A program made the position numbers and the translations under genes. Below, one piece after another: positions 1-64,000 of a DNA stretch of 64,000 bases. The notes under the pieces were generated by a model. That model saw only the letters and a list, made by a program, of their open reading frames with translations, did no database searches and was not told the DNA's origin. Source of the stretch: Sulfuricurvum kujiense DSM 16994 (GTDB lineage Bacteria > Campylobacterota > Campylobacteria > Campylobacterales > Sulfurimonadaceae); the NCBI RefSeq assembly GCF_000183725.1, contig NC_014762.1, positions 1,612,001 through 1,676,000 on the forward strand. Direction: 5' to 3'. Each line of letters starts with the position of its first letter. Position 1 is the stretch's first letter.

Positions 1-1618
1 AATCTTTCCTCAACCGATTATCATGCCTTACCCTCATCTCCACAGAGCATGAGTGTGACACAAGCTGGACAACCGCATCCTCATCAAATCCCGCATCGGG
101 ATGAAAATACACCCCGCCAGCCCTTTTAAACTGTGAATTAAGCCCTTGTCCGTATTTTGAAGTAATGAGATAAAAACCCTCATTATCATCGATGTCCGCA
201 TCAATGGTGTCCAAAAACTCAAATTCACCGTTTTCAAATCCGTTTTCATAAGGGATTTCAGGGACATTCCGACGATATCCGACGCCGTCGCGAACGTCCA
301 TTTGCTTTCGGAAAAAATCGAGATAATACGACTCGTCTTCCCATTGTACCCCAAAGGCATTACACAAACGGCTCGTAAGCTCATATTCGCTGATACCGCT
401 TTCGCTCTGGAATATTTGCGGCATTTCCTGAAGAGTATAATCACCGTATGAACTGCGGAAATCATTTTTTTCCAAAAACGTTTTTGCCGGAATCACCAAA
501 TCCGCCGAACGGGACGTTTCATTCTCATACAGCCCGAAATAGACCGTAAAGCCTGCCGATGCAAAGGCATGTCTCACTCCGGTAGAGTTGGGCATCTGAG
601 CCAAAGGATTGGCACCCTGAACGAAAACACAATTATACTTCGAAAAATCGGCAGTCGGCTTACTGATACGACGGGATAGCGATTCAAACGGCAAATCGAT
701 TCCCGATAAAGAGTTGCCCAGATAACTCACGCCACATCCTCTTTTACCGAAAAGTCCCATAATCGCGCCGAATCCGTCAATAGAGCGAAGCACATCGGCG
801 CCGTTTCGGTATTTTTGAACACCGACACCGACCAAGATCGCACACTTTTTCCCTTTCATCAACTCCAGTATCGCCCCGATCTGTCCGAGAGAAACATCGA
901 TAAAATCAAGGGTCGCTTTGATCCTTACACTCTGAGTCAATTCGTAAAAATCGTTGTATTCGCTTGCGTGCTCCTGTAAAAACGCTTCATCGTGAATCCC
1001 CTCTATGATCGCGAAACGGCTTAATAATAACGCTAATTGCAAATCGCAATGAGGTTTGATCTGGATATGCAGATCGGCACTCTGAGCTATCGATGTTTTA
1101 ACGGGATCGATGACGATAACCGTTTTTCCCTCTAAAAACGGCAACAGATGAGAATGGGTCGTATGGGGATTACGTCCCCAGAATATGACAACCTCGCTCT
1201 CATCGATCATCTGCGGCGATAACACCTCATTACTTCCTCTTCCGGCCAAAACACCCGCTTCTCCTGCACCGTCACACAGACTTCCTGACGTTCCGACCGC
1301 TTTGATAGAGGCAAAAAAATGCTCGCAGCTGCGCTGCATCAAAGAGACATTTCCGCTTCCGCGATAATAGAGGATCTGGTCATTTTTTGAGTTTTTCAAT
1401 ACCTCTATCAAGAGTTCGAATGCTCTCTCCATCGAAATTTCATCACCGCGAAACTGCGGGGAAAGCAATCTGTTTTGTTGTGTGAAATGGTTAAGATTCG
1501 GACATAAATAGCCCCGTGTTACCGGATGCGATTTATCTCCTTTTAGCTTTCCGTTCTCATCGACGACAATTCGGCAAGCGTCATAACAATCAAGCGGACA
1601 GGCGGTTGTCTGATTCAT
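1..1618 (-). CDS. molybdopterin oxidoreductase, N-terminal part (cut by window edge)
   Basis: The reading frame starts at an ATG at 1618 and stays open to base 2, giving about 539 residues; the C-terminal end lies outside the window. The N-terminus carries C7-x3-C11-x3-C15 (CPLDCYDAC) and C39 in GYLCPN, the [4Fe-4S] cysteine pattern of the DMSO-reductase/formate-dehydrogenase superfamily. Later segments such as VIFWGRNP and the GSLCDGAGEAG region fit bis-MGD binding. It is most like the single-subunit 'molybdopterin oxidoreductase family' proteins beginning CPLDC. The substrate cannot be told from sequence. There is no twin-arginine signal, so a cytoplasmic location is likely. It diverges from cheV across a 135-base spacer. 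Family assignment is firm; the specific reaction is unknown. Confidence 0.85.
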   Translation of the reverse strand, partial: MNQTTACPLDCYDACRIVVDENGKLKGDKSHPVTRGYLCPNLNHFTQQNRLLSPQFRGDEISMERAFELLIEVLKNSKNDQILYYRGSGNVSLMQRSCEHFFASIKAVGTSGSLCDGAGEAGVLAGRGSNEVLSPQMIDESEVVIFWGRNPHTTHSHLLPFLEGKTVIVIDPVKTSIAQSADLHIQIKPHCDLQLALLLSRFAIIEGIHDEAFLQEHASEYNDFYELTQSVRIKATLDFIDVSLGQIGAILELMKGKKCAILVGVGVQKYRNGADVLRSIDGFGAIMGLFGKRGCGVSYLGNSLSGIDLPFESLSRRISKPTADFSKYNCVFVQGANPLAQMPNSTGVRHAFASAGFTVYFGLYENETSRSADLVIPAKTFLEKNDFRSSYGDYTLQEMPQIFQSESGISEYELTSRLCNAFGVQWEDESYYLDFFRKQMDVRDGVGYRRNVPEIPYENGFENGEFEFLDTIDADIDDNEGFYLITSKYGQGLNSQFKRAGGVYFHPDAGFDEDAVVQLVSHSCSVEMRVRHDNRLRKD

Positions 1619-1753
1619 TTAACTCAACTTTTCATTCATACACTGAATTTTTAAACATATTAAGCGCATTTTACCCTTGACACCCTTTAGTTTTTAGTAA
1701 AAAAAGCTGACGAATAGGATATCATTAAAGAATATAAATAATTTGAGGTCACT

Positions 1754-2716
1754 ATGTCTCTTTTAGAACACGTCGATGCGGCAACAAACTTAGCGAGAAA
1801 TAACGAAGTACAGCTTTTGGTCTTTAAAATCGATACCGCTGAAGAATCGCCCTATTACGCCATTAATGTCTTTAAAACCCGCGAAGTTGTTGAAGCTAAA
1901 CGCCACCACCTGACACAAATTCCCGGAGCCCATCCGCTTTTGGAGGGGACAATTGTACTGCGTGAGCTGCAAATACCGATTTTGAATCTTCCGCAATGGC
2001 TCGGAATTGCTATGGAAGATGACAGGAAAAAAGCGTCTAATCTATTGATATGTGATTTTAACGGAATCATTATCGGCATTCGGATTATGTTTGCATACCG
2101 TGTCATCAAAAAGAACTGGAATGAGATGCACTCACCCGATAGTTACCGTTTGGGAGACGACGGCCTTGTTATTAACGATACGAGATTGGATGACGGAAGT
2201 CTGTGTCTAATCCTCGACTATGAAAAACTGTTGGCGGACGTCATTCCGCAAGCAATGGTTAATGTTGAAAATGCTACAAAAGCACTCCAAAATATCTCAA
2301 TTCCCGAAAAACTTAAAAACGGCGTAGTGCTCATTGCCGAAGACTCAAAAACGGCACAGCGCCATTTACGGCAAATTTTTGAACATGCCCATATCGGATA
2401 CCAAATATTCAACAACGGAAAAGATTTAATTGAATTCATTTCCAAACACCCGAACCCTTCATCTATTCCGGCAATCATTACCGATATAGAAATGCCTGAG
2501 ATGTCAGGCTTTACCGTTATTCAACAGCTGAAAGCCAAAGCTGAAACCAAAGCGATTCCGATCATAGTCAACAGTTCTATGACAGGGGAAAACAATAAAC
2601 GCGAAGCGGCCAGTTTGGGTGCTGACGGATTTATCGATAAAACAAAAAGTGAAAATATACTCGCGTTGATTGTTGAAAAAATGGGAGAATCTGGGGCAAA
2701 ACTTCTCCCTCGTTAA
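1754..2716 (+). CDS. cheV: chemotaxis protein CheV (CheW domain + receiver)
   Basis: This 320-residue protein has a CheW-like coupling domain (about residues 15-175) followed by a receiver domain (about 190-315). The receiver shows the acidic pocket in LIAEDSK, the phospho-acceptor aspartate in ITDIEMPEMSG and the lysine in IDKTKS. CheV couples chemoreceptors to the CheA kinase and tunes signalling by phosphorylation. Length and order match CheV; Campylobacterota often carry several. The ATG is preceded by GAGGT at proper spacing. It stands alone, divergent from the molybdoenzyme and convergent with pycB. With five chemoreceptors and a CheW in the window, it probably serves the same arrays. 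Confidence 0.93.
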   Translation: MSLLEHVDAATNLARNNEVQLLVFKIDTAEESPYYAINVFKTREVVEAKRHHLTQIPGAHPLLEGTIVLRELQIPILNLPQWLGIAMEDDRKKASNLLICDFNGIIIGIRIMFAYRVIKKNWNEMHSPDSYRLGDDGLVINDTRLDDGSLCLILDYEKLLADVIPQAMVNVENATKALQNISIPEKLKNGVVLIAEDSKTAQRHLRQIFEHAHIGYQIFNNGKDLIEFISKHPNPSSIPAIITDIEMPEMSGFTVIQQLKAKAETKAIPIIVNSSMTGENNKREAASLGADGFIDKTKSENILALIVEKMGESGAKLLPR

Positions 2717-2723
2717 GGGAGAA
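2703..2723 (-). terminator. hairpin terminator for the pycB operon, overlapping the cheV stop
   Basis: TTCTCCCT and AGGGAGAA form a perfect 8-base-pair stem around the five-base loop CGTTA. On the minus strand the stem is followed by GTTTT. It lies between the convergent cheV and pycB ends and overlaps the cheV stop codon. The short T-run makes it a modest Rho-independent terminator. Confidence 0.5.
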
Positions 2724-2735
2724 AGAAGAAGCGAT

Positions 2736-4568
2736 TTATTCGACAACCGCCAAAACTTGGCCTGCTTCGATTTTATCGTTTACGTTTACATTGATTGATG
2801 TTACTTTTCCGTTACGCGGAGCGACAACATCGATCTCCATTTTCATCGCTTCAAGAATCATGATCTTGTCACCTGCATTTACAGTATCGCCTACAGAAGC
2901 AACCAATTTAAATACAGAACCCGGAAGTTCCGCACAAATTGCATTTGCGTTTGCCGTAGGAGCTGCCGCTGCCGGCGCTGCAACAGCCGCAGGAGCTGCT
3001 ACTGGAGCCGCTACAGGTACGACACTTTGAACGGTCGCATTGCCGCCTACGATTTGTACGTTATATTGTTGTCCGTCTACGATTACTGTGTATGTTCCGT
3101 TTGCCATAAGAAGATTCTCCTGTTGTGATTGGTTTGATTGAGTTGTTTCTGCCGTTTTAGGGCCATTTTTTCGAACGTTTACAGTTGCTTCCCCTTTGAG
3201 GAATGCAATCCCTTTAACGTCACATGAAGCGGCAATGAAAATATTCTCATCGGTCGCTTCAATACCTTCGTCGCTCAGCTTTTTAGTCCAATAGGCGATT
3301 GATTTGGTTTCGTCACGATCGGCAATATCGATTGCATGATCGGTTGTAGGCTCCAGTTTAAGCTGCTCATGTGCGATACGAACTACTTCCGGATCGGGAG
3401 CGGTAGGGGTTTTACCGAAGTAACCCAATACCATTTTCCCATAGCCCGGAGCGATTTTTTTCCACGGTCCCATAAGGGCGTTGTTGAGTGCCTGCTGAAA
3501 GTAAAACTGAGATACCGGAGTAACGGATGTACCGTATCCCCCTTTCTCAACGACTTCACGCATTGCACGGATTACTTCAGGATAGCGATCCAACATGTTG
3601 TTGTCACGCATCATTTGGGTATTTGCCGTCAATGCGCCCCCCGGCATCGGAGAAAACGGAATGAGCGGAGAAACCTGCGTCGCTTCCGGCGGCATGAAAT
3701 AGTCTTTCAAGCAATCGCCCAAAACATCTTCATATTTGAGGATTTTTTCAAGTTCAAGGCCGCCGAGATCGAAATTTTTACCTTTTACCGCATGAAGCAT
3801 CGTTAAAATATCGGGTTGAGACGTACCGCCGCTGACCGGAGCCGCAGCCATATCGATACCGTCTACTCCGGCTTCGAGTGCAGCGAGATAACACGCTACG
3901 CTGACCCCTGCCGTCTCGTGGGTATGAAGACGCAAATGGGTCCCCTCAGGAACCAATTTACGTGCCATTTTCAATGTGTCATAGACTTTTTGCGGACTTG
4001 ACGTTCCGCTGGCATCTTTAAAACAGATTGAGTGATACGGAATACCCGAATCCAAAATCTCACGAAGCGTTTTTTCATAGAACGCGACATCATGAGCGCC
4101 TACGCACCCCGGAGGAAGGTCCATCATCGTAACGACAACTTCGTGTTTTAACCCGTGATGAACGATCCGTTCACCGGAATATTTAAGGTTTTCGACATCA
4201 TTCAAAGCATCGAAATTACGGATCGTTGTCGTTCCGTGTTTCTTAAACATTTTGGCATGAAGATCAACCATTTCACGGCTTCCCGTATCGAGCATTACCG
4301 TATTTACCCCGCGTGCAAGGGTTTGAAGATTTGCATCCGGTCCGACAATGGCGCGAAAGCGATCCATCATGTCAAACGCATTTTCATTTAGATAGAAAAA
4401 AAGGCTTTGAAAGCGTGCTCCGCCTCCAAATTCAAAATGTCGGATTCCCGCCTCTTTGGCCGCCTCGAGGGCAGGGAAGAAATCTTCCATCAACACCCGT
4501 CCGCCAAATACGGACTGAAATCCGTCACGGAACGTAGTGTCCATCACATCGATGTATTTTTTTGCCAT
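2736..4568 (-). CDS. pycB: pyruvate carboxylase subunit B / oxaloacetate decarboxylase alpha-type protein
   Basis: This 610-residue protein has an N-terminal carboxyltransferase domain (about 5-460) with the DTTFRDGFQS signature, the metal-ligand motif LRLHTHETAG and DGIDMAAAPVSGGTSQPD. An Ala/Pro/Val-rich linker (about 500-545) leads to a C-terminal biotinyl domain with the biotinylation motif EAMKME. In Campylobacterota this chain is the carboxyl-transfer half of two-subunit pyruvate carboxylase and makes oxaloacetate for anaplerosis; the same architecture occurs in the Na+-pumping oxaloacetate decarboxylase alpha chain. No biotin carboxylase (PycA) is in the window. The small OadG-like gene 11 bases upstream leaves the decarboxylase reading open. 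Family is certain; direction of the reaction is not. Confidence 0.88.
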   Translation of the reverse strand: MAKKYIDVMDTTFRDGFQSVFGGRVLMEDFFPALEAAKEAGIRHFEFGGGARFQSLFFYLNENAFDMMDRFRAIVGPDANLQTLARGVNTVMLDTGSREMVDLHAKMFKKHGTTTIRNFDALNDVENLKYSGERIVHHGLKHEVVVTMMDLPPGCVGAHDVAFYEKTLREILDSGIPYHSICFKDASGTSSPQKVYDTLKMARKLVPEGTHLRLHTHETAGVSVACYLAALEAGVDGIDMAAAPVSGGTSQPDILTMLHAVKGKNFDLGGLELEKILKYEDVLGDCLKDYFMPPEATQVSPLIPFSPMPGGALTANTQMMRDNNMLDRYPEVIRAMREVVEKGGYGTSVTPVSQFYFQQALNNALMGPWKKIAPGYGKMVLGYFGKTPTAPDPEVVRIAHEQLKLEPTTDHAIDIADRDETKSIAYWTKKLSDEGIEATDENIFIAASCDVKGIAFLKGEATVNVRKNGPKTAETTQSNQSQQENLLMANGTYTVIVDGQQYNVQIVGGNATVQSVVPVAAPVAAPAAVAAPAAAAPTANANAICAELPGSVFKLVASVGDTVNAGDKIMILEAMKMEIDVVAPRNGKVTSINVNVNDKIEAGQVLAVVE

Positions 4569-4579
4569 TTACGTAATCC

Positions 4580-4888
4580 CTACTTCTTTAGATTATTATG
4601 GTGGTGAATTACTGCCGCCAGAGCCGCAATTCCTAATAAACCGCCATTTTGAGAATTTTCCAGTTCATGATGATGGAGTGCAGCTGCGATCGCGGCTACT
4701 TTTGCCCGTACATCATTGGACTCTTGTTCATGGTGGTGTAATGCTGCTGCAATCGCCGCTACTTTGGCGCCTTGTACACGATCACTTGATGATGCGACAG
4801 CAATCTCACCTGCAAAGTTTTGAGATTCCGGGGCATTCTTGGATTGAAACATTGTCAAATATTTCATTACTTTATTGAGTAATTCCAT
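4580..4888 (-). CDS. small OadG-like protein with three His-rich repeats
   Basis: This 102-residue protein lies 11 bases upstream of pycB and is probably cotranscribed with it. Its centre and C-terminus hold three copies of one motif: AKVAAIAAALHHHEQE, AKVAAIAAALHHHELE and a looser GIAALAAVIHHHNN. The AAIAAAL-H element resembles the conserved C-terminal segment of oxaloacetate decarboxylase gamma subunits, which binds the alpha chain and, in some species, zinc. The usual N-terminal membrane helix of OadG is not evident; the first 20 residues (MELLNKVMKYLTMFQSKNAP) are only mildly hydrophobic. It could be a soluble docking or zinc-binding partner of PycB. The gene is well supported; the function is inference. 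Confidence 0.72.
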   Translation of the reverse strand: MELLNKVMKYLTMFQSKNAPESQNFAGEIAVASSSDRVQGAKVAAIAAALHHHEQESNDVRAKVAAIAAALHHHELENSQNGGLLGIAALAAVIHHHNNLKK

Positions 4889-5045
4889 TTGCTATCCCCT
4901 TTGTTAGTTTGCACGCGTAATCTTTACACGATGCGTGATTCTAGTATAAAGTTCATTAAAAAAGATTTACTGATCCCTCTTTCAATGAACCTTTTAGGTT
5001 CTTTCGTTACAATCCGCCTCATTATTTTATACACAGAGGTGCCCT

Positions 5046-5567
5046 ATGGATCTAAGCAAAATCGGTTACGGCGAAAATCCCGATAAAGTCAAAGCTATTA
5101 TTGAAATAGCCTGCGGATCAAATATCAAATATGAAGTTGAAAAAGAGAGCGGTGCGCTCGTACTTGATCGTGTTATGCACTCAGCAATGTACTATCCGGC
5201 TAACTACGGATTTGTCAACAAAACACTTTCACAAGACGGCGATCCGGCGGATATCTTGATCTTGACCGAATACCCTATGGTTGAGGGATGTGTGACCAAC
5301 TGCCGTTTAGTCGGTGTTTTAATTATGGAAGACGAAAGCGGTATCGATGAAAAATTGCTTGCCGTTCCAACTTCAAAAATCGATCCTACATTCGAAGAGA
5401 TCCAAGATCTTGGCGACATCCCGAAACATACGTTGGCAAAAATCAAAAACTTCTTCGAAACCTATAAAATGCTCGAACCGGGCAAATGGGTAAAAGTAAA
5501 AGGATTCGAAGATAAAGCTGCCGCTACTAAAATCCTAGAAGACGCTATTAAAAACTATAAAGAGTAA
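5046..5567 (+). CDS. ppa: inorganic pyrophosphatase
   Basis: This 173-residue soluble family I pyrophosphatase is of normal bacterial length. It hydrolyses pyrophosphate to phosphate, pulling biosynthetic reactions forward. The signature DGDPADILIL (about residues 64-73) contributes metal-binding aspartates, and YPANYGFV upstream of it is also typical. The ATG follows CAGAGGTG in the leader. A plausible -10 (TACAAT) lies about 35 bases before the start. A small membrane protein gene follows after six bases and is probably cotranscribed. Confidence 0.96.
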   Translation: MDLSKIGYGENPDKVKAIIEIACGSNIKYEVEKESGALVLDRVMHSAMYYPANYGFVNKTLSQDGDPADILILTEYPMVEGCVTNCRLVGVLIMEDESGIDEKLLAVPTSKIDPTFEEIQDLGDIPKHTLAKIKNFFETYKMLEPGKWVKVKGFEDKAAATKILEDAIKNYKE

Positions 5568-5573
5568 TAGACG

Positions 5574-5873
5574 ATGATCGACTTCGGTTCTAATGATGTT
5601 TTTTCTTACGCTATATTCGGATTGATACTCAATTTTATCTTTTCGATCGCGTTTGGTCTTTATCTCAGCAAAAATATCGGAGTCGAAGAGATGATGCTCT
5701 CCAAAGGCAATCGCGAGCAGCCGTGGTGGCTCGCTCTCTCATTGGCCGTTCCGTATGCCAAAATGATTATTACTTTGTATCGGGTTGCTATTTTGCAACT
5801 CTACTTTCTTGATCAGGGGAAAAGCCATAAAGAGTTCTGGATCTATCTCACGACAAACGATGATCAGCGCTGA
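5574..5873 (+). CDS. small membrane protein, unknown function
   Basis: This 99-residue protein begins six bases after the ppa stop, so translational coupling is likely. It has a hydrophobic helix at about residues 10-32 and a second at about 50-78 (WWLALSLAVPYAKMIITLYRVAILQLYFL), predicting two inner-membrane passes. I see no family motif. Similar small proteins follow ppa in related genomes to my general knowledge, but no role is known to me. It ends two bases from the convergent 5876 gene. Confidence 0.75.
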   Translation: MIDFGSNDVFSYAIFGLILNFIFSIAFGLYLSKNIGVEEMMLSKGNREQPWWLALSLAVPYAKMIITLYRVAILQLYFLDQGKSHKEFWIYLTTNDDQR

Positions 5874-5875
5874 GA

Positions 5876-6391
5876 CTATTTCTCTTCTTTAATACATAAT
5901 TTTTGTATCTGTGTATCGTGCATTCCCTTTTTTTGGTTCAGTGCACCTTGCATTGCACGTTTTAACTTCATATTCCACTCTGTATTGTCAAATGCGGAAT
6001 CAATCACCGCCAATCCCTGACGCAATAGCATCTCACTGTAACTCTCTGGTCCGTTGCCGTACAGAATACATCCTTCTTTGATCATCTCGTAATGGTAAGA
6101 TTGTTGTATATGCAAATGTTCTTTTGCATACTGTTTGTCGTGAGGATGCGATATATAATAGTTCTCAACGGCATTTTTGCACTCTGTCGGATTGACACCT
6201 TTTTCTGCTATTTTTTCCAATGTCATAATGCCGAACGGTTCACACAAAAAATATGCATTATTATGTATCATCTGAAACTTTGAATTATTTTCGATCGATA
6301 TCAGCAATCCGACGGTAATTTCTCCGTATAACGGTGTCATGCACATCAGTATAGTGAGTAATCGGACAAAAAATGTTTCATTTTTACTCAT
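5876..6391 (-). CDS. secreted protein with a staphylococcal-nuclease-like C-terminal segment
   Basis: This 171-residue protein has an N-terminal hydrophobic stretch (about 8-22, VRLLTILMCMTPLYGEI) that reads as a signal peptide. The C-terminal part, SYSEMLLRQGLAVID followed by LKRAMQGALNQKKGMHD, matches the last helices of SNase/thermonuclease-fold proteins. The catalytic Arg/Glu/Arg set of true thermonucleases is not obvious, so it may be a non-enzymatic OB-fold relative. Four or more cysteines (FLCEPFG, PTECKN, EGCILYG, KLCIKE) suggest disulfides in the periplasm. Function is unknown. Confidence 0.65.
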   Translation of the reverse strand: MSKNETFFVRLLTILMCMTPLYGEITVGLLISIENNSKFQMIHNNAYFLCEPFGIMTLEKIAEKGVNPTECKNAVENYYISHPHDKQYAKEHLHIQQSYHYEMIKEGCILYGNGPESYSEMLLRQGLAVIDSAFDNTEWNMKLKRAMQGALNQKKGMHDTQIQKLCIKEEK

Positions 6392-6653
6392 AGACTACTT
6401 TTTCAACCTTTTTTTTGATGGTTTTAGAAAACTTTTTACCTCGAAACTTAAAGTAACATCAATATTTTTCACTGTATTTAACATTTTATACCCGTATTTT
6501 TACCCAATCTTAATCACAGCTTTCCGTCAGGTCGGTAGGATACACCCTATTTCTATTACTTTTTCTTAACTGATTCATTTAGAAAGCACACACCATTGTT
6601 ATACGCTCCGGAGTACCCTAAAATTTCACATTCCATTTTACGAGGTATATCTT

Positions 6654-7181
6654 TTGAAATTTCTTTCTCTAATGCTACTACTTTCTCTGTCACTTTTAGC
6701 TGACGCTATGACACCAAAACAACTCCATGTTTTACAAACGGTACGCGATGTAGCCAAAACAATTCCCGATAAAAACGGCCGTACGTATGAAGATACCGTC
6801 AGTGCTATCTGCATAACCGAAAGCAGTGCCGGAAAAAATACCATAGGTGACTTTAAACGCAAAAAATCATTTACAAAAGCGTCTCTCGGTCCGATGCAGA
6901 TTCAGGTGGCTACCGCTCGACATGTATCCCAAAACGTCAAAAAACTGCGCTGGCTAAATAATCTTAGCGATGTTCAGCTTGCGGCTCGGTTGTTAGGCGA
7001 CATTAGACTTTCTGCCAAAGTTGCTACCCACTATCTTGTTTTGCTCCAAAATCAGCGACTAGATCATTTTTACGCTATCAGCGGCTATAACGGCGGAACC
7101 GTCAACCATACCTACTACAACCGCGTTATGAAAAATATGAATATCGTCAATCGCCTCGTCTCCTCAGGTAAGCTGTCATAA
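6654..7181 (+). CDS. periplasmic lytic transglycosylase-like (SLT fold) protein
   Basis: This 175-residue protein begins at TTG with GAGG correctly spaced upstream (6642-6645). A signal peptide covers about residues 1-18. The core has the SLT-fold hallmarks: a probable catalytic Glu in AICITESSAG, then SLGPMQIQ and SGYNGG. Such enzymes cleave peptidoglycan glycan strands to form anhydromuropeptides, for wall remodelling or insertion of envelope machines. It is a short single-domain form without LysM or binding repeats. The TTG start is chosen because the next in-frame ATG would remove the signal peptide. Confidence 0.85.
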   Translation: MKFLSLMLLLSLSLLADAMTPKQLHVLQTVRDVAKTIPDKNGRTYEDTVSAICITESSAGKNTIGDFKRKKSFTKASLGPMQIQVATARHVSQNVKKLRWLNNLSDVQLAARLLGDIRLSAKVATHYLVLLQNQRLDHFYAISGYNGGTVNHTYYNRVMKNMNIVNRLVSSGKLS

Positions 7182-7190
7182 TTTTTAAGC

Positions 7191-7196
7191 TATAAT
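7191..7196 (+). promoter_or_regulatory. -10 box TATAAT before the 7224 gene
   Basis: A consensus TATAAT lies just after the stop of the transglycosylase gene. It is 27 bases upstream of the next ATG, which has GGAGG at 7215-7219. The -35 region is AT-rich without a clear hexamer, as is usual for housekeeping promoters in Campylobacterota. Confidence 0.5.
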
Positions 7197-7223
7197 ACTT
7201 CGAACAGAGGTTCGGAGGTTTTT

Positions 7224-7424
7224 ATGAATGATGAAAAGCTTAAAATCGTTTTAGCCGTTCTAAGCGGCATCATTTTTAGCCTAGTATTTATTCTACTGGC
7301 ATTCATCCTCCCGATTTCGCCTTCCAAAACTCCCCAAAAAACAATGAATACGGGCCTGCAAAAACTATCCAAAGCGTATAAAGAGAGCCAACTTAATCGT
7401 CCTCCTGAAGAACAAAAACACTGA
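7224..7424 (+). CDS. small single-pass membrane protein, unknown
   Basis: This is a 66-residue protein with one strong membrane helix (about residues 8-30, IVLAVLSGIIFSLVFILLAFILP). A polar tail rich in Lys, Gln and Pro follows and probably lies in the cytoplasm or periplasm. It has its own -10 box and a strong GGAGG ribosome-binding site, supporting real expression. No family is recognised. Confidence 0.65.
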   Translation: MNDEKLKIVLAVLSGIIFSLVFILLAFILPISPSKTPQKTMNTGLQKLSKAYKESQLNRPPEEQKH

Positions 7425-7464
7425 AATCTATACTCTGCCATAACCACATCGTAAAGGAAAACGA

Positions 7465-8412
7465 ATGAATATTGCCGTTTCCGCATGTTTATTAGGGGAA
7501 AAAATCCGCTTTGACGGAGGTCATAAACATGAACGCTTTGTTACCGACGAACTGGGGAAGTTTGCCCGATTCATCCCTTTTTGCCCGGAGCATATAGCCT
7601 TTGGTACACCAAGACCGAGCATCCGTCTTCTGAAAGATGAGAGCACGGTGTATGTTCGATCCAATAAAGATCAGAGTGATCTTACGGCCCGGCTGCATCA
7701 AACATCCGAGCAAGAGCTCTCCAAGATATCCAAAGAACCGCTTTGTGGGATTATTTTCAAATCCAAATCTCCCAGCTGCGGAATGGGAAGCGCCAAGATA
7801 TATTTGGAAAACGGTTTGTGCGAAGGAAAAGATGACGGAGTATTCGCTGCAATGTGCCGCGAACGCTACCCTCTGCTTCCGATGGAAGAGGAAGGACGGC
7901 TTCAGGATGCATGGCTGAGAGAAAATTTCATCATGCAGCTCTTCGCCTTTGATGCGTATGAGCAGTTTAAAGCCACAAATCCGACGATCGGGGATCTCGT
8001 CCGCTTTCATACCGTTAATAAATTTATGCTCCAATCCAAAGATGAACTCTTGTACCGGGAGCTCGGAAATATCGTCGCCAATCGGGACAATCTCGTTTCG
8101 GATATTGTATTCTCCATGTATGAATTAGGGTACAAAACGGCTATCTCCCGCAAAAGCTCCATTAAAAAAACACGCAATGTTTTAGAACATTTAGCCGGAT
8201 TTTTTAAAAATGAGCTCACGAAAGAGGAAAAAAAAATACTCCATACCCATATCAGCGACTTTGCCGATAAAATAGTCCCCCTGATCGTTCCGGTTTCCAC
8301 GATTTCACTGTACGCTGAAAAATACCATACTGCCTATCTTCTCGATCAAACATTTTTAAATCCCTATCCCAAAACACTGGCATTGCGTTCCCATATCGAT
8401 GCGGGAAAATAG
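7465..8412 (+). CDS. DUF523-DUF1722 (YbgA-type) fusion protein
   Basis: This 315-residue protein has an N-terminal DUF523 domain (about 1-150: VSACLLGEKIRFDG, KSPSCGMG) and a C-terminal DUF1722/YbgA domain (about 190-310: FHTVNKFMLQSK). The DUF523 cysteines (ACLLG and SPSCG) suggest metal or cofactor binding. The fusion is widespread and is often encoded next to photolyase, as here, with only two bases between stop and start. Reported YbgA associations are with DNA photorepair or tRNA-thiolation-like chemistry, but no firm reaction is known to me. The ATG follows AAAGGA. Confidence 0.88.
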   Translation: MNIAVSACLLGEKIRFDGGHKHERFVTDELGKFARFIPFCPEHIAFGTPRPSIRLLKDESTVYVRSNKDQSDLTARLHQTSEQELSKISKEPLCGIIFKSKSPSCGMGSAKIYLENGLCEGKDDGVFAAMCRERYPLLPMEEEGRLQDAWLRENFIMQLFAFDAYEQFKATNPTIGDLVRFHTVNKFMLQSKDELLYRELGNIVANRDNLVSDIVFSMYELGYKTAISRKSSIKKTRNVLEHLAGFFKNELTKEEKKILHTHISDFADKIVPLIVPVSTISLYAEKYHTAYLLDQTFLNPYPKTLALRSHIDAGK

Positions 8413-8414
8413 TT

Positions 8415-9782
8415 ATGAAGAGGATTTTATGGTTTCGGCGTGATCTGCGCATTGAAGACAATCCTCTTTTATCATTGGAAGGAGAGGTCCTCCCGATTTT
8501 TATTTTTGATCCCAATATACTCTCATCTTTACAAAACGACGATCGGCGTGTTAGCATCATTTACAATGCACTGCTCAATCTAAAATCCTCTCTTCAAATG
8601 CGAGGGCTTGATTTAGCCCTCTTCTACGGAAAACCGGTCGACGTTTTTAAATGGCTCCTCTCCCGCCATCATTTTGACGAAGTTTGCGCTTCGGGGGATT
8701 ACGATCACTATGCTCTGGAACGGGACCGGGAAATATCCCATCTTCTCCCGTTCAACAGTCTCGATGACACCTATATTTTCCGTCCTGATGAAATTGTAAA
8801 AAACGACGGAACCCCCTATTTGGTCTTTACCCCGTTTTATAACCGTGCGAAATCGCTTTTTAGCCCCGAACATATGAGAGAATTTATCCCTGTCGAGCAG
8901 TCTCTAACAGACTTTGAGTATGATTCTTTGCATACAATCCGACAATCTGATCATACAAGCAAGCCCATGCAACTCGAATCGATCGGATTTATTTCTCAAA
9001 AACTTTCGTCCCGGCAGCAATCATCTCCTGCAATACAATTGGATCAATTTGCCTCCAAAATCGCACACTATTCACAAGACCGTGATTATATGGCGTTAAA
9101 CGGAACATCCGGGTTAAGTACGCAGCTGCGCTTCGGTACCCTCTCAGTACGTGCGGTTCTGCGATGGATGCTCATTCAAAAAAAACGAGGAAGCGATACC
9201 GAACCCTTTTTCAGACAATTAATCTTTCGTGAGTTTTACGCAATGCTTCTCTACCATTTCCCGCATCTCTCCGAACAAAATTTCCGTTATCCGTTTAGAG
9301 GCATCGCCAATGAAGAGTATTTTAATGCATTTTGCACAGCGAAAACGGGGGTGCCGATCGTTGATGCGGGGATACGGGAGTTGTTGGAGACCGGAGAAAT
9401 GCATAACCGGGCGCGGATGCTATGTGCCTCGTTTTTTACAAAAAACCTTCTGTTGCCGTGGCAGTGGGGAGAGGCTTTTTTTGCACAGCATCTTAACGAT
9501 TATGATGCAGCCTCCAATATTCTCTCATGGCAATGGAGTGCCGGAACCGGAGTCGACCCGCAACCCTACTTTCGGATTTTTAACCCTTATGCTCAAGGAA
9601 AAAAATTTGATTCCGACGGAGTTTATATCCGCCGGTGGATGCCGCAGTTAGCATCGGTATCTTCTACAACACTTCATAATGAGACGGCTCTCTTCTCATT
9701 AACATTATGTGATTACCCCCACCCAATCGTCTATCAAAAAACAAGTGCAAAAAGAGCATTGGATCATTTTAAATCCATATAA
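8415..9782 (+). CDS. phrB: class I deoxyribodipyrimidine (CPD) photolyase
   Basis: This 455-residue protein of normal length starts with the antenna-domain signature [16 protein letters not shown]. The FAD-binding catalytic domain has [27 protein letters not shown], the MHNRARML segment and [20 protein letters not shown]. The reaction is light-driven splitting of cyclobutane pyrimidine dimers by electron transfer from reduced FAD. The PYFRIFNP and tryptophan-rich C-terminal region are those of DNA-repairing photolyases rather than cryptochromes. It is probably translationally coupled to the DUF523 gene. Two LOV proteins elsewhere in the window suggest the organism does meet light. Confidence 0.95.
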
Positions 9783-9830
9783 CAGTATTCCATCAATTGC
9801 CGCTTATTTATCTCCTTCTATACCAGGATA

Positions 9831-9839
9831 TGATATAAT
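9831..9839 (+). promoter_or_regulatory. extended -10 promoter (TGATATAAT) of the 9883 chemoreceptor
   Basis: TGA directly before a perfect TATAAT makes an extended -10 element. The expected start of transcription is near 9846, giving a leader of about 37 bases with AGAAGGAC before the ATG at 9883. It lies just after the photolyase stop, so the chemoreceptor is probably transcribed on its own. Confidence 0.6.
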
Positions 9840-9882
9840 ATTGCAGACTATGGAAACGCCATACATTACAAGAAGGACACAG

Positions 9883-11487
9883 ATGATCAATCTCGACACA
9901 ATCAAAGGGAAACTTACTGCGCTCTCAGCGCTCACATTGGTCACTTTTATTACATTGGGATATTTGTCCTATTCTAATAATGAAGATGCCAACAAAACAA
10001 CCGAACGGATGATCCTGCTGGGCGATATTCGGGCACACACCAACGGTGCAATGATGGAACTGCGCGGATTTCAGCTCATGTACGATGACAAATTCAAAAA
10101 AGAGTACGAATCCCGTAATCAGAAACTCACAGATGCAATCGAAAAATTAGCGAAAATGACCCGTTCACAAGACAATAAGGAGCGCTTAAAGCTGATCGAA
10201 GAACGTCATGCAGCATGGGTTAAACTCAATGAACCCCGTATCCAAATGATCCATGACAATGAAAACCTGATTCATGATCCGGAGTTTGTAAACAGCAAAG
10301 AAGGAAAAGAACTTCAACGTATTACCAAAGAATCGGCACTAATGTACGAGCAGCTTCGAAGCGAGCAGCTTGATCTCGTCGAAGAAATGAAAAAGAAGAA
10401 TTTGGCAACCCTCGATAAAAATGCGTTGATCTCAGAAATCATCGTTGTTATCAGTACATTGATGGTGATGGGAATTTTCTTTATTATGATCAAATCGATC
10501 GCTGCTTCTATCGCCAAACTTGAGGAGACGATGGAAAAAGTGGCACAAAACCGTGACTTTACCGGCAGTGCGAAAGTCGAAGGGAACGATGAGCTCGCCC
10601 AAATTAGCCGTAAACTCGACGGGCTAGTCAGCACGCTTCGCCAAGCGTTCCAAGGGATCCGTTCGGCATCGAGCGAAAACCTCTCCGTATCCGCCGAACT
10701 GTCCGCAACGACGCTCGCAATCGGAAGAGCTGCCGAAGAAGAGGCTAAAATCGTTACACAAACAACCGTAGAATCGGATAAGATGAAAGAGGCGATGAAA
10801 GCTTCCGCCTCTGAGGCGCAAAGTGTACGTCACAAAGCACTCGGTGCGCGCGAAACGCTTCAAGAAGCGCAGTCGGCACTTCATAATACCATCGAGCAGC
10901 TCTCTCTAACCGTACAAATGGAAGGGGAAATCAACGATCGCCTTAACTCTCTTTCCCAAGAAGCATCTCAGGTTAAACAAGTCCTCACCGTTATCGCCGA
11001 TATTGCCGATCAGACAAATCTCTTGGCACTGAATGCCGCTATCGAAGCGGCACGAGCGGGGGAACACGGACGCGGTTTTGCCGTCGTAGCCGATGAAGTG
11101 CGCAAGCTTGCCGAGCGGACACAAAAAAGCCTCGTAGAGACCAATGCAACCGTCAATGTAATCGTTCAATCAATCAACGATATTACCGATCAAATGAACC
11201 ACAATACGAAGCGGATCGAATCGCTCTCTGAAGCTTCAGCAGAGGTAAACCATCACACTGAGACGGCTGTTATAGCCCTAGCCGATACGGTCAGTGCTAT
11301 TGAAAAACTCTCAACCGACACGCAAAATAACGCATCGACTACCGAATCGATTATTCAAAAAATCGGCAATATCAATGAACTGTCAACCTCTAATGCCCGC
11401 AGTGTCGAAGAGATTGCCGCAGCAGCTGAGCATCTGCACCAAATGACCGAGCAGCTTACAGCTCAAATTTCTGTTTTCAGAACATAA
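9883..11487 (+). CDS. methyl-accepting chemotaxis protein, four-helix-bundle-type sensor
   Basis: The protein has 534 residues from the ATG at 9883, chosen because AGAAGGAC precedes it and a promoter lies between it and phrB; the frame is open further upstream but overlaps photolyase. Order: membrane helix 1 (about 12-32), an all-helical periplasmic domain (33-185), membrane helix 2 (about 187-207), HAMP-like region, then the signalling domain with the conserved hairpin [16 protein letters not shown] (about residue 380). It reports an unknown ligand to CheA/CheW. The signalling class matches the receptors at 11564 and 43254. No CheR-tethering pentapeptide is seen at the C-terminus (ISVFRT). 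Confidence 0.92.
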
Positions 11488-11498
11488 AACACTTCACG

Positions 11499-11525
11499 TT
11501 TCTTCCCTGCACTTTTGGGAAGAAA
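11499..11525. terminator. hairpin between two convergent chemoreceptor genes
   Basis: TTTCTTCCC (11499-11507) pairs perfectly with GGGAAGAAA (11517-11525) around a nine-base loop. T-rich sequence lies further on, on either side. It sits midway between the convergent stops at 11487 and 11564, so it probably serves both genes. Confidence 0.6.
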
Positions 11526-11563
11526 TACACTCCTTATTTTTTAACAAACAAAAGAATTACCTA

Positions 11564-13198
11564 CTAAGAGTGTGTTCTGCAAAAGCTGAGCTTTTCACCG
11601 AGTTCATACGATAATGAATTTAGCCGACTGATTTTTTGCTCCATCCGTTCCATTATTCCAATATTACTCATCGAATCTTGATCAATATTCGTCATCTGCT
11701 GTGATGCTGATTCACCGTGTTTTTGGAGCGTTGCATAACCTATCTGTGCTTCATTCATTGCTTTTATCGCATCACGCATCGCCTCAACAGCATCGCCGAT
11801 AAGTGCTTCGGATGTTTCAGAGGTTTGTGAGAGGGCAATAATCCCCTCTGAAGAGTCAATCGTACTGTCGGCAATATCACCGACCGATTGAATAATAATT
11901 TCAGTTGTAGCACGAATCTCGGTCAAACTTGATTGCGTTTTTTCTGCAAGCTTGCGTACTTCATCGGCTACGACGGCAAAACCGCGTCCGTGTTCCCCCG
12001 CTCGTGCCGCTTCGATAGCGGCATTGAGGGCTAAAAGGTTCGTTTGATCGGCAATATCGCCGATTATCGTGAGAATAGAGCGGATTTGCGCCGCTTCAGT
12101 TTCCAACGAACGAAGCTTTTGAGAAATAATCGTTCCCGCAGCTGCACTCTCTTTTGCATTTCCGGCTACCGCATGAATACTTTCTTTCGTCATTTCAAGT
12201 TGATTGTCAGCTTTATTCAACGAATCGACAACACTTGCCGTGAGACCCGACATTGCATGAAGCTGATCACCGATGGAGCCGATAACATCCAGATTTTTAT
12301 GAACCAAACTTCTGGTATTCGTCACTTTCACCATCACGCTACCGGAATCCTGCACCGTTTCTGATGAAAGAGCCACATTTTCTTTGGAAACATTTACCGC
12401 TTCAAAAATAACGGTACGAATGGTTAGCAGAAATTTTTTCAACGAGTGTGATAGCCGTGCTATCTCATCATTTCCGTTTTGATCAAACGATGTAGTCAAA
12501 TCAAGGCTCTCAGAGAGAATTTCCATCTGCTGAGTCAATTGACTCAACCGACGAGTAATAAGGGCGGATATCCACCATGCAATTGCCCCGGCGATCATCA
12601 AAGCAACCAAAAAAATCAATAGGCTTTGTATTAATAACGCGTTGAGTGCTGTTTTAATATTATCGACCTTCATATCAGCGCCGATCATATACAATTTCCC
12701 TCCCTCAGATCGATTGATCTGCAGATAGGAGCGAAAATTGCCGTATTTATCAGAAGTGTCTTCGTAAAAACGGTGCCCTTCCTGAAATCCCTTCTGAATC
12801 CCTTCACTCGCATCGTATTCGGTAAAGAAGGGATCATAATCATTGGTTTTAAGCTCTTCAGCCGTAGCACTGCTTACTACCGTATAAATTTTATCTCCCT
12901 CTTTGACCATCAGGTAGATATATTCTAAACCGTTTTCCTGTGCATACGCACTCAATTTTGTGACCAAATTAAGATGTTCATCAGCACTCATCGGGTGAGA
13001 CTGATCAAACTTGTCCACTAAATCATTTCCTAAATAAAGTCCGCCCGCTTGTGAAGCCACTTTGAGCTTATCATCTACATTTTCTATGTAAATATTTTTT
13101 TGGACGGTATAGATAAAAAACATAAATAATAAACTGGCTATCGTTGCTATAAAAAGGGTAGCCGCGATTATCTTTAGACGCAAACTGCTGTTAAACAT
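11564..13198 (-). CDS. methyl-accepting chemotaxis protein with Cache-like periplasmic domain
   Basis: This 544-residue receptor has membrane helices at about 7-29 and 190-212 that flank a mixed alpha/beta periplasmic domain. The run [17 protein letters not shown] and the later KLYMIGADM resemble Cache-type ligand sensors. HAMP follows at about 213-265, then the signalling domain with [16 protein letters not shown]. The aspartate/tyrosine pattern seen in dCache amino-acid receptors is not evident, so the ligand is unknown. Transcription is convergent with the 9883 receptor. It lies 85 bases downstream of the SBP-GGDEF gene at 13284 in the same direction and may be read from it. Confidence 0.9.
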
Positions 13199-13283
13199 AG
13201 ATTATCCCCATTTTCTAAAATGTGATACGGATAATACACTATTAAGTTTAAAAATATTTTTATTTACTTTCTTTTATACAAAT

Positions 13284-15548
13284 CTAAGTTAATACAACAC
13301 TGTTTCGTCCGCTCTCTTTTGCCCGATACAGTGCGGCATCCACTCGTGCGACGCATTCATGTACCTCTTCGCCATACATAAATTCTCCGACACCGATGCT
13401 GATAGTAACAGGGTATAACTCAGTAAAAGGGAACTCATTGACCGTATGACGGAGATGTTCAGCCACTGTTGCCGCTTCGTCCAATGAAGTATGGGATAAG
13501 ATAACCATAAACTCTTCTCCGCCCCATCGTCCGATCATATCACTCTGGCGCAGCGATTTTTTCATCACCTCCGCCAATTTTTGCAATATTCTGTCCCCTT
13601 CTTGATGGCCGAACGTATCATTGATGTTTTTAAAATGATCGACGTCAATCATCATTATGGTGCAATGGTAACCGCGATACCGATTTACTTTTTGCTGCTC
13701 ATGACCCAGTTTTTCATCGGTTTTTTGACGGTTGTATATTCCAGTCAGTTTATCAGTCGTTGAGAGTTCAAGCAAACGGGTGTTGTACCGCTTCAAAATG
13801 GTATACCGCCAGATAAATGCGGCTGCAAGCAAAAAGAGGGCAAGTAGTATTTTAACAACCAAAGCACGATCGAACCATCTTACCTGCTCAATCGTCGATA
13901 CCCACCGGTTATAACTTTTCTGCATTGTGGCCTCATCTATTTGAGCCACTAATTTTTCGAAAACCTCATAAAGGACCACATCATCATTGCGAACAGCAAC
14001 TCTCAATTCATCTTTTTCATTAAGTCGGGATGAAACTTTCAAACTTCCCGCATACTCTTTTTGAATATAGGAAGTAGCAACGACAAGGTTATCGATGTAA
14101 CCGTAGAGCTGCCCGTTTTCAACTTTTTTCAATCCGTCACGGATCGATTCCACCTCAACAATATTCAGTTCCGGATACAGTTTTTTTAAACGGTTTTCGA
14201 TTTCGTACCCTTTAACGACTCCGATTTTCTCCCCGTGCAATTGATCTATATTTTCAACAAACGGTTTTTCCATCGTTGTCACCAAAACATACGGAAGCGT
14301 CAAATAGGTTGCGGTAAAATCCAAATAATGTTCACGATCCGGCGTTTTTGAAGCCAAAGATAAGATATCGCACTGGCGGTTTTGCGCTTTGATAAGCGAT
14401 TCGGTCCATGTCCCTGTTTTAACCAGCTCTATGGGAATACCGATTTTAGATTCAAAGCTTTTCATTATATCCGAAGCGATACCGATATGTTGACCGTTTT
14501 GAACGGCTTCAAGCGGATACCATTCGGGGTCGACACACATCGTTATTTTTTTCTTTTCCTGAAGATGGTTTTTTTCGTTCTGTGTCAGCTGAAACCTATT
14601 TTTCGCACTGGCAACCACATCTTGAAATAAAAACTGTCCTAACTTCTGATCTTCGCGAATCATACCGGCGTGAAGAACCTGTTTATACAAACGTTGTGTA
14701 AACTCACTGTTTGTTTCACCGATTTTATATAAATCGGTCATCATCAGTTTTTTGATGACTTTCGCTTCATACGCCAATGCTTCATTGGATTTTTTTACTT
14801 TATATTTGCGTTTTAGAATGGTGATGATTTCATCAGGATGATCTATCGCATATTGCCAACCCCGGTTGGTCGCATAGATAAACTTCTGCCCCCGCAATGA
14901 ATGTTCAACCGCTTCTTGACGGGAAGTGAAAAGATTGCCGGCGTTCACAACAAATCCGTACTCCATCGGATCGATAATATCATAAGGGATTTTGAGCCTG
15001 TCTAGTTCAAACAGCTGGTTAGAACGGTATGCGCTCATTGCATCAACCTCATGCCGTACAAAAGGAGCAATATTAAACGTTTGATCTACAAAACGGCTTT
15101 TAGAAGTTGTAACATCAAAGTGGGTCATTAGGAGTGATAAAGAGCTGTGATTGAGCTCATTATTCGTTGCCATGATCGTTTTACCGATCAAATCGGCGGG
15201 ATTTTTGATCCCTTTTTGGGTTACAAAAACCAATGGGGAGTGCTGAAGGTAAGTGGCCATCAATACAATCGGCTGAATACGGCCGTTTTCGACCACAACA
15301 CTGCTGTTGTATATTCCGTAAGTCGCCTTAGAGTTCAAAACATCCTGCACGACATCCGTACCTTCCCCGTATTCGCGCAACTCTACGTCTAAGCCGGCCT
15401 CTTTATAGAACCCTTTTTCTTTCGCGGCAATGTATCCTGCATATTCAAACTGATATTTCCAATCAAACTGTATCGATACTTTTTCCAGATTCGCACCGTT
15501 AAGAACAGTGATCCAAACTATCAGAAAAAGAAAACTCCGAAACACCAT
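13284..15548 (-). CDS. sensor diguanylate cyclase with NMT1/THI5 and SBP3 domains
   Basis: This 754-residue protein has a signal peptide (about 1-18) and an NMT1/THI5-like solute-binding domain (about 22-320; FDWKYQFEYAGYIAAKEKGFY). A second, SBP_bac_3-type domain follows (about 330-555; DPEWYPLEAVQNGQ). One membrane helix (about 563-585) leads to a GGDEF domain (about 590-754). The active site is WGGEEF with the inhibitory RQSD (RxxD) five residues before it, so c-di-GMP synthesis with product inhibition is expected. The NMT1 family binds pyrimidine- or sulfonate-like ligands and SBP3 binds amino acids, so two different ligands may be read by one enzyme. Confidence 0.9.
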   Translation of the reverse strand: MVFRSFLFLIVWITVLNGANLEKVSIQFDWKYQFEYAGYIAAKEKGFYKEAGLDVELREYGEGTDVVQDVLNSKATYGIYNSSVVVENGRIQPIVLMATYLQHSPLVFVTQKGIKNPADLIGKTIMATNNELNHSSLSLLMTHFDVTTSKSRFVDQTFNIAPFVRHEVDAMSAYRSNQLFELDRLKIPYDIIDPMEYGFVVNAGNLFTSRQEAVEHSLRGQKFIYATNRGWQYAIDHPDEIITILKRKYKVKKSNEALAYEAKVIKKLMMTDLYKIGETNSEFTQRLYKQVLHAGMIREDQKLGQFLFQDVVASAKNRFQLTQNEKNHLQEKKKITMCVDPEWYPLEAVQNGQHIGIASDIMKSFESKIGIPIELVKTGTWTESLIKAQNRQCDILSLASKTPDREHYLDFTATYLTLPYVLVTTMEKPFVENIDQLHGEKIGVVKGYEIENRLKKLYPELNIVEVESIRDGLKKVENGQLYGYIDNLVVATSYIQKEYAGSLKVSSRLNEKDELRVAVRNDDVVLYEVFEKLVAQIDEATMQKSYNRWVSTIEQVRWFDRALVVKILLALFLLAAAFIWRYTILKRYNTRLLELSTTDKLTGIYNRQKTDEKLGHEQQKVNRYRGYHCTIMMIDVDHFKNINDTFGHQEGDRILQKLAEVMKKSLRQSDMIGRWGGEEFMVILSHTSLDEAATVAEHLRHTVNEFPFTELYPVTISIGVGEFMYGEEVHECVARVDAALYRAKESGRNSVVLT

Positions 15549-15637
15549 ACATTACCCAACTTTCTATCTATCAAGAGTGACTTTTATTTATTGTACTGTG
15601 CTAATGATAAAAGTTTTCCTTATGAAGTGTTTTTCTT

Positions 15638-16933
15638 TTATCGTCGACGCTCATTAGTGCGGTGTTTCGGTTCATGCCGTCCGCCATCACGTTTTTGTGC
15701 CGGTTTGGCTCCACCGCCGCTGTTTCCTCCGCGGTTTCCACCGCCTCCGCCTCCGGAACCGCCGCGACCGCGTTGAATCGGTTCGGCTTTGATAGAGGGA
15801 TCGGGTTCGTACCCTTCGATAATGCGCGCGTCAAGCTTTTTATTGATCAGCTTTTCAATCCCTCGTAGATAATCGGCTTCATCGACACATACCAAAGATA
15901 GGGCTTCCCCCTCACATCCGGCACGGCCTGTTCTCCCGATGCGGTGGACATAATCCTCCGCAATATTGGGAAGCTCAAAGTTCACAACGTGCGGCAAAGC
16001 GTCAATATCAATACCCCGTGCGGCGATATCGGTCGCAACCAACACTCTGACACTGCTTCGTTTAAAATCATCCAGCGCTTTGGTACGGGCAGACTGACTT
16101 TTATTGCCGTGGATGGCAGCGGCGGTAATACCGATTTTTTGGAGATATTCGGTCAGTTTGTTCGCCCCGTGCTTGGTGCGGGTAAAGACAAGAACCTGTT
16201 CCCATTTATGCTTGCCGATCAATTCGCCCAAAAGAGAGCTTTTACGTTTGCAATCGACAAGGATAACGCTTTGTTTCACCAATTCGCTGGAAGTGTTGCG
16301 GCGTGCCACTTCAACCTCGGCAGGGTTGCGAAGCAGCGTATTTGCCAATGTTTTGATATCGTCCGAATAGGTTGCGGAAAATAAAAGATTTTGTCGTACT
16401 TTCGGCAAAATGGTGATGACACGGCGAATATCGCGGATGAACCCCATATCGAGCATCCGGTCGGCTTCGTCCAGAACAAAAATTTCGACTCCGCTCAGAT
16501 CAACCGTCCCCTGCCCCACATGATCCAGCAAACGTCCGGGAGTCGCGATAAGGATATCGACTCCGTTGCGTAACATCGTAATTTGGGGATTGATCCCGAC
16601 ACCGCCGAAAATAACGGCACTTTTAAGGGGAAGATACTTTCCGTAAAGCTTCACGCTCTCCCCTACCTGTGCCGCCAGTTCGCGTGTCGGCGTGAGGATA
16701 AGAGCACGAATCTTTCGATGGGTTTTAGGCTGTTTTCGATCACTGAGTATTTGAAGAAGCGGAAGTGTAAATCCGGCAGTTTTGCCGGTTCCCGTTTGTG
16801 CACCTGCGAGCATATCACGCCCTTCTAAAATAAAAGGGATTGCCTGTGCCTGTACAGGGGTCGGCGTTGTGTAGCCTTGATCATTAATTGCTTTAAGCAA
16901 CGAGTCGTTTAATTGTAAATCGGTAAATGTCAT
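15638..16933 (-). CDS. rhlE: DEAD-box ATP-dependent RNA helicase, RhlE type
   Basis: This 431-residue helicase starts at the ATG at 16933, preceded by AAGGAA; the frame is open ten codons further but without support. It has the Q motif ([10 protein letters not shown]), Walker A ([11 protein letters not shown]), DEAD ([13 protein letters not shown]), SAT and HRIGRTGR. After about residue 375 comes a Gly/Arg-rich tail that ends in basic residues and should bind RNA non-specifically. RhlE helicases unwind short RNA duplexes in ribosome assembly and mRNA turnover, especially in the cold. The 267-base leader region upstream holds an inverted repeat. It is monocistronic as far as visible. Confidence 0.93.
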
Positions 16934-17041
16934 AAAAGAGATTCCTTTGGTGGTTCGGCCCAACCAAAGTCGTAACTCAGGACGGTTTTAGGCAAGGGGA
17001 AAAAATAAGGGTAGAAAGTGCAGTTGAGGGCAAGTTCGCCG

Positions 17042-17062
17042 TTGCACCAACCGTAGGTGCAA
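17042..17062. repeat. 7-base-pair inverted repeat in the rhlE upstream region
   Basis: TTGCACC (17042-17048) and GGTGCAA (17056-17062) are perfect inverted repeats separated by AACCGTA. The element lies 109 bases upstream of rhlE and 139 bases before the 17201 gene. It could be an operator, or a hairpin in a long rhlE leader. No T-run follows on either strand, so it is not a good terminator. Confidence 0.4.
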
Positions 17063-17136
17063 ATATAAAGAAGTATTTTATCATACCTCTGCTCTATTGA
17101 ATCTTCAAGCGGCCATATAAGAGCCTTTCTTCAAAA

Positions 17137-17169
17137 TGCAACAAAAATGCGACACTAAACAACTAAGAT
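17137..17169 (+). promoter_or_regulatory. tandem 11-bp direct-repeat promoter (copy 1), for the POTRA/PAS/receptor operon
   Basis: TGCAACAAAAA is followed directly by TGCGACACTAA, five spacer bases and the -10-like TAAGAT (17164-17169). The GACACT of the second box is 13 bases before the -10. The same 33-base layout recurs at 19900, 24003 and 33497. Head-to-tail 11-base repeats overlapping the -35 region are typical of OmpR/PhoB-family activators. The leader then carries AAGGAA before the ATG at 17201. Confidence 0.65.
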
Positions 17170-17200
17170 TTTTTCAATATTTTAGAACACAAGGAATAAT

Positions 17201-17806
17201 ATGGTCCCCAAACTGACGTTGGTCTCTTTAGCGTTGACATCTTCGATTTTAGCATCTACACCTATACAATCCATCGATTTTAAGGGGAATGTCAAAATTA
17301 CGTCCAACACATTGAAAAAAATTACACACCATCATATAGGACGAATTGCCGATCTGAACCGAACCCGGGCTATTGAACACGACGTAGAAGCCTATTACCG
17401 TCACAACAATTATGCACTCACCTATGCCAAAATAAACCCTTCGGATGAGGGTAATGGAACCGTTTCCGTCCTCATAGGCAAATACAACGATTTCAACGAA
17501 CGTTCCCTACGTGAAATGCAACGCCGAGAGATCAAATCGGGTCTCATCAATCAGATTTATTTTGTCGGTAACGAAAAAATATCAACCAACCGTTTGATGA
17601 ATCTTATAGCTCCCTCTCTGGGAAAAACAAAGAATGAGGCCAATCTAAACGAAATCGCTCAAAACGTCCAGAATTATTATCGTAATCATCGATATGAACT
17701 GGCATATGCTGTCATAAAGAGTGTTAACGAACAAGGGATCGTGACCGTCGAGATCAAAAAATATCCTGATTTTAAAGCACTCTACGCACGCGAAGGAAAA
17801 CACTGA
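17201..17806 (+). CDS. periplasmic protein with two tandem POTRA-like domains, no barrel
   Basis: This 201-residue protein has a signal peptide (about 1-18, ending ILAS). Two similar halves follow, at about 22-95 and 113-192. Each has the ShlB-type POTRA pattern: a first strand with FKGNVKIT or FVGNEKIS, a helical stretch, then Y-hydrophobic residues (YYRHNNYALTYAKI and YYRNHRYELAYAVI) and a last strand (GTVSVLIGKYNDF and GIVTVEIKKYPDF). POTRA domains normally guide substrates in Omp85/TpsB outer-membrane barrels, but no barrel follows. Its stop overlaps the start of the PAS gene (TGATG), so it is coupled to a taxis receptor operon. A role as a periplasmic sensor partner is speculative. Confidence 0.75.
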   Translation: MVPKLTLVSLALTSSILASTPIQSIDFKGNVKITSNTLKKITHHHIGRIADLNRTRAIEHDVEAYYRHNNYALTYAKINPSDEGNGTVSVLIGKYNDFNERSLREMQRREIKSGLINQIYFVGNEKISTNRLMNLIAPSLGKTKNEANLNEIAQNVQNYYRNHRYELAYAVIKSVNEQGIVTVEIKKYPDFKALYAREGKH

Positions 17807-18291
17807 TGTCGCGTGAGATTTTTTTCGATGAAAAAGCTTTTATTATCTCCAAGACATGCACGAAAGGGAAAATAACCTACGGAAACGAACTGTTTTTACA
17901 AATGTCGGGATATGCGCCATCTGAAATCATAGGCGCACCGCATAATATTTTGAGACACAGCGATATGCCCTCTACCGTATTCAAACTGCTGTGGGAGACT
18001 ATTAGACGTAAAGAAGAGATTTTTGCCCTGGTTGTCAACAAAGCTAAAAATGACGATTTTTACTGGGTTATGGCACATGTCACTCCGAGTTTTGATGACC
18101 ATGGAGAGATTATAGGCTACCACTCCGTACGACGCAAGCCCTCAACGAAGATGCTCGATATCATCAAACCCATTTATAAAACCGTTTTGGAAGCCGAGCG
18201 AAAGGGCGGAATCCACACCGGAGAAAAAAAACTGATGGAAATATTACAATCAACCGGGAAAAGCTATGAAGAATTTATCCTCTCTATCTAA
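17806..18291 (+). CDS. Aer/CetB-like PAS protein (probable FAD redox sensor)
   Basis: This 161-residue soluble protein is essentially one Aer-type PAS domain (about 5-120) plus a helical tail. It keeps motifs around the FAD site of Aer: [24 protein letters not shown] (compare the RHxDMP of Aer) and [10 protein letters not shown]. There is no membrane helix or signalling hairpin. The next gene encodes a hairpin-anchored chemoreceptor and overlaps by 26 bases. This is the gene arrangement of the bipartite CetB/CetA energy-taxis receptor known from Campylobacter jejuni. It should report electron-transport or redox state to that receptor. Confidence 0.85.
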
Positions 18292-19699
18292 ACTGCAATA
18301 TCTGAATATTATTTCGATTGTTTTTTTAATCGCCCTTGTTTATGAAATCATCACCATCGGATTTGACTGGATCAGATTATTGAATCTTATCAACTTTGCT
18401 ATCGCATGGGCTATTTTTGTCAATATCCGCAAAGTTCAAAACACCATTCACAACGTCGCAGAAGTGATGAACGAGATCGAAGAAGGGAAACTGGAATCGC
18501 GTATTGTTTCTATCAATGAGCATGGAGAACTTCGAAAGCTTTGCTGGAATACCAATGATATGGTTGACCAGCTTGAAGTGTTTATGCGCGATACCTATGC
18601 CGTTATCGAGGCCCTCAGTAAAGACAAGTTCCACAGGAAAGTTCAAGTCTCCGGTTTAAAGGGGAGATTTTTACGCTCAGCCGAATACATCAACCAAAAT
18701 GTCGATAAAATGAAACATGCCCATGATGCGCTTAAGTTCTCTGATTTAGAGGCAAAACTTTCAGTAGCCAGCCGTTCGACGGGGGGGCTTGATGTCATTC
18801 AGCAAGACCTGGTCGGCTCACTCGACAAACTCTCGGAAATTGTTTCTCTCTCTCAATCAACCGCCGAACAATCGTCGAAAACAGTCGGAGAGCTTGATAA
18901 GGTTTTGGTCAATTTTTCTTTGCTGACCGAAACGATCCATTCGTCCAACACCGCGATAGAAACACTGACAGGTCGGGCTGTAGATATCAGTTCCGTAGTC
19001 AATCTTATCGAAGATATCGCCGATCAAACAAATCTGCTTGCGCTCAATGCCGCCATCGAAGCGGCGCGTGCGGGTGAGCACGGACGAGGCTTTGCGGTTG
19101 TCGCGGACGAAGTGCGTAAACTAGCCGAAAAAACACGAAGCGCAACGGGTGAAATCTCGATTGCCATTCAGACACTGCAGCAAGACACCCATGAAATACA
19201 ACAAGGGTCCGAAACCATTAACGATATCTCGACCAAATCGAATGCGATGATTGTGGAATTCTCCGAAACGCTTCACCGTTTTAACAGTAACGCGCTCCAA
19301 ACGGCTAAAGTTGTCGGGAACATCGAACTGACAACCTTTATAACGCTGGCTAAAATCGATCACATGCTCTTTAAAGGGAGAACCTATAACTCCGTATACG
19401 GAAGATCGCTTATCGGAACGTTTGTCGATCATCATAATTGCCGACTCGGCAAATGGTACGACAGTGAAGAGAGCAAAAAATATTTTGCCAAGACCGAAGG
19501 GTACGGCAAGCTTAATACTCCGCATAAAAATGTCCATGATTCTGCCATAACGATAGCCAAAATGATCGAATCTGAAAATATGATGCTCACTCATAAAGAT
19601 GATATTGTTGACCTTTTTCAGGAGATGGAGAAATCTTCAGGAGAAGTCTTCACCCTTTTAGATTCCATGCTTCGCGAAACATTGCAAAAGCGCATTTAG
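18266..19699 (+). CDS. CetA-like chemoreceptor with C-terminal CZB zinc-binding domain
   Basis: This 477-residue protein has two closely spaced membrane helices (about 12-31 and 36-53) with almost no periplasmic loop, as in Aer and CetA. A HAMP region (about 54-106) is followed by a chemoreceptor signalling domain with [16 protein letters not shown] (about residue 255). The C-terminal 110 residues form a CZB domain with the ligands in [19 protein letters not shown] and HKNVH. CZB binds zinc and in other bacteria senses zinc or hypochlorous acid. CetA of Campylobacter jejuni is not known to me to carry CZB. The gene overlaps the PAS gene, its likely cytoplasmic partner. Confidence 0.9.
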
Positions 19700-19711
19700 A
19701 CACAGATTCAG

Positions 19712-19732
19712 GCGGTCATTTTAAATGACCGC
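19712..19732 (+). terminator. hairpin after the CetA-like receptor gene
   Basis: GCGGTCAT and ATGACCGC form an eight-base-pair GC-rich stem around TTTAA, followed by TTT. It lies 13 bases after the receptor stop and immediately before a sigma-54-type promoter, separating two transcription units. Confidence 0.6.
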
Positions 19733-19734
19733 TT

Positions 19735-19750
19735 TGGCATGCGATTTGCT
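19735..19750 (+). promoter_or_regulatory. sigma-54 (RpoN) -24/-12 promoter
   Basis: TGGCAT-GCGAT-TTGCT matches the RpoN consensus (TGGCAC-N5-TTGCA/T), with invariant GG at 19736-19737 and GC at 19748-19749 exactly ten bases apart. The start of transcription would be near 19761. The 30-codon ORF at 19788 follows with a good ribosome-binding site. In Campylobacterota RpoN mainly drives mid-class flagellar genes. Confidence 0.65.
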
Positions 19751-19787
19751 CTGCTCTATTTAACTTAGCATTAGTAGGAAGTTTTTT

Positions 19788-19880
19788 ATGTTTGATAATT
19801 TACAGTTTTTTATTGCCATTTCACTGTTAGGGCTCATGGCTGTTTTGCTGTACAGCACACGTCCTCAATCGTTAAAATAA
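19788..19880 (+). CDS. 30-residue single-helix membrane peptide
   Basis: The ATG at 19788 is preceded by TAGGAAG at 19774-19780. The product starts MFDNLQFF and ends STRPQSLK, with one uninterrupted hydrophobic helix between (about residues 6-22). It is too short for standard gene calling. Support comes from the sigma-54-type promoter 27 bases before the ATG with respect to its +1, the good ribosome-binding site, and the isolated position between a terminator and the next promoter. Its role is unknown; single-helix peptides of this size usually bind a larger membrane protein. Confidence 0.55.
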   Translation: MFDNLQFFIAISLLGLMAVLLYSTRPQSLK

Positions 19881-19899
19881 CGCTTCATTTTACCCCTAT

Positions 19900-19932
19900 T
19901 GCGACATATTTGCAACACTAAATGTTTATAGT
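19900..19932 (+). promoter_or_regulatory. tandem 11-bp direct-repeat promoter (copy 2), for the phosphorelay operon
   Basis: TGCGACATATT is followed directly by TGCAACACTAA, five bases and the -10 TATAGT (19927-19932). The AACACT of box 2 is 13 bases before the -10, as in the other three copies. The ATG of the kinase gene lies only six bases after the -10 and has no Shine-Dalgarno sequence, so the transcript is probably leaderless. Confidence 0.7.
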
Positions 19933-19938
19933 TGCGGT

Positions 19939-21132
19939 ATGAAAACTGCTAATGATCATTTTATTGCTTTTGAGTGTCTCAACTCCATCGGAAACTCGTT
20001 AGAACTCGAAGAGATGCTGAGCGAAGTCATCTCCACGTTTATCCGTTGGACCGGAGCAATCGCCGGAAAATATATAGAACCAGAATCCCTAAGCAGTGTT
20101 CCCAAACACATCGGGATAGATTTTTCAACTCCCGAAATTCTAATCGCCTCTGATGAACCATTCGGTCTCCATCAAACATCCGAAGGAACCGTTATTCTCG
20201 ATGTCCCTGTCGATTCGGGCCATTTTCTTTTTGTATTCCGAGAAGATACCGCCATCGAATCGTTCGGAATAATGCTTTCAACATTTAGAATCAAACTTTT
20301 CAACGCAATCAATGCCTGCAAAAATGTCGAAAATCTTCGTACGTTAAATGTTAATCTCGAGCAGCAATTAGATGCCGAGAAAAACAAGAATAAAATGACC
20401 GAAAAACTTATGATTTCACAATCACGCATGGCCGTCATGGGTGAAATGATCGGTATGATCGCGCATCAATGGCGCCAGCCTATTACCGTCATCGGCATCA
20501 TCGCCAATAATACGTTGTTGGACATACAGCTTGAAAATACAAATTCAAAACAGCTGATCAATGATTTAAAATTGATCGATAAACACATCCATTTCCTTTC
20601 ACGGACAATCGATGATTTCAGGAATTTTTTTCGTCCGAATAAACTTCCCCAACCGGTCACCTTCGGGGAAATTGCAAAAGATTTGATGACGATTATGGGT
20701 AAAAGCTTTGACAGCCAGCAGATTTTTCTATCTTTTGAAGGAGATAGCGAAATAGCATTTACCACCTACAAAAATGAGCTGTTGCAGGTTTTTTTAAATA
20801 TTCTGAACAATGCGAAAGACGCATTCGCCGAAAATATAATCGAACATCCGGCCATTCGGTTTCATCTTAGCGAAAATGAAAAAAACTCCCTTTTATTTCT
20901 GATTTCAAATAATGCCGGAAGTATCCCTTCGCACATTTTAGAACGTATTTTTGAACCGTACTTCAGTACCAAAAGCGAAAAGAACGGAACCGGGCTGGGA
21001 TTATACATGTCATCGATTATCGTCGAAAAACATTTAAACGGTTCCCTCCGCGCCTGCAGTGACGCCAATGAGACGACCTTTGCCGTTCATATTCCTAAAA
21101 ATTCAAATGCAAAGCAATACAATGTCTACTAA
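19939..21132 (+). CDS. sensor histidine kinase (HQWRQP type), cytoplasmic
   Basis: This 397-residue kinase has no membrane helix. The N-terminal 130 residues (ECLNSIGNSLELEEMLSEVI) look like a GAF-type input domain. A coiled coil (about 130-160) leads to the phospho-acceptor box MIAHQWRQPI. The ATP-binding domain has NILNNAKDAF (N box) and FEPYFSTKSEKNGTGLGLYM (F and G boxes split here). The HQWRQP variant is common in Campylobacterota. The start has no ribosome-binding site and fits a leaderless mRNA. It overlaps the REC-EAL gene by 11 bases, its likely partner. Confidence 0.88.
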   Translation: MKTANDHFIAFECLNSIGNSLELEEMLSEVISTFIRWTGAIAGKYIEPESLSSVPKHIGIDFSTPEILIASDEPFGLHQTSEGTVILDVPVDSGHFLFVFREDTAIESFGIMLSTFRIKLFNAINACKNVENLRTLNVNLEQQLDAEKNKNKMTEKLMISQSRMAVMGEMIGMIAHQWRQPITVIGIIANNTLLDIQLENTNSKQLINDLKLIDKHIHFLSRTIDDFRNFFRPNKLPQPVTFGEIAKDLMTIMGKSFDSQQIFLSFEGDSEIAFTTYKNELLQVFLNILNNAKDAFAENIIEHPAIRFHLSENEKNSLLFLISNNAGSIPSHILERIFEPYFSTKSEKNGTGLGLYMSSIIVEKHLNGSLRACSDANETTFAVHIPKNSNAKQYNVY

Positions 21133-22846
21133 TCCTGAGAATTTCGGAGCATCATTAGAAGCACTGATTAGAATCGGACACAATATCACCGTACTGTACG
21201 TCGAAGACGATCCGGTAATACGACAACAGTTTACCCATTTTTTAAACCGTTTCTTTTTCAAAGTCGATACTGCCGTAAACGGAAAAGAGGGATTAAATAC
21301 CGCCTTAGGCTACGAGTACGATCTCATTATAAGCGATATCGAAATGCCGTATATGAACGGGCTGGATATGATCGAAAAAATCAAGGAACAAAAGCCGCAT
21401 CAAGCCACTTTGCTCGTATCCGCCCATCATGAAATAACAATGATGCAGCGCAGTATCGAAATCGGAATAGACGGCTATTTATTCAAACCTATCCTCCCGA
21501 ACCAAACTTTCGCTTTGCTGCATAAAGTCGTATCGCATATTGAGCAGGAAAAAGAGAATATCCGCTATAGAATTCATCTCGAAAAACTCGTAGAGGCTAA
21601 AAGCCAAAAACTTCTTCAGCTTTATACTATCGACCGTATCAGCGGACTTTATACACGGGGAAAATTTGAAGAAGATCTTTTAAGTCTTTCAAATGTTTCA
21701 CTCGCCTTGTTTAAAATCAATGACTTCAAAAGCCTTAACGATTTTTACGGCTACGAAATAGGTGATTCGATTATTCGCCATAGTGCCGATTTTTTACGCG
21801 AAAGATTTTCAATACTTGATAATGCCAATCTCTACCGAATCAGCGGAAGCCACTTTGCCCTTCTGATCCCTATGCCGAGCGATGATTTGGAAAAATTCGC
21901 CATATTGACCAATCAAATCTTCGAAAATAATCAAATCAAGATTGAGAGCGAATTCATCCATCTGCAGATGGCAATTGCAATCGTTCCTCACAACGAAGCC
22001 GTATCTCTTTCAAAAGGGGATATCGCACTCAGAGAGGCTCAGCGTACCGGAAAAGTTGTTGTTTACCATCAAGATCCGATCAAAGACCAGTTACGTTCCG
22101 AGAAGCTCAAATACAAAGAAGAGATCAAGCGGGCATTACGGGAAAACCGCTTTGTCCCTTTTTATCAGCCGATCATCGATAATATCTCAAAAAAAATCAT
22201 TAAATACGAAGCATTGGCCCGTTTGATTCTGCCGGACGGGAAAATTATCACACCGGAACATTTTTTAAATATTGCCAAAGAGACAAAAACCTACGGCCAA
22301 ATCAGCCATATGGTGATTAAAAAAGCGATGGATGACTTTAAAGACTCGGAATGCACTGTGAGTATTAATCTCTCAATCGACGATATCAAAAATTCGTTTA
22401 CCCAAAAGTTTTTATTTGCCCAGATCGAAGCATTCCCTGAACCGAATCGGTTGGTATTTGAACTTCTCGAATCAGAAGGGATCGATTCATATGAAGAGCT
22501 GGGTATTTTTTTAAACCGGCTCAAACACTACGGATGCCAAATAGCTATTGATGATTTTGGATCGGGGTACTCCAATTTCGAGCACTTGGCCAGACTGAAC
22601 ATCGATTACATTAAAATCGACGGCTCTTTGATTATGGATATTGAATCAGGAGTCCTTTCACAAACCATTGTTGAATTGATCACATCGTTTGCAAAAAAAA
22701 TGGAGATAAAAACGATAGCGGAATTTGTTTCAAGCCGTTCCATAGAATCGATGGTTGATTCGATGGAAGTCAATGAGTCACAAGGATACCTCTTCGGACA
22801 GCCCATTCCCTACGACTTATCCATGCGATTTATCCAATCTCTCTAA
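21122..22846 (+). CDS. response regulator: REC, degenerate GGDEF, EAL phosphodiesterase
   Basis: This 574-residue protein starts at the ATG at 21122, which overlaps the kinase stop. The receiver (about 20-140) has VLYVEDDPV, the phospho-acceptor SDIEMPYMNG and FKPI. The GGDEF-like domain (about 180-330) has RISGSHFALL where the active site should be and no RxxD, so it is not a cyclase. The EAL domain (about 335-570) keeps YEALARL, INLSIDDI, FELLESE, IDDFGSGYSN, YIKID, AEFV and ESQGYLFGQP, so c-di-GMP hydrolysis is expected. The dead GGDEF may act as a GTP-binding allosteric module. The adjacent kinase probably phosphorylates it. Confidence 0.88.
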   Translation: MSTNPENFGASLEALIRIGHNITVLYVEDDPVIRQQFTHFLNRFFFKVDTAVNGKEGLNTALGYEYDLIISDIEMPYMNGLDMIEKIKEQKPHQATLLVSAHHEITMMQRSIEIGIDGYLFKPILPNQTFALLHKVVSHIEQEKENIRYRIHLEKLVEAKSQKLLQLYTIDRISGLYTRGKFEEDLLSLSNVSLALFKINDFKSLNDFYGYEIGDSIIRHSADFLRERFSILDNANLYRISGSHFALLIPMPSDDLEKFAILTNQIFENNQIKIESEFIHLQMAIAIVPHNEAVSLSKGDIALREAQRTGKVVVYHQDPIKDQLRSEKLKYKEEIKRALRENRFVPFYQPIIDNISKKIIKYEALARLILPDGKIITPEHFLNIAKETKTYGQISHMVIKKAMDDFKDSECTVSINLSIDDIKNSFTQKFLFAQIEAFPEPNRLVFELLESEGIDSYEELGIFLNRLKHYGCQIAIDDFGSGYSNFEHLARLNIDYIKIDGSLIMDIESGVLSQTIVELITSFAKKMEIKTIAEFVSSRSIESMVDSMEVNESQGYLFGQPIPYDLSMRFIQSL

Positions 22847-22881
22847 GAGTTAAGTTATAATCATCTAATAAGAGAGAGAAA

Positions 22882-24069
22882 ATGGAAAATCCGGTTATTA
22901 CGTTAAAAAAGCTCGGGAAAAACAAAAACTTGCTGATCGTCGAAGATGACGCAAATATTATTGAGAGTCTTGAACGGCTTTTGTCCCATTTTTTCGAAAC
23001 CATTTATACCTCTTCTACCCTCGACGAAGCACTTGCTTCATACCGTTCGCTCCAAGCGTCGATGATCCCTTTTATTATCATCAGCGATATCCATTTGGGC
23101 AAGGAGAGCGGGATCGATCTGATCCGCCAGGTAAAACAAATCGATCCGCATCAAAAAGTCATCGCCATTTCCGGGACTGAAGAACGCGAAATTTTTATCG
23201 AGTCTATCCGCTACGGAGTAGACCGCTTTATCCTCAAACCGATCGATCAAAGCGATTTGTTCAATGCCCTTATCACATTGCTTCAAAGGATTGATTATGA
23301 CCGTGAACTCGAAGCTTCCCGTAAACTGCTCGAAGATTCAAAAGAGTATGCTCTCAAGCTTTTAGACGATCAAGACCAATTTTTAAAAAATGCCATTCAT
23401 GAAATCCATACACCGCTTGCCGTCATCATCGCCAACATTGATCTACTCAGAATGGACGGAATCGACAACGAATATCTCAATGCGATCGAAGCGGGTTCAC
23501 GGATCATCCAAAACAGTTATGAAGACATGACGTATCTGATGAAACGGGACCGTTTCAGTGAACAAAACAGCTTAATCAATATGGCTGAGTTTATTCATGA
23601 GAGGGTGCGATATTTCACCTGTATCGCCGAAGTAAACGAACTCAAACTCTCCCTTCGAGTAGGCCAGCCCCATCTCCCTTCCATTCACTTTAATGAGCTT
23701 AAACTCTCCCGCCTTATCGATAATACGCTCTCCAACGCGATAAAATATTCCTACCGTCCGGGTGAAATCAATGTGACGGTCGGAATCCGTAAAGGAGACC
23801 TCTTTTTTGAAGTTCACAATCACGGGCCCCTTATTCAGGATAAAAAAAAGATTTTTCACCGTTTTTATCGCGAATCGGATCATAAAGGGGGATACGGATT
23901 GGGCTTAAGCATCGTCGCACAAATTTGCGAGGAAGAGAATATTGACATAGAGATTTCATCGACAGCAGCGCGGGGAACATCGTTTCGCTATATTTTTAAA
24001 AATGCGACACTCTTGCAACACAACTCATCTACAATAGTGTTACATCAGAGTGACGGAGAGAGTGAATGA
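22882..24069 (+). CDS. REC-histidine kinase (receiver at N-terminus)
   Basis: This 395-residue soluble protein has a receiver (about 14-130; LLIVEDDANI, SDIHLGKESG, ISGTEE, LKPI) followed by a HisKA domain with the box HEIHTPLAVI (about residue 175) and an ATPase domain with NTLSNAIKYS and GGYGLGLSIV. The order REC-kinase suggests that phosphorylation by an upstream kinase controls its activity. The C-terminal tail after the ATPase is unlike the family; its codons contain a complete copy of the repeat promoter at 24003. It overlaps the RR gene by four bases (ATGA), the likely phosphorylation target. Confidence 0.88.
   Translation: MENPVITLKKLGKNKNLLIVEDDANIIESLERLLSHFFETIYTSSTLDEALASYRSLQASMIPFIIISDIHLGKESGIDLIRQVKQIDPHQKVIAISGTEEREIFIESIRYGVDRFILKPIDQSDLFNALITLLQRIDYDRELEASRKLLEDSKEYALKLLDDQDQFLKNAIHEIHTPLAVIIANIDLLRMDGIDNEYLNAIEAGSRIIQNSYEDMTYLMKRDRFSEQNSLINMAEFIHERVRYFTCIAEVNELKLSLRVGQPHLPSIHFNELKLSRLIDNTLSNAIKYSYRPGEINVTVGIRKGDLFFEVHNHGPLIQDKKKIFHRFYRESDHKGGYGLGLSIVAQICEEENIDIEISSTAARGTSFRYIFKNATLLQHNSSTIVLHQSDGESE
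24003..24035 (+). promoter_or_regulatory. tandem 11-bp direct-repeat promoter (copy 4), inside a coding region and upstream of the RR gene
   Basis: TGCGACACTCT is followed directly by TGCAACACAAC, five bases and TACAAT (24030-24035). The second box's AACACA is 13 bases before the -10, as in the other copies. It lies in the last codons of the REC-kinase gene and would start transcription near 24042, 24 bases before the OmpR-type regulator at 24066. This points to autoregulation of that regulator. Confidence 0.7.
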
Positions 24070-24746
24070 GAATTCTATTGCTGGAAGATGAATTCATGCT
24101 GGCCCGTTCCATCAGGACCTACCTTCTCGCACGCGGCCACCTTGTCGATTATTACGATAACGGTCAAGAAGTACTGGAAGCAATTCATACTCAGGCTCAC
24201 GATTTTTATATCCTGGATATCAATACCCCTCTCGTCGGAGGGCTGGAGTGCCTAAAAGCCATTGCCATTAAATATCCTAATACTCCAAAAATCATCATCA
24301 GTGCCTACCACGACGTTGAATACATTTCCGATGCTTTTTCATCCGGATGCAGCGACTACCTGAAAAAACCGTTCAATCTCAAAGAACTCGATATACGGAT
24401 TCTTCACCTTACCAGCAAAGTCCAACAGCCTTCAAACGCCCGTTACGATCCGATAATACATCTGAGCGACCATTATACGTTTAATAAAGAGAGTAATTTT
24501 CTTTATTACGACGGAGAGGTTCAAAAATTCACGAAAAAGGAACTCTCGTTAATCACTATGTTTGTGAGCAATCTGGGACAGATTATGACCGATGAGAGTA
24601 TCAGGTCGTTTGTGTGGGACGGTGAAGAGGCGGAAGCTTCTACGATACGTTCTTTGGTGAATCGGGTGAGAAGCAAACTCAAAGAAGAGCTCATCGAAAA
24701 TATTCGCGGATTCGGCTATACGATGAAAAAGGCAGAATATGCCTAA
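24066..24746 (+). CDS. OmpR-family response regulator (REC + winged helix)
   Basis: This 226-residue protein has a receiver (about 1-118) with LLLEDEF, the phospho-acceptor LDINTP, IISAYHD and KKPF. A C-terminal winged helix (about 130-224) follows, with KKELSLITMFVSN, an SIRSFVWDG-like region and the recognition-helix part TIRSLVNRVRSKL. It is the only classic OmpR/PhoB regulator in the window. The tandem 11-base repeat promoter immediately upstream, inside the preceding gene, is the expected form of its own binding site. The preceding REC-kinase overlaps it by four bases and is the likely donor. Ribosome-binding site GGAGAGAG precedes the ATG. Confidence 0.92.
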   Translation: MRILLLEDEFMLARSIRTYLLARGHLVDYYDNGQEVLEAIHTQAHDFYILDINTPLVGGLECLKAIAIKYPNTPKIIISAYHDVEYISDAFSSGCSDYLKKPFNLKELDIRILHLTSKVQQPSNARYDPIIHLSDHYTFNKESNFLYYDGEVQKFTKKELSLITMFVSNLGQIMTDESIRSFVWDGEEAEASTIRSLVNRVRSKLKEELIENIRGFGYTMKKAEYA

Positions 24747-26397
24747 CGATATCCAAAAACTCAAAATCGGCTCCGAATCCCGCAGTGTACTGGTCGTAGA
24801 AGACGACAACGAACTTGCCCATTCGCTTGTACGGATACTTAACGTCTTTTTCAAAGAGTGTGTCATCGCCTCAGACGGGGATAAAGCGTATTCTCTTTTC
24901 ATCGAAAGAGAAGAAAAAAATGAGCCGTTCACCCTCATCATCACCGATTTAGAGCTTCCTAAAATGGGGGGGCTCCGTTTGATCAAACAGATTCGTGCTC
25001 GAAGCGACAAACAGCCGATCCTGATTTTATCCGCCCATGATGAAGCCGAATATATGGCAGAAGCTATCCGGCTGGATGTCGAAGCCTATCTCATCAAACC
25101 CCTCGACATGCCGAAACTCTTTGAGAGTTTGGACAAGATTTTTACCTATCACCCCAAAAATGATTCCCCTCTTTTGTTCGAAAACGATCCGGTGACCGGA
25201 TGGAAAAGCTTCCAAGAACTTGCCGATCGGATTCATACGGTAGAGTCGCCCCCCTTCACTCTGTTGCGAATCCGGGTAAACCATTTGAATAATATTTTCA
25301 AATTTGTTGGAGAACTATTCGCCAATGAATACATCACCGAGCTGTCGGCTCTGTTGCAAAATATGACGCTCGATGCACAAGGAGAGTTTTACCGTATCGG
25401 TAACGACGAGTTTTGTTTCGTCATTGAAGATAAAGCGATTGAATTCGCCACTACTATCGCTTCCAATATGATTTCCGTTGCCCGCTATTTTCACACATCG
25501 GAAAAAGGGATCATCCTAAATTCCAGTATTTCGATCGGCATAGCCTACGGGAAAGAGCACATTCTGCTCAATTCGAAACTGGCACTCGAAAACGTGGAAG
25601 ACCACATCGGGGGAGGATACAATGTTTACACCCTCGACGATCAGGATGAAAACTCTGCGTTCATCAAAAGTCATGAAATCCTCAAAATGATCTTCGATGC
25701 ACTGTACGAAAAGAACATCGTCCCTTTTTTCGTACCGATCCGTGATACCCGAAGCAATAATATTTTTGCCTATGAAAGCGTTGTCAAAATCAGATATAAA
25801 AATCAGCTGTACGGCTCTGAAACGTTTCGTTCCATCGCAATCGATATGGGCCAAATAGGGATGATTACCCGATGGATGATACGGCATACTTTCGAATTAA
25901 GCCATATTTTAGTGCCTCAGAAACCGATTGTCGTAGCCTTGAGCGCTATTGAGTTGAGTGATGAATCTCTCTTGTCGTATATCGAATTTTGGGCCAAACG
26001 CAATCAAATCAATTCCTCTCATCTGTGTTTTCATATCATCGACGGACTGAAAATACTCAAAAACGCTACCCTTTTCGATCATGTAAAAATACTTCAAAAA
26101 AACGGATTTAAAATCATGATCAGCCATTTCGGAATCGGTGAATTCGATCTTTTGCTTCTACTCTCGCTTCGTCCTGATTTTATCAAACTGCATCCTGACC
26201 TCATCGCAAAAGGGAGAAGCTCCGATATGCATTTCATCCTCTCTAAAATTGTAGAAATCTCTCATAAAATAGGTTCTCAAATAATCGCTACGGGGATCAA
26301 CGAAACAGCCGAGTTAGAATGGCTTAAAGATACGGGTATCGATGCCTATAACGGTTCCCTGAGCGGAGACATATTTGAGGTCAATCATGCAAAATAA
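24739..26397 (+). CDS. response regulator with degenerate GGDEF and EAL domains (probably inactive)
   Basis: The protein has 552 residues. The receiver (about 10-135) is intact, with VLVVEDDNE, ITDLELPKMGG and IKPLD. The GGDEF-like domain has RIGNDEFCFV and no RxxD. The EAL-like domain (about 310-550) has ESV for EAL, SHFG for DDFG and no catalytic glutamates where expected (LCFHIIDG, ATGINE). Neither enzyme activity is likely. It may bind nucleotide or act as a phosphorylation-controlled scaffold. It overlaps its neighbours on both sides (eight and eleven bases), so it is cotranslated with the OmpR-type regulator and the second HQWRQP kinase. Confidence 0.85.
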   Translation: MPNDIQKLKIGSESRSVLVVEDDNELAHSLVRILNVFFKECVIASDGDKAYSLFIEREEKNEPFTLIITDLELPKMGGLRLIKQIRARSDKQPILILSAHDEAEYMAEAIRLDVEAYLIKPLDMPKLFESLDKIFTYHPKNDSPLLFENDPVTGWKSFQELADRIHTVESPPFTLLRIRVNHLNNIFKFVGELFANEYITELSALLQNMTLDAQGEFYRIGNDEFCFVIEDKAIEFATTIASNMISVARYFHTSEKGIILNSSISIGIAYGKEHILLNSKLALENVEDHIGGGYNVYTLDDQDENSAFIKSHEILKMIFDALYEKNIVPFFVPIRDTRSNNIFAYESVVKIRYKNQLYGSETFRSIAIDMGQIGMITRWMIRHTFELSHILVPQKPIVVALSAIELSDESLLSYIEFWAKRNQINSSHLCFHIIDGLKILKNATLFDHVKILQKNGFKIMISHFGIGEFDLLLLLSLRPDFIKLHPDLIAKGRSSDMHFILSKIVEISHKIGSQIIATGINETAELEWLKDTGIDAYNGSLSGDIFEVNHAK

Positions 26398-27511
26398 CAT
26401 TTTTCATTTACTGCATCTTTACGATACCACACCCTTGTTTATCCCCAATGATACGCTCAAAAGTTTTTTTTCCATTAAATCTGCCCCATACGATCCGGAT
26501 ATGCTGAATTCCGAAGATTTTATTGCTCTTGTTTTAGAGACAGATACGTTTGACAAGCACCATTTTGAGGCTTGCAACATGCTCCGTTCAATAGGGAAAA
26601 AACCGGTTATGATCATTTTATGCAGCGGAGAAAAAGAGGAGTATTTACGTTCACTTGCATTAAACTTTCACTCTGTCTCCTTCCCCCATCTGACAAAAGA
26701 GTCCGAATCGGATGCTCTGTGTACGATGATCCTCCCCATGCTTCGTGAACATCTCGATACGATTCGTTATTCGGATGCATTAAAATTACGTTCCCGCCGA
26801 TCAGGGATGGTTGAATCGCTTAATGTCGTCGCTCATCAGTGGCGCCAGCCGATCAATCTTATCAGTATGGAGGCGATCAATCTATCTATCCAATCGACTC
26901 TCGAAGAGTCGGTCCCTTCCGCATCGATCCAAAAAAGCGCAAAAATAATATCCGACCAGTCTCAACGAATGGCCGAAATCTTAAAAAGCGTCCTGAATAT
27001 GGGGAAAATACATCGAGGCAAAGAGCCGTTTTCAATTAATGCGATGATGGAACGCATTAAACTCTTTTTTGCCGATCAGCTTCAGCGTGATCGAATCGAA
27101 TATCGAACAATCGCTTTGGAAGAGGATAAATTCCTGCACGGATATGCGACTGATCTCGAAGAGGTTTTGGTGAACCTGATAGCCAATGCGAAAGATGCTT
27201 TTAAAACTATTGCCCTTGATTATCCCAAAACGATCTCCGTTGAAGCGTACAGCACCGATACCGAAGTCATATTTGCGATTAAAGATAATGCGGGAGGAGT
27301 CCCAGAAGCGATACGGGACAAAATATTCGAACCCCATTTTTCTACCAAAGGGCAAGGAGAAGGATTTGGAATCGGTCTGCACATCGCACGTCTCATTATC
27401 ACACAGGAGTTTAAAGGAAGCCTCCGGCTCACGGTATCTGAGAATGAAACCGTATTTACCATTACTCTCCCTCGAAGCGATGCCAGCCAACTAAAATTCA
27501 TCGATTCTTAG
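26387..27511 (+). CDS. sensor histidine kinase (HQWRQP type) with receiver-like N-terminus
   Basis: This 374-residue protein starts at the ATG at 26387, with GAGGT upstream (26377-26381). Residues 1-130 alternate hydrophobic strands and helices like a receiver (FIALVLETD, KPVMIILCSG, HSVSFPH) but lack the acidic pocket and phospho-acceptor, so it may be a pseudo-receiver. The kinase core has VAHQWRQPIN, NLIANAKDAF, AGGVPEAI and FGIGLHIARL. It is the last gene of the six-gene operon. With the 19939 kinase it brackets two receiver-bearing c-di-GMP-type proteins and the OmpR-type regulator, suggesting a branched relay. Confidence 0.86.
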   Translation: MQNNIFHLLHLYDTTPLFIPNDTLKSFFSIKSAPYDPDMLNSEDFIALVLETDTFDKHHFEACNMLRSIGKKPVMIILCSGEKEEYLRSLALNFHSVSFPHLTKESESDALCTMILPMLREHLDTIRYSDALKLRSRRSGMVESLNVVAHQWRQPINLISMEAINLSIQSTLEESVPSASIQKSAKIISDQSQRMAEILKSVLNMGKIHRGKEPFSINAMMERIKLFFADQLQRDRIEYRTIALEEDKFLHGYATDLEEVLVNLIANAKDAFKTIALDYPKTISVEAYSTDTEVIFAIKDNAGGVPEAIRDKIFEPHFSTKGQGEGFGIGLHIARLIITQEFKGSLRLTVSENETVFTITLPRSDASQLKFIDS

Positions 27512-27536
27512 TAGATGAGAGTCCTACAGCAGTGTC

Positions 27537-29054
27537 TTATTTTTCACACTGCATCCCTTTGAATTCCCGGATTAATACCATTTGCCTTTTAGCAATATAG
27601 TCAATCAGACTTTTATGATCCTCTCCATGCAGAACATACGTAAATACTACCTCAAAATGATGCGGCTCTTCATGAATGCGATAGACTTCAGACAGTGTGT
27701 TGATAATCAACGGGCGTAAGCCGGTTGTCAGGACAATATCCAATAATACTTTCTGTTTAGGTGAAAATCCGGCGGGCAAGCTCGGAAGCTGCAGCCGTAC
27801 AGAGTTAATCGAAATGTCCATTATGACAATATCCGTTTCGAATTTATGCCCTTCATACAAAAGGGTAAGCGTTAATTTTTGATCGGGAATTACCCGAATC
27901 GACTGCCGTCGTACCGGCGAGGTATTGACCATCTGATAGTGTGTAAATTGGACACTTTGGTCATCAAAATTAAAATTTTTTATCTCATTGCATAAAATGA
28001 CAATCGGAAACAGCTCAGACGTTAGAAAAAACTCTTTTTCAAACTGCATTGCTTTGAGTTGGACATACGGCGTTTTAAGAACAATTCCATTCTCATCGGC
28101 TTCCGTAATGATCGCATCGTTTGTTATTCCGATACCTTTATAGAGATTATGAGCCCGGATTTTTGCTCCGTTTCTCATTGCCATTTCAAGCAGGCTCCGA
28201 ACCGTTTTCTGATCTTTCGAGAGACGTTCCTTCTCTACGGCAGGCGCATCATATAATTTAAGAAGTCCCAGCTCGCTTACATCATTCAGTGAAAGGACTC
28301 CATACCCTTCTTGGTCGGGAATACTCTGGTAGCGGAGAATAAAATGATGATGTTCTTCATCCGCGCCGGCAATTTTAACATTAAACAATTTTCCGGGATT
28401 TTTCGATATTTCAGCAAACCAATCGATTCCGTCATGATTGTATAAAAAGCCGTTGTGTTTGAGCAGCAGAGCCCCGAATTCTTCAAATCTCTGCTGTAAC
28501 GGTTCAACACTCTGTACCGCAAAAAAATCAAGACACGATTGGTTTGCCATGACAATTTTTTGCCCCTGAAGCAAAATAACCAAGTCGTTTTGGTAGTTAA
28601 AAACCGTATGCAGATTGGTATTGAAAATTTTATGATGGAGTGCCTCTTTCAAAAAATCGGAGCATCGGGTGAGGGTTTCGGTCAGATTTTCGATACGGAT
28701 CGGTTTAACCAAATAATCGAAGACCCCGACACGGATCCCTTTGTGCAGAAGTTCCGGATCATCATGCGCCGTCGTGATAATTACTTTTATGTCGGGATCG
28801 ATTTTTACAATGGCTTCCGCCATTGCCAAGCCGTCCATTTTAGGCATGGTAATGTCGGTAATGACGATAGAGGGGTGATGTCGGTTAAATAAGCTTAATC
28901 CCTCTTCTCCATCATACGCTATATAAACAGTTTCAAATATTTTTTGAAATAGTGTAGCTGCTTGACGGTTCAATCCTACATTATCTTCCACATACAACAG
29001 CGAGTAGGGTTTTAATGAGAGGCGCAGCTGCTTTAATGTATTGGGTTCAACCAT
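27537..29054 (-). CDS. response regulator: REC, PAS-like, PilZ-like C-terminus
   Basis: This 505-residue protein starts at the ATG at 29054, chosen for AAAAGGAACC upstream. The receiver (about 10-130) has LLYVEDNVG, VITDITMPKMDG, ITTAHDD and VKPI. A PAS-like region spans about 150-270 (LIVMANQSCLDFFAVQ-like pattern). The last 120 residues resemble PilZ: RRQSIR fits the RxxxR c-di-GMP motif and DISINSVRL fits D/NxSxxG with the final Gly replaced. If it binds c-di-GMP, it would be the only effector in the window and would join phosphorelay input to c-di-GMP readout. It converges with the phosphorelay operon, 25 bases away. Confidence 0.75.
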   Translation of the reverse strand: MVEPNTLKQLRLSLKPYSLLYVEDNVGLNRQAATLFQKIFETVYIAYDGEEGLSLFNRHHPSIVITDITMPKMDGLAMAEAIVKIDPDIKVIITTAHDDPELLHKGIRVGVFDYLVKPIRIENLTETLTRCSDFLKEALHHKIFNTNLHTVFNYQNDLVILLQGQKIVMANQSCLDFFAVQSVEPLQQRFEEFGALLLKHNGFLYNHDGIDWFAEISKNPGKLFNVKIAGADEEHHHFILRYQSIPDQEGYGVLSLNDVSELGLLKLYDAPAVEKERLSKDQKTVRSLLEMAMRNGAKIRAHNLYKGIGITNDAIITEADENGIVLKTPYVQLKAMQFEKEFFLTSELFPIVILCNEIKNFNFDDQSVQFTHYQMVNTSPVRRQSIRVIPDQKLTLTLLYEGHKFETDIVIMDISINSVRLQLPSLPAGFSPKQKVLLDIVLTTGLRPLIINTLSEVYRIHEEPHHFEVVFTYVLHGEDHKSLIDYIAKRQMVLIREFKGMQCEK

Positions 29055-29158
29055 TTCGGTTCCTTTTAGTTTCCGGCTGAAGAATAGCAAAACTATCTTA
29101 AAGTCGAACTAAAAACGATAGGCTTTATAAATAAAAACTATATGTTAAATAGATGATC

Positions 29159-31930
29159 CTAGGTCGTTTTATGAAGCGCTTCAAATTCACTCAAAGGGAC
29201 GGGCCGGCTAAACCAATACCCCTGATACGAAAAACATCCGATCTCTGAAAGAGCATGATGCTGTTCTTGCGTCTCTACCCCCTCTGCTATTACCGAGAGT
29301 CCCATGCTCTCTGCCAGAGCAATCGTCGATTTACAGATAATGGCATCATTCGGATCAATCAAAAGATCACGGACAAAGCTTTTATCGATTTTCAGCTGAT
29401 CGAGAGGAAGGCGCTTTAAATAGGACAAAGACGAATAGCCTGTTCCGAAATCATCCAATGAAAAGCTCACCCCCTCATTTTTCAGAGCAACCATTTTTTC
29501 AATCACCTCTTCTACATCTTGGAGAAAAAGGCTCTCCGTGAGTTCCAATTTAAGTTTTTTCGGATTGGCGCCGTTTTCATGCAGAATAGATAAGACTTGC
29601 TCAACAAAATCATTTTGACTGAACTGGCGTGCACTGACATTGACCGCTATAGTAATATCTGCCATCTCCGGAATATGTGACCATGCCGCTAACTGAGCAC
29701 ATGCCGTTTTCATGATCCATTCTCCCAATGGGATGATAAGTCCGATCTCTTCGGCAACCGGAATAAACTCCATCGGCGATATTATCCCCCGCTTCGGATG
29801 TTCCCATCGTACCAATGCTTCGGCGCCGGCAATATGTCCATGATTCACGACTTGAGCCTGATAATAGAGAATAAACTGTTTTTCTTCGATACCGATACGA
29901 AGATCATGTTCCAAGAGCGCACGCTCTTTTAGGGTATGTTCCATATTCGGGTCAAAGAAACTGAGACCGTTGCGCCCGGCATCTTTGGATTTATACATTG
30001 CCAAATCCGCCTGCTTCATCAAATCATCGGTTGACGTATCGTCGCCTTTGAATAACGTAATCCCTATGCTCGCAGAGCTGCGGTGATTAATCCCCCCTAA
30101 AAAATAGGGCTGATTTAGAGAACCGAGAATTTTTTCCGCCACCAGTTCACCTGCCGTGGCGGCATCCGTTTCGCTGACACTGAGTTCTCCGAGTACCACA
30201 ACAAACTCATCCCCCCCGAATCTGGAAACGGTATCCCCCTCTCGTACACATCCGCTCAAACGTTGTGCGACAAGCTTTAAAAGGCTGTCACCGATCTCAT
30301 GCCCGAGGGTATCGTTCAGTGTTTTAAAATTATCCAGATCAATAAATAGCAGTGCTCCGTACTTTCCGTTTCGTGAACCGGCCGCCATCGCCTGCTTCAA
30401 ACGGTCCATTAACAGGGTCCTGTTCGGAAGCGCCGTTAACTGATCAAAAAAGGATAATCCGTTGATTTTTTCTTCCGAATATTTCCGTTCGCTGATGTCC
30501 GTATTACTGCCGCGATAGCCTAAAAAGGTTCCGTCATTGCTTACCATGGCGATACCGTTAGTCGTGAGCCAAACGGTTTCACCCTCACGGTCAACAGCCA
30601 AATTTGTGAAGTTTTCAAACGACTCTTTCCCTTCAAAAACCTCGCATACTGTTTTTTTGAACGATTCTTTCCCTTCCGGCGGATGAAAGTCATAAAAATA
30701 TTTTTTTCCGACGAGCTCATCGCTTCGATACCCTAAAACTTTTTCCACCGTATCGCTGACATAGGTAAGTTTCCCCTTGCTGTCCACTTCCCATATAAAT
30801 GTCCGGCTCTGCTCAGCTAATTGTTCAAAACGCTCTTCACTCTCTTTGAGATTGCTTTGTTGAGTGCGGATAGCAAGATCTGTCCGACGTAATAGAAAAA
30901 AGACCGATCCTAAAAAAGCTCCTATCAGGATCATGCCGAACGTAGCGCTCATGGCAATAAAACGGATGAACTTTCCGTTCTCTAAAGTAATATCGTTCAT
31001 CAGCATCATATCGCCGATCTCTTTGTCCGATGCGTCCTTTATCGGGATCATCGTTACCCGCCAATCTTTTTCATCATACGAAATTTCCCTATCGGTTACT
31101 CTATGGAGGAGTCTGTCATTCTTATAAGATCGGACTAACTCCAAGAATGGCTCCGGTATCTTTTTTTGAGAGGTATAAATAATAGCATCGTCGGGAAGTT
31201 GACTCCAGTTTGATTCACGTCCCAGCATACGCATCCCTTCATCCCACGAATGCCGTTTTAAATACTTTTTATGAATCAATACTGCGATATTATCCGTTGT
31301 ACGTGCATGCAGCCCTTCCAATACATCTTCGATCTCTTTGCCCAGTTCAATGTAGCCGATCAATATTTCATGATCATAAATCGGTTGAACAACACGCAGT
31401 GTCAATGTCCCGAGCGGTCCGATCTCAATTCCGGATGAACGTTTATGGGACCATTCCGCTTTTTGCGCCGTAAAACGATCTATTAAATCCCCATATTTTT
31501 TCGGGTTGTGTACCCGCAGCAGACACACCCTGTTTTTGTCCAGAAAATAAAAATGGGTAAGATGATTTTCTTTCTTCATCGCCTCAAATACACCCTGCCA
31601 TTCATTCAAAAGACGGTTACGGTCTCCTTCACGCAACGCTGCTTTCATCCGCTCATCTTCAGCAATAGGCTGAATTGCCAACGTTAATCCCACCGTCTGC
31701 TGCTCGATTATTTTTTGTAAATCGCTGGATACTTCGTCGATTCGTGTGCGAAAGGAGTCATTTAAAAAATTGCGCTGCTGCTGAATCAAAAGGCTAATGA
31801 CACTGATCGCCCCGATTAGAATCATGACGGAAAGGCCCATCATTAATCGGTTAAGAATAGGTCCGGTCGAAATATCCTCTAGCGATTCTTTTTCATCAAT
31901 CTGCAGACGATTTGATTTCTTCAAAATCAT
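29159..31930 (-). CDS. membrane sensor with dCache_3-like domain, PAS, GGDEF and EAL
   Basis: This 923-residue protein has a membrane helix at about 33-53 and a periplasmic domain (about 55-320) with FYFLDKNRVCLLRVHNPKKY, typical of double-Cache_3 sensors. A second helix (about 325-345) leads to PAS (about 365-485), GGDEF (about 490-660) and EAL (about 665-920). The cyclase site is FGGDEF with REGD (RxxD) before it. The EAL site keeps AEALVRW, NVSARQF, ELTESLF, DDFGTGYSSL and AEGVET. Both activities may exist, switched by the sensor. A 104-base spacer separates it from the 27537 gene in the same direction. Upstream it diverges from the HD-GYP gene. Confidence 0.92.
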   Translation of the reverse strand: MILKKSNRLQIDEKESLEDISTGPILNRLMMGLSVMILIGAISVISLLIQQQRNFLNDSFRTRIDEVSSDLQKIIEQQTVGLTLAIQPIAEDERMKAALREGDRNRLLNEWQGVFEAMKKENHLTHFYFLDKNRVCLLRVHNPKKYGDLIDRFTAQKAEWSHKRSSGIEIGPLGTLTLRVVQPIYDHEILIGYIELGKEIEDVLEGLHARTTDNIAVLIHKKYLKRHSWDEGMRMLGRESNWSQLPDDAIIYTSQKKIPEPFLELVRSYKNDRLLHRVTDREISYDEKDWRVTMIPIKDASDKEIGDMMLMNDITLENGKFIRFIAMSATFGMILIGAFLGSVFFLLRRTDLAIRTQQSNLKESEERFEQLAEQSRTFIWEVDSKGKLTYVSDTVEKVLGYRSDELVGKKYFYDFHPPEGKESFKKTVCEVFEGKESFENFTNLAVDREGETVWLTTNGIAMVSNDGTFLGYRGSNTDISERKYSEEKINGLSFFDQLTALPNRTLLMDRLKQAMAAGSRNGKYGALLFIDLDNFKTLNDTLGHEIGDSLLKLVAQRLSGCVREGDTVSRFGGDEFVVVLGELSVSETDAATAGELVAEKILGSLNQPYFLGGINHRSSASIGITLFKGDDTSTDDLMKQADLAMYKSKDAGRNGLSFFDPNMEHTLKERALLEHDLRIGIEEKQFILYYQAQVVNHGHIAGAEALVRWEHPKRGIISPMEFIPVAEEIGLIIPLGEWIMKTACAQLAAWSHIPEMADITIAVNVSARQFSQNDFVEQVLSILHENGANPKKLKLELTESLFLQDVEEVIEKMVALKNEGVSFSLDDFGTGYSSLSYLKRLPLDQLKIDKSFVRDLLIDPNDAIICKSTIALAESMGLSVIAEGVETQEQHHALSEIGCFSYQGYWFSRPVPLSEFEALHKTT

Positions 31931-32078
31931 TAAATAACCTTAAATTTTCTATCGATTTTGCATATATTCCATTTTATATATATTTATTCTAGCCATTTTC
32001 CTTATAAAATAGTATAAAGATTCGGCTTTTTACCTTTTTACGATAGACTGATTAAGAACAAAAAACGAAGAAGAAACA

Positions 32079-33311
32079 ATGATATATAACGTCAATCTGC
32101 GGGAAGTTTCCTACGCACTTTCCGAGGCGCTTGATTATGTCGGAATTGATGACACGATGCACGGTAAACGGGTCGCATTTATGTCTGCCGAAGTTGCCAA
32201 AAAACTGGGATGGAGCCAGTCTCGTATCGACGATATCATCATGTTGGGAATGCTGCATGACTGCGGAGTCTCATCGACCGACGTTCACAGCCATCTGGTC
32301 AATGAACTCGATTGGAATAATTCCCAGGTTCACTGTCTTCGCGGCTCTTCATTACTCGAAAAGGTAGGGATATATCACCGGTATGCTCCCGTCATTTTAT
32401 ACCATCATACCCATTGGGATCAGTTTGCGGTCGATATTGAGGATGAGATTAGAGAACATGCCAATCTGATCTATCTGACCGACCGAGTCGATGCGCTGCG
32501 TGTACAGCTAGGCGATGCGAGCAACGTTGAACGACATAACATCGCTTCGGTAATCCAAAAATACAGCGGAACGATGTTTTCGCCTGAGTTGGTGGATGTT
32601 TATCTGGAGGCTTCCTCATCCGATTCATTTTGGTTTTATATGGAAGCAGAAGCGCTGAATGAATATTTTAGCGAATGGATCGAAGCGGGAAAAAATGATG
32701 CCGTCCCCTTTGAGACACTTAAAAATATAGCGATGATGTTCGCGAGCGTCGTCGACGCCAAAAGTACATTTACCTCAGAGCACACTTACGGAGTCGCTTC
32801 GTTGGCGCGATATCTCGCAAAAAACTGCAATCTGCCGATCGAAACACAAGAAAAGATTGAGCTATCCGCATTTTTTCATGATTTGGGGAAATTGCGCGTA
32901 GCCGATGAAATACTCCACAAAGCCGGACCGTTGAATGATGAAGAGCGTTCGCATATGAACCGGCACGGATTTGATTCGCAGATGATTCTTCGAAAAATCA
33001 AAGGGTTTCAGGATATTGCCAAAATCGCTTCAATGCATCATGAAACACTTGATGCCAAAGGGTATCCCTATCATCTCAAAAGCGAACAAATCCCGATTGA
33101 GGCACGTATTCTGACCGTTGCCGACATTTTTCAGGCACTGGTGCAGGATCGTCCTTACCGCAGCGGGCTGAATACAACAGAAGCGTACGGCATCATTCTA
33201 AAAATGGGGGATGAAAACAAGCTCGACCGGGATATCATCGCTGTCCTCTCCCGGCATTTGGACAAATGCTATGATCTGGCATTGCATCCCGTTTCTCATC
33301 TCGATGAATAA
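32079..33311 (+). CDS. HD-GYP-type c-di-GMP phosphodiesterase with an extra N-terminal HD domain
   Basis: The protein has 410 residues. The N-terminal half (about 1-200) has an HD-like pattern (MLHDCGVSS, YHHTHWDQ). The C-terminal half (about 215-400) is an HD-GYP domain with FFHDLGKLRV, MHHETLDAKGYP, ILTVADIFQAL and DRPYRSGL. HD-GYP enzymes open c-di-GMP to pGpG or GMP using a two- or three-metal centre. There is no receiver or membrane helix. The ribosome-binding region is GAAGAAG. Its end overlaps the start of a methyltransferase-like fragment (33304), suggesting the pair was once an operon. Confidence 0.9.
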   Translation: MIYNVNLREVSYALSEALDYVGIDDTMHGKRVAFMSAEVAKKLGWSQSRIDDIIMLGMLHDCGVSSTDVHSHLVNELDWNNSQVHCLRGSSLLEKVGIYHRYAPVILYHHTHWDQFAVDIEDEIREHANLIYLTDRVDALRVQLGDASNVERHNIASVIQKYSGTMFSPELVDVYLEASSSDSFWFYMEAEALNEYFSEWIEAGKNDAVPFETLKNIAMMFASVVDAKSTFTSEHTYGVASLARYLAKNCNLPIETQEKIELSAFFHDLGKLRVADEILHKAGPLNDEERSHMNRHGFDSQMILRKIKGFQDIAKIASMHHETLDAKGYPYHLKSEQIPIEARILTVADIFQALVQDRPYRSGLNTTEAYGIILKMGDENKLDRDIIAVLSRHLDKCYDLALHPVSHLDE

Positions 33312-33471
33312 AGTAAAAAACGCTCACGAAGCGCCTAACCATCTTGATTCAATCGCAGACGTTTTTAATCGGATCTGGTATTTTTCAGAGGAGTATAAAA
33401 ATTTTGTTATCCGCCATATCCATCATGATCTTGCACTTGCGTCGGACGATACCCTACTAATATTGAATTAA
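33304..33471 (+). pseudogene. 5' remnant of a methyltransferase gene
   Basis: This 55-codon frame starts inside the HD-GYP gene end and stops early. Codons 12-51 match the N-terminus of the intact methyltransferase at 35628: NHLDSIADVFNRIWYFSEEY here, NHFDTIAEVFNRIWYFSEEY there. Over 33361-33455 the DNA matches 35679-35773 with six mismatches in 95 bases. Upstream of 33361 the two copies differ at most third positions. After 33455 the similarity stops and the frame ends within five codons, before the SAM-binding motif. It is a truncated, recombined copy with no expected function. Confidence 0.75.
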
Positions 33472-33496
33472 TCTGATACTAAAATATTTTACAGCA

Positions 33497-33529
33497 CAAG
33501 ACACTTTAAAGACACTTTTGGATTACAAT
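33497..33529 (+). promoter_or_regulatory. tandem 11-bp direct-repeat promoter (copy 3, variant boxes) for the LOV regulator
   Basis: CAAGACACTTT is followed directly by AAAGACACTTT, then TGGAT and TACAAT (33524-33529). The GACACT of box 2 is 13 bases before the -10, as in the three other copies, but the first three bases of each box are CAA/AAA rather than TGC. The ATG at 33536 lies six bases after the -10, so transcription probably starts at or next to the start codon. The repeats could bind the encoded winged helix or the paralogous regulator at 24066. Confidence 0.65.
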
Positions 33530-33535
33530 AGGGAT

Positions 33536-34255
33536 ATGAATACTCACCATACAATCAAACTTTGTGACCGATGCTATTGGGACACCATTTCAGAAACCGT
33601 TGCATTGCACCATGAAATCGTGCCATTAACCTCTAATATGAAAAAACTTCTTAAATTGCTGATTGCCAATTACAATAAGCCGATCAGCAGTGTCGACATT
33701 TTTTTGCATGTATGGGATAGCTATGAACAAGAATATACCCCGAGAAATGTTCGCAATTTAATCAGCAATCTACGTAAACGCCTCCCGTGCCTCAATATCG
33801 TCAACTATTACGGCGGAAGCTATATGTTGAAGAAAAATCGCGAAAGCCATCCCGTCTTTGCCGATCATCTGATCGAAATCCTCGATCAATCTAAAAACGG
33901 TATCACCATCTCCGATCCTTCCCAGCCTGACAATCCGGTTATCTACATCAACCACGCGTTTGCTAATGCATTTGGCTATTCCCCTGATGAGATTATCGGT
34001 AAAAACTGCCGATTTTTACAAGGGGATGATCGGGATCAACCCGCTCTCGAAGAGCTACGCAAAGCAATGAAAGAGCAAACCGATGTCACGGTAATATTAC
34101 GTAACTACCACAAATCGGGTGAGCTAATCTACAACGAAGTGACTATCAGTCCCGTCTTCGATAAAAAAACACACAAGTTGAAATATTATATAGGGGTCCA
34201 AAAAGATGTCACCTCTGTCCAAAAATTGATCCAGCAAATCAAAGGGATGATTTAA
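33536..34255 (+). CDS. blue-light regulator: winged-helix DNA-binding domain + LOV domain
   Basis: This 239-residue protein has an N-terminal OmpR-type winged helix (about 20-100; ISSVDIFLHVWD, PRNVRNLISNLRKRLP, YYGGSYML). A C-terminal LOV domain (about 110-235) follows. LOV hallmarks are complete: GKNCRFLQG with the photoactive Cys, the flavin-contact Asn in VILRNYHKSG and YNEVTISP, and the Gln in YIGVQKDV. Blue light should form the Cys-flavin adduct and change DNA binding. It lacks a receiver; LOV takes its place. The order HTH-LOV is unusual. It is 14 bases upstream of a REC-PAS-GGDEF gene, so light may set c-di-GMP output. Confidence 0.88.
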   Translation: MNTHHTIKLCDRCYWDTISETVALHHEIVPLTSNMKKLLKLLIANYNKPISSVDIFLHVWDSYEQEYTPRNVRNLISNLRKRLPCLNIVNYYGGSYMLKKNRESHPVFADHLIEILDQSKNGITISDPSQPDNPVIYINHAFANAFGYSPDEIIGKNCRFLQGDDRDQPALEELRKAMKEQTDVTVILRNYHKSGELIYNEVTISPVFDKKTHKLKYYIGVQKDVTSVQKLIQQIKGMI

Positions 34256-34269
34256 CGCGATGGGGATCT

Positions 34270-35604
34270 ATGCTTAAACAATTTTCACTCCTCTACATCG
34301 AAGAAGACGAAACAACCGCCCATGCTTTTTTAAGTGAATTCGAGAAGTTTTTCAACAGTGTCTTTATCGCCCGTAGCGCTGAAGAGGGGATCAGTATTTT
34401 TGAAATTTCCCATCCCGATATGGTTGTCACCGATCTTCAGCTATCGAGTCTGGATGGCTTGGAATTCATCAAACGGTTACGTGCAATCGAATCAAAAGTT
34501 CCCATCATCGTTAACTCCGCTTTCAACGACCCCCATTTGCTCCTCAAAAGTATCGCACTGAGCGTAAACGATTATATTTTAAAGCCGACCAATACAAACC
34601 TGATGCTTCAAGCATTGAGAAAAGCGGCCCGTATTTTAAGTTATGAAAAATCGCTGGCACGCTCCCACAAGATGATGCAGACAATTATTGATGAGATTCC
34701 CGATCCGATCATGTATATTGAGCTTGATATGCGGGTGAAAATGATGAACAAAGCCGCCAAAGCACTTGGGGGAGAAGGGTTAACGGAGCTTTATCCCAAA
34801 TGCAACAAGATTTCAGATGAGACCAGCGGCGGATGTTCGAACGGTTCTCACCCTTGCCCGATAAACGATATTATAAAAACGAAATCTCCTACTACCGTAC
34901 GTCACGTACATACCGATAAAGAGGGGAAAAAACACCATATCGACGTCCACGCAAAACCGATTTTCGATCATGACGGGGCAATTGTCGCCTATCTTGAAAT
35001 CAGACAGGATATCAGTGCCTATTTGGATGTCCAAAAGCAGTTAATCCTCGAGACCAAAAAACTCACCCATCTCTCTATGCACGATTCACTCACCCAACTG
35101 CCCAATCGTCGCCTTTTGGAAAATAGAATTAACCATGCTATCGAACAGAAAAACCGTTCCGGCGGAGGGTTTGGGATCTTTTTTATCGATTTAGACCATT
35201 TCAAAGAGATTAACGACTCGTTAGGGCATTTAATCGGCGATGAGCTTTTAATACAAATCGCTAAACGGATACAAAAAGTGATCCGTAAGGCAGATACTAT
35301 AGCCCGCAACGGAGGCGATGAGTTTGTCCTCATTATCGACAGCGGAGCCTCCGATGCCCATTACGCGACGGTAGCCGAAAAAATACTAAACCTCTTTCAA
35401 GAACCTTTTCGCATCGACGGATATGAGATCAACAGTGCATGCAGTATCGGCATCAGTATGTTCCCTAAAGATGGACAAAGCGTAGAAACGCTTCTCCATC
35501 ATGCCGATATTGCCATGTATGCTTCCAAAAAAGCGGGACGTCAGCAATTTAGTTTTTATCACTCGTATGAATCTAAACAAATTTATCCTATGATTCAAGA
35601 TTAA
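34270..35604 (+). CDS. response regulator diguanylate cyclase (REC-PAS-GGDEF)
   Basis: The protein has 444 residues. The receiver (about 3-120) has LYIEEDETT, VTDLQLSSLDG, VNSAFND and LKPT. The PAS domain (about 140-260) has a cysteine cluster (YPKCNK, GGCSNGSHPCPI) reminiscent of PAS domains thought to bind metal or react with redox signals. The GGDEF domain (about 275-440) is intact, with ARNGGDEFVL and RKAD (RxxD). GGGGAT precedes the ATG. It follows the LOV regulator by 14 bases and should be cotranscribed with it. It is an expected phosphorylation-activated c-di-GMP synthase. Confidence 0.92.
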   Translation: MLKQFSLLYIEEDETTAHAFLSEFEKFFNSVFIARSAEEGISIFEISHPDMVVTDLQLSSLDGLEFIKRLRAIESKVPIIVNSAFNDPHLLLKSIALSVNDYILKPTNTNLMLQALRKAARILSYEKSLARSHKMMQTIIDEIPDPIMYIELDMRVKMMNKAAKALGGEGLTELYPKCNKISDETSGGCSNGSHPCPINDIIKTKSPTTVRHVHTDKEGKKHHIDVHAKPIFDHDGAIVAYLEIRQDISAYLDVQKQLILETKKLTHLSMHDSLTQLPNRRLLENRINHAIEQKNRSGGGFGIFFIDLDHFKEINDSLGHLIGDELLIQIAKRIQKVIRKADTIARNGGDEFVLIIDSGASDAHYATVAEKILNLFQEPFRIDGYEINSACSIGISMFPKDGQSVETLLHHADIAMYASKKAGRQQFSFYHSYESKQIYPMIQD

Positions 35605-35627
35605 ACTCAAACAAATAGTTAGTAGGT

Positions 35628-36389
35628 ATGACCTTGATGAAATCCGATATTCTGAATCACTTCGATACCATTGCCGAGGTTTTTAATCGGATCTGGTATT
35701 TTTCAGAGGAGTATAAAAACTTTGTTATCCGCCATATCCATCATGACCTCGCACTGACTTCGGACGATACCCTCGTCGATATCGGCGGTGGGACGGGAAC
35801 CTTTACCCGCCGCCTGAAGGATGAGTCAGGGGCTATAAAGGCGTATTGTGTCGAACCCTCCCGCCCTATGTGCGATGAAGCGGAAAAGCTGGAAAATATT
35901 ACCGCCCTTTGCATGGATGCGCACACCTTTATGTCGACCGAAATCCCTTTTTCCAAACTGCTCCTCAAAGAGGTCATTCACCATATCGATAACAGAGAAC
36001 GTTTCTGGCAGAGGGTGTACTATCAGCTTCCGGATAGAGGAAAACTCCTCATCATTACCCGTCCCCAACATACTGCATTCCCCCTTTTTACTTCGGCAAA
36101 AGCCGCATTTGCACGCAACCAACCGCCGTATGAACTCTTTGAGTCCCAGCTCAAAGCGTGCGGTTTCGATGTTATAAGCGCAAAACGGAGTCATACGTTC
36201 ACCCTCCCGAAAGAACACTGGCATGAGATGCTTCGCCACCGTTTTATGTCTGATTTGGGGATCTTCAGCGATGAAGAGATTGAAGAGGGGATAAACGAAA
36301 TCGACGGAATCTATAGTGAAGAGACAATCGATATTATCGACAATCTCATCTTTATTACCGCAACAAAGCAGAATGGTAAACCGGTTTAA
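35628..36389 (+). CDS. SAM-dependent methyltransferase (class I fold)
   Basis: This 253-residue protein has motif I LVDIGGGTGTFTRRL (about residues 46-60), an acidic loop (YCVEPSRPMCDEA) and the post-I motif LLKEVIHHIDN, typical of UbiE/Methyltransf_11-type small-molecule methyltransferases. The substrate is unknown. The start could be codon 1 or the second ATG three codons in; only the first follows AGTAGG. A truncated copy of its first 50 codons lies 2.3 kb upstream, directly after the HD-GYP gene. Its end overlaps the convergent 36386 gene by four bases. Confidence 0.85.
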   Translation: MTLMKSDILNHFDTIAEVFNRIWYFSEEYKNFVIRHIHHDLALTSDDTLVDIGGGTGTFTRRLKDESGAIKAYCVEPSRPMCDEAEKLENITALCMDAHTFMSTEIPFSKLLLKEVIHHIDNRERFWQRVYYQLPDRGKLLIITRPQHTAFPLFTSAKAAFARNQPPYELFESQLKACGFDVISAKRSHTFTLPKEHWHEMLRHRFMSDLGIFSDEEIEEGINEIDGIYSEETIDIIDNLIFITATKQNGKPV

Positions 36390-37672
36390 CCTTTGTATTC
36401 AACAACACGGTTTCGCCCGCTCTTTTTAGCTACATACAATGCTTCATCCGAATGTTTCAAAACCTCTTTGAACGTTTCGTCGTTTAAATCGAATACCGAT
36501 ACTCCGAAGCTGCAGCTTTTGTATCCTATGACGTCAATCGGATGTGTTTCAATCGAAACTCTCAGCTTCTCCGCCAGATTATAAGCTTCCAAACTGGAGG
36601 TATGGGGACAAATAATTAAAAACTCTTCTCCCCCCCAACGCCCCAAAATGTCAGTCTCTCTGATATTTTCGGATAATATTTGAGAGATGGAGACCAAAAC
36701 ATTATCTCCCACATCGTGCCCGTAGGTATCGTTTACCTCTTTAAAATGGTCAATATCAATCATGATGACCGCAAAAAGATGATGATAGCGTTTTGCCCGC
36801 TTAATCTCTTTGGCAAAACTGCTTTCAAGATACATCCGGTTATGCAATTGCGTCAGCTGATCGGTTACCGATATCTCTTCTACCCGCTTTTTATCGGTGA
36901 TATTTTGACTGATCGATGTATATCCGATGTGATTTCCCAAGTCATCGACAATCGGATAGATCAACGTGTCAACCCAGTAAAACGATCCGTTTTTGCTCCG
37001 ATTTTTGATCTCTCCCTGCCACGTATCCCCCCGGCTTATCGTTTCCCACAGTTTTACGAACAAAGATGCCGGCATATCCGGATGTCTTAAAACACGGTGC
37101 ATTTTCCCGATAATCTGCTCTTTTTTGTACCCTGATATCTTGCAAAACGCATCGGAAACTTCGGTGATTTTTCCCGCTAAATCCGTATGGGAAATAATAA
37201 TGTTTTTATCGATAAGAACCATTTGGCTCTCAACCGTTTTAGCGTATTTCTGGCTTTTTTCCAGTGCACGATTGAGCGCATTTTTCAAATTGAACATCTG
37301 CAGCGTATTTTTTATCCGGGCGAGAAGCTCCTCTTTTTGAAACGGCTTGGAGACAAAATCTACCGCACCCGCTTCAAACCCCTTTATGATACTCTCGCTG
37401 TCATGTTTCGCCGTTAAAAAAATAATAGGAATTTGGAAGGTTTCAGGGATCTCTTTCAGCCGTTTCGCGACTTCAAAACCGTTCATTCCGGGCATCATGA
37501 TATCGAGTAATATCAAATCCGGTTTCGGGTCCAGAGAGACGATTTGGAGTGCTTTTTCGCCGTTGGTAGCGACCAAAAGATCATACTCGTGATTTAAGAT
37601 TTCGGCAACGATAGAAATATTTAGAGGTTCATCGTCCACGATTAAAATTTTTTGCCTGTTACTGTATTTCAT
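36386..37672 (-). CDS. response regulator diguanylate cyclase with Aer-type PAS (REC-PAS-GGDEF)
   Basis: The protein has 428 residues. The receiver (about 8-130) has [27 protein letters not shown] and SKPF. The PAS domain (about 150-265) is of Aer type: [16 protein letters not shown] and [10 protein letters not shown] match the FAD-contact regions of Aer, so redox sensing is likely. The GGDEF domain (about 270-425) has WGGEEF and RETD (RxxD). The gene overlaps the end of the hybrid kinase gene by four bases (ATGA), so the kinase is its probable phosphate donor. This makes a two-input cyclase: phosphorylation plus redox state. Confidence 0.92.
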
Positions 37673-40602
37673 CCGATTGAACCTACTATGTTTTGAAGCA
37701 TACGCAATGCATTGTCATACTGATATGAATTCAAATATTCTATCACTTTTTTACGTGAATCCGCATCGGATATTTCCGATAACATCCGTTCAAGCAACAC
37801 AATCCGTTCTGAGTCAATGACTGCCGATTGGGCCAGGTCCTCCATTACGGCATTGATAGTCGTTTTAATCTCATCAGGCGTGTACGATTCATTCATCTCA
37901 TCGGGAACTCTCTCCTGATAGAAAGAACGTATCGCCTCAATCACGTCATGTATGGCGGCAATAAGTCGGAAAGTCAATCCTTCGATCTCTTTCGCATCAT
38001 CGGAGTTTTCAATATCGTTGACGAGCGCATAGACTTTGAACATCGAAAGGTTCCCGCTTGCCCCTTTCATAGTATGGATCAAATGTTTAAAAGGGGCCAT
38101 TTTCAGATTTGAAAAATCAATACGCGATTCAAAGTTCTCGTATTCATTGCAAAAATAGAGCAGATACCGTTTTATCTTTTCGCCGTTGTTCCCGATACGA
38201 TTGCTTAACTCTTTCAGATCAATCCCCTCTATCGTCCCGAAGATTTCCTCATGAGCAATCACATTTTTCTTATTTTCGGAAAAATCATAGCCCCTCTGCC
38301 GAGGTTTGATCCAACGGATAAGCACCTCTATCAAAGCGTCGTAATCGACAGGTTTGCTCAAATGTTCATTCATCCCCGCCGCAGAAGTAAATTCTTTGTC
38401 TTGCTGCATTACAGCGGCACTTAACGCTATGATGGGGACATCTTTATACTCAGGGATCGCTCTAATCGCTTTTGCGGCTTCAAATCCGTCCATTACCGGC
38501 ATTTGCAAATCCATCAATATCAAATCGTAAAGGTGCGATTGCGCCTGTTCGACCGCCTCTTTTCCATTGGCCGCTACATCTACGATCAAATCTGCGTTTT
38601 CGAGCATTTCCACGACAACGATCTGATTAATTCCATTGTCTTCGGCAAGCAAAATTCGCGCACCCCTGATATCATCTACATCCGATTGGGATCGGGCCGT
38701 TTTTTTCTCAAAAGATCGGTAGACCGATGATCTTATTTTTCCGAAAACCGTCGTAAAAATAAATCGGCTCCCTATCCCCTCTTCGCTTTCTACCCATATA
38801 TCACCGCCCATCATCTGCACAAGCTGTTTAGAGATGGCCAGCCCAAGCCCTGAACCGCCGTATTTACGGGTAATCGACGTATCCGCCTGGGAAAACTCTT
38901 GAAAAAGTTTATTTTGCGCTTCGGCGTTCATCCCTATTCCCGTATCTTCCACGCTAAATTGCAGACGAATATCCTCTTCATTTTCATCCGTTGATATCAC
39001 TCGGATACCGATATGTCCCGATTCGGTAAATTTGACGGCATTGCCGACCAAATTGGTCAAAATTTGTGTCAAACGGAGCGCATCACCGATCATGACATTC
39101 TCATTTAGCTGAATATCATAGGTAAGTATAATCCCTTTTTGAACCGCCTGAAATTCAAAAAGACTCATGATATTTTGGATAACGTTGTTGAGTTCAAAGG
39201 GTTTATTTTCCAAATCAAATTTTCCCGCTTCAATTTTTGAATAGTCGAGAATATCGTTAATAATATCCAGCAAAGCATGGGAAGAGAGGTTCGATTTTTC
39301 GAGAAAATCGCGTTGTTTCGGTTCCAGATCGGTTTTCAGGACCAATTCGGTCAATCCGATAATACCGTTGAGCGGCGTTCGGATCTCATGAGACATATTG
39401 GCCAAAAAGTCGGCTTTCGCTTTTGCGGCCGTTTCAGCCGCCTCTTTGGCTTTTTCCAGCTCTAATTGGCGTTCTTTTTGTTCCGTAATATCAATGCCGA
39501 TCGTCGTAACGTACTGCATTTGCCCTTTTTCATCGAGGACCAGAGCGTTTGACCACTCGAACATCCGTTCTATGCCGTCTTTGGAGACCCATGCATTTTG
39601 AAAACTTCGGGTAATCGTCCCCTTCCGTGCATTACTAATAATATTGACGACTTTGTCGTGCATCTCCGGCGGAAGAAATCTTGCCCAGAAATACGGTTCT
39701 GAAGCGATTTCTTGCTGCGTAAACCCGGTAAAACGTTCTCCGTAAGGATTAATATTGATCATTACCCCGTCCCGGTTTAACATCGCAATAATGGCGTTGG
39801 CGCTTTCAACCAATGTCTTATTGATGCTTTTTTCAAAAAGCAATTTGTTTTCAAGCTCATTTCGCTGGATAATGTCCTCTTTGAGTTTTGCCACCACACC
39901 GTTTAATGTCTTGTTCCGTTCTATAATTCGTTTATGCATATGATGCAGTGTCTTGGATAGAACCGCAATTTCCTCCCCTGTCGTTTCGCTATTTACACTC
40001 TGGGCATCTTCATCTTTCGCAATTCTTTGAGCATAAAAGGTCAATTCATTCAACGCGTTTGTCAGCTTGTGTCCGATAATGTAAGAGACAAGAGTGCTGA
40101 TCGTCATCTCTATCATGATCAGCAATAATGTCAAATCCCTGTTATCGTCGATAATCTTCAAACTATCGGTTATTTCAAAGAGGATCTTCGCCTCGCCGAT
40201 TTGCTCGTTATCGATCTTAATCGGTGCGGATACCAGCCTAAAGACCCGTCCGTTTTTCTCTATATTTCCCGATAGGGTATCAAATCGGTCAAGATTGATT
40301 TGCATATCAGTGCTGACATTACAGAGCAGACGCTGTTTTTTATCAAGTATTTTGACTGCGACAATATTTTTCAACTTTACAAAGCTATCTGCTTGATTGT
40401 CCAATGCCCCCAAATCATAAACGATTAACGGCGTTTTGGCCATTTCGGTAAAAAGGGCCGTTGCCGTTTCGATTTTCTCTTCTATCAACGAGTGTGAGAG
40501 CTTTGAAAGCGACATAAAATTGAAAAAGACGATCAAAGAGATAAAAAGGAGTTCTATGCTTAAAAAAGCGAGGATAAAACGGTACCGGAAGGACAGACGC
40601 AT
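37669..40602 (-). CDS. hybrid sensor kinase: sensor, HAMP, PAS, HisKA-HATPase, REC, Hpt
   Basis: This 977-residue protein has a membrane helix at about 10-30, a periplasmic domain (about 31-155), a second helix (about 157-177) and HAMP (about 178-232). Then come PAS (about 262-385), HisKA with [12 protein letters not shown] (about 412), an ATPase domain with [13 protein letters not shown], a receiver with [19 protein letters not shown] and SKPVD, and a C-terminal Hpt domain with [10 protein letters not shown]. This is a complete BarA/ArcB-like relay in one chain. The upstream PhnD-like gene ends three bases before its start, and the REC-PAS-GGDEF gene overlaps its end. It probably moves a periplasmic ligand signal to c-di-GMP synthesis. 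Confidence 0.94.
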
Positions 40603-40605
40603 TCA

Positions 40606-41414
40606 TTACTCTTCAATCGAAGACATGGAATGGGCGAGACCGCGCACACTGTCATACTCGCCGTCATCCGTTTTTTTCAAACGCTTCATACTCAATGAGA
40701 TAACCAGTTCCTGAGGCATTTGCAAAAGCGCGTTTTCCATTTTTTTCTTCAGGTTCTTAGAGAGAGAACGGTGAAACGCGAACGGATGGCTGGGATAGGA
40801 TCTGGTTCTATAGATTATGAGGAGAGAATCTTTTGACTTTTTGTCCTGCAAATCGTTAAATGTCCGCTCGATTCCCCCCCCGCATCTCCGATTTTCCGTG
40901 CTACCCCTTTATAAACCGACTCATGGGAGTTTACATAGCGGTATTGTTTCTCTTTATTAATGTCTATGTTGTATTTTTTGAGTAGCTCATATTTTACAAG
41001 AAGCGTTGCGGCAAAAGCATCGGGAGCAGGGAACAGAAACTCTTTCCCTTTTAACATCGAAATATCGCGTATACCGTCCTCTTTTCGGACGACTACGATT
41101 CCCACCACATTTTTCTCATCGCGGATTAGCGCATCATACCCTTCCCGTTTATGGGCGATTACATAATGGTATGGACTCATATAGGCTATATCGTACCCGC
41201 CGTTGTACACTACTTTCTCAAACTCGGGGATCGAGTGCTCGACTTTCAGCGCTATTTTCTCTCCCGTACTCTTTTCAAGATAATTGATTACAGGCTGCCA
41301 TTTTTTGATCACTTCCATCGAACTTTGCTGAGGAACGACACCGAACTTCAGTACGTCCGCATGGCTGATACTCATGAAAAAAGCGTGCATAAAAAAAAGT
41401 GCGATATAGTGCAT
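40606..41414 (-). pseudogene. PhnD-like periplasmic binding protein, frameshifted at a G8 tract
   Basis: Two frames together encode one protein. Frame 1 (start 41414) gives a signal peptide and a PhnD/PBP-like domain: LKFGVVPQQSSMEVIKKWQP, YDIAYMSPYHYVIAH, LLVKYELLKKY, NSHESVYKGV. It leaves frame at eight consecutive G on the minus strand (40874-40881) and stops at 40815. The second frame continues the family directly after the tract (IERTFNDLQDKKSKDSLLII) and runs to the stop at 40606. One more G, or two fewer, would restore a protein of about 269 residues. It is probably the ligand receptor for the adjacent hybrid kinase. A sequencing error in the tract cannot be excluded. Confidence 0.8.
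40874..40881 (-). repeat. homopolymeric G8 tract (C8 on the plus strand)
   Basis: Eight G in a row on the coding strand, inside the PhnD-like sensor gene, at exactly the point where the frame shifts. It is the longest G/C homopolymer I noticed in the window. Poly-G tracts of this size mediate slipped-strand phase variation in Campylobacter and relatives. Confidence 0.85.
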
Positions 41415-41528
41415 CTATGCCTCTCTGTCTCTCTAGCTATAAATGATTATATCACGCTAAAGCCCGATCTAAACGCATATCGTCTAAGAAATAAGTTTTT
41501 TTTGCACGGCTGTGTTATTATTTTCCCT

Positions 41529-42992
41529 ATGATACATTTGTCTCCCGAAGCACGTCTCAGCATCATCCTCCCCAACACCAACAAAGCCCTCTCCGAGGCG
41601 ATAAAAAATGCCACTCCCGAACAGCTCGAAACGCTCAAAGAGGGAAAAGACATCAAATCCCTCCTCACCTCGGTATTTCAGGACAAAACAACCGCTTCGA
41701 AATCGGACCAGAGCCTCCTTGATCTGCTGAAAAACTCTTCGGCGTTTAAAAATATGGGGAATTTCAGCGACAGCCTGCAGACGCTCGTCAAAGAACTTAA
41801 AACGTCTCCCGATACGGCACAGAAAAGTGCCGTTTTTGAACATTTTCTCAAAAATATAACAACGATCGATCCTAAAAATCTCAAAAACCAAATCACATCC
41901 AGCGGCGTGTTCATGGAGTCCAAATTTGCTTCGGCCCTGCAAAAAATGCCCGATCTCATCCAGACACTCGAACAGATCAAAACAGTTCTCGCAAAAATTC
42001 CCAAAAATGACGCACAAACCCTTCTGAGTAACATTACGGCCCTTTTGGATAATCCCGTTTTGTCCAAAGCCGCCTCCCATCCCCAAAGTGCATTCCAGCT
42101 CTCTGAGGGGCTGAAGAAAGTGTCCGATATCCTGCAGAGCCTGATTGCCAAAAAAGATCCCCTCTACTCCGCGGAAGTCACGGCCCTTACTCAAAAGCTT
42201 GAGCAGACAGCTGCCCTCTCGGAGATCAGAACTACCCTCTCACAGCTGTACGGAGCACTGTTATCGAGCAAAACCCCCGATACAGATGCTCTTCTGGATT
42301 CCATTGAAAAACTTCTCAAAAATATTAACAATTCCCCTGCCGAAGAGGTTAAAACGTTTGCACAGCAGCTTCGCAATGCGCAAGAAGGCGATACGGCCAA
42401 AGAGCTCCCGCCTCTTATCACCAAACTCGGAGAGTTCACGAATCCCAAAGAACTTGTTATTGAAACCTTTCTCAAAGAATCCATGGCGGATGATTTAAAA
42501 TCCAATCTTCTCTCGTTGCACGAAGAGTTGAGCAAATCGGACGATCCGTCCGCTCAAAAACTTTTGGAACATACCGACAAGCTCCTCACCCAGATCGATT
42601 ACCATCAGCTTCTCTCCCATCTAGGCTCGTCCAATTCGATCTATTTCCCTTTCGCATGGGATCAGCTCCAAGAAGGGACATTGGCGTTTAAAAAAACGAA
42701 AGAAAAAAAATTCTACTGTGATATCCATCTGAAACTCAAAGAGTTCGGCGAACTCGATCTTATGATGGCCCTATATGACGATAATCAGCTCGACATTCAG
42801 GCACATACCGAAAAAGCGGAGCTTAAAGATCTGATATACGAAAATATCGCCGAACTGCGTTCCCTTCTCATCAAATCGGGTCTTACCCCCCGTTCTATCC
42901 GGATATATGAAGCGACGGAAACCAAAACACCCCTCAATGATACGTATCATTCTTCTGAGGGATCGGATATGGGATTTGAGGTAAAAGTATGA
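41529..42992 (+). CDS. fliK: FliK-like flagellar hook-length control protein
   Basis: The protein has 487 residues from the ATG at 41529; the frame is open upstream but overlaps the divergent PhnD-like gene. No strong ribosome-binding site is seen. The first 370 residues are low-complexity, helical and rich in Lys, Leu, Ser and Thr, as expected for the ruler part of FliK. The last 100 residues resemble the FliK C-terminal domain (FYCDIHLKLKEFGELDLMMALYDD, ELRSLLIKSGL), which acts on FlhB to switch export from hook to filament. The next gene is an FlhB C-domain paralogue overlapping by four bases. This pairing strongly supports the assignment. Confidence 0.72.
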   Translation: MIHLSPEARLSIILPNTNKALSEAIKNATPEQLETLKEGKDIKSLLTSVFQDKTTASKSDQSLLDLLKNSSAFKNMGNFSDSLQTLVKELKTSPDTAQKSAVFEHFLKNITTIDPKNLKNQITSSGVFMESKFASALQKMPDLIQTLEQIKTVLAKIPKNDAQTLLSNITALLDNPVLSKAASHPQSAFQLSEGLKKVSDILQSLIAKKDPLYSAEVTALTQKLEQTAALSEIRTTLSQLYGALLSSKTPDTDALLDSIEKLLKNINNSPAEEVKTFAQQLRNAQEGDTAKELPPLITKLGEFTNPKELVIETFLKESMADDLKSNLLSLHEELSKSDDPSAQKLLEHTDKLLTQIDYHQLLSHLGSSNSIYFPFAWDQLQEGTLAFKKTKEKKFYCDIHLKLKEFGELDLMMALYDDNQLDIQAHTEKAELKDLIYENIAELRSLLIKSGLTPRSIRIYEATETKTPLNDTYHSSEGSDMGFEVKV

Positions 42993-43240
42993 AAAAAGCG
43001 GTGGCCCTGCGCTACGACCGAACGAAAGAAGATGCTCCCCGCGTCGTCGCAAAAGGAAAAGGTGCAAGTGCGGAAAATATTATCAAAATAGCCGAGCTCC
43101 ACAATCTCCCCATCCACAAAGATGAAGATCTGGTCGAACTCTTAAGTAAGGTAGAACTCGATAAAGAGATCCCTGAAAAGCTCTATGTCGCCGTTGTCGA
43201 AGTATTCGGTTTTATTTATAAAATCACCAATCCGCGCTAA
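42989..43240 (+). CDS. flhX: FlhX: FlhB C-terminal-domain paralogue
   Basis: This 83-residue protein starts inside the stop of the FliK-like gene (ATGA). It matches only the cytoplasmic C-terminal part of FlhB/YscU after the autocleavage site: AVALRYDR, APRVVAKGKG, IIKIAELHNLPIHKDEDLVELL and EIPEKLYVAVVEVFGFIY. It lacks the NPTH segment and all membrane helices. In Helicobacter and relatives FlhX can substitute for the FlhB C-domain in export switching. Encoding it next to FliK puts the switch and its target in one unit. Confidence 0.88.
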   Translation: MKKAVALRYDRTKEDAPRVVAKGKGASAENIIKIAELHNLPIHKDEDLVELLSKVELDKEIPEKLYVAVVEVFGFIYKITNPR

Positions 43241-43253
43241 ATCGCTTCAGCGT

Positions 43254-44879
43254 TTACGCACGAAAACGGCCTAAATTCTGATTGAGCCCCTCCGCCACTT
43301 TATACAGATGCTCTGCCGTCGTCGCAATCTCTTCGACACTCCGTGCATTAGCTCTGGCCAGTTCGTTGATTGCCGCGAGTCTTTGCGAAATCCCTTCAAT
43401 CTCTTTTGTATTCACGTCTGCATCTACGACCAGTTTTTTAATCGCTTCGCTCGTTTGATTCACGACACCGGACGTCAGTCCGATCCGCTCGCCGACTGTA
43501 TGCGATTTTTCTCCGAGTTTTTCAATACTTTTGGCATTTTTCTCCATCTGTACCGCCGCTTCTTCGATAGAAGAGACGATTAGGGAAATCGTTACGTCGG
43601 TTTGGGTCAAACTACCCTGCGTCCGTTCAGCCAATTTTCGTACCTCATCGGCAACAACGGCAAAACCTCGACCGTGTTCTCCTGCCCGTGCCGCTTCGAT
43701 CGCCGCATTCAGTGCCAATAAATTGGTCTGATCGGCGATATCGCCGATAACGGATAAGACTTCTCGTATTTGGCGTGCATTATTCGCCAGCTCGTGAATT
43801 TTGCTTGCAAATTGCCCTTCTACTTCCACGCTGTGATTGATCATTTCTATCATCGCTATCAGCTCATCTCTGGAGACACGAAGCATTTCACTGGCCTCAA
43901 CTACCTCATTGCATGTCGTTTCGTTATCACGTTTTGCTCGAACCAAATGGGAAATAATTTGCTCCGTTGTACGATAAATCGCATCCAGTTGGCTCGATTC
44001 ATCCTCCATACGGCGCCCGATAGCCATAGAGGTGTTTGAAAGTTCGGTCGCCACCGACGCATTTTCATCCGATGCCCCTTTCGCATTTTGAACCATGGTT
44101 TGAATTGCCGCGATAAAAGCGTTAATCGATCCGGCGGCTTGTGCCGGTTCATCCGATCCATTGATCGCTAAACGCTTTGTCAAATCCCCGTTCCCGCCGG
44201 CAAGCTCTTCGGCCATAGCCTGCATCAATGAAAGTTTATTCCCGATGGAACGCTGTATCGCAATCAGCAATCCCGTCATAATCACGATTAACAAAGCGAT
44301 TCCGATCCCTTTTTTAATCACCACATCTAAAAACTCATCGTTAACGTCATCTACATATACACCCGTTCCGACGATCCATCCCCATGCAGGAAATGCACGG
44401 ACAAACGTCAGTTTCGGCAGCGGAGTCTCCGAATCGGGTTTCGGCCACATATACGAGACATATCCCTCTTTGCTTTCTTTGGCTACCTGAGCAAATTCGA
44501 CAAAAAGCTGTTTCCCCTCCGGGTCTTTTATATCGGAGAGATCGGTATTGTCCAATGCCGGCTTGATCGGATGCATGACCCCCTGCACCTGATTATTCAA
44601 AATAAAAAAATACTCTTTTTCGTTATAACGAAGTGCTTTAATATGTTCTTTTGCCGCATCCTGTGCCTGCTTCAGATTCATTCGCCCGGCATTTACCTCA
44701 CCTTCATAGTAGGAAAGAAGGGAACTGACCGTATCGATCTGAGTAGTGAGCATCATTTTTTTGGCTTCCATCAGTTCGTGTTTCGTTGATACAAACGAAT
44801 CAACCGTGATTACAATGACCGCCAATGAAACCATCAGCGAAACCAGCATCAATTTGGTTTTAATCGTTATCTTATCCAT
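43254..44879 (-). CDS. methyl-accepting chemotaxis protein with sCache_2-type sensor
   Basis: This 541-residue protein starts at the ATG at 44879 with AAGGATG upstream; the frame is open 33 codons further without support. Membrane helix 1 is at about 10-30. The periplasmic domain (about 31-185) is a single Cache_2 type: EKEYFFILNNQVQGVMHPI, GYVSYMWPKP and FPAWGWIVGTGVYVDD. A second helix (about 190-210), HAMP and the signalling domain with [16 protein letters not shown] follow. sCache_2 receptors bind small carboxylates such as lactate, formate or propionate in other bacteria. It is convergent with flhX, 13 bases away. Confidence 0.93.
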   Translation of the reverse strand: MDKITIKTKLMLVSLMVSLAVIVITVDSFVSTKHELMEAKKMMLTTQIDTVSSLLSYYEGEVNAGRMNLKQAQDAAKEHIKALRYNEKEYFFILNNQVQGVMHPIKPALDNTDLSDIKDPEGKQLFVEFAQVAKESKEGYVSYMWPKPDSETPLPKLTFVRAFPAWGWIVGTGVYVDDVNDEFLDVVIKKGIGIALLIVIMTGLLIAIQRSIGNKLSLMQAMAEELAGGNGDLTKRLAINGSDEPAQAAGSINAFIAAIQTMVQNAKGASDENASVATELSNTSMAIGRRMEDESSQLDAIYRTTEQIISHLVRAKRDNETTCNEVVEASEMLRVSRDELIAMIEMINHSVEVEGQFASKIHELANNARQIREVLSVIGDIADQTNLLALNAAIEAARAGEHGRGFAVVADEVRKLAERTQGSLTQTDVTISLIVSSIEEAAVQMEKNAKSIEKLGEKSHTVGERIGLTSGVVNQTSEAIKKLVVDADVNTKEIEGISQRLAAINELARANARSVEEIATTAEHLYKVAEGLNQNLGRFRA

Positions 44880-45017
44880 TGCTACATCCTTAACGAAGAT
44901 TTGTATAATTTTTACGCGAATTATAAATCTGCTGTGTAGCACCAGTATAGCATTTCTAAAAAATTGTATATCTAACAATTAATAAAAAAAAATTATTTTT
45001 TTAGTGGATGACCAATC

Positions 45018-45461
45018 CTATTCTTCGATAATATAATCTTCTAATTCAATATCTTCATTATCCAGTACGGGGCTCAGCGCATACATCCCGTGTTCACGAA
45101 CAGAGTTTGGGTCTTTTGTTATCAGAGGATGCCATGAGGGGAGAGGTTTTTGTGCAAAACGCAGACGGTACGCACAGGTTTCCGGAAGCCATTCGTATTC
45201 GGCGACCCGCTCAACTGTAAGCCTCATGCATCCCTCCACTCTCTCATGACGGTTTGCATAATCGCTGCACCGCTGTGCTTGCAGGTCATAACAATGGCAT
45301 GCGACACGGGTCAGATAGATAGGGGCTTCGTCATCGTCCGCATCCTGAAGCCGGTTAAGACAGCACAATCCGCATCCGTCGCATAATGCTTCCCACTCCT
45401 GATCGGTTAATTCTTCGAGTGTTTTTGTTTCCCAGAATGGGGCGGTTTCAGTATTTTTCAT
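45018..45461 (-). CDS. YcgN/UPF0260-type cysteine-cluster protein
   Basis: This 147-residue protein starts in the YcgN manner (PFWETKTLEELTDQEWEALCDGCGLCCLNRL) and carries cysteines in CDGCGLCC, ACHCYDLQAQRCSDY, EGCMRLT and ETCAYR. This pattern places it in the YkgJ-like zinc/iron-chelating superfamily. Its exact role is unknown. It is monocistronic and divergent from the thioredoxin-like gene at 45570. Confidence 0.88.
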   Translation of the reverse strand: MKNTETAPFWETKTLEELTDQEWEALCDGCGLCCLNRLQDADDDEAPIYLTRVACHCYDLQAQRCSDYANRHERVEGCMRLTVERVAEYEWLPETCAYRLRFAQKPLPSWHPLITKDPNSVREHGMYALSPVLDNEDIELEDYIIEE

Positions 45462-45569
45462 AACGGAAAAATAACATAATAAGGGTTAAAATACCACTTT
45501 GATTGAAATTGATCACTTTTTCATCACATTTGTAGTTAAAACGTAATGTAGGTCATATACAATTTTAAC

Positions 45570-46067
45570 ATGACGTATATAATAAATTTTTTATCATCTA
45601 AACTGAGTTTAACGGCTCTGTTACTTTGTATACTTATCACCCAAAGCGATGCGGCTGAATACACGAACACTCAAAAGATCGCATTGCTTCAACCTATAGA
45701 ACACGATGCAATCATTTATGGGGAGGGAGAGAAAAAAGTATATGTCTTTGTGGATCCGAAATGTCCGCACTCTCGTGATTTCATGAGCATGATATATGAA
45801 AATGCAAAAATGCGAAGTATCTATAAATACTATATCTTTTTTTACGAGCTAAAACGTTTCCATTCACATGATCTGATTGCGGCCATATATGCTTCATCTT
45901 CCCCTTTACAACGAACTTTAGAGGTAATGGTAGGTGACAAAAAGATACCGGCTGATACCAAAATCGATCCGAAAATCGAATCAAAAATAGATGAAATAGC
46001 GCATGTAGCCGATGCCTTAGAGATTTCAAAACGTCCATACCTGATCATTATGAAAGAGAACAATTAA
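45570..46067 (+). CDS. periplasmic thioredoxin-fold protein with a lone active-site Cys
   Basis: This 165-residue protein has a signal peptide (about 1-29, ending QSDAA). The segment VYVFVDPKCPHSRDFM is a DsbC/DsbA-like active-site strand, but the motif CPHS has only one cysteine. It therefore cannot do dithiol exchange alone. It could be a monothiol reductase, a heme or thiol carrier, or a structural partner. The stop is two bases before the start of an RND exporter gene, so the two probably work together. Confidence 0.7.
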   Translation: MTYIINFLSSKLSLTALLLCILITQSDAAEYTNTQKIALLQPIEHDAIIYGEGEKKVYVFVDPKCPHSRDFMSMIYENAKMRSIYKYYIFFYELKRFHSHDLIAAIYASSSPLQRTLEVMVGDKKIPADTKIDPKIESKIDEIAHVADALEISKRPYLIIMKENN

Positions 46068-46069
46068 CC

Positions 46070-48157
46070 ATGTATTACCATACTCCAGACACATCACGAT
46101 ACATTAGATTTATTCGACGCTTCAGAATGCTTATCATTACGGTGTTTATTGCCCTCTCGGCATTTGCCTTTAATTTTCTAAAACCCGAATTAATCTCTTC
46201 GGATACGGTATTTTGGCTAAGTGAATCCAAACAGCTTGAAAAAAATCATAAACAATCGTATTCGGCAACCTATTTAGGACATCTCCGTGTCGATATTCCT
46301 GAATTTAATACTCAGTCCAAACACTCTTTGCAATCACTCCAGACAGAACTTGAACATCTTGAAGGGGTTGAGAGGGTTGAATCTCTTTTTTCGGCTTACA
46401 TGATTTTTAACGATCGTACGTCTGATGAATCGGCTTTGGTCAAAGCATTGCCGATAGCACAAATGCCCCCTGAGAAGATAATTTCTTTTGTTAAAACACT
46501 CCCCGATCCCTACCGCCCGTTTGTCAATAACAATTTCCACCGATTCCATTTTATCATCCATGCTAAAACGCCTATACAGGTCGATCATTTGAAAATCCCG
46601 TATGAGTATACGTATTCTGAACCGCAGGTTGAAGCCAAACTCTCCCATTATCTGTGGTACATCGGGATTATTATTTTGGTAGTCATGGGGATGTCATACA
46701 TCGTCTTTAAAAATTTTATCGCCGGGTTTGCGGCTATCAGTGTCACCCTCATTACCCTCATTTGGACTTTTACGTTAATCTATCTCTTAATCGGCACCAA
46801 ACAGATTCACATCGCCATGAGTCTTATGGTCGTCAGTATCGCCATCGGTCATTATCTCTATTTTTACTATCGCTGGCATGTCTCGCAGTTTAAAAATGAT
46901 CCGAATCGAGCCCTTGAAAAAAGTATCAATCGAAATCTGCTTCCGGCGTTTTGGACCTTGCCCGTACTTCTGATCAGTTTGGGCTCCCTATTGTTTGCCG
47001 ACTCGCCGATTGTCACCATGATGAGCCTGAGTCTGATGCTTTCATCCATCATAGCCTATGCAGTCAGTATTGTCTTTTTACCTGCATTGCTCAGTTACTT
47101 TTCGGTTTCATCTCCCAAAATTTATCTTGCTCGGACATGCTATTGGTTTGCCAACCAAGAGGTTCACTATAATCCGAAACTGCTCCGAAAATTTATGTTT
47201 TTCTCATTGCTGATACTCCTTTTTATCGGAGTTCGGCTTTACATATCCCCGAACCTGTTTGCGCGGGATGTGTCGTATGAGACAATGACCCTGAAAGTTC
47301 CGTTTAAAGAGATCGATTTGGAGATGCTTCAAAAAATCGAAACCTTTGAAAATGATCTCAAAAGTCATAATAGCGGCATCGTCAAAGTTAATTCGATCAA
47401 CACTATACTCAAACAGCTGAATCTGGCCAATGCACCGAAAAATCCTTTGGATGAGCAGCGTCTTTTACAGGCTCTGTTTTTTCTGGAGCTGTATGACCTT
47501 GAAAAATCATATATGGATCAAGATTCCCTTAACATTACCATCACATTGAAAAATGCGGACCAATCCGCCATCATACGCTATTTGGAATCGTACAAAGGGC
47601 TGCCGATCTATCTGACCGATATCAATAGCCTCTCGCAAAGTTCTAAAATGGAGAAGATGCTCCTATTGTTCTCTTCTTTGGTTTCTGCCCTCCTCATCAT
47701 CGCTTTGGTTATGGGGATAATATTTCGCTCTGTCGCAATCGGATGGGTCGGGTTTGCAGCCAATGCTCTCCCCATCATCTGGTTTATCTTGTTTATGATT
47801 TTGTTTAAATTTGAGCTAACCATAGAAGCGCTGATCGCCATGACCATCTCCGTGGGATTAACCTCCGATACAATCATCCATTTCGGATACAAATATTTCA
47901 GAAGCCGTTATTTCGGGCGTACCCGAAAACATGCTCTGGAAATCATGTTTTTTTATGCCGCTGTTCCGGCAATCATAAGCGCTACCGTTTTAATGATCGT
48001 ATTTGCGCTCTTGATCTTCACTCAGCTTCAGTCCCTGCAACTGATCGGTGCGTATGGAGCAGTTTTGATGTTTATTTCGCTTCTCAGCGATCTGTTTATA
48101 TTGCCGGTATTATTATTGTCCGTAGATAAGGCGAAGATGACGACAAACGCCCATTAG
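46070..48157 (+). CDS. RND/MMPL-family exporter
   Basis: This 695-residue membrane protein has the internal repeat of RND transporters. Helix 1 (about 18-36) is followed by a periplasmic loop, then six helices (about 192-345); helix 7 (about 370-388) is followed by a second loop, then the last helices (about 525-690). The helix-4-like AMSLMVVSIAIGHYLYFYY and the corresponding AMTISVGLTSDTIIHFGYKYF hold the usual proton-relay positions. This subgroup (COG1033) exports hydrophobic or lipid-like compounds; the substrate here is unknown. It follows the thioredoxin-fold gene by two bases. Confidence 0.87.
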   Translation: MYYHTPDTSRYIRFIRRFRMLIITVFIALSAFAFNFLKPELISSDTVFWLSESKQLEKNHKQSYSATYLGHLRVDIPEFNTQSKHSLQSLQTELEHLEGVERVESLFSAYMIFNDRTSDESALVKALPIAQMPPEKIISFVKTLPDPYRPFVNNNFHRFHFIIHAKTPIQVDHLKIPYEYTYSEPQVEAKLSHYLWYIGIIILVVMGMSYIVFKNFIAGFAAISVTLITLIWTFTLIYLLIGTKQIHIAMSLMVVSIAIGHYLYFYYRWHVSQFKNDPNRALEKSINRNLLPAFWTLPVLLISLGSLLFADSPIVTMMSLSLMLSSIIAYAVSIVFLPALLSYFSVSSPKIYLARTCYWFANQEVHYNPKLLRKFMFFSLLILLFIGVRLYISPNLFARDVSYETMTLKVPFKEIDLEMLQKIETFENDLKSHNSGIVKVNSINTILKQLNLANAPKNPLDEQRLLQALFFLELYDLEKSYMDQDSLNITITLKNADQSAIIRYLESYKGLPIYLTDINSLSQSSKMEKMLLLFSSLVSALLIIALVMGIIFRSVAIGWVGFAANALPIIWFILFMILFKFELTIEALIAMTISVGLTSDTIIHFGYKYFRSRYFGRTRKHALEIMFFYAAVPAIISATVLMIVFALLIFTQLQSLQLIGAYGAVLMFISLLSDLFILPVLLLSVDKAKMTTNAH

Positions 48158-48197
48158 GGCAAATTTGGATATCATTTGCAAAACCAAAGGATATTTT

Positions 48198-48656
48198 ATG
48201 ACATCTGAGCAACCATTGGATCAACTGCTGCGCGAATGTGCCGAAGCGGTCGGCGGAAAGAACTTTTTTCTCACCCTCGCCGAGACGATCCGAACCACCC
48301 GCGAGGGGATTATCGTAGGAGAAAAAAAACAGATCAACTATACAAACGGCATCATGACATGGAACAAAACGCTCCATGCCGATAACTGGCGGCTTTTGGT
48401 CGAATCGGCAAAAGTGCGGACGAAAGACGGCAACATTCTTCTGCCGATCGAAGATAAACGGCACAAAAACATCCTCAACATGATCCGTACCCTCAAACCG
48501 CTAACCTTTACGGTTACACCGAAAGATCCTTCGGACGGCGAGGGATTCAGCTTTAATGCGCTGGAAGTGATCGACGATAAAACGACGCGTGTATCGCCGC
48601 TGTTTAAAGCATTGTTTGCGATGCCGATGGATGTATTGAAAAAGACGATGGGATAA
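48198..48656 (+). CDS. hypothetical protein
   Basis: This 152-residue soluble protein starts at an ATG with AAAGGA upstream. It begins TSEQPLDQLLRECAEAVGG and is mixed alpha/beta without a signal peptide, membrane helix or motif I recognise. It follows the exporter by 40 bases and could be read from it. Codon use is like that of the neighbours. Confidence 0.72.
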   Translation: MTSEQPLDQLLRECAEAVGGKNFFLTLAETIRTTREGIIVGEKKQINYTNGIMTWNKTLHADNWRLLVESAKVRTKDGNILLPIEDKRHKNILNMIRTLKPLTFTVTPKDPSDGEGFSFNALEVIDDKTTRVSPLFKALFAMPMDVLKKTMG

Positions 48657-48683
48657 AAAAAGGATTGTTTAAAAAGAAGAGAG

Positions 48684-48760
<77 letters not shown>

Positions 48761-48805
48761 ATCACTGGCGGAATTTTATCACCGTTACCCTTAAATATTC
48801 ATTTA

Positions 48806-49264
48806 TTAATGAACCGGAACATACGCGTATCCGGCGTTCTGCCATTTGACGAGTCCGACCATCGCCGACTTGATCGGTGTGACAAAAGGGTACAAGTCTT
48901 CACTTAATATCCCTTTTCTATGCATCCCGTTCATACAAATTTCCATACGAATATGATATTTCTTTTCGATCTCTACGAGCCGTTTTCGGATAGCGTCTTG
49001 GCGTTCGGCAAGCGCTTTATCCATCCCGTACTGGGTATTGTCGAGGTTTTCCACAAAAAACTTATAAGATTCGCCGTGTATTACTACAGCGACTTCGACC
49101 TTGTCTCCCTGAGCCGTAAAATAATCGATCGTTCCGGGGACGCCTACAAGTAATTGATTGTTAAACGACTCAATATCACCCGTTTTCAAATCGATCATAA
49201 ATTTTTTCGTATCGGCGAAAGCAAACGTAGCCGTCAATACTAAGACAAATAAAACGAATCGCAT
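48806..49264 (-). CDS. periplasmic DsrE/DsrF-like protein
   Basis: This 152-residue protein has a signal peptide (about 1-17, TATFAFA). The rest matches secreted DsrE-like proteins (COG1416): VEVAVVIHGESYKFF, MEICMNGM and LVKWQNAGYAYVPVH. One cysteine sits at the family position in MEICMNG. DsrE relatives take part in sulfur transfer or sulfur-compound stress. For a likely sulfur-oxidising host this is a plausible role but unproven. It sits alone between the tRNA gene and the divergent NUDIX gene. Confidence 0.82.
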   Translation of the reverse strand: MRFVLFVLVLTATFAFADTKKFMIDLKTGDIESFNNQLLVGVPGTIDYFTAQGDKVEVAVVIHGESYKFFVENLDNTQYGMDKALAERQDAIRKRLVEIEKKYHIRMEICMNGMHRKGILSEDLYPFVTPIKSAMVGLVKWQNAGYAYVPVH

Positions 49265-49394
49265 GATCTACCCCTCTTTCTCACTGTATGGTAAGTGTAT
49301 CATGGCTAAAGTATGTAAAAACAATGTAAAATTAATCAGTATAATGGTTCATACTTTTTACAACTTTATTTTTACAGTGTATCGGACACCCCAC

Positions 49395-49967
49395 ATGAAA
49401 ACGCAACGCGTTCCTTTCGGACAAACTTCCCCCCATAAAAAAAATGCTGTCTTTCTCGCCATCTATGTCGATGCGATCTCTCCGTGGAAATACTTTAAAG
49501 ACGACATGCAGCATTTCAAATGTCCGGCACTCATTATGATCGATCGATGGGACGGACGGATGGGGTTTCCGGGAGGAACCGTCAATGAGGGGGAGACTCT
49601 CTTAGAGGCACTGGTGCGGGAGATCAAAGAGGAGATCGGGATCACGATTAAACCGGAAAAAGTCCACCCGATCGCCAGCCATGAGAATCGTATCGTCACC
49701 CACTTCTACGGTCTAAAAGTCCTCGAAGCGGAGTTTTTGCACATCTACTATCACATCCTCAACAATTTCTCCCGTTCCATCCTCCTGCACGCGTATGAAG
49801 AGGGGGATAATTCCCACTTTATGTCGGAGATCACGGGGATAAAAATCGTCCCCCTTCTGCAGCATGAGAATAAAGGGATCAACCGTTTTATCGAAAACGC
49901 ATTTGCGGGAGCTACCCGCGAAGATTTGTTGGTCTTACTCAAAGAGATCTTCGGTATTGAAATTTAG
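49395..49967 (+). CDS. NUDIX hydrolase, NUDT16-like
   Basis: The protein has 190 residues from the ATG at 49395; the frame also has an ATG at 49344, and neither has a clear ribosome-binding site. The NUDIX box is complete (GGTVNEGETLLEALVREI followed by KEEIG), with the metal-binding REIKEE. The segment WDGRMGFPGG before it is typical of NUDT16/X29-like enzymes that hydrolyse capped or (deoxy)inosine nucleotides. The bacterial substrate is unknown. It overlaps the end of the convergent DUF3108 gene by four bases. Confidence 0.87.
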   Translation: MKTQRVPFGQTSPHKKNAVFLAIYVDAISPWKYFKDDMQHFKCPALIMIDRWDGRMGFPGGTVNEGETLLEALVREIKEEIGITIKPEKVHPIASHENRIVTHFYGLKVLEAEFLHIYYHILNNFSRSILLHAYEEGDNSHFMSEITGIKIVPLLQHENKGINRFIENAFAGATREDLLVLLKEIFGIEI

Positions 49968-50677
49968 CGAACACGCAATCCTACAACATCGCCGAAAAAC
50001 AGTACATCTTCCAAAATAGCCTTGTCGCAGAGGCCGTCGCTTCCGAGGTTAATCAAAAGCTCGCCGTTGGCGCTGCTAAAAATACGGTCATTCAAAATCA
50101 CTTTCAAAAAACTTCCTCTCTCCGTCTTCAGTTTCTTTTTCATCTCGGACAATGAGTCGTTTTTCGGAAAATTGACATCGATGCGGCCGTCTTTTTTATT
50201 GGCACCCACGACATAAAAAGGGCGATCTTCCTGATTTTTCATATGGTTTCTGACATTAAAAAAGAGGCTGAGAATATCGTCGGAAGCATAAAAGTCATTT
50301 TTGACCTTGTCCCATTCATCGCTGTCGATACTCTCTCTCCAAACCGTTTTATTCGGATGGTCAAACGTATATATTTTTATTTTTTTACTCGCATTGGTTT
50401 GTCGGATTTTAATGTATTTTTGGGGGAGCAGATGCCCGTTAACAATCACGCCGTAGCTTTCATACGTCTCGATACGGTTATTAGTGAGGAGGTTTGCCAA
50501 CCCTTCGGTTCTGGCTTCGATTTTTATACTGTAGGTTTGATCCTCTTTGGTCTCGAATCGTGCTGTAGCCGTGCCGAGTTTTTTAAATATTCCGTATGAG
50601 ACTTCATAGGCGGCACTGAGTACCTGCGCACCGGCGATCTGAGAAACGAGCAACAGAAGCAACACGATTTTTTTCAT
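49964..50677 (-). CDS. DUF3108 secreted protein
   Basis: This 237-residue protein has a signal peptide (about 1-17). The family pattern is YEVSYGIFKKLGTATARFE at the start, an all-beta body, and a central FYASDDILSLFFNVRN. DUF3108 proteins are periplasmic and of unknown function, often near outer-membrane or lipid genes. It is transcribed toward the NUDIX gene and lies downstream of two other minus-strand genes (50716, 51148), possibly in one unit. Confidence 0.82.
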   Translation of the reverse strand: MKKIVLLLLLVSQIAGAQVLSAAYEVSYGIFKKLGTATARFETKEDQTYSIKIEARTEGLANLLTNNRIETYESYGVIVNGHLLPQKYIKIRQTNASKKIKIYTFDHPNKTVWRESIDSDEWDKVKNDFYASDDILSLFFNVRNHMKNQEDRPFYVVGANKKDGRIDVNFPKNDSLSEMKKKLKTERGSFLKVILNDRIFSSANGELLINLGSDGLCDKAILEDVLFFGDVVGLRVR

Positions 50678-50715
50678 ACTGCCATCCTAACCTTTCTTTG
50701 TGGAGAAATTGCAGA

Positions 50716-51120
50716 TTATAATTTGAGCAAAAGCGATCCCGCACCTTTGGAAACACTCCCCAGCGGCACTTTGATCCCCTCTTCCATATGATCGGCAAAA
50801 ATACGGTTCAGCCAGGTACGGTTTGTCTGAACTTTTTGGAGGATGAGATACTCCTCTTTATCGACCGTAAGGGTCATATACGAGCCGATGGCAACGCTAA
50901 GCGGCTGTTTCTCACCTTCAGGCATGAGGGTGAAGGCGAGCGTCTTTTTAGTCGTATCGACGGTGATGTTATCTACCTTACCGTACCCTCGGGCAGTGAA
51001 ATAAAACGATACTGCAGAGGTCAGTACTTTGGATCGAAACGCATCCATCGTCGAAAGCTCCGCGGCATGCACTGAACAAAAAAGCAAAAAGGCCGCCAAA
51101 ACCAACCGTCGAAACATCAT
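50716..51120 (-). CDS. hypothetical secreted protein
   Basis: This 134-residue protein has a signal peptide (about 1-19, LAAFLLFCSVHAAE). The mature part is beta-rich (KVDNITVDTTKKTLAFTLMP, IGSYMTLTVDKEEYLIL) and has no cysteine. I recognise no family. It lies 38 bases before the DUF3108 gene on the same strand and 27 bases after the aldo/keto reductase gene. Confidence 0.72.
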   Translation of the reverse strand: MMFRRLVLAAFLLFCSVHAAELSTMDAFRSKVLTSAVSFYFTARGYGKVDNITVDTTKKTLAFTLMPEGEKQPLSVAIGSYMTLTVDKEEYLILQKVQTNRTWLNRIFADHMEEGIKVPLGSVSKGAGSLLLKL

Positions 51121-51147
51121 ATTCTCCCTCTCTAAATAAGGACAGAA

Positions 51148-51963
51148 TTATACCAAAAGGGCACTGATACTCGCGATCTCATCGGGGCGTAATTCGAAAC
51201 TGAATATTTCTAAATCTTCATCCATATGGTGTTTCGAAGTCGACCCGATCAAAGGAACGACCCCCACCTGCGTGAGGTAGCGGTAAAGGATCTGCGCTTC
51301 GCTCTTATTGTATTCCTGCGTCAGGGCAAAAAACTCTCTGCTCCCCAGTATATGCGGATTGGCGGTAAGCGTCCAAAAGCTCTGATAGACGATCCCTTTT
51401 TCACTGCACCACCGCCGCAAATCGACATCGTATCCGCTGTCGGCGTAAAAGCGGTTTTGCACGATTGCGGGCTTCACTTCGGCATCGCTGTAAAGGCGCA
51501 CCAGCAGTTCAAGATCATAGCAGTTGCTGATACCGATGCGGAGTGCTTTGCCGCCGTGATAAAGCGATTCCATCGCCCTCCATACTTTGAGAAGATTGGA
51601 ATAGGGAAAAAGTGGCGAATGCAGCACCAGAGAATCGACGTAATCGCTTTTCAGATTATGCTGTGAGAGGGCAAAAGACTGTTCCACCTGTATCTCCAAA
51701 GCAACATTGGGATCATAGGGTATTCGCTGCGGATCTTGACCGGAGAGAGGGGTGAACTTGGTCTGCACAAACAGTTCATCGCGTTCGATCCCCGCTTTTG
51801 ACAACCGCATCAGCGCTTCGCCTACCCCGGCCTCATGATAGTGTTTGGGCTGGCATGCCGTATCGATACCCCGGAATCCGCTGAGTACCGCCGTTTCGAC
51901 CAAATCGGCCGTAAGTTCTTTTTTCCATGCCGTTCCGTAGATAAGTGGCGGGATTTTCATCAT
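51148..51963 (-). CDS. aldo/keto reductase
   Basis: This 271-residue NADPH-dependent oxidoreductase keeps the catalytic tetrad in context: Asp in GIDTACQPKHY, Tyr in KHYHEAGVGEAL, Lys in VQTKFTP and His in LVLHSP. ALRIGISNCYDLELL and VPLIGSTSKHH mark the later barrel and the NADP site. It reduces aldehydes or ketones to alcohols; the substrate is unknown. Two ATG codons stand in tandem at the start, after AAAGGAT; the first is used here. The family is normally 270-330 residues, so it is complete. Confidence 0.9.
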   Translation of the reverse strand: MMKIPPLIYGTAWKKELTADLVETAVLSGFRGIDTACQPKHYHEAGVGEALMRLSKAGIERDELFVQTKFTPLSGQDPQRIPYDPNVALEIQVEQSFALSQHNLKSDYVDSLVLHSPLFPYSNLLKVWRAMESLYHGGKALRIGISNCYDLELLVRLYSDAEVKPAIVQNRFYADSGYDVDLRRWCSEKGIVYQSFWTLTANPHILGSREFFALTQEYNKSEAQILYRYLTQVGVVPLIGSTSKHHMDEDLEIFSFELRPDEIASISALLV

Positions 51964-52157
51964 AATTATCCTTTATTTAAAAGAGGATTTGGATTTTATT
52001 TCTAAGATGGTAGCATGTTTTCGGCACATATCGGTTCAGAAACCGTTCTAATCGATATGCCTAATTTTTAACCACTCAAATCGTTTTTTTTTCATCTTTT
52101 TGATCTATGATATTACAGTATTTGATACTTACTTCATCGGCTAAGAGGGGGTTTACA

Positions 52158-52394
52158 ATGATAAACAAATTACAGGAAATCCAACAAAGCATCAAAGAGT
52201 TTAGTGACAGACTCACACCCACTAACCTGAAAATCGCGTATAAAGCCAAAATGACGAACTATGAGATGAAACTGTGTCACGAAATCAGTGAAGACAAACA
52301 GCTTCAACTGGAGTACGTCTTAAGCAAAATGGCACATTTCAAAGAAACCAGCGATTATCGTTTATATAATAAAGATTTCGCCAACTTTGTATAA
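52158..52394 (+). CDS. small hypothetical protein
   Basis: This 78-residue protein starts at an ATG preceded by AAGAGGGGG. It is charged and helical (NKLQEIQQSIKEFSDRL, DKQLQLEYVLSKMAHFKE), with no membrane helix or signal. I recognise no family. It stands alone between the divergent aldo/keto reductase and the DjlA-like gene. Confidence 0.65.
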   Translation: MINKLQEIQQSIKEFSDRLTPTNLKIAYKAKMTNYEMKLCHEISEDKQLQLEYVLSKMAHFKETSDYRLYNKDFANFV

Positions 52395-52482
52395 ATTATC
52401 TTTTTCTAAGAAGAGAAAAAAGTTGTTTTGATTATCCTTTTCCAGCTACACTGTCGCTTTATTTTCAGTCACAGGATTCACA

Positions 52483-53241
52483 ATGACGCAAATTTTTCTC
52501 TTAGCCTTTGTCATCGTCCTCTTTTTCTGGCTTTCTAAAAGCTATTCCTCCCATCAGCACACCTATTCACGCAAACAGTTTGCGGGATTTAAACTGAACA
52601 AAGATGCACTTGCACACAGTGAGCTGGGGCTCTTTGTCGCCCTTGTCGCCAAAGTAGCCAAAGCCGACGGGCGGGTCGATGAGCTCGAAGCGGAACTCAT
52701 TAGCAATATGTTCAACGACATCAGCGCCCTCTTCCCCGATCCAGAAGCGACCAAAAAACTTCTTAAAGAGATTTTTGACGAAGAAAAAAATGCACCGCAT
52801 AATCTCGATCTAGTGGCACAAGCTCTCTACAAAGCGCTGGAAAACGACGAACATAAACGCCAACGGATGATGGAGTTTCTCGTCAACCTCTCCTACATCG
52901 ACGGAACGCTCAGCCATTCCGAAGAGACGATGCTTCATCAAATCGCCGCCCATTTGCATTTCAGCACGCAGATGCTTAATTCGATGCTGGAGCAATTCGC
53001 GGCCTACCATCGCCACAGCGTCAAAGAGAGCTCAATCTCTCATGCCTATACCTTACTCGGACTCGGCAGTGATGCAACCAATGACGAAGTCAAAAAAGCG
53101 TACCGTGCCCTCGTTCGCGAACATCATCCCGATATCATCAAAGCCCAGGGGGCATCGGATGAATATCTCAAAGCCGCTACCGAAAAAGTGCAGGAGATCA
53201 ATGCCGCCTATGAGATGATAAAAAAATCGCGCGGAATGTAA
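52483..53241 (+). CDS. DjlA-like membrane-anchored co-chaperone (TerB + J domain)
   Basis: This 252-residue protein has an N-terminal membrane anchor (about 2-17), a TerB-like helical domain (about 45-165; LGLFVALVAKVAKADGRVDELE) and a C-terminal J domain (about 188-250) with YTLLGLGSDATNDEVKKAYR and the HPD motif in REHHPDII. This is the DjlA architecture. J domains stimulate DnaK ATPase at the inner membrane. The acidic DGRVDELE may bind a metal. The rhodanese gene follows after 12 bases and is probably cotranscribed. Confidence 0.88.
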   Translation: MTQIFLLAFVIVLFFWLSKSYSSHQHTYSRKQFAGFKLNKDALAHSELGLFVALVAKVAKADGRVDELEAELISNMFNDISALFPDPEATKKLLKEIFDEEKNAPHNLDLVAQALYKALENDEHKRQRMMEFLVNLSYIDGTLSHSEETMLHQIAAHLHFSTQMLNSMLEQFAAYHRHSVKESSISHAYTLLGLGSDATNDEVKKAYRALVREHHPDIIKAQGASDEYLKAATEKVQEINAAYEMIKKSRGM

Positions 53242-53253
53242 TAAAGGAAACCT

Positions 53254-53664
53254 ATGAATAAAAAACAATTTCTAAACGTTGCCTATTGGATTTTAATTGC
53301 GGCAATGGGTCTTTATTTCGCCTATTCGAAAGGGTGGATTCTTACCGATTTCAAATCGATCTCCTCTCAAGAGGCCGACTCGCTCATCAAAAGCGATAAA
53401 AAAATCACCCTATTGGATGTCCGTACACCCGAGGAGTTTGCGCAAGAGCATATCGAAGGTGCAACGCTCATTCCGCTGCAGACGTTGGAAAATAATCTCG
53501 ATTTAATTTCTAATGCCAAAAATCAAAAACTCATCGTCTATTGCCACAGCGGCAACCGAAGCGTTGCCGCTTCGCGTATATTGGCCAAAAACGGCTTCAA
53601 ACCGCTGAATATGCAAGGGGGAATTACGGCCTGGAAAAGCGCAGGACTTCGTGTAGTGCAATAA
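53254..53664 (+). CDS. membrane-anchored rhodanese-like protein
   Basis: This 136-residue protein has an N-terminal membrane helix (about 7-22) followed by one rhodanese domain (about 40-135). The signature LLDVRTPEEFAQEHIEGA and the active-site loop VYCHSGNRS with the catalytic Cys are intact. The domain probably faces the periplasm and moves sulfane sulfur, or acts in redox signalling. Its stop lies inside a palindromic terminator shared with the convergent 53677 gene. Confidence 0.9.
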   Translation: MNKKQFLNVAYWILIAAMGLYFAYSKGWILTDFKSISSQEADSLIKSDKKITLLDVRTPEEFAQEHIEGATLIPLQTLENNLDLISNAKNQKLIVYCHSGNRSVAASRILAKNGFKPLNMQGGITAWKSAGLRVVQ

Positions 53665-53681
53665 GCCTTTAAAGGCTTATT
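53660..53681. terminator. bidirectional terminator containing both stop codons
   Basis: AATAAGCCTTT is followed immediately by its exact inverse, AAAGGCTTATT, giving an 11-base-pair palindrome. The stem contains the TAA of the rhodanese gene (53662-53664) and, on the other strand, the TAA of the REC-GGDEF gene (53677-53679). U-rich ends on both strands fit bidirectional termination. Confidence 0.7.
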
Positions 53682-54939
53682 TCGCACAGATGCTGTTTTT
53701 TCCGTTGTGCTTGGCATGCAGAAGCTGGGAATCCGCTTCATTGATCGTCTCGTTGATCGAATTGTCATGTTCCAATGCCGCGCCGATTGAAACGGTAGTA
53801 AAAATCTCCTGATCCGGTTCAATCGTATATGGAGTCAGCGATACCCTCTGGCGTATCCGCTCCAAAATCTCGAGTGCTTTTTCGCGAGTCGTATTTTTGA
53901 GAACCAGACAAAATTCCGCTCCTACAAAACGGGAGAGAACATCCTGATACTGGACGTTTGAACGGATAATCTCCGCAACATGGATAATCACTTCATCCCC
54001 TATATCGTGCCCGTACGTATCATTAATCACTTTGAAATTATCGATGTCGATCAATGCCAGGACGAACTCTTCGTCCCGATTGACCGCATCAACGAAATAC
54101 GTTTCCATAACACTGAAAAAATGACGGCGGTTATACAAACCTGTCAAGAAATCACGGCTGGAATAGTGGGTGATCGTATCGATATTTTCGAGTGCCTCAA
54201 TCGCATTGTTCAAGCGGCATGAAAACTCTTCCTTGCTAAACGGCTTGTTGATAAAATCATTCGCTCCCCGCTTAAGAAACATCGCCGAAACATCCGAATC
54301 ATCCGTCGAAGAGAGGACAAAAATCGAGAGCTGGTTTTTAGTGTATTTCTGGCGAACCGCTTTGGTCAGTTCCAGTCCGTCCATCACCGGCATATTGTAA
54401 TCGGTGATAATAATTTTTATATCCGGGTTCTGTTCTAAAATCAGCAGTGCTTCTTCACCGTGCGCCAGTGCGAATACTTGGAAAAAAAGATTTTCCACCA
54501 TCTTTTTCATCTGATTGCGGAACACCGATGAATCATCCACAACCATCACTTTATGATGGCGGTTTTTAAGAAGCCTTTTAATCATATCGATTACATAATC
54601 GATATCATGCAGCCCCCCCTTGTGAACATAATCGATGATGTCTTTTTTCAGCATCACTTTGCGAAACTCTTTATCGACGCTTCCCGTCAAAACAATTGAG
54701 GGGATATTTTTTTTGAGCATAGCATCGACTATCTCGCCGCCGGGGGCATCCGGGAGATTAAGGTCCAAAATAGCCAGTGTATAGCTGTATTTTTTGGTAA
54801 AAAGCTCCGCTTCTGAGAGCGAATAGGCAACGTCAATCTCTACATTTAACTCACTTTTGACTTTTAAACTGATCAATTTTGCTAATGTTTTACTATCATC
54901 AACCAATAAAATTCGTTCGATTATTTTTTTTTCTGTCAT
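53677..54939 (-). CDS. double-receiver protein with degenerate GGDEF (REC-REC-GGDEF)
   Basis: The protein has 420 residues. Receiver 1 (about 8-125) has ILLVDDSKT, ILDLNLPDAPG and a Thr-Gly switch (VLTGSVD). Receiver 2 (about 130-250) has VMVVDDSSV, ITDYNMPVMDG, LSSTDD and NKPF. The GGDEF domain (about 265-418) has FVGAEF where GGDEF should be, and Gln in place of the I-site Arg (QYQD). Loss of the first Gly and the metal-binding Asp makes cyclase activity doubtful, although Glu is kept. Otherwise the architecture matches PleD-like regulators. It stands 39 bases after the 54979 gene and is probably in one unit with it. Confidence 0.87.
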   Translation of the reverse strand: MTEKKIIERILLVDDSKTLAKLISLKVKSELNVEIDVAYSLSEAELFTKKYSYTLAILDLNLPDAPGGEIVDAMLKKNIPSIVLTGSVDKEFRKVMLKKDIIDYVHKGGLHDIDYVIDMIKRLLKNRHHKVMVVDDSSVFRNQMKKMVENLFFQVFALAHGEEALLILEQNPDIKIIITDYNMPVMDGLELTKAVRQKYTKNQLSIFVLSSTDDSDVSAMFLKRGANDFINKPFSKEEFSCRLNNAIEALENIDTITHYSSRDFLTGLYNRRHFFSVMETYFVDAVNRDEEFVLALIDIDNFKVINDTYGHDIGDEVIIHVAEIIRSNVQYQDVLSRFVGAEFCLVLKNTTREKALEILERIRQRVSLTPYTIEPDQEIFTTVSIGAALEHDNSINETINEADSQLLHAKHNGKNSICAK

Positions 54940-54978
54940 ACACTATCTTCCTTTTAAATTCAACGATATCATACCTAA

Positions 54979-56244
54979 TCAATCTATATGATTAAATTTT
55001 TCATGCTTCGCTTCGACAATATTATTACGTCCTGAATGTTTAGCCTCATAAAGGGCGTTGTCCGCAAGCTTGAGGACTCCTTGCACGGTTGATGATTTCC
55101 GGATATCAGGATGATAAATCCCTCCGCTTACGGTGCATTGCAATACTTGATTGTCAAATACAAACTGATGTTTTTGAATATTTATCCGAATCTCTTCCGC
55201 TTTTTCGATCGCCTGTTCCCGGGTAATACGGTTAAAAATGATCACAAACTCTTCGCCCCCCGCACGATAGACACTGTCTTGAACCCGTACGTTCTCCAGC
55301 ATAATCTTTGAGATTTCGCACAGTACAAAATCTCCCGCATCATGACCGTAACTGTCATTGATCTTTTTGAACCAGTCGATGTCGAGCATCAATACGGCAT
55401 ATGGGAGATGATGCTTGTCAAATTGCGTAATCAACTCTTCAAGATCCCGTTCCATATTCAGACGGTTTTTGAGTCCGGTAAGAGGATCGTGAGATGCCAT
55501 TTGAAGCAGTTTGGTATTGGCATGTTCCAAGCTCATGGTTCTGATCGAAATTTGCTGTTCGAGATTTTCCTGATTCCACAATACCTCTTGAAATAATTCC
55601 TGAATTTTGTGCGCCATCGGCTGAAATATAAAAATCACTTCCAAAAGAAGGGTGATGAGAGTGACTATCCAGACAAGCGTTTCAAGCTGTTTGACCTCGG
55701 CGATATTCTTCTCACCCTCTATTTGATACTGAAAAACAGCAGTGTTCAAATCTTGAAGCAAGGTATTGGAGATATGAACGATCTCGCGCAACAGTTCCGC
55801 AGACTCATTCTGTGACGGTGTCTGGCTCAAACTTTTCGCACGTTCCAAATACTGCTCTACCCGCTTTTTAAGAGCGATTTCACCGTAATAAATTTCAAGT
55901 ATTTCCGGACTAAGCTTAACTTCCACTCCCTCTTTGAGTCTGCCCGAAGAGAGGGCGGCATTGGCACGAGCCATCTCTTCAATAGCCAGAAGTAAATCGG
56001 CCCGAACAGCTTCTAAATGAGCGTTATTGCTATTGCTGTAAAAATAATATTGCTGGGAGAGAGAGGCGACCCGCTGAGACAACATCCTTTGCTTCCCCGA
56101 CATATTGACGATCAATGCCGTCGAAGCACTGGTTTTCAGCCCTAAATGGAGAAAATAAAACGCACCCGTTGATAGAAGTGCGATGAGAGAGATCGCAATA
56201 ACATAACGTTTGGTGAAACTCGCTTTAAGTTCTTGCGCCTGCAT
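54979..56244 (-). CDS. membrane diguanylate cyclase with PilJ/type-IV-pilus-like sensor
   Basis: The protein has 421 residues. Membrane helices at about 15-33 and 197-217 flank a helical periplasmic domain with NMSGKQRMLSQRVASLSQQY, the PilJ/NIT-like sensor motif. A coiled coil (about 220-260) leads to GGDEF (about 262-418) with AGGEEF and RVQD (RxxD). An intact, product-inhibited cyclase is expected. The related sensor in NarX-type kinases binds nitrate; the PilJ ligand is unknown. Upstream lies the PhnD-PAS-GGDEF gene on the same strand, 49 bases away. Confidence 0.9.
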   Translation of the reverse strand: MQAQELKASFTKRYVIAISLIALLSTGAFYFLHLGLKTSASTALIVNMSGKQRMLSQRVASLSQQYYFYSNSNNAHLEAVRADLLLAIEEMARANAALSSGRLKEGVEVKLSPEILEIYYGEIALKKRVEQYLERAKSLSQTPSQNESAELLREIVHISNTLLQDLNTAVFQYQIEGEKNIAEVKQLETLVWIVTLITLLLEVIFIFQPMAHKIQELFQEVLWNQENLEQQISIRTMSLEHANTKLLQMASHDPLTGLKNRLNMERDLEELITQFDKHHLPYAVLMLDIDWFKKINDSYGHDAGDFVLCEISKIMLENVRVQDSVYRAGGEEFVIIFNRITREQAIEKAEEIRINIQKHQFVFDNQVLQCTVSGGIYHPDIRKSSTVQGVLKLADNALYEAKHSGRNNIVEAKHEKFNHID

Positions 56245-56293
56245 AATCCCCTGATCTATAAAAAAAATTGAATTAATAATAACGTCGATATTC

Positions 56294-58612
56294 TTAAATC
56301 ACACTGACCCTGTTTCTTCCGCCTGCTTTTGCTTCATAGAGGGCATCATCCGCCTTTTTTAGAAGCGATTCTTTCGTTATTTCCTCTTCCGCTTCTTTAA
56401 ATGCCATTCCGATACTGATGGTGATATGATCGGCTGCTGAAGAATACTCGTGACTTATCTTCAATCCTTCGACCGCTTTGACTAAACTCAATGAGACCTG
56501 TTTTGCCCCTTCAAAATCGATACTTTTGAGTAACACGACAAATTCTTCGCCTCCGTAGCGGGCAATAACGTCACTCGGACGTTTAAGAGATTTTTTGAGC
56601 ACTTTAGCGATTGCAATCAGACATGCATCCCCTTTTGCATGCCCGTAATTATCGTTATAGCGTTTAAAATGATCGACGTCTATCATGAGGATCGCCAACG
56701 TTTTGTGATCACGTAAAACCTCTTTGTAGCTCTTCTCATACATTTGGTCGAAAAAACGGCGATTGGCAATCTGGGTCAGCCCGTCTATCATCGCCAGCTC
56801 TTTAAGCTGATTGTTTTTGAGTTTTAAAGCGGCATTTGCGGTTTCAAGTTTTGATTTTGTCTCAAGGAGTTCTTGATTGATGAGTACCTGTTCGGTGATA
56901 TCCTGCACCGTTCCCCGAGAAAGTATCGCATTTCCCTCTTTGTCATATTCAGTGTCCCCAACTTCCCGAACCCATTTAATCCGTCCGTCCTCCATTAAAA
57001 GGCGGTGGGTAATCGTATATTTTTGCCGATTTTGGAGCGAGTACAGATAGACACGGTTAACATTTTCCCGATCCTCGGGGTGGATAGCATGGACAAAAGC
57101 CTCATACGAAGCACGAAATTGCAGCGGATCAATCTCAAAAATATGATAGATTTCATCCGACCAAATCAGTTTATTGGTGATGATATCAAACTCCCAACTC
57201 CCCATATGGGCTATTGCCTGAGCTTTTTTAAGACTTAATTCACTGTTTTGAAGAGTCTCTTGAATCGTTTTTTCTTCCGTAATATCCCGGAAAACAACGA
57301 TCGCCCCATCCTCCGCCGAAGCTACGGTCAGGCTAACGGGAAAAAAAGAACCGTCACGGCGTATTAAATACTCTTCAGAAGTACGAGTTATTCGATCATT
57401 CAACGTACGATAAATAGGGCATTCGGATTCATCATACACTTCATGTGTCATTTTATGATGATGGAAAAGGGCGTGTTGATCTTTGTCCAAAACCTCTTTT
57501 TCACTGTATCCTATCATTTTGAGTGCCTGAGCATTGATCCATGTGCATTTTCCCTCATGATTCACACCGTATACGCCATCTCCGATGTTAGAGAGGAGTG
57601 ATTCGAACAGTTTTTTTCTCCTCTGCTCACGCGTATAGTAGATCAAAACAAGCAATAATGCCGCCACCGAAACAATCAGCTCTATTTTGTAACGTTTCCA
57701 GATATCTAACAAGGTAATATCGGGTGCATGATCAAACGGAGGGAGACGCAAATGGCGGGCAAGCTCTTCTACGCTCAGGTAATCGGCAGGGAGAGTATAG
57801 CCATAAATCCCCGATTCCCGCATCCCTTTCTCAGTCGGTTGGAGCGAAAACAGAGCCGCTACAAAGGCTTTTGTATCCGATTCTTTGGTATGAGGAAGAG
57901 CAAAAACAGGCCATTCGGGATAAAGCTGGGTCGAGACTCGGTAGGGGTACTCTGATCTATCCTTCTCCTGAATCACTCGAACATCGCCCGTCCGTATCTC
58001 ACCGTGCGCAATCATCTCTTCCAAGATGCCATCACGGATAAATCCGACGTCGGCTTTTCGCATTAGCACATCATGCACTACCTCTTGATGAGAACCGTGG
58101 TTTTCAATAATCTTTTTGCTCTCATTTAAAATATCGATACCGTTTTTATACAGTTCATACGCTTGCGAACGAAATCCCCCCATATGCTTTAAACTCGGGG
58201 TTTCTACCGTTTTGCCTTTGATATCCTCGAGTGTATAGATGGAGCTTTCGGGGCGGACGAAAATAACGCCGCCGAGTTTGCTGGTTGGTTTCCCATCTTC
58301 ACTGACGCTGATAAGTGTCGCAAGAACTCCGCTAAGGGGATATTCGTTCCGTACGACAAGAAAATGGGTGGGGTTGGTGGTAGCAATATCCAACTCCCCT
58401 TTGGCAATTTTCTGATCCATCGCTTCTTGGGTCAAAATATCCAATACTACCCGATTATCCAATTTGGTATTCAGATAATCGACAAGAGGCTGATATTTCT
58501 CTCGGGTTTTTTCAACCCCCATATAGGCGAAGACACCAAAGTGAATTGCCTCTTTGGCAGAAGCGGAAGTAAAAACTAAAAGGAGAAATAAAAGGGATGT
58601 CAACCGGTTCAT
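56294..58612 (-). CDS. PhnD-like sensor diguanylate cyclase (PhnD-PAS-PAS-GGDEF)
   Basis: The protein has 772 residues with a signal peptide (about 1-19) and a PhnD/PBP-like domain (about 22-285; IHFGVFAYMGVEKTREKYQP, LDIATTNPTHFLVV). A membrane helix (about 310-328) leads to two PAS domains (about 340-455 and 460-580) and GGDEF (about 610-770) with YGGEEF and RPSD (RxxD). PhnD domains bind phosphonates, phosphite or other oxyanions. It is a one-protein version of the separate PhnD / hybrid kinase / cyclase chain at 36-41 kb. The first PAS carries CTWINAQALKMIGYSEKE; no cofactor motif is clear. Confidence 0.92.
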   Translation of the reverse strand: MNRLTSLLFLLLVFTSASAKEAIHFGVFAYMGVEKTREKYQPLVDYLNTKLDNRVVLDILTQEAMDQKIAKGELDIATTNPTHFLVVRNEYPLSGVLATLISVSEDGKPTSKLGGVIFVRPESSIYTLEDIKGKTVETPSLKHMGGFRSQAYELYKNGIDILNESKKIIENHGSHQEVVHDVLMRKADVGFIRDGILEEMIAHGEIRTGDVRVIQEKDRSEYPYRVSTQLYPEWPVFALPHTKESDTKAFVAALFSLQPTEKGMRESGIYGYTLPADYLSVEELARHLRLPPFDHAPDITLLDIWKRYKIELIVSVAALLLVLIYYTREQRRKKLFESLLSNIGDGVYGVNHEGKCTWINAQALKMIGYSEKEVLDKDQHALFHHHKMTHEVYDESECPIYRTLNDRITRTSEEYLIRRDGSFFPVSLTVASAEDGAIVVFRDITEEKTIQETLQNSELSLKKAQAIAHMGSWEFDIITNKLIWSDEIYHIFEIDPLQFRASYEAFVHAIHPEDRENVNRVYLYSLQNRQKYTITHRLLMEDGRIKWVREVGDTEYDKEGNAILSRGTVQDITEQVLINQELLETKSKLETANAALKLKNNQLKELAMIDGLTQIANRRFFDQMYEKSYKEVLRDHKTLAILMIDVDHFKRYNDNYGHAKGDACLIAIAKVLKKSLKRPSDVIARYGGEEFVVLLKSIDFEGAKQVSLSLVKAVEGLKISHEYSSAADHITISIGMAFKEAEEEITKESLLKKADDALYEAKAGGRNRVSVI

Positions 58613-58720
58613 TATTTGAAAACTTTTTGTGGATCTTTAGAATTTATTATTATATCCTACTCATACTTTCCTCCCTATTGCTTTGCCATTTTAATGTACT
58701 ATAAAGTTGAATGAGGAATC

Positions 58721-60427
58721 TTGAAAACACAATTATCATTAGGCATTTCTTTAACAATAACCGTTTATAATATGTTTATGATTCAAAAACTAATTAACCT
58801 TTATGGCGCTTCCTTTTTAGCGCTCCTTGACCACCTAAATGAGGGTGTCATTATTCATCGGTGTGACACAACTGTTTTATACGCCAATAAAGCCGCTTCC
58901 AATCTTTTAGGAGTTGAAATAAATCAACTTATCGGCAAAAATGCAGACGACCGAATGTGGAGAATGGTGGATGAAAACGCTGAACCACTGAAAAACGAAG
59001 ACCATCCTGTCAAGCGGCTTATCACTTCAAACCAAAACATTGTCCATCAACTTATCGGTATCCGGCAAGATGACGGAACGCTCAAATGGTGTGATGTAAA
59101 CGGATCGCTTGTTATCGAAGAAGACGATGAAAAAATTGTGTTGCTGTTTTTAAGCGATATAACCGATCAAAAAACGGCCTATAATGAGGCGGCCCTGTTC
59201 AAGCATCTTGTCGATATTGTCGATACGGGAATTACCATAACCGATCCGTCCCTTCCCGATAATCCCCTGATCTATGTCAACCGGGCATTCACCGAAATAA
59301 CAGGCTACAGTTTTGAAGAAGCCGTAGGGCGCAATTGCCGGTTTTTACGGGATTTAGAACCGAAACAGTCGGGACTTCCGTCCGTATACGAAGCATTGAA
59401 TAACGTCCAATCCTGTGAAGTGGAACTGCGCAACTATACTAAAGAAGGTAAATTATTTCATAACCTTCTTAATATTACCCCCATGTTCGACAATCACGGA
59501 AAACTCAAATATTTTATCGGGGTTCAGCACGATATCAGCCGACAAAAACAACACGAAGAGAAACTCGCCGAACAAGCACTGTATATCCAGTCTATCCTTG
59601 ATGCCCAGGAAAACATCGTGTATGTCTCCGAACACGGCTCTATCATCTATGCCAATCAGCCTTTTTTCGATTTCTTTGCCGTACCCTCGCTGGAAGAATT
59701 TTTAAAGCACGAATCATGTATCTGCGGTCGATTTTTACAAAACGATCTCAGTTTCACTCCCTCATCGTTAGACGGAAAAGTATGGATACATGAAATTCTG
59801 GCACTGGAGAAATCCAAACGGATCGTCGCGATGAAATCCTCTACGCAGGAAAAACGTTTCTTCAGCATCTCGATCAAAGCACTGGTCAGCGAACGATACA
59901 TTATTACCTTAAATGATATCAGCCAGTCGCTTCTTCGGGAACTGTTTCTCAAAAACAAAGCGTATCATGATCCCCTTACCGGGGTACTGAATCGCCAATA
60001 TTTTTACGATTATTACGATGAAAACCGCCGTAATATTGTGACAATGGGAATCATCATGATCGATTTGGATTATTTCAAAAAGATAAATGATGTATACGGG
60101 CACAGTATGGGTGACGAAGTGCTTAAACGGAGTGCCGAAGCTATACAAAACTCTATTCGTAATGACGATACGTTGATTAGATGGGGGGGAGAGGAGTTTA
60201 TCGTACTGGTCAATACCGCCAAAAATTCGCAGCTGATCTCAGTTTCCGAGCATATCCGCCGCACGGTTTCAGAGATTGTTATCGAAACAATCCCCCCAGT
60301 TACGGCGAGTATAGGAGCCACTCTCCTCTTAGAAGGAGAGCCGTTTAAAACAGCCATTGAGCGCGCAGACAAAGCGCTCTATGATGCCAAGGCAAACGGG
60401 CGAAACCGAATCGAAATCACCCTTTAA
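58721..60427 (+). CDS. blue-light-type diguanylate cyclase (PAS-LOV-PAS-GGDEF)
   Basis: This 568-residue protein starts at TTG with GAGGAA in the right place (58713-58718); ATG codons about 17 residues later are alternatives. PAS 1 is at about 30-145. The LOV domain (about 150-275) has GRNCRFLRD with the photoactive Cys, VELRNYTKEG, and the Gln in YFIGVQHDI. A third PAS follows (about 285-400), then GGDEF (about 405-568) with WGGEEF and RNDD (RxxD). Light-controlled c-di-GMP synthesis is expected. The usual Gln after NCRFL is Arg here, which may alter adduct lifetime. No membrane helix is evident beyond a mildly hydrophobic start. Its stop overlaps the convergent receptor stop. Confidence 0.9.
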   Translation: MKTQLSLGISLTITVYNMFMIQKLINLYGASFLALLDHLNEGVIIHRCDTTVLYANKAASNLLGVEINQLIGKNADDRMWRMVDENAEPLKNEDHPVKRLITSNQNIVHQLIGIRQDDGTLKWCDVNGSLVIEEDDEKIVLLFLSDITDQKTAYNEAALFKHLVDIVDTGITITDPSLPDNPLIYVNRAFTEITGYSFEEAVGRNCRFLRDLEPKQSGLPSVYEALNNVQSCEVELRNYTKEGKLFHNLLNITPMFDNHGKLKYFIGVQHDISRQKQHEEKLAEQALYIQSILDAQENIVYVSEHGSIIYANQPFFDFFAVPSLEEFLKHESCICGRFLQNDLSFTPSSLDGKVWIHEILALEKSKRIVAMKSSTQEKRFFSISIKALVSERYIITLNDISQSLLRELFLKNKAYHDPLTGVLNRQYFYDYYDENRRNIVTMGIIMIDLDYFKKINDVYGHSMGDEVLKRSAEAIQNSIRNDDTLIRWGGEEFIVLVNTAKNSQLISVSEHIRRTVSEIVIETIPPVTASIGATLLLEGEPFKTAIERADKALYDAKANGRNRIEITL

Positions 60428-62070
60428 AACTCTTTCAGATCGTTCTCAGAGAGCGGAAACACTTCATCGGCTTTCGGCGCGGCTTTGCTTTTCAGTGCAG
60501 GCGGCGCTTTACGCGGTGCCGGAGCTTGCGCTTTCATCTCGATATGGTGAAGGTTCATCTTTTTGATACTGTGTGCCGCGGGGGCGTCGCTCTCCATCCC
60601 TACCATTTTCGCTAAGATTCGTACGGTCTCCATCATGGAGGTCGCCTGTGCGTTTAGCTCTTCCGCCGCTGCCGCTGCCTCTTCGGAATTCGCCGCTACT
60701 TGTTGGGTTACTTGGTCGACTTGACCCATTGCCTGATTGATCTGCGTCATCCCCTCTGCCTGCTCTTTTCCGGCGATAGCGATTTCTCCGATCAGGTCGG
60801 ATACTTTTTTACTTTGTTCGACGATCTCTTGGAATGAGGTATGGGTCGCAAGGGCGATTTGGTTCCCCTCTTTGATCTGACCGACTACCTCTTCGATGAT
60901 ATCGGAGGTCTCTTTGGCAGCCGATGCCGCGCGTTGAGCCAAATTACGGACTTCGTCCGCAACTACCGCGAATCCTAAACCGTGCTCACCGGCGCGTGCC
61001 GCTTCGACAGCCGCATTGAGTGCCAAAAGGTTGGTTTGGAAAGCGATCTGATCGATCGTTTTGATAATACCTGAAATCTTAGCCGCCGATTCGGTGATCG
61101 CGTGCATCGAATGGGAAAGCTGCTCACCCTTCTCGTATCCCGCTTTTGCCGAATCGTTCGCGTTTCTTGCCAGAATATCGGCTTGGCGTGCGTTATCGGT
61201 ATTTTGGGTATTGATCGCGGTGGACTCTTCGAGTGTCGCGCTGACTTCTTCGACACTGCTTGCCTGCTCTGATGCCCCTTGTGCCAATGACGATGATGAC
61301 GATGCGACCTGATCGGATGCCGAGGTGATCTGCATCGCTCCGTCACGGATCGCCGTGACGCTTGAGGTAATGGAACGGGTAATGGAGCGGATAATAACTG
61401 TAGTCAAAAGAATACCTACACTTAACACAACTACAATAATCACAATCATCATTGTGTTACTGCTTGAAGATTGACTGATCGCTCCATCAATCATATTAAC
61501 GGTATTTACTTTGTTATTTTCAGCCATATCGTTCATGGATTTACCCATCTTGTCAGAAATAGGAACCATTTGTGATACTTTAGCCAAATAAGTTGCGAAA
61601 ATCAGAGTATGGGTAATCGCATCATGAGGTATTACTAAGCGACTGAGTAAATTATCCAACTCAACATACTCATCCCGCCATGCTTTATATGCCGGAAGAA
61701 GATCATCTTTTATTTTTTTCCCTTCTTCGCTTGAAGGGTTAAAAGCCTCTATAACTTTCCACTCTTGATCGATAATTTCCCACGATTTTTTACGCTGGTC
61801 TATAATTTTTTGAAATCCGGCTATCGCTCCTGCATCGTTTTGATATTTCCATGCTTCATATGTTTGAGCACGGATTGCCATCCTTTCTCTATTTAAACTT
61901 CCCAATGCAAGCATAACCGGCATCCGCTTCTCACCGAATGTCGTCATGTCTTTAGACCATTGACTGATCCCGGAATAGCCAATCACACCCAAGATCACAA
62001 TCCCTATCATCAAGACAATAGCAAGCAACATTAACTTTGTTTGTAATACCATATTTTCCAACCAATTCAT
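60424..62070 (-). CDS. methyl-accepting chemotaxis protein, 4HB sensor, distinct signalling class
   Basis: This 548-residue protein has membrane helices at about 10-32 and 205-226 that flank a four-helix-bundle sensor (33-200; MPVMLALGSLNRERMAIRAQ). HAMP and a long signalling domain follow. Its hairpin reads [20 protein letters not shown] with GHGLGFAVV-type continuation and VRNLAQRAAS, unlike the [19 protein letters not shown] type of the other four receptors here. A Pro/Ala/Lys-rich tail ends FPLSENDLKEF. The gene lies two bases after a cheW gene, so receptor and coupling protein are made together and may form a separate array. Confidence 0.92.
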   Translation of the reverse strand: MNWLENMVLQTKLMLLAIVLMIGIVILGVIGYSGISQWSKDMTTFGEKRMPVMLALGSLNRERMAIRAQTYEAWKYQNDAGAIAGFQKIIDQRKKSWEIIDQEWKVIEAFNPSSEEGKKIKDDLLPAYKAWRDEYVELDNLLSRLVIPHDAITHTLIFATYLAKVSQMVPISDKMGKSMNDMAENNKVNTVNMIDGAISQSSSSNTMMIVIIVVVLSVGILLTTVIIRSITRSITSSVTAIRDGAMQITSASDQVASSSSSLAQGASEQASSVEEVSATLEESTAINTQNTDNARQADILARNANDSAKAGYEKGEQLSHSMHAITESAAKISGIIKTIDQIAFQTNLLALNAAVEAARAGEHGLGFAVVADEVRNLAQRAASAAKETSDIIEEVVGQIKEGNQIALATHTSFQEIVEQSKKVSDLIGEIAIAGKEQAEGMTQINQAMGQVDQVTQQVAANSEEAAAAAEELNAQATSMMETVRILAKMVGMESDAPAAHSIKKMNLHHIEMKAQAPAPRKAPPALKSKAAPKADEVFPLSENDLKEF

Positions 62071-62072
62071 CT

Positions 62073-62570
62073 TTATTCTCCTGTTTGGGTTTGCGTTTTT
62101 TGTATTTGTTCTAAACTGATCAGTTCATCCGCTTCAAAAAGCTTTAAAACATCCAAAATCATCACGACGTTCTCTTCCATCTGCGCCATCGAGCAGATAA
62201 AATCGGTATCGATATTGTTGCCGAATTTCGGCGGTTCGCTCAAATTCGCGCTGTCAATGCTTGCCACCTCTTCGACACGGTCGACGATAAAACCGATATT
62301 GACCTTGTCGACTTCGACAATGACAATCGTCGTATTCATATCGGATTCGCGTGTCTCCATCCCGAAACGAAGACGCGTATCCACAACAGGGATGATCGAG
62401 CCGCGCAGATTGATCACCCCTTTTATGTACTCGGGTGTTTTCGGGACATGGGTAACTTTCATCATCGCAATGATCTCTTTGATCCGATCGATCGCAATCC
62501 CGTACTGTTCCTCTCCAAGATAGAACGTCAAATACCGTTCTCTCCGGGACTGTAGTGTGTTTTGTTCCAT
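62073..62570 (-). CDS. cheW: chemotaxis coupling protein CheW
   Basis: The protein has 165 residues from the ATG at 62570, preceded by GGGGGTC; in-frame ATGs at 62609 and 62693 would lengthen it. It is a single CheW domain: RYLTFYLGEEQYGIAIDRIK, VTHVPKTPEYIKGVINLRGS, IIPVVDTRLRFGM and VGFIVDRVEEV-like strands. It bridges chemoreceptors and the CheA kinase. Being directly upstream of the 60424 receptor suggests a dedicated pair. A tail of about 25 residues after the domain (LISLEQIQKTQTQTGE) is extra. Confidence 0.92.
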   Translation of the reverse strand: MEQNTLQSRRERYLTFYLGEEQYGIAIDRIKEIIAMMKVTHVPKTPEYIKGVINLRGSIIPVVDTRLRFGMETRESDMNTTIVIVEVDKVNIGFIVDRVEEVASIDSANLSEPPKFGNNIDTDFICSMAQMEENVVMILDVLKLFEADELISLEQIQKTQTQTGE

Positions 62571-62664
62571 ATTTAGACCCCCAATATCATGATTAGAAAT
62601 TTTGTCCATTTTTTCATCTTCATACCCCTTTAATTGTAGTGATTTTTCATGGGTGATTCTACCG

Positions 62665-63204
62665 TTACAAAAACTTCTCGATATCCGCTGCAATCTCTTC
62701 GGGTTTTACTCTCGGAGAATATTTGCGAAGCACAAATCCGTTACGATCTATCAGGTATTTGGTAAAATTCCACTCTATCGGTTCACTTTGACTTACCCCT
62801 GATATCCCGTTTTTTAGATAATGGTAAAGCGGATTAATATTAACCCCGCTGACATCGATTTTTCCGAATATCGGAAACGTTACCCCGTACTTGAGCTTGC
62901 AGAATTTCTCAAGTTCCGGCCCCGCCAACGGCTCTTGAGATGAAAACTGATTGGTAGGAAATCCGAGTACCGCAAACCCGCGGGAACTATATGTACTGTA
63001 CAGCTTTTCAAGCCCTCCGAGTTGAGGGGTATAAGCGCATCGGCTGGCAATATTGACGATCAACAAGACCTTTCCCCTATACGGTTCCAGTGTTGTTGTC
63101 TCATTGCGAAGTGTTTTGACTTCATATTTATAAATGGATGCGGCATTCAGCAACAATGCAAGTACTGTAATTACCCATGCTCCAAGCCACCATTTCTTTT
63201 TCAT
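62665..63204 (-). CDS. membrane-anchored glutathione-peroxidase-like thiol peroxidase
   Basis: The protein has 179 residues. An N-terminal hydrophobic stretch (about 5-23, WWLGAWVITVLALLLNAAS) makes it a signal-anchored or exported protein, unlike typical cytosolic GPx. The catalytic core has VNIASRCAYTPQ with the peroxidatic Cys, GFPTNQF with the Gln, and IEWNFTKYLID with the Trp and Asn of the tetrad. It should reduce hydroperoxides using thioredoxin-like donors in the periplasm. It is a Cys, not selenocysteine, form. It lies 94 bases upstream of the cheW start on the same strand. Confidence 0.9.
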   Translation of the reverse strand: MKKKWWLGAWVITVLALLLNAASIYKYEVKTLRNETTTLEPYRGKVLLIVNIASRCAYTPQLGGLEKLYSTYSSRGFAVLGFPTNQFSSQEPLAGPELEKFCKLKYGVTFPIFGKIDVSGVNINPLYHYLKNGISGVSQSEPIEWNFTKYLIDRNGFVLRKYSPRVKPEEIAADIEKFL

Positions 63205-63239
63205 GATTCAGCCCTCCTTTAAATTGATTTAATCGGTTT

Positions 63240-64000
63240 TTAGCCTATATCAGGCATCGGTTCGCCGAAATAATATCCTTGCGAATAGTTGATCCCCATC
63301 GATTTGACTTTGTGAAATACCGATTCCGAACTGACAAATTCGGCTACCGTAGGTATTCCCATCGACTGCGCCAGCGAAACAATCGTTTTAACGATCAGCT
63401 CGCTTGTCTTGTTACAGTCGATATCCTGAATGTACGCAGCATCGATTTTTATGATGTCGACGTGCATGGAATGGATGCGGTAAAAATTTGATTTGTCGCT
63501 GCCGAAATCATCGATTGCGATCGTATATCCCATCTGTGAGAGTTCATGCAGCTGTTTAACCGATTCATCCGTCCCGTTTGCCGAAATATTCTCCAAAATC
63601 TCCAGTGTCACTCTGGATGGTTCAATGCCGTATTTTTCTCCCAATTGCGCCATCATGGCGGCAAAATTGCGGTTTTGAATATCCTCTTCCGTTATATTGA
63701 CGCTAAATGACATCGATTTATCGGCGAACATGGCATAACTCTTTTCCATAATGACTTGCGTAATTTGAGGAAGGAGACCGACCAGTTTTGCCGGTTCGAT
63801 AAAATGTCTCGGACTTATCGCGGTCCCGTTCTCGATAATCCGTGCCAATGCTTCGTATTTGACAATTTGCCCAGTAGCGTTATCGACGATAGGTTGAAAA
63901 TAGGGGACAATCCTATCTTCGTTGAGAGCAAGACGGATTTTGCGCATCCACTCGATATTATTTTTCTGCCGAGCTATAAAATCAGAATCATCCCGAAAAA
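63240..64000 (-). CDS. EAL-domain c-di-GMP phosphodiesterase (N-terminus outside window)
   Basis: The frame is open to the right window edge (about 253 residues seen), starting with DSDFIARQKNNIEW before the EAL domain. The EAL domain is complete: YFQPIVDN, YEALARI, FSVNITEEDI, LEILENI, IDDFGSDKSNF, IIKIDAAYI, AEFVSSE and SQGYYFGEPM. All metal and catalytic residues are kept, so c-di-GMP hydrolysis is likely. It is similar to the EAL half of the 21122 protein. What lies N-terminal (GGDEF, PAS or REC) cannot be seen. It lies 35 bases upstream of the peroxidase gene on the same strand. Confidence 0.88.
   Translation of the reverse strand, partial: FRDDSDFIARQKNNIEWMRKIRLALNEDRIVPYFQPIVDNATGQIVKYEALARIIENGTAISPRHFIEPAKLVGLLPQITQVIMEKSYAMFADKSMSFSVNITEEDIQNRNFAAMMAQLGEKYGIEPSRVTLEILENISANGTDESVKQLHELSQMGYTIAIDDFGSDKSNFYRIHSMHVDIIKIDAAYIQDIDCNKTSELIVKTIVSLAQSMGIPTVAEFVSSESVFHKVKSMGINYSQGYYFGEPMPDIG

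Follow-up and report, generated by a model that had tools for sequence, protein, structure and literature searches.

The window analysed here is a 64,000-nucleotide stretch of the Sulfuricurvum kujiense DSM 16994 genome, which comprises five contigs (2,819,357 bases); the window lies on the 2,574,824-base contig, its relatives are Sulfuricurvum MAGs, and a search of a plasmid collection returned no match. Three neighbouring genes on the minus strand concern us: a gene for a PhnD-like periplasmic binding protein (40606–41414), a gene for a 977-aa hybrid histidine kinase with a membrane sensor half followed by PAS, HisKA, HATPase_c and REC domains (37669–40602) and a gene for a 428-aa REC-PAS-GGDEF diguanylate cyclase with a GGEEF motif (36386–37672), the domain architectures being assigned from domain matches. 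The kinase and cyclase genes are intact, and the start codon (ATG) of the kinase gene immediately follows the double stop of the PhnD-like gene (TAATGAATG).

The PhnD-like gene goes out of frame within eight consecutive G of the minus strand (C8 on the plus strand; 40874–40881). The minus-strand open reading frame that spans 41414–40815 encodes 199 aa and matches positions 1–169 of the 242 in the Pfam Phosphonate-bd profile (PF12974, PhnD-like periplasmic binding proteins), and positions 174–242 are matched by the second frame, which extends to 40606. As these parts of the profile are complementary, they represent one member of this family whose single domain is broken within the G run. Upstream of the run (40884–41414, minus strand) lie a signal peptide and the first ~177 residues, which include profile positions 1–169 and share about 60–77% identity with Sulfuricurvum orthologues. 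As sequenced, the 199-aa product ends in an out-of-frame tail and stop (40815–40873, from the open reading frame map), and the shifted frame covering the 3′ part of the gene (IERTF...SSIEE; 40606–40873, profile positions 174–242) is conserved. In alignment with intact orthologues the junction is one base short, so that the frameshift named in the original prediction is real in the consensus sequence; that prediction also held the gene to be intact on both sides, with about 269 residues once the frame is restored, in agreement with the 268–270 aa of intact orthologues.

Conservation of the gene and of the site

A close orthologue was found in 13 other Sulfuricurvum genomes, with an open frame in every one (271–319 aa from stop to stop). 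In a sample of 399 genomes from the order, close matches turned up in 18 further genomes, in 17 of which the frame was open over 264–291 aa; the remaining match was 199 aa long and lay 98 bases from a contig end. The junction motif in intact orthologues reads GD-x-GGG-(I/V)-x-R-T-(F/Y), and sequence and alignment together place the G8 run on its conserved Gly-Gly-Gly. Relatives spell these residues with mixed glycine codons (for example GGC GGC GGC GGT), and where the motif was read no orthologue had a G run longer than six, most having two to four. A comparison of tract length in relatives, proposed alongside the original prediction, therefore yielded no run comparable to G8, and the persistence of a run with differing length among relatives that marks a contingency locus was not seen in the orthologues read. 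The codon GGG is common in the long open reading frames of the window (215 of 755 glycine codons), and the length of the run in this lineage can be attributed to GGG codons at the conserved Gly-Gly-Gly motif.

Against near relatives, pN/pS averaged 0.25 for the upstream part (0.18 among the relatives themselves) and 0.38 for the downstream part (0.32 among the relatives), and all 14 downstream columns that were invariant in the other 15 aligned sequences are kept in the window. Constraint on the two parts is thus similar, and the lack of decay downstream, already noted in the original prediction, indicates that the break, if real at all, is far younger than the species split. The window sensor departs from otherwise invariant residues in a few places (L69V, N80S, D165E), which might reflect altered selection before the break. 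A relative-rate test gave no sensor-specific acceleration; because the window lineage branches outside genomes G014 and G030, and because the window's branch is the longer one for the operon as a whole, this test is uninformative about decay of the sensor. An apparent excess of downstream changes at conserved columns (8 versus 0–2 in a six-taxon set) was discarded when more taxa gave 7 versus up to 9, and in the larger set none of these changes fell at columns invariant in all other sequences.

Homopolymer runs in the window, genome and genus

The genome contains 11 G/C runs of at least eight, against about 24 expected by chance from dinucleotide content, so that the G8 run is itself within chance expectation. 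When the contexts of the other ten were read from the stretches around them, eight were in frame inside intact open reading frames, typically on Gly-Gly codons, as in the GGEEF motif of a different cyclase. Of the remaining two, one lay in a probable tRNA gene, called from a look at the sequence rather than by a tRNA scan, and one at the end of an open reading frame. Of the 11 runs, the one at 40874–40881 alone clearly breaks a gene, and, according to the open reading frame map, no other run of at least seven G/C or eight A/T in the 64-kb window coincides with a gene break. A search for a genome-wide poly-G repertoire in this genome and in 41 genomes of the genus Sulfuricurvum found none, G runs of at least ten occurring in three of the 41.

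Sensor structure and signalling output

An intact orthologue matched the structures of PtxB, PhnD, ArrX and AioX, and its model (mean pLDDT only 75, weak around the junction) matched those of PtxB, PhnD and ArrX. Sequence alignment places the C-terminal 90 residues across the PtxB core, and on this basis the truncated product is not expected to fold; as sequenced, the sensor would be left without the C-terminal third of the fold and is expected to be inactive. Since the kinase ATG directly adjoins the double stop, early termination may also lower translation of the kinase through lost translational coupling. The arrangement resembles the three-component sensors AioX/AioS and ArrX/ArrS, in which a PhnD-family periplasmic protein is likewise encoded beside a membrane histidine kinase, but the output of the window operon is a GGDEF protein and theirs a transcription regulator. 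AioX binds arsenite with the use of Cys106 (PMC5908839); the upstream part of the window sensor contains no cysteine, so this residue is absent and the protein falls outside the AioX arsenite-sensor subfamily.

The combination of PhnD-like gene, hybrid kinase gene and REC-PAS-GGDEF gene, recognised in the original prediction as an operon, is syntenic in relatives; the kinase (977 aa) and cyclase (428 aa) have identical lengths in G014 and G030, and the cyclase is 428 aa long in several relatives. In Aliarcobacter-labelled MAGs (L009, 5992–8806) the PhnD-like gene is followed by a gene for a single 664-aa protein, the N-terminus of which resembles the sensor half of the kinase and the C-terminal end of which is PAS-GGDEF, an arrangement that, judged from its domains, bypasses the phosphorelay. 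Within the window, 15 kb from the split gene, a 772-aa protein (56294–58612, minus strand) has a PhnD-like Phosphonate-bd domain fused directly to PAS-PAS-GGDEF and so combines this type of sensor with its output in a single polypeptide. As relatives and this paralogue both join the sensor to GGDEF, c-di-GMP is supported as the predicted output of the operon.

Origin of the frameshift

The likeliest origin of the frameshift is a recent accidental slip, or a slip in the sequencing, and not a switch that evolved to turn the gene on and off. We infer that in an ordinary conserved sensor operon, consisting of a PhnD-like binding protein, a membrane hybrid kinase and a REC-PAS-GGDEF cyclase, conserved Gly-Gly-Gly codons became by chance a long G run in this lineage, and that the accidentally slippery run then lost one base, either really or in the consensus; we assign these two branches jointly a probability of about 0.8. 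If the loss is real, for which we see roughly even odds, the sequenced culture would have lost the base recently and carried a null allele that is probably revertible because MutL is absent (a search of the genome found no MutL and three MutS-type ATPases). That the length of the run was miscounted, the gene of the living strain being intact, is somewhat less likely. Homopolymer miscounting is a classic sequencing error, no other gene is broken at a homopolymer in the 64-kb window or at a G/C run of at least eight in the genome, and the downstream frame is fully conserved; yet the eight other in-gene G/C runs of 8–9 are all in frame, which argues against any systematic undercount, and the genome was reportedly finished with two sequencing platforms.

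The original prediction went further and saw in the run a possible phase-variable switch. On this reading it is a contingency locus at which slipped-strand mispairing would turn the sensor, and with it the c-di-GMP relay, on and off. Campylobacter jejuni, of the same phylum, has no functional mismatch repair, and its G8 tracts, which are at the lower end of the tract lengths that switch in Campylobacter, mutate with an insertion bias, tract indel rates being 1e-4 to 1.6e-3 per division (PMC8355987). By this analogy, and with MutL absent, the G8 of the window is a physically plausible slippage-prone site that, if real, could revert readily; it is long enough to slip, lies inside an open frame and is flanked by conserved frames on both sides. 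Unlike the C. jejuni poly-G loci, however, it is single and non-conserved: nothing comparable was present in any orthologue read, a tract repertoire is lacking from genome and genus alike, GGG codons at a conserved motif account for its length, and nine of the ten other runs in the genome are harmless (in frame or non-coding), the tenth lying at the end of an open reading frame. We therefore regard adaptive phase variation as improbable; the frameshift and its position within the run stand, as do the conservation of the downstream frame, the operon and its connection with c-di-GMP, but the proposed switch is unsupported, the run being unconserved and the genus almost devoid of long poly-G. In C. 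jejuni, homopolymer frameshifts also turn off two-component signalling genes (flgS/flgR), but these involve short A/T tracts considered non-reversible (PMC8355987), rather than a G run in a periplasmic sensor. It is very unlikely that the gene is functionally unbroken, with some full-length sensor made by programmed or fortuitous −1 ribosomal frameshifting or by transcriptional slippage. The run does present the heptamer G GGG GGG in a suitable register, from which shifting by −1 gives the conserved residues, but this fit follows from any one-base loss within a run. Of the constructs reported for Escherichia coli, a G_GG.G_GG heptamer lacking a stimulator shifted least, at 0.018% for G_GG.G_GG.U (PMC4066793). 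No significant stimulatory RNA structure was found downstream of the run (z −0.83), and the run is not conserved in relatives. A programmed −1 frameshift gene, with an efficient heptamer, a stimulator and conservation, was accordingly rejected as a candidate.

Should the shorter run prove real, this sensor would be missing from the sequenced strain, a point relevant to studies of c-di-GMP signalling and to annotation of the genome. If instead the run were a switch, a harmless, free-living sulphur oxidiser would generate clonal variants that differ in having or lacking a ligand-controlled c-di-GMP relay. More generally, a poly-G frameshift in Campylobacterota should not be read as phase variation without recourse to relatives and reads. 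The wider family, in which a PhnD-like protein feeds a kinase–GGDEF pair or is joined directly to GGDEF, offers a modest lead.

Other G runs

Two further G runs lie inside genes for GGDEF proteins: a G7 run at 36630–36636 of the window and a G9 run at 1619–1627 of L052, the latter falling precisely on the GGEEF codons. Neither run puts its gene out of frame, but both could be places within cyclase active sites where slippage is frequent. Three genomes of the genus (G012, G007 and G019) have roughly 50–90 G8 matches each, compared with 14 in the genome of the window, a surplus that base composition may explain.
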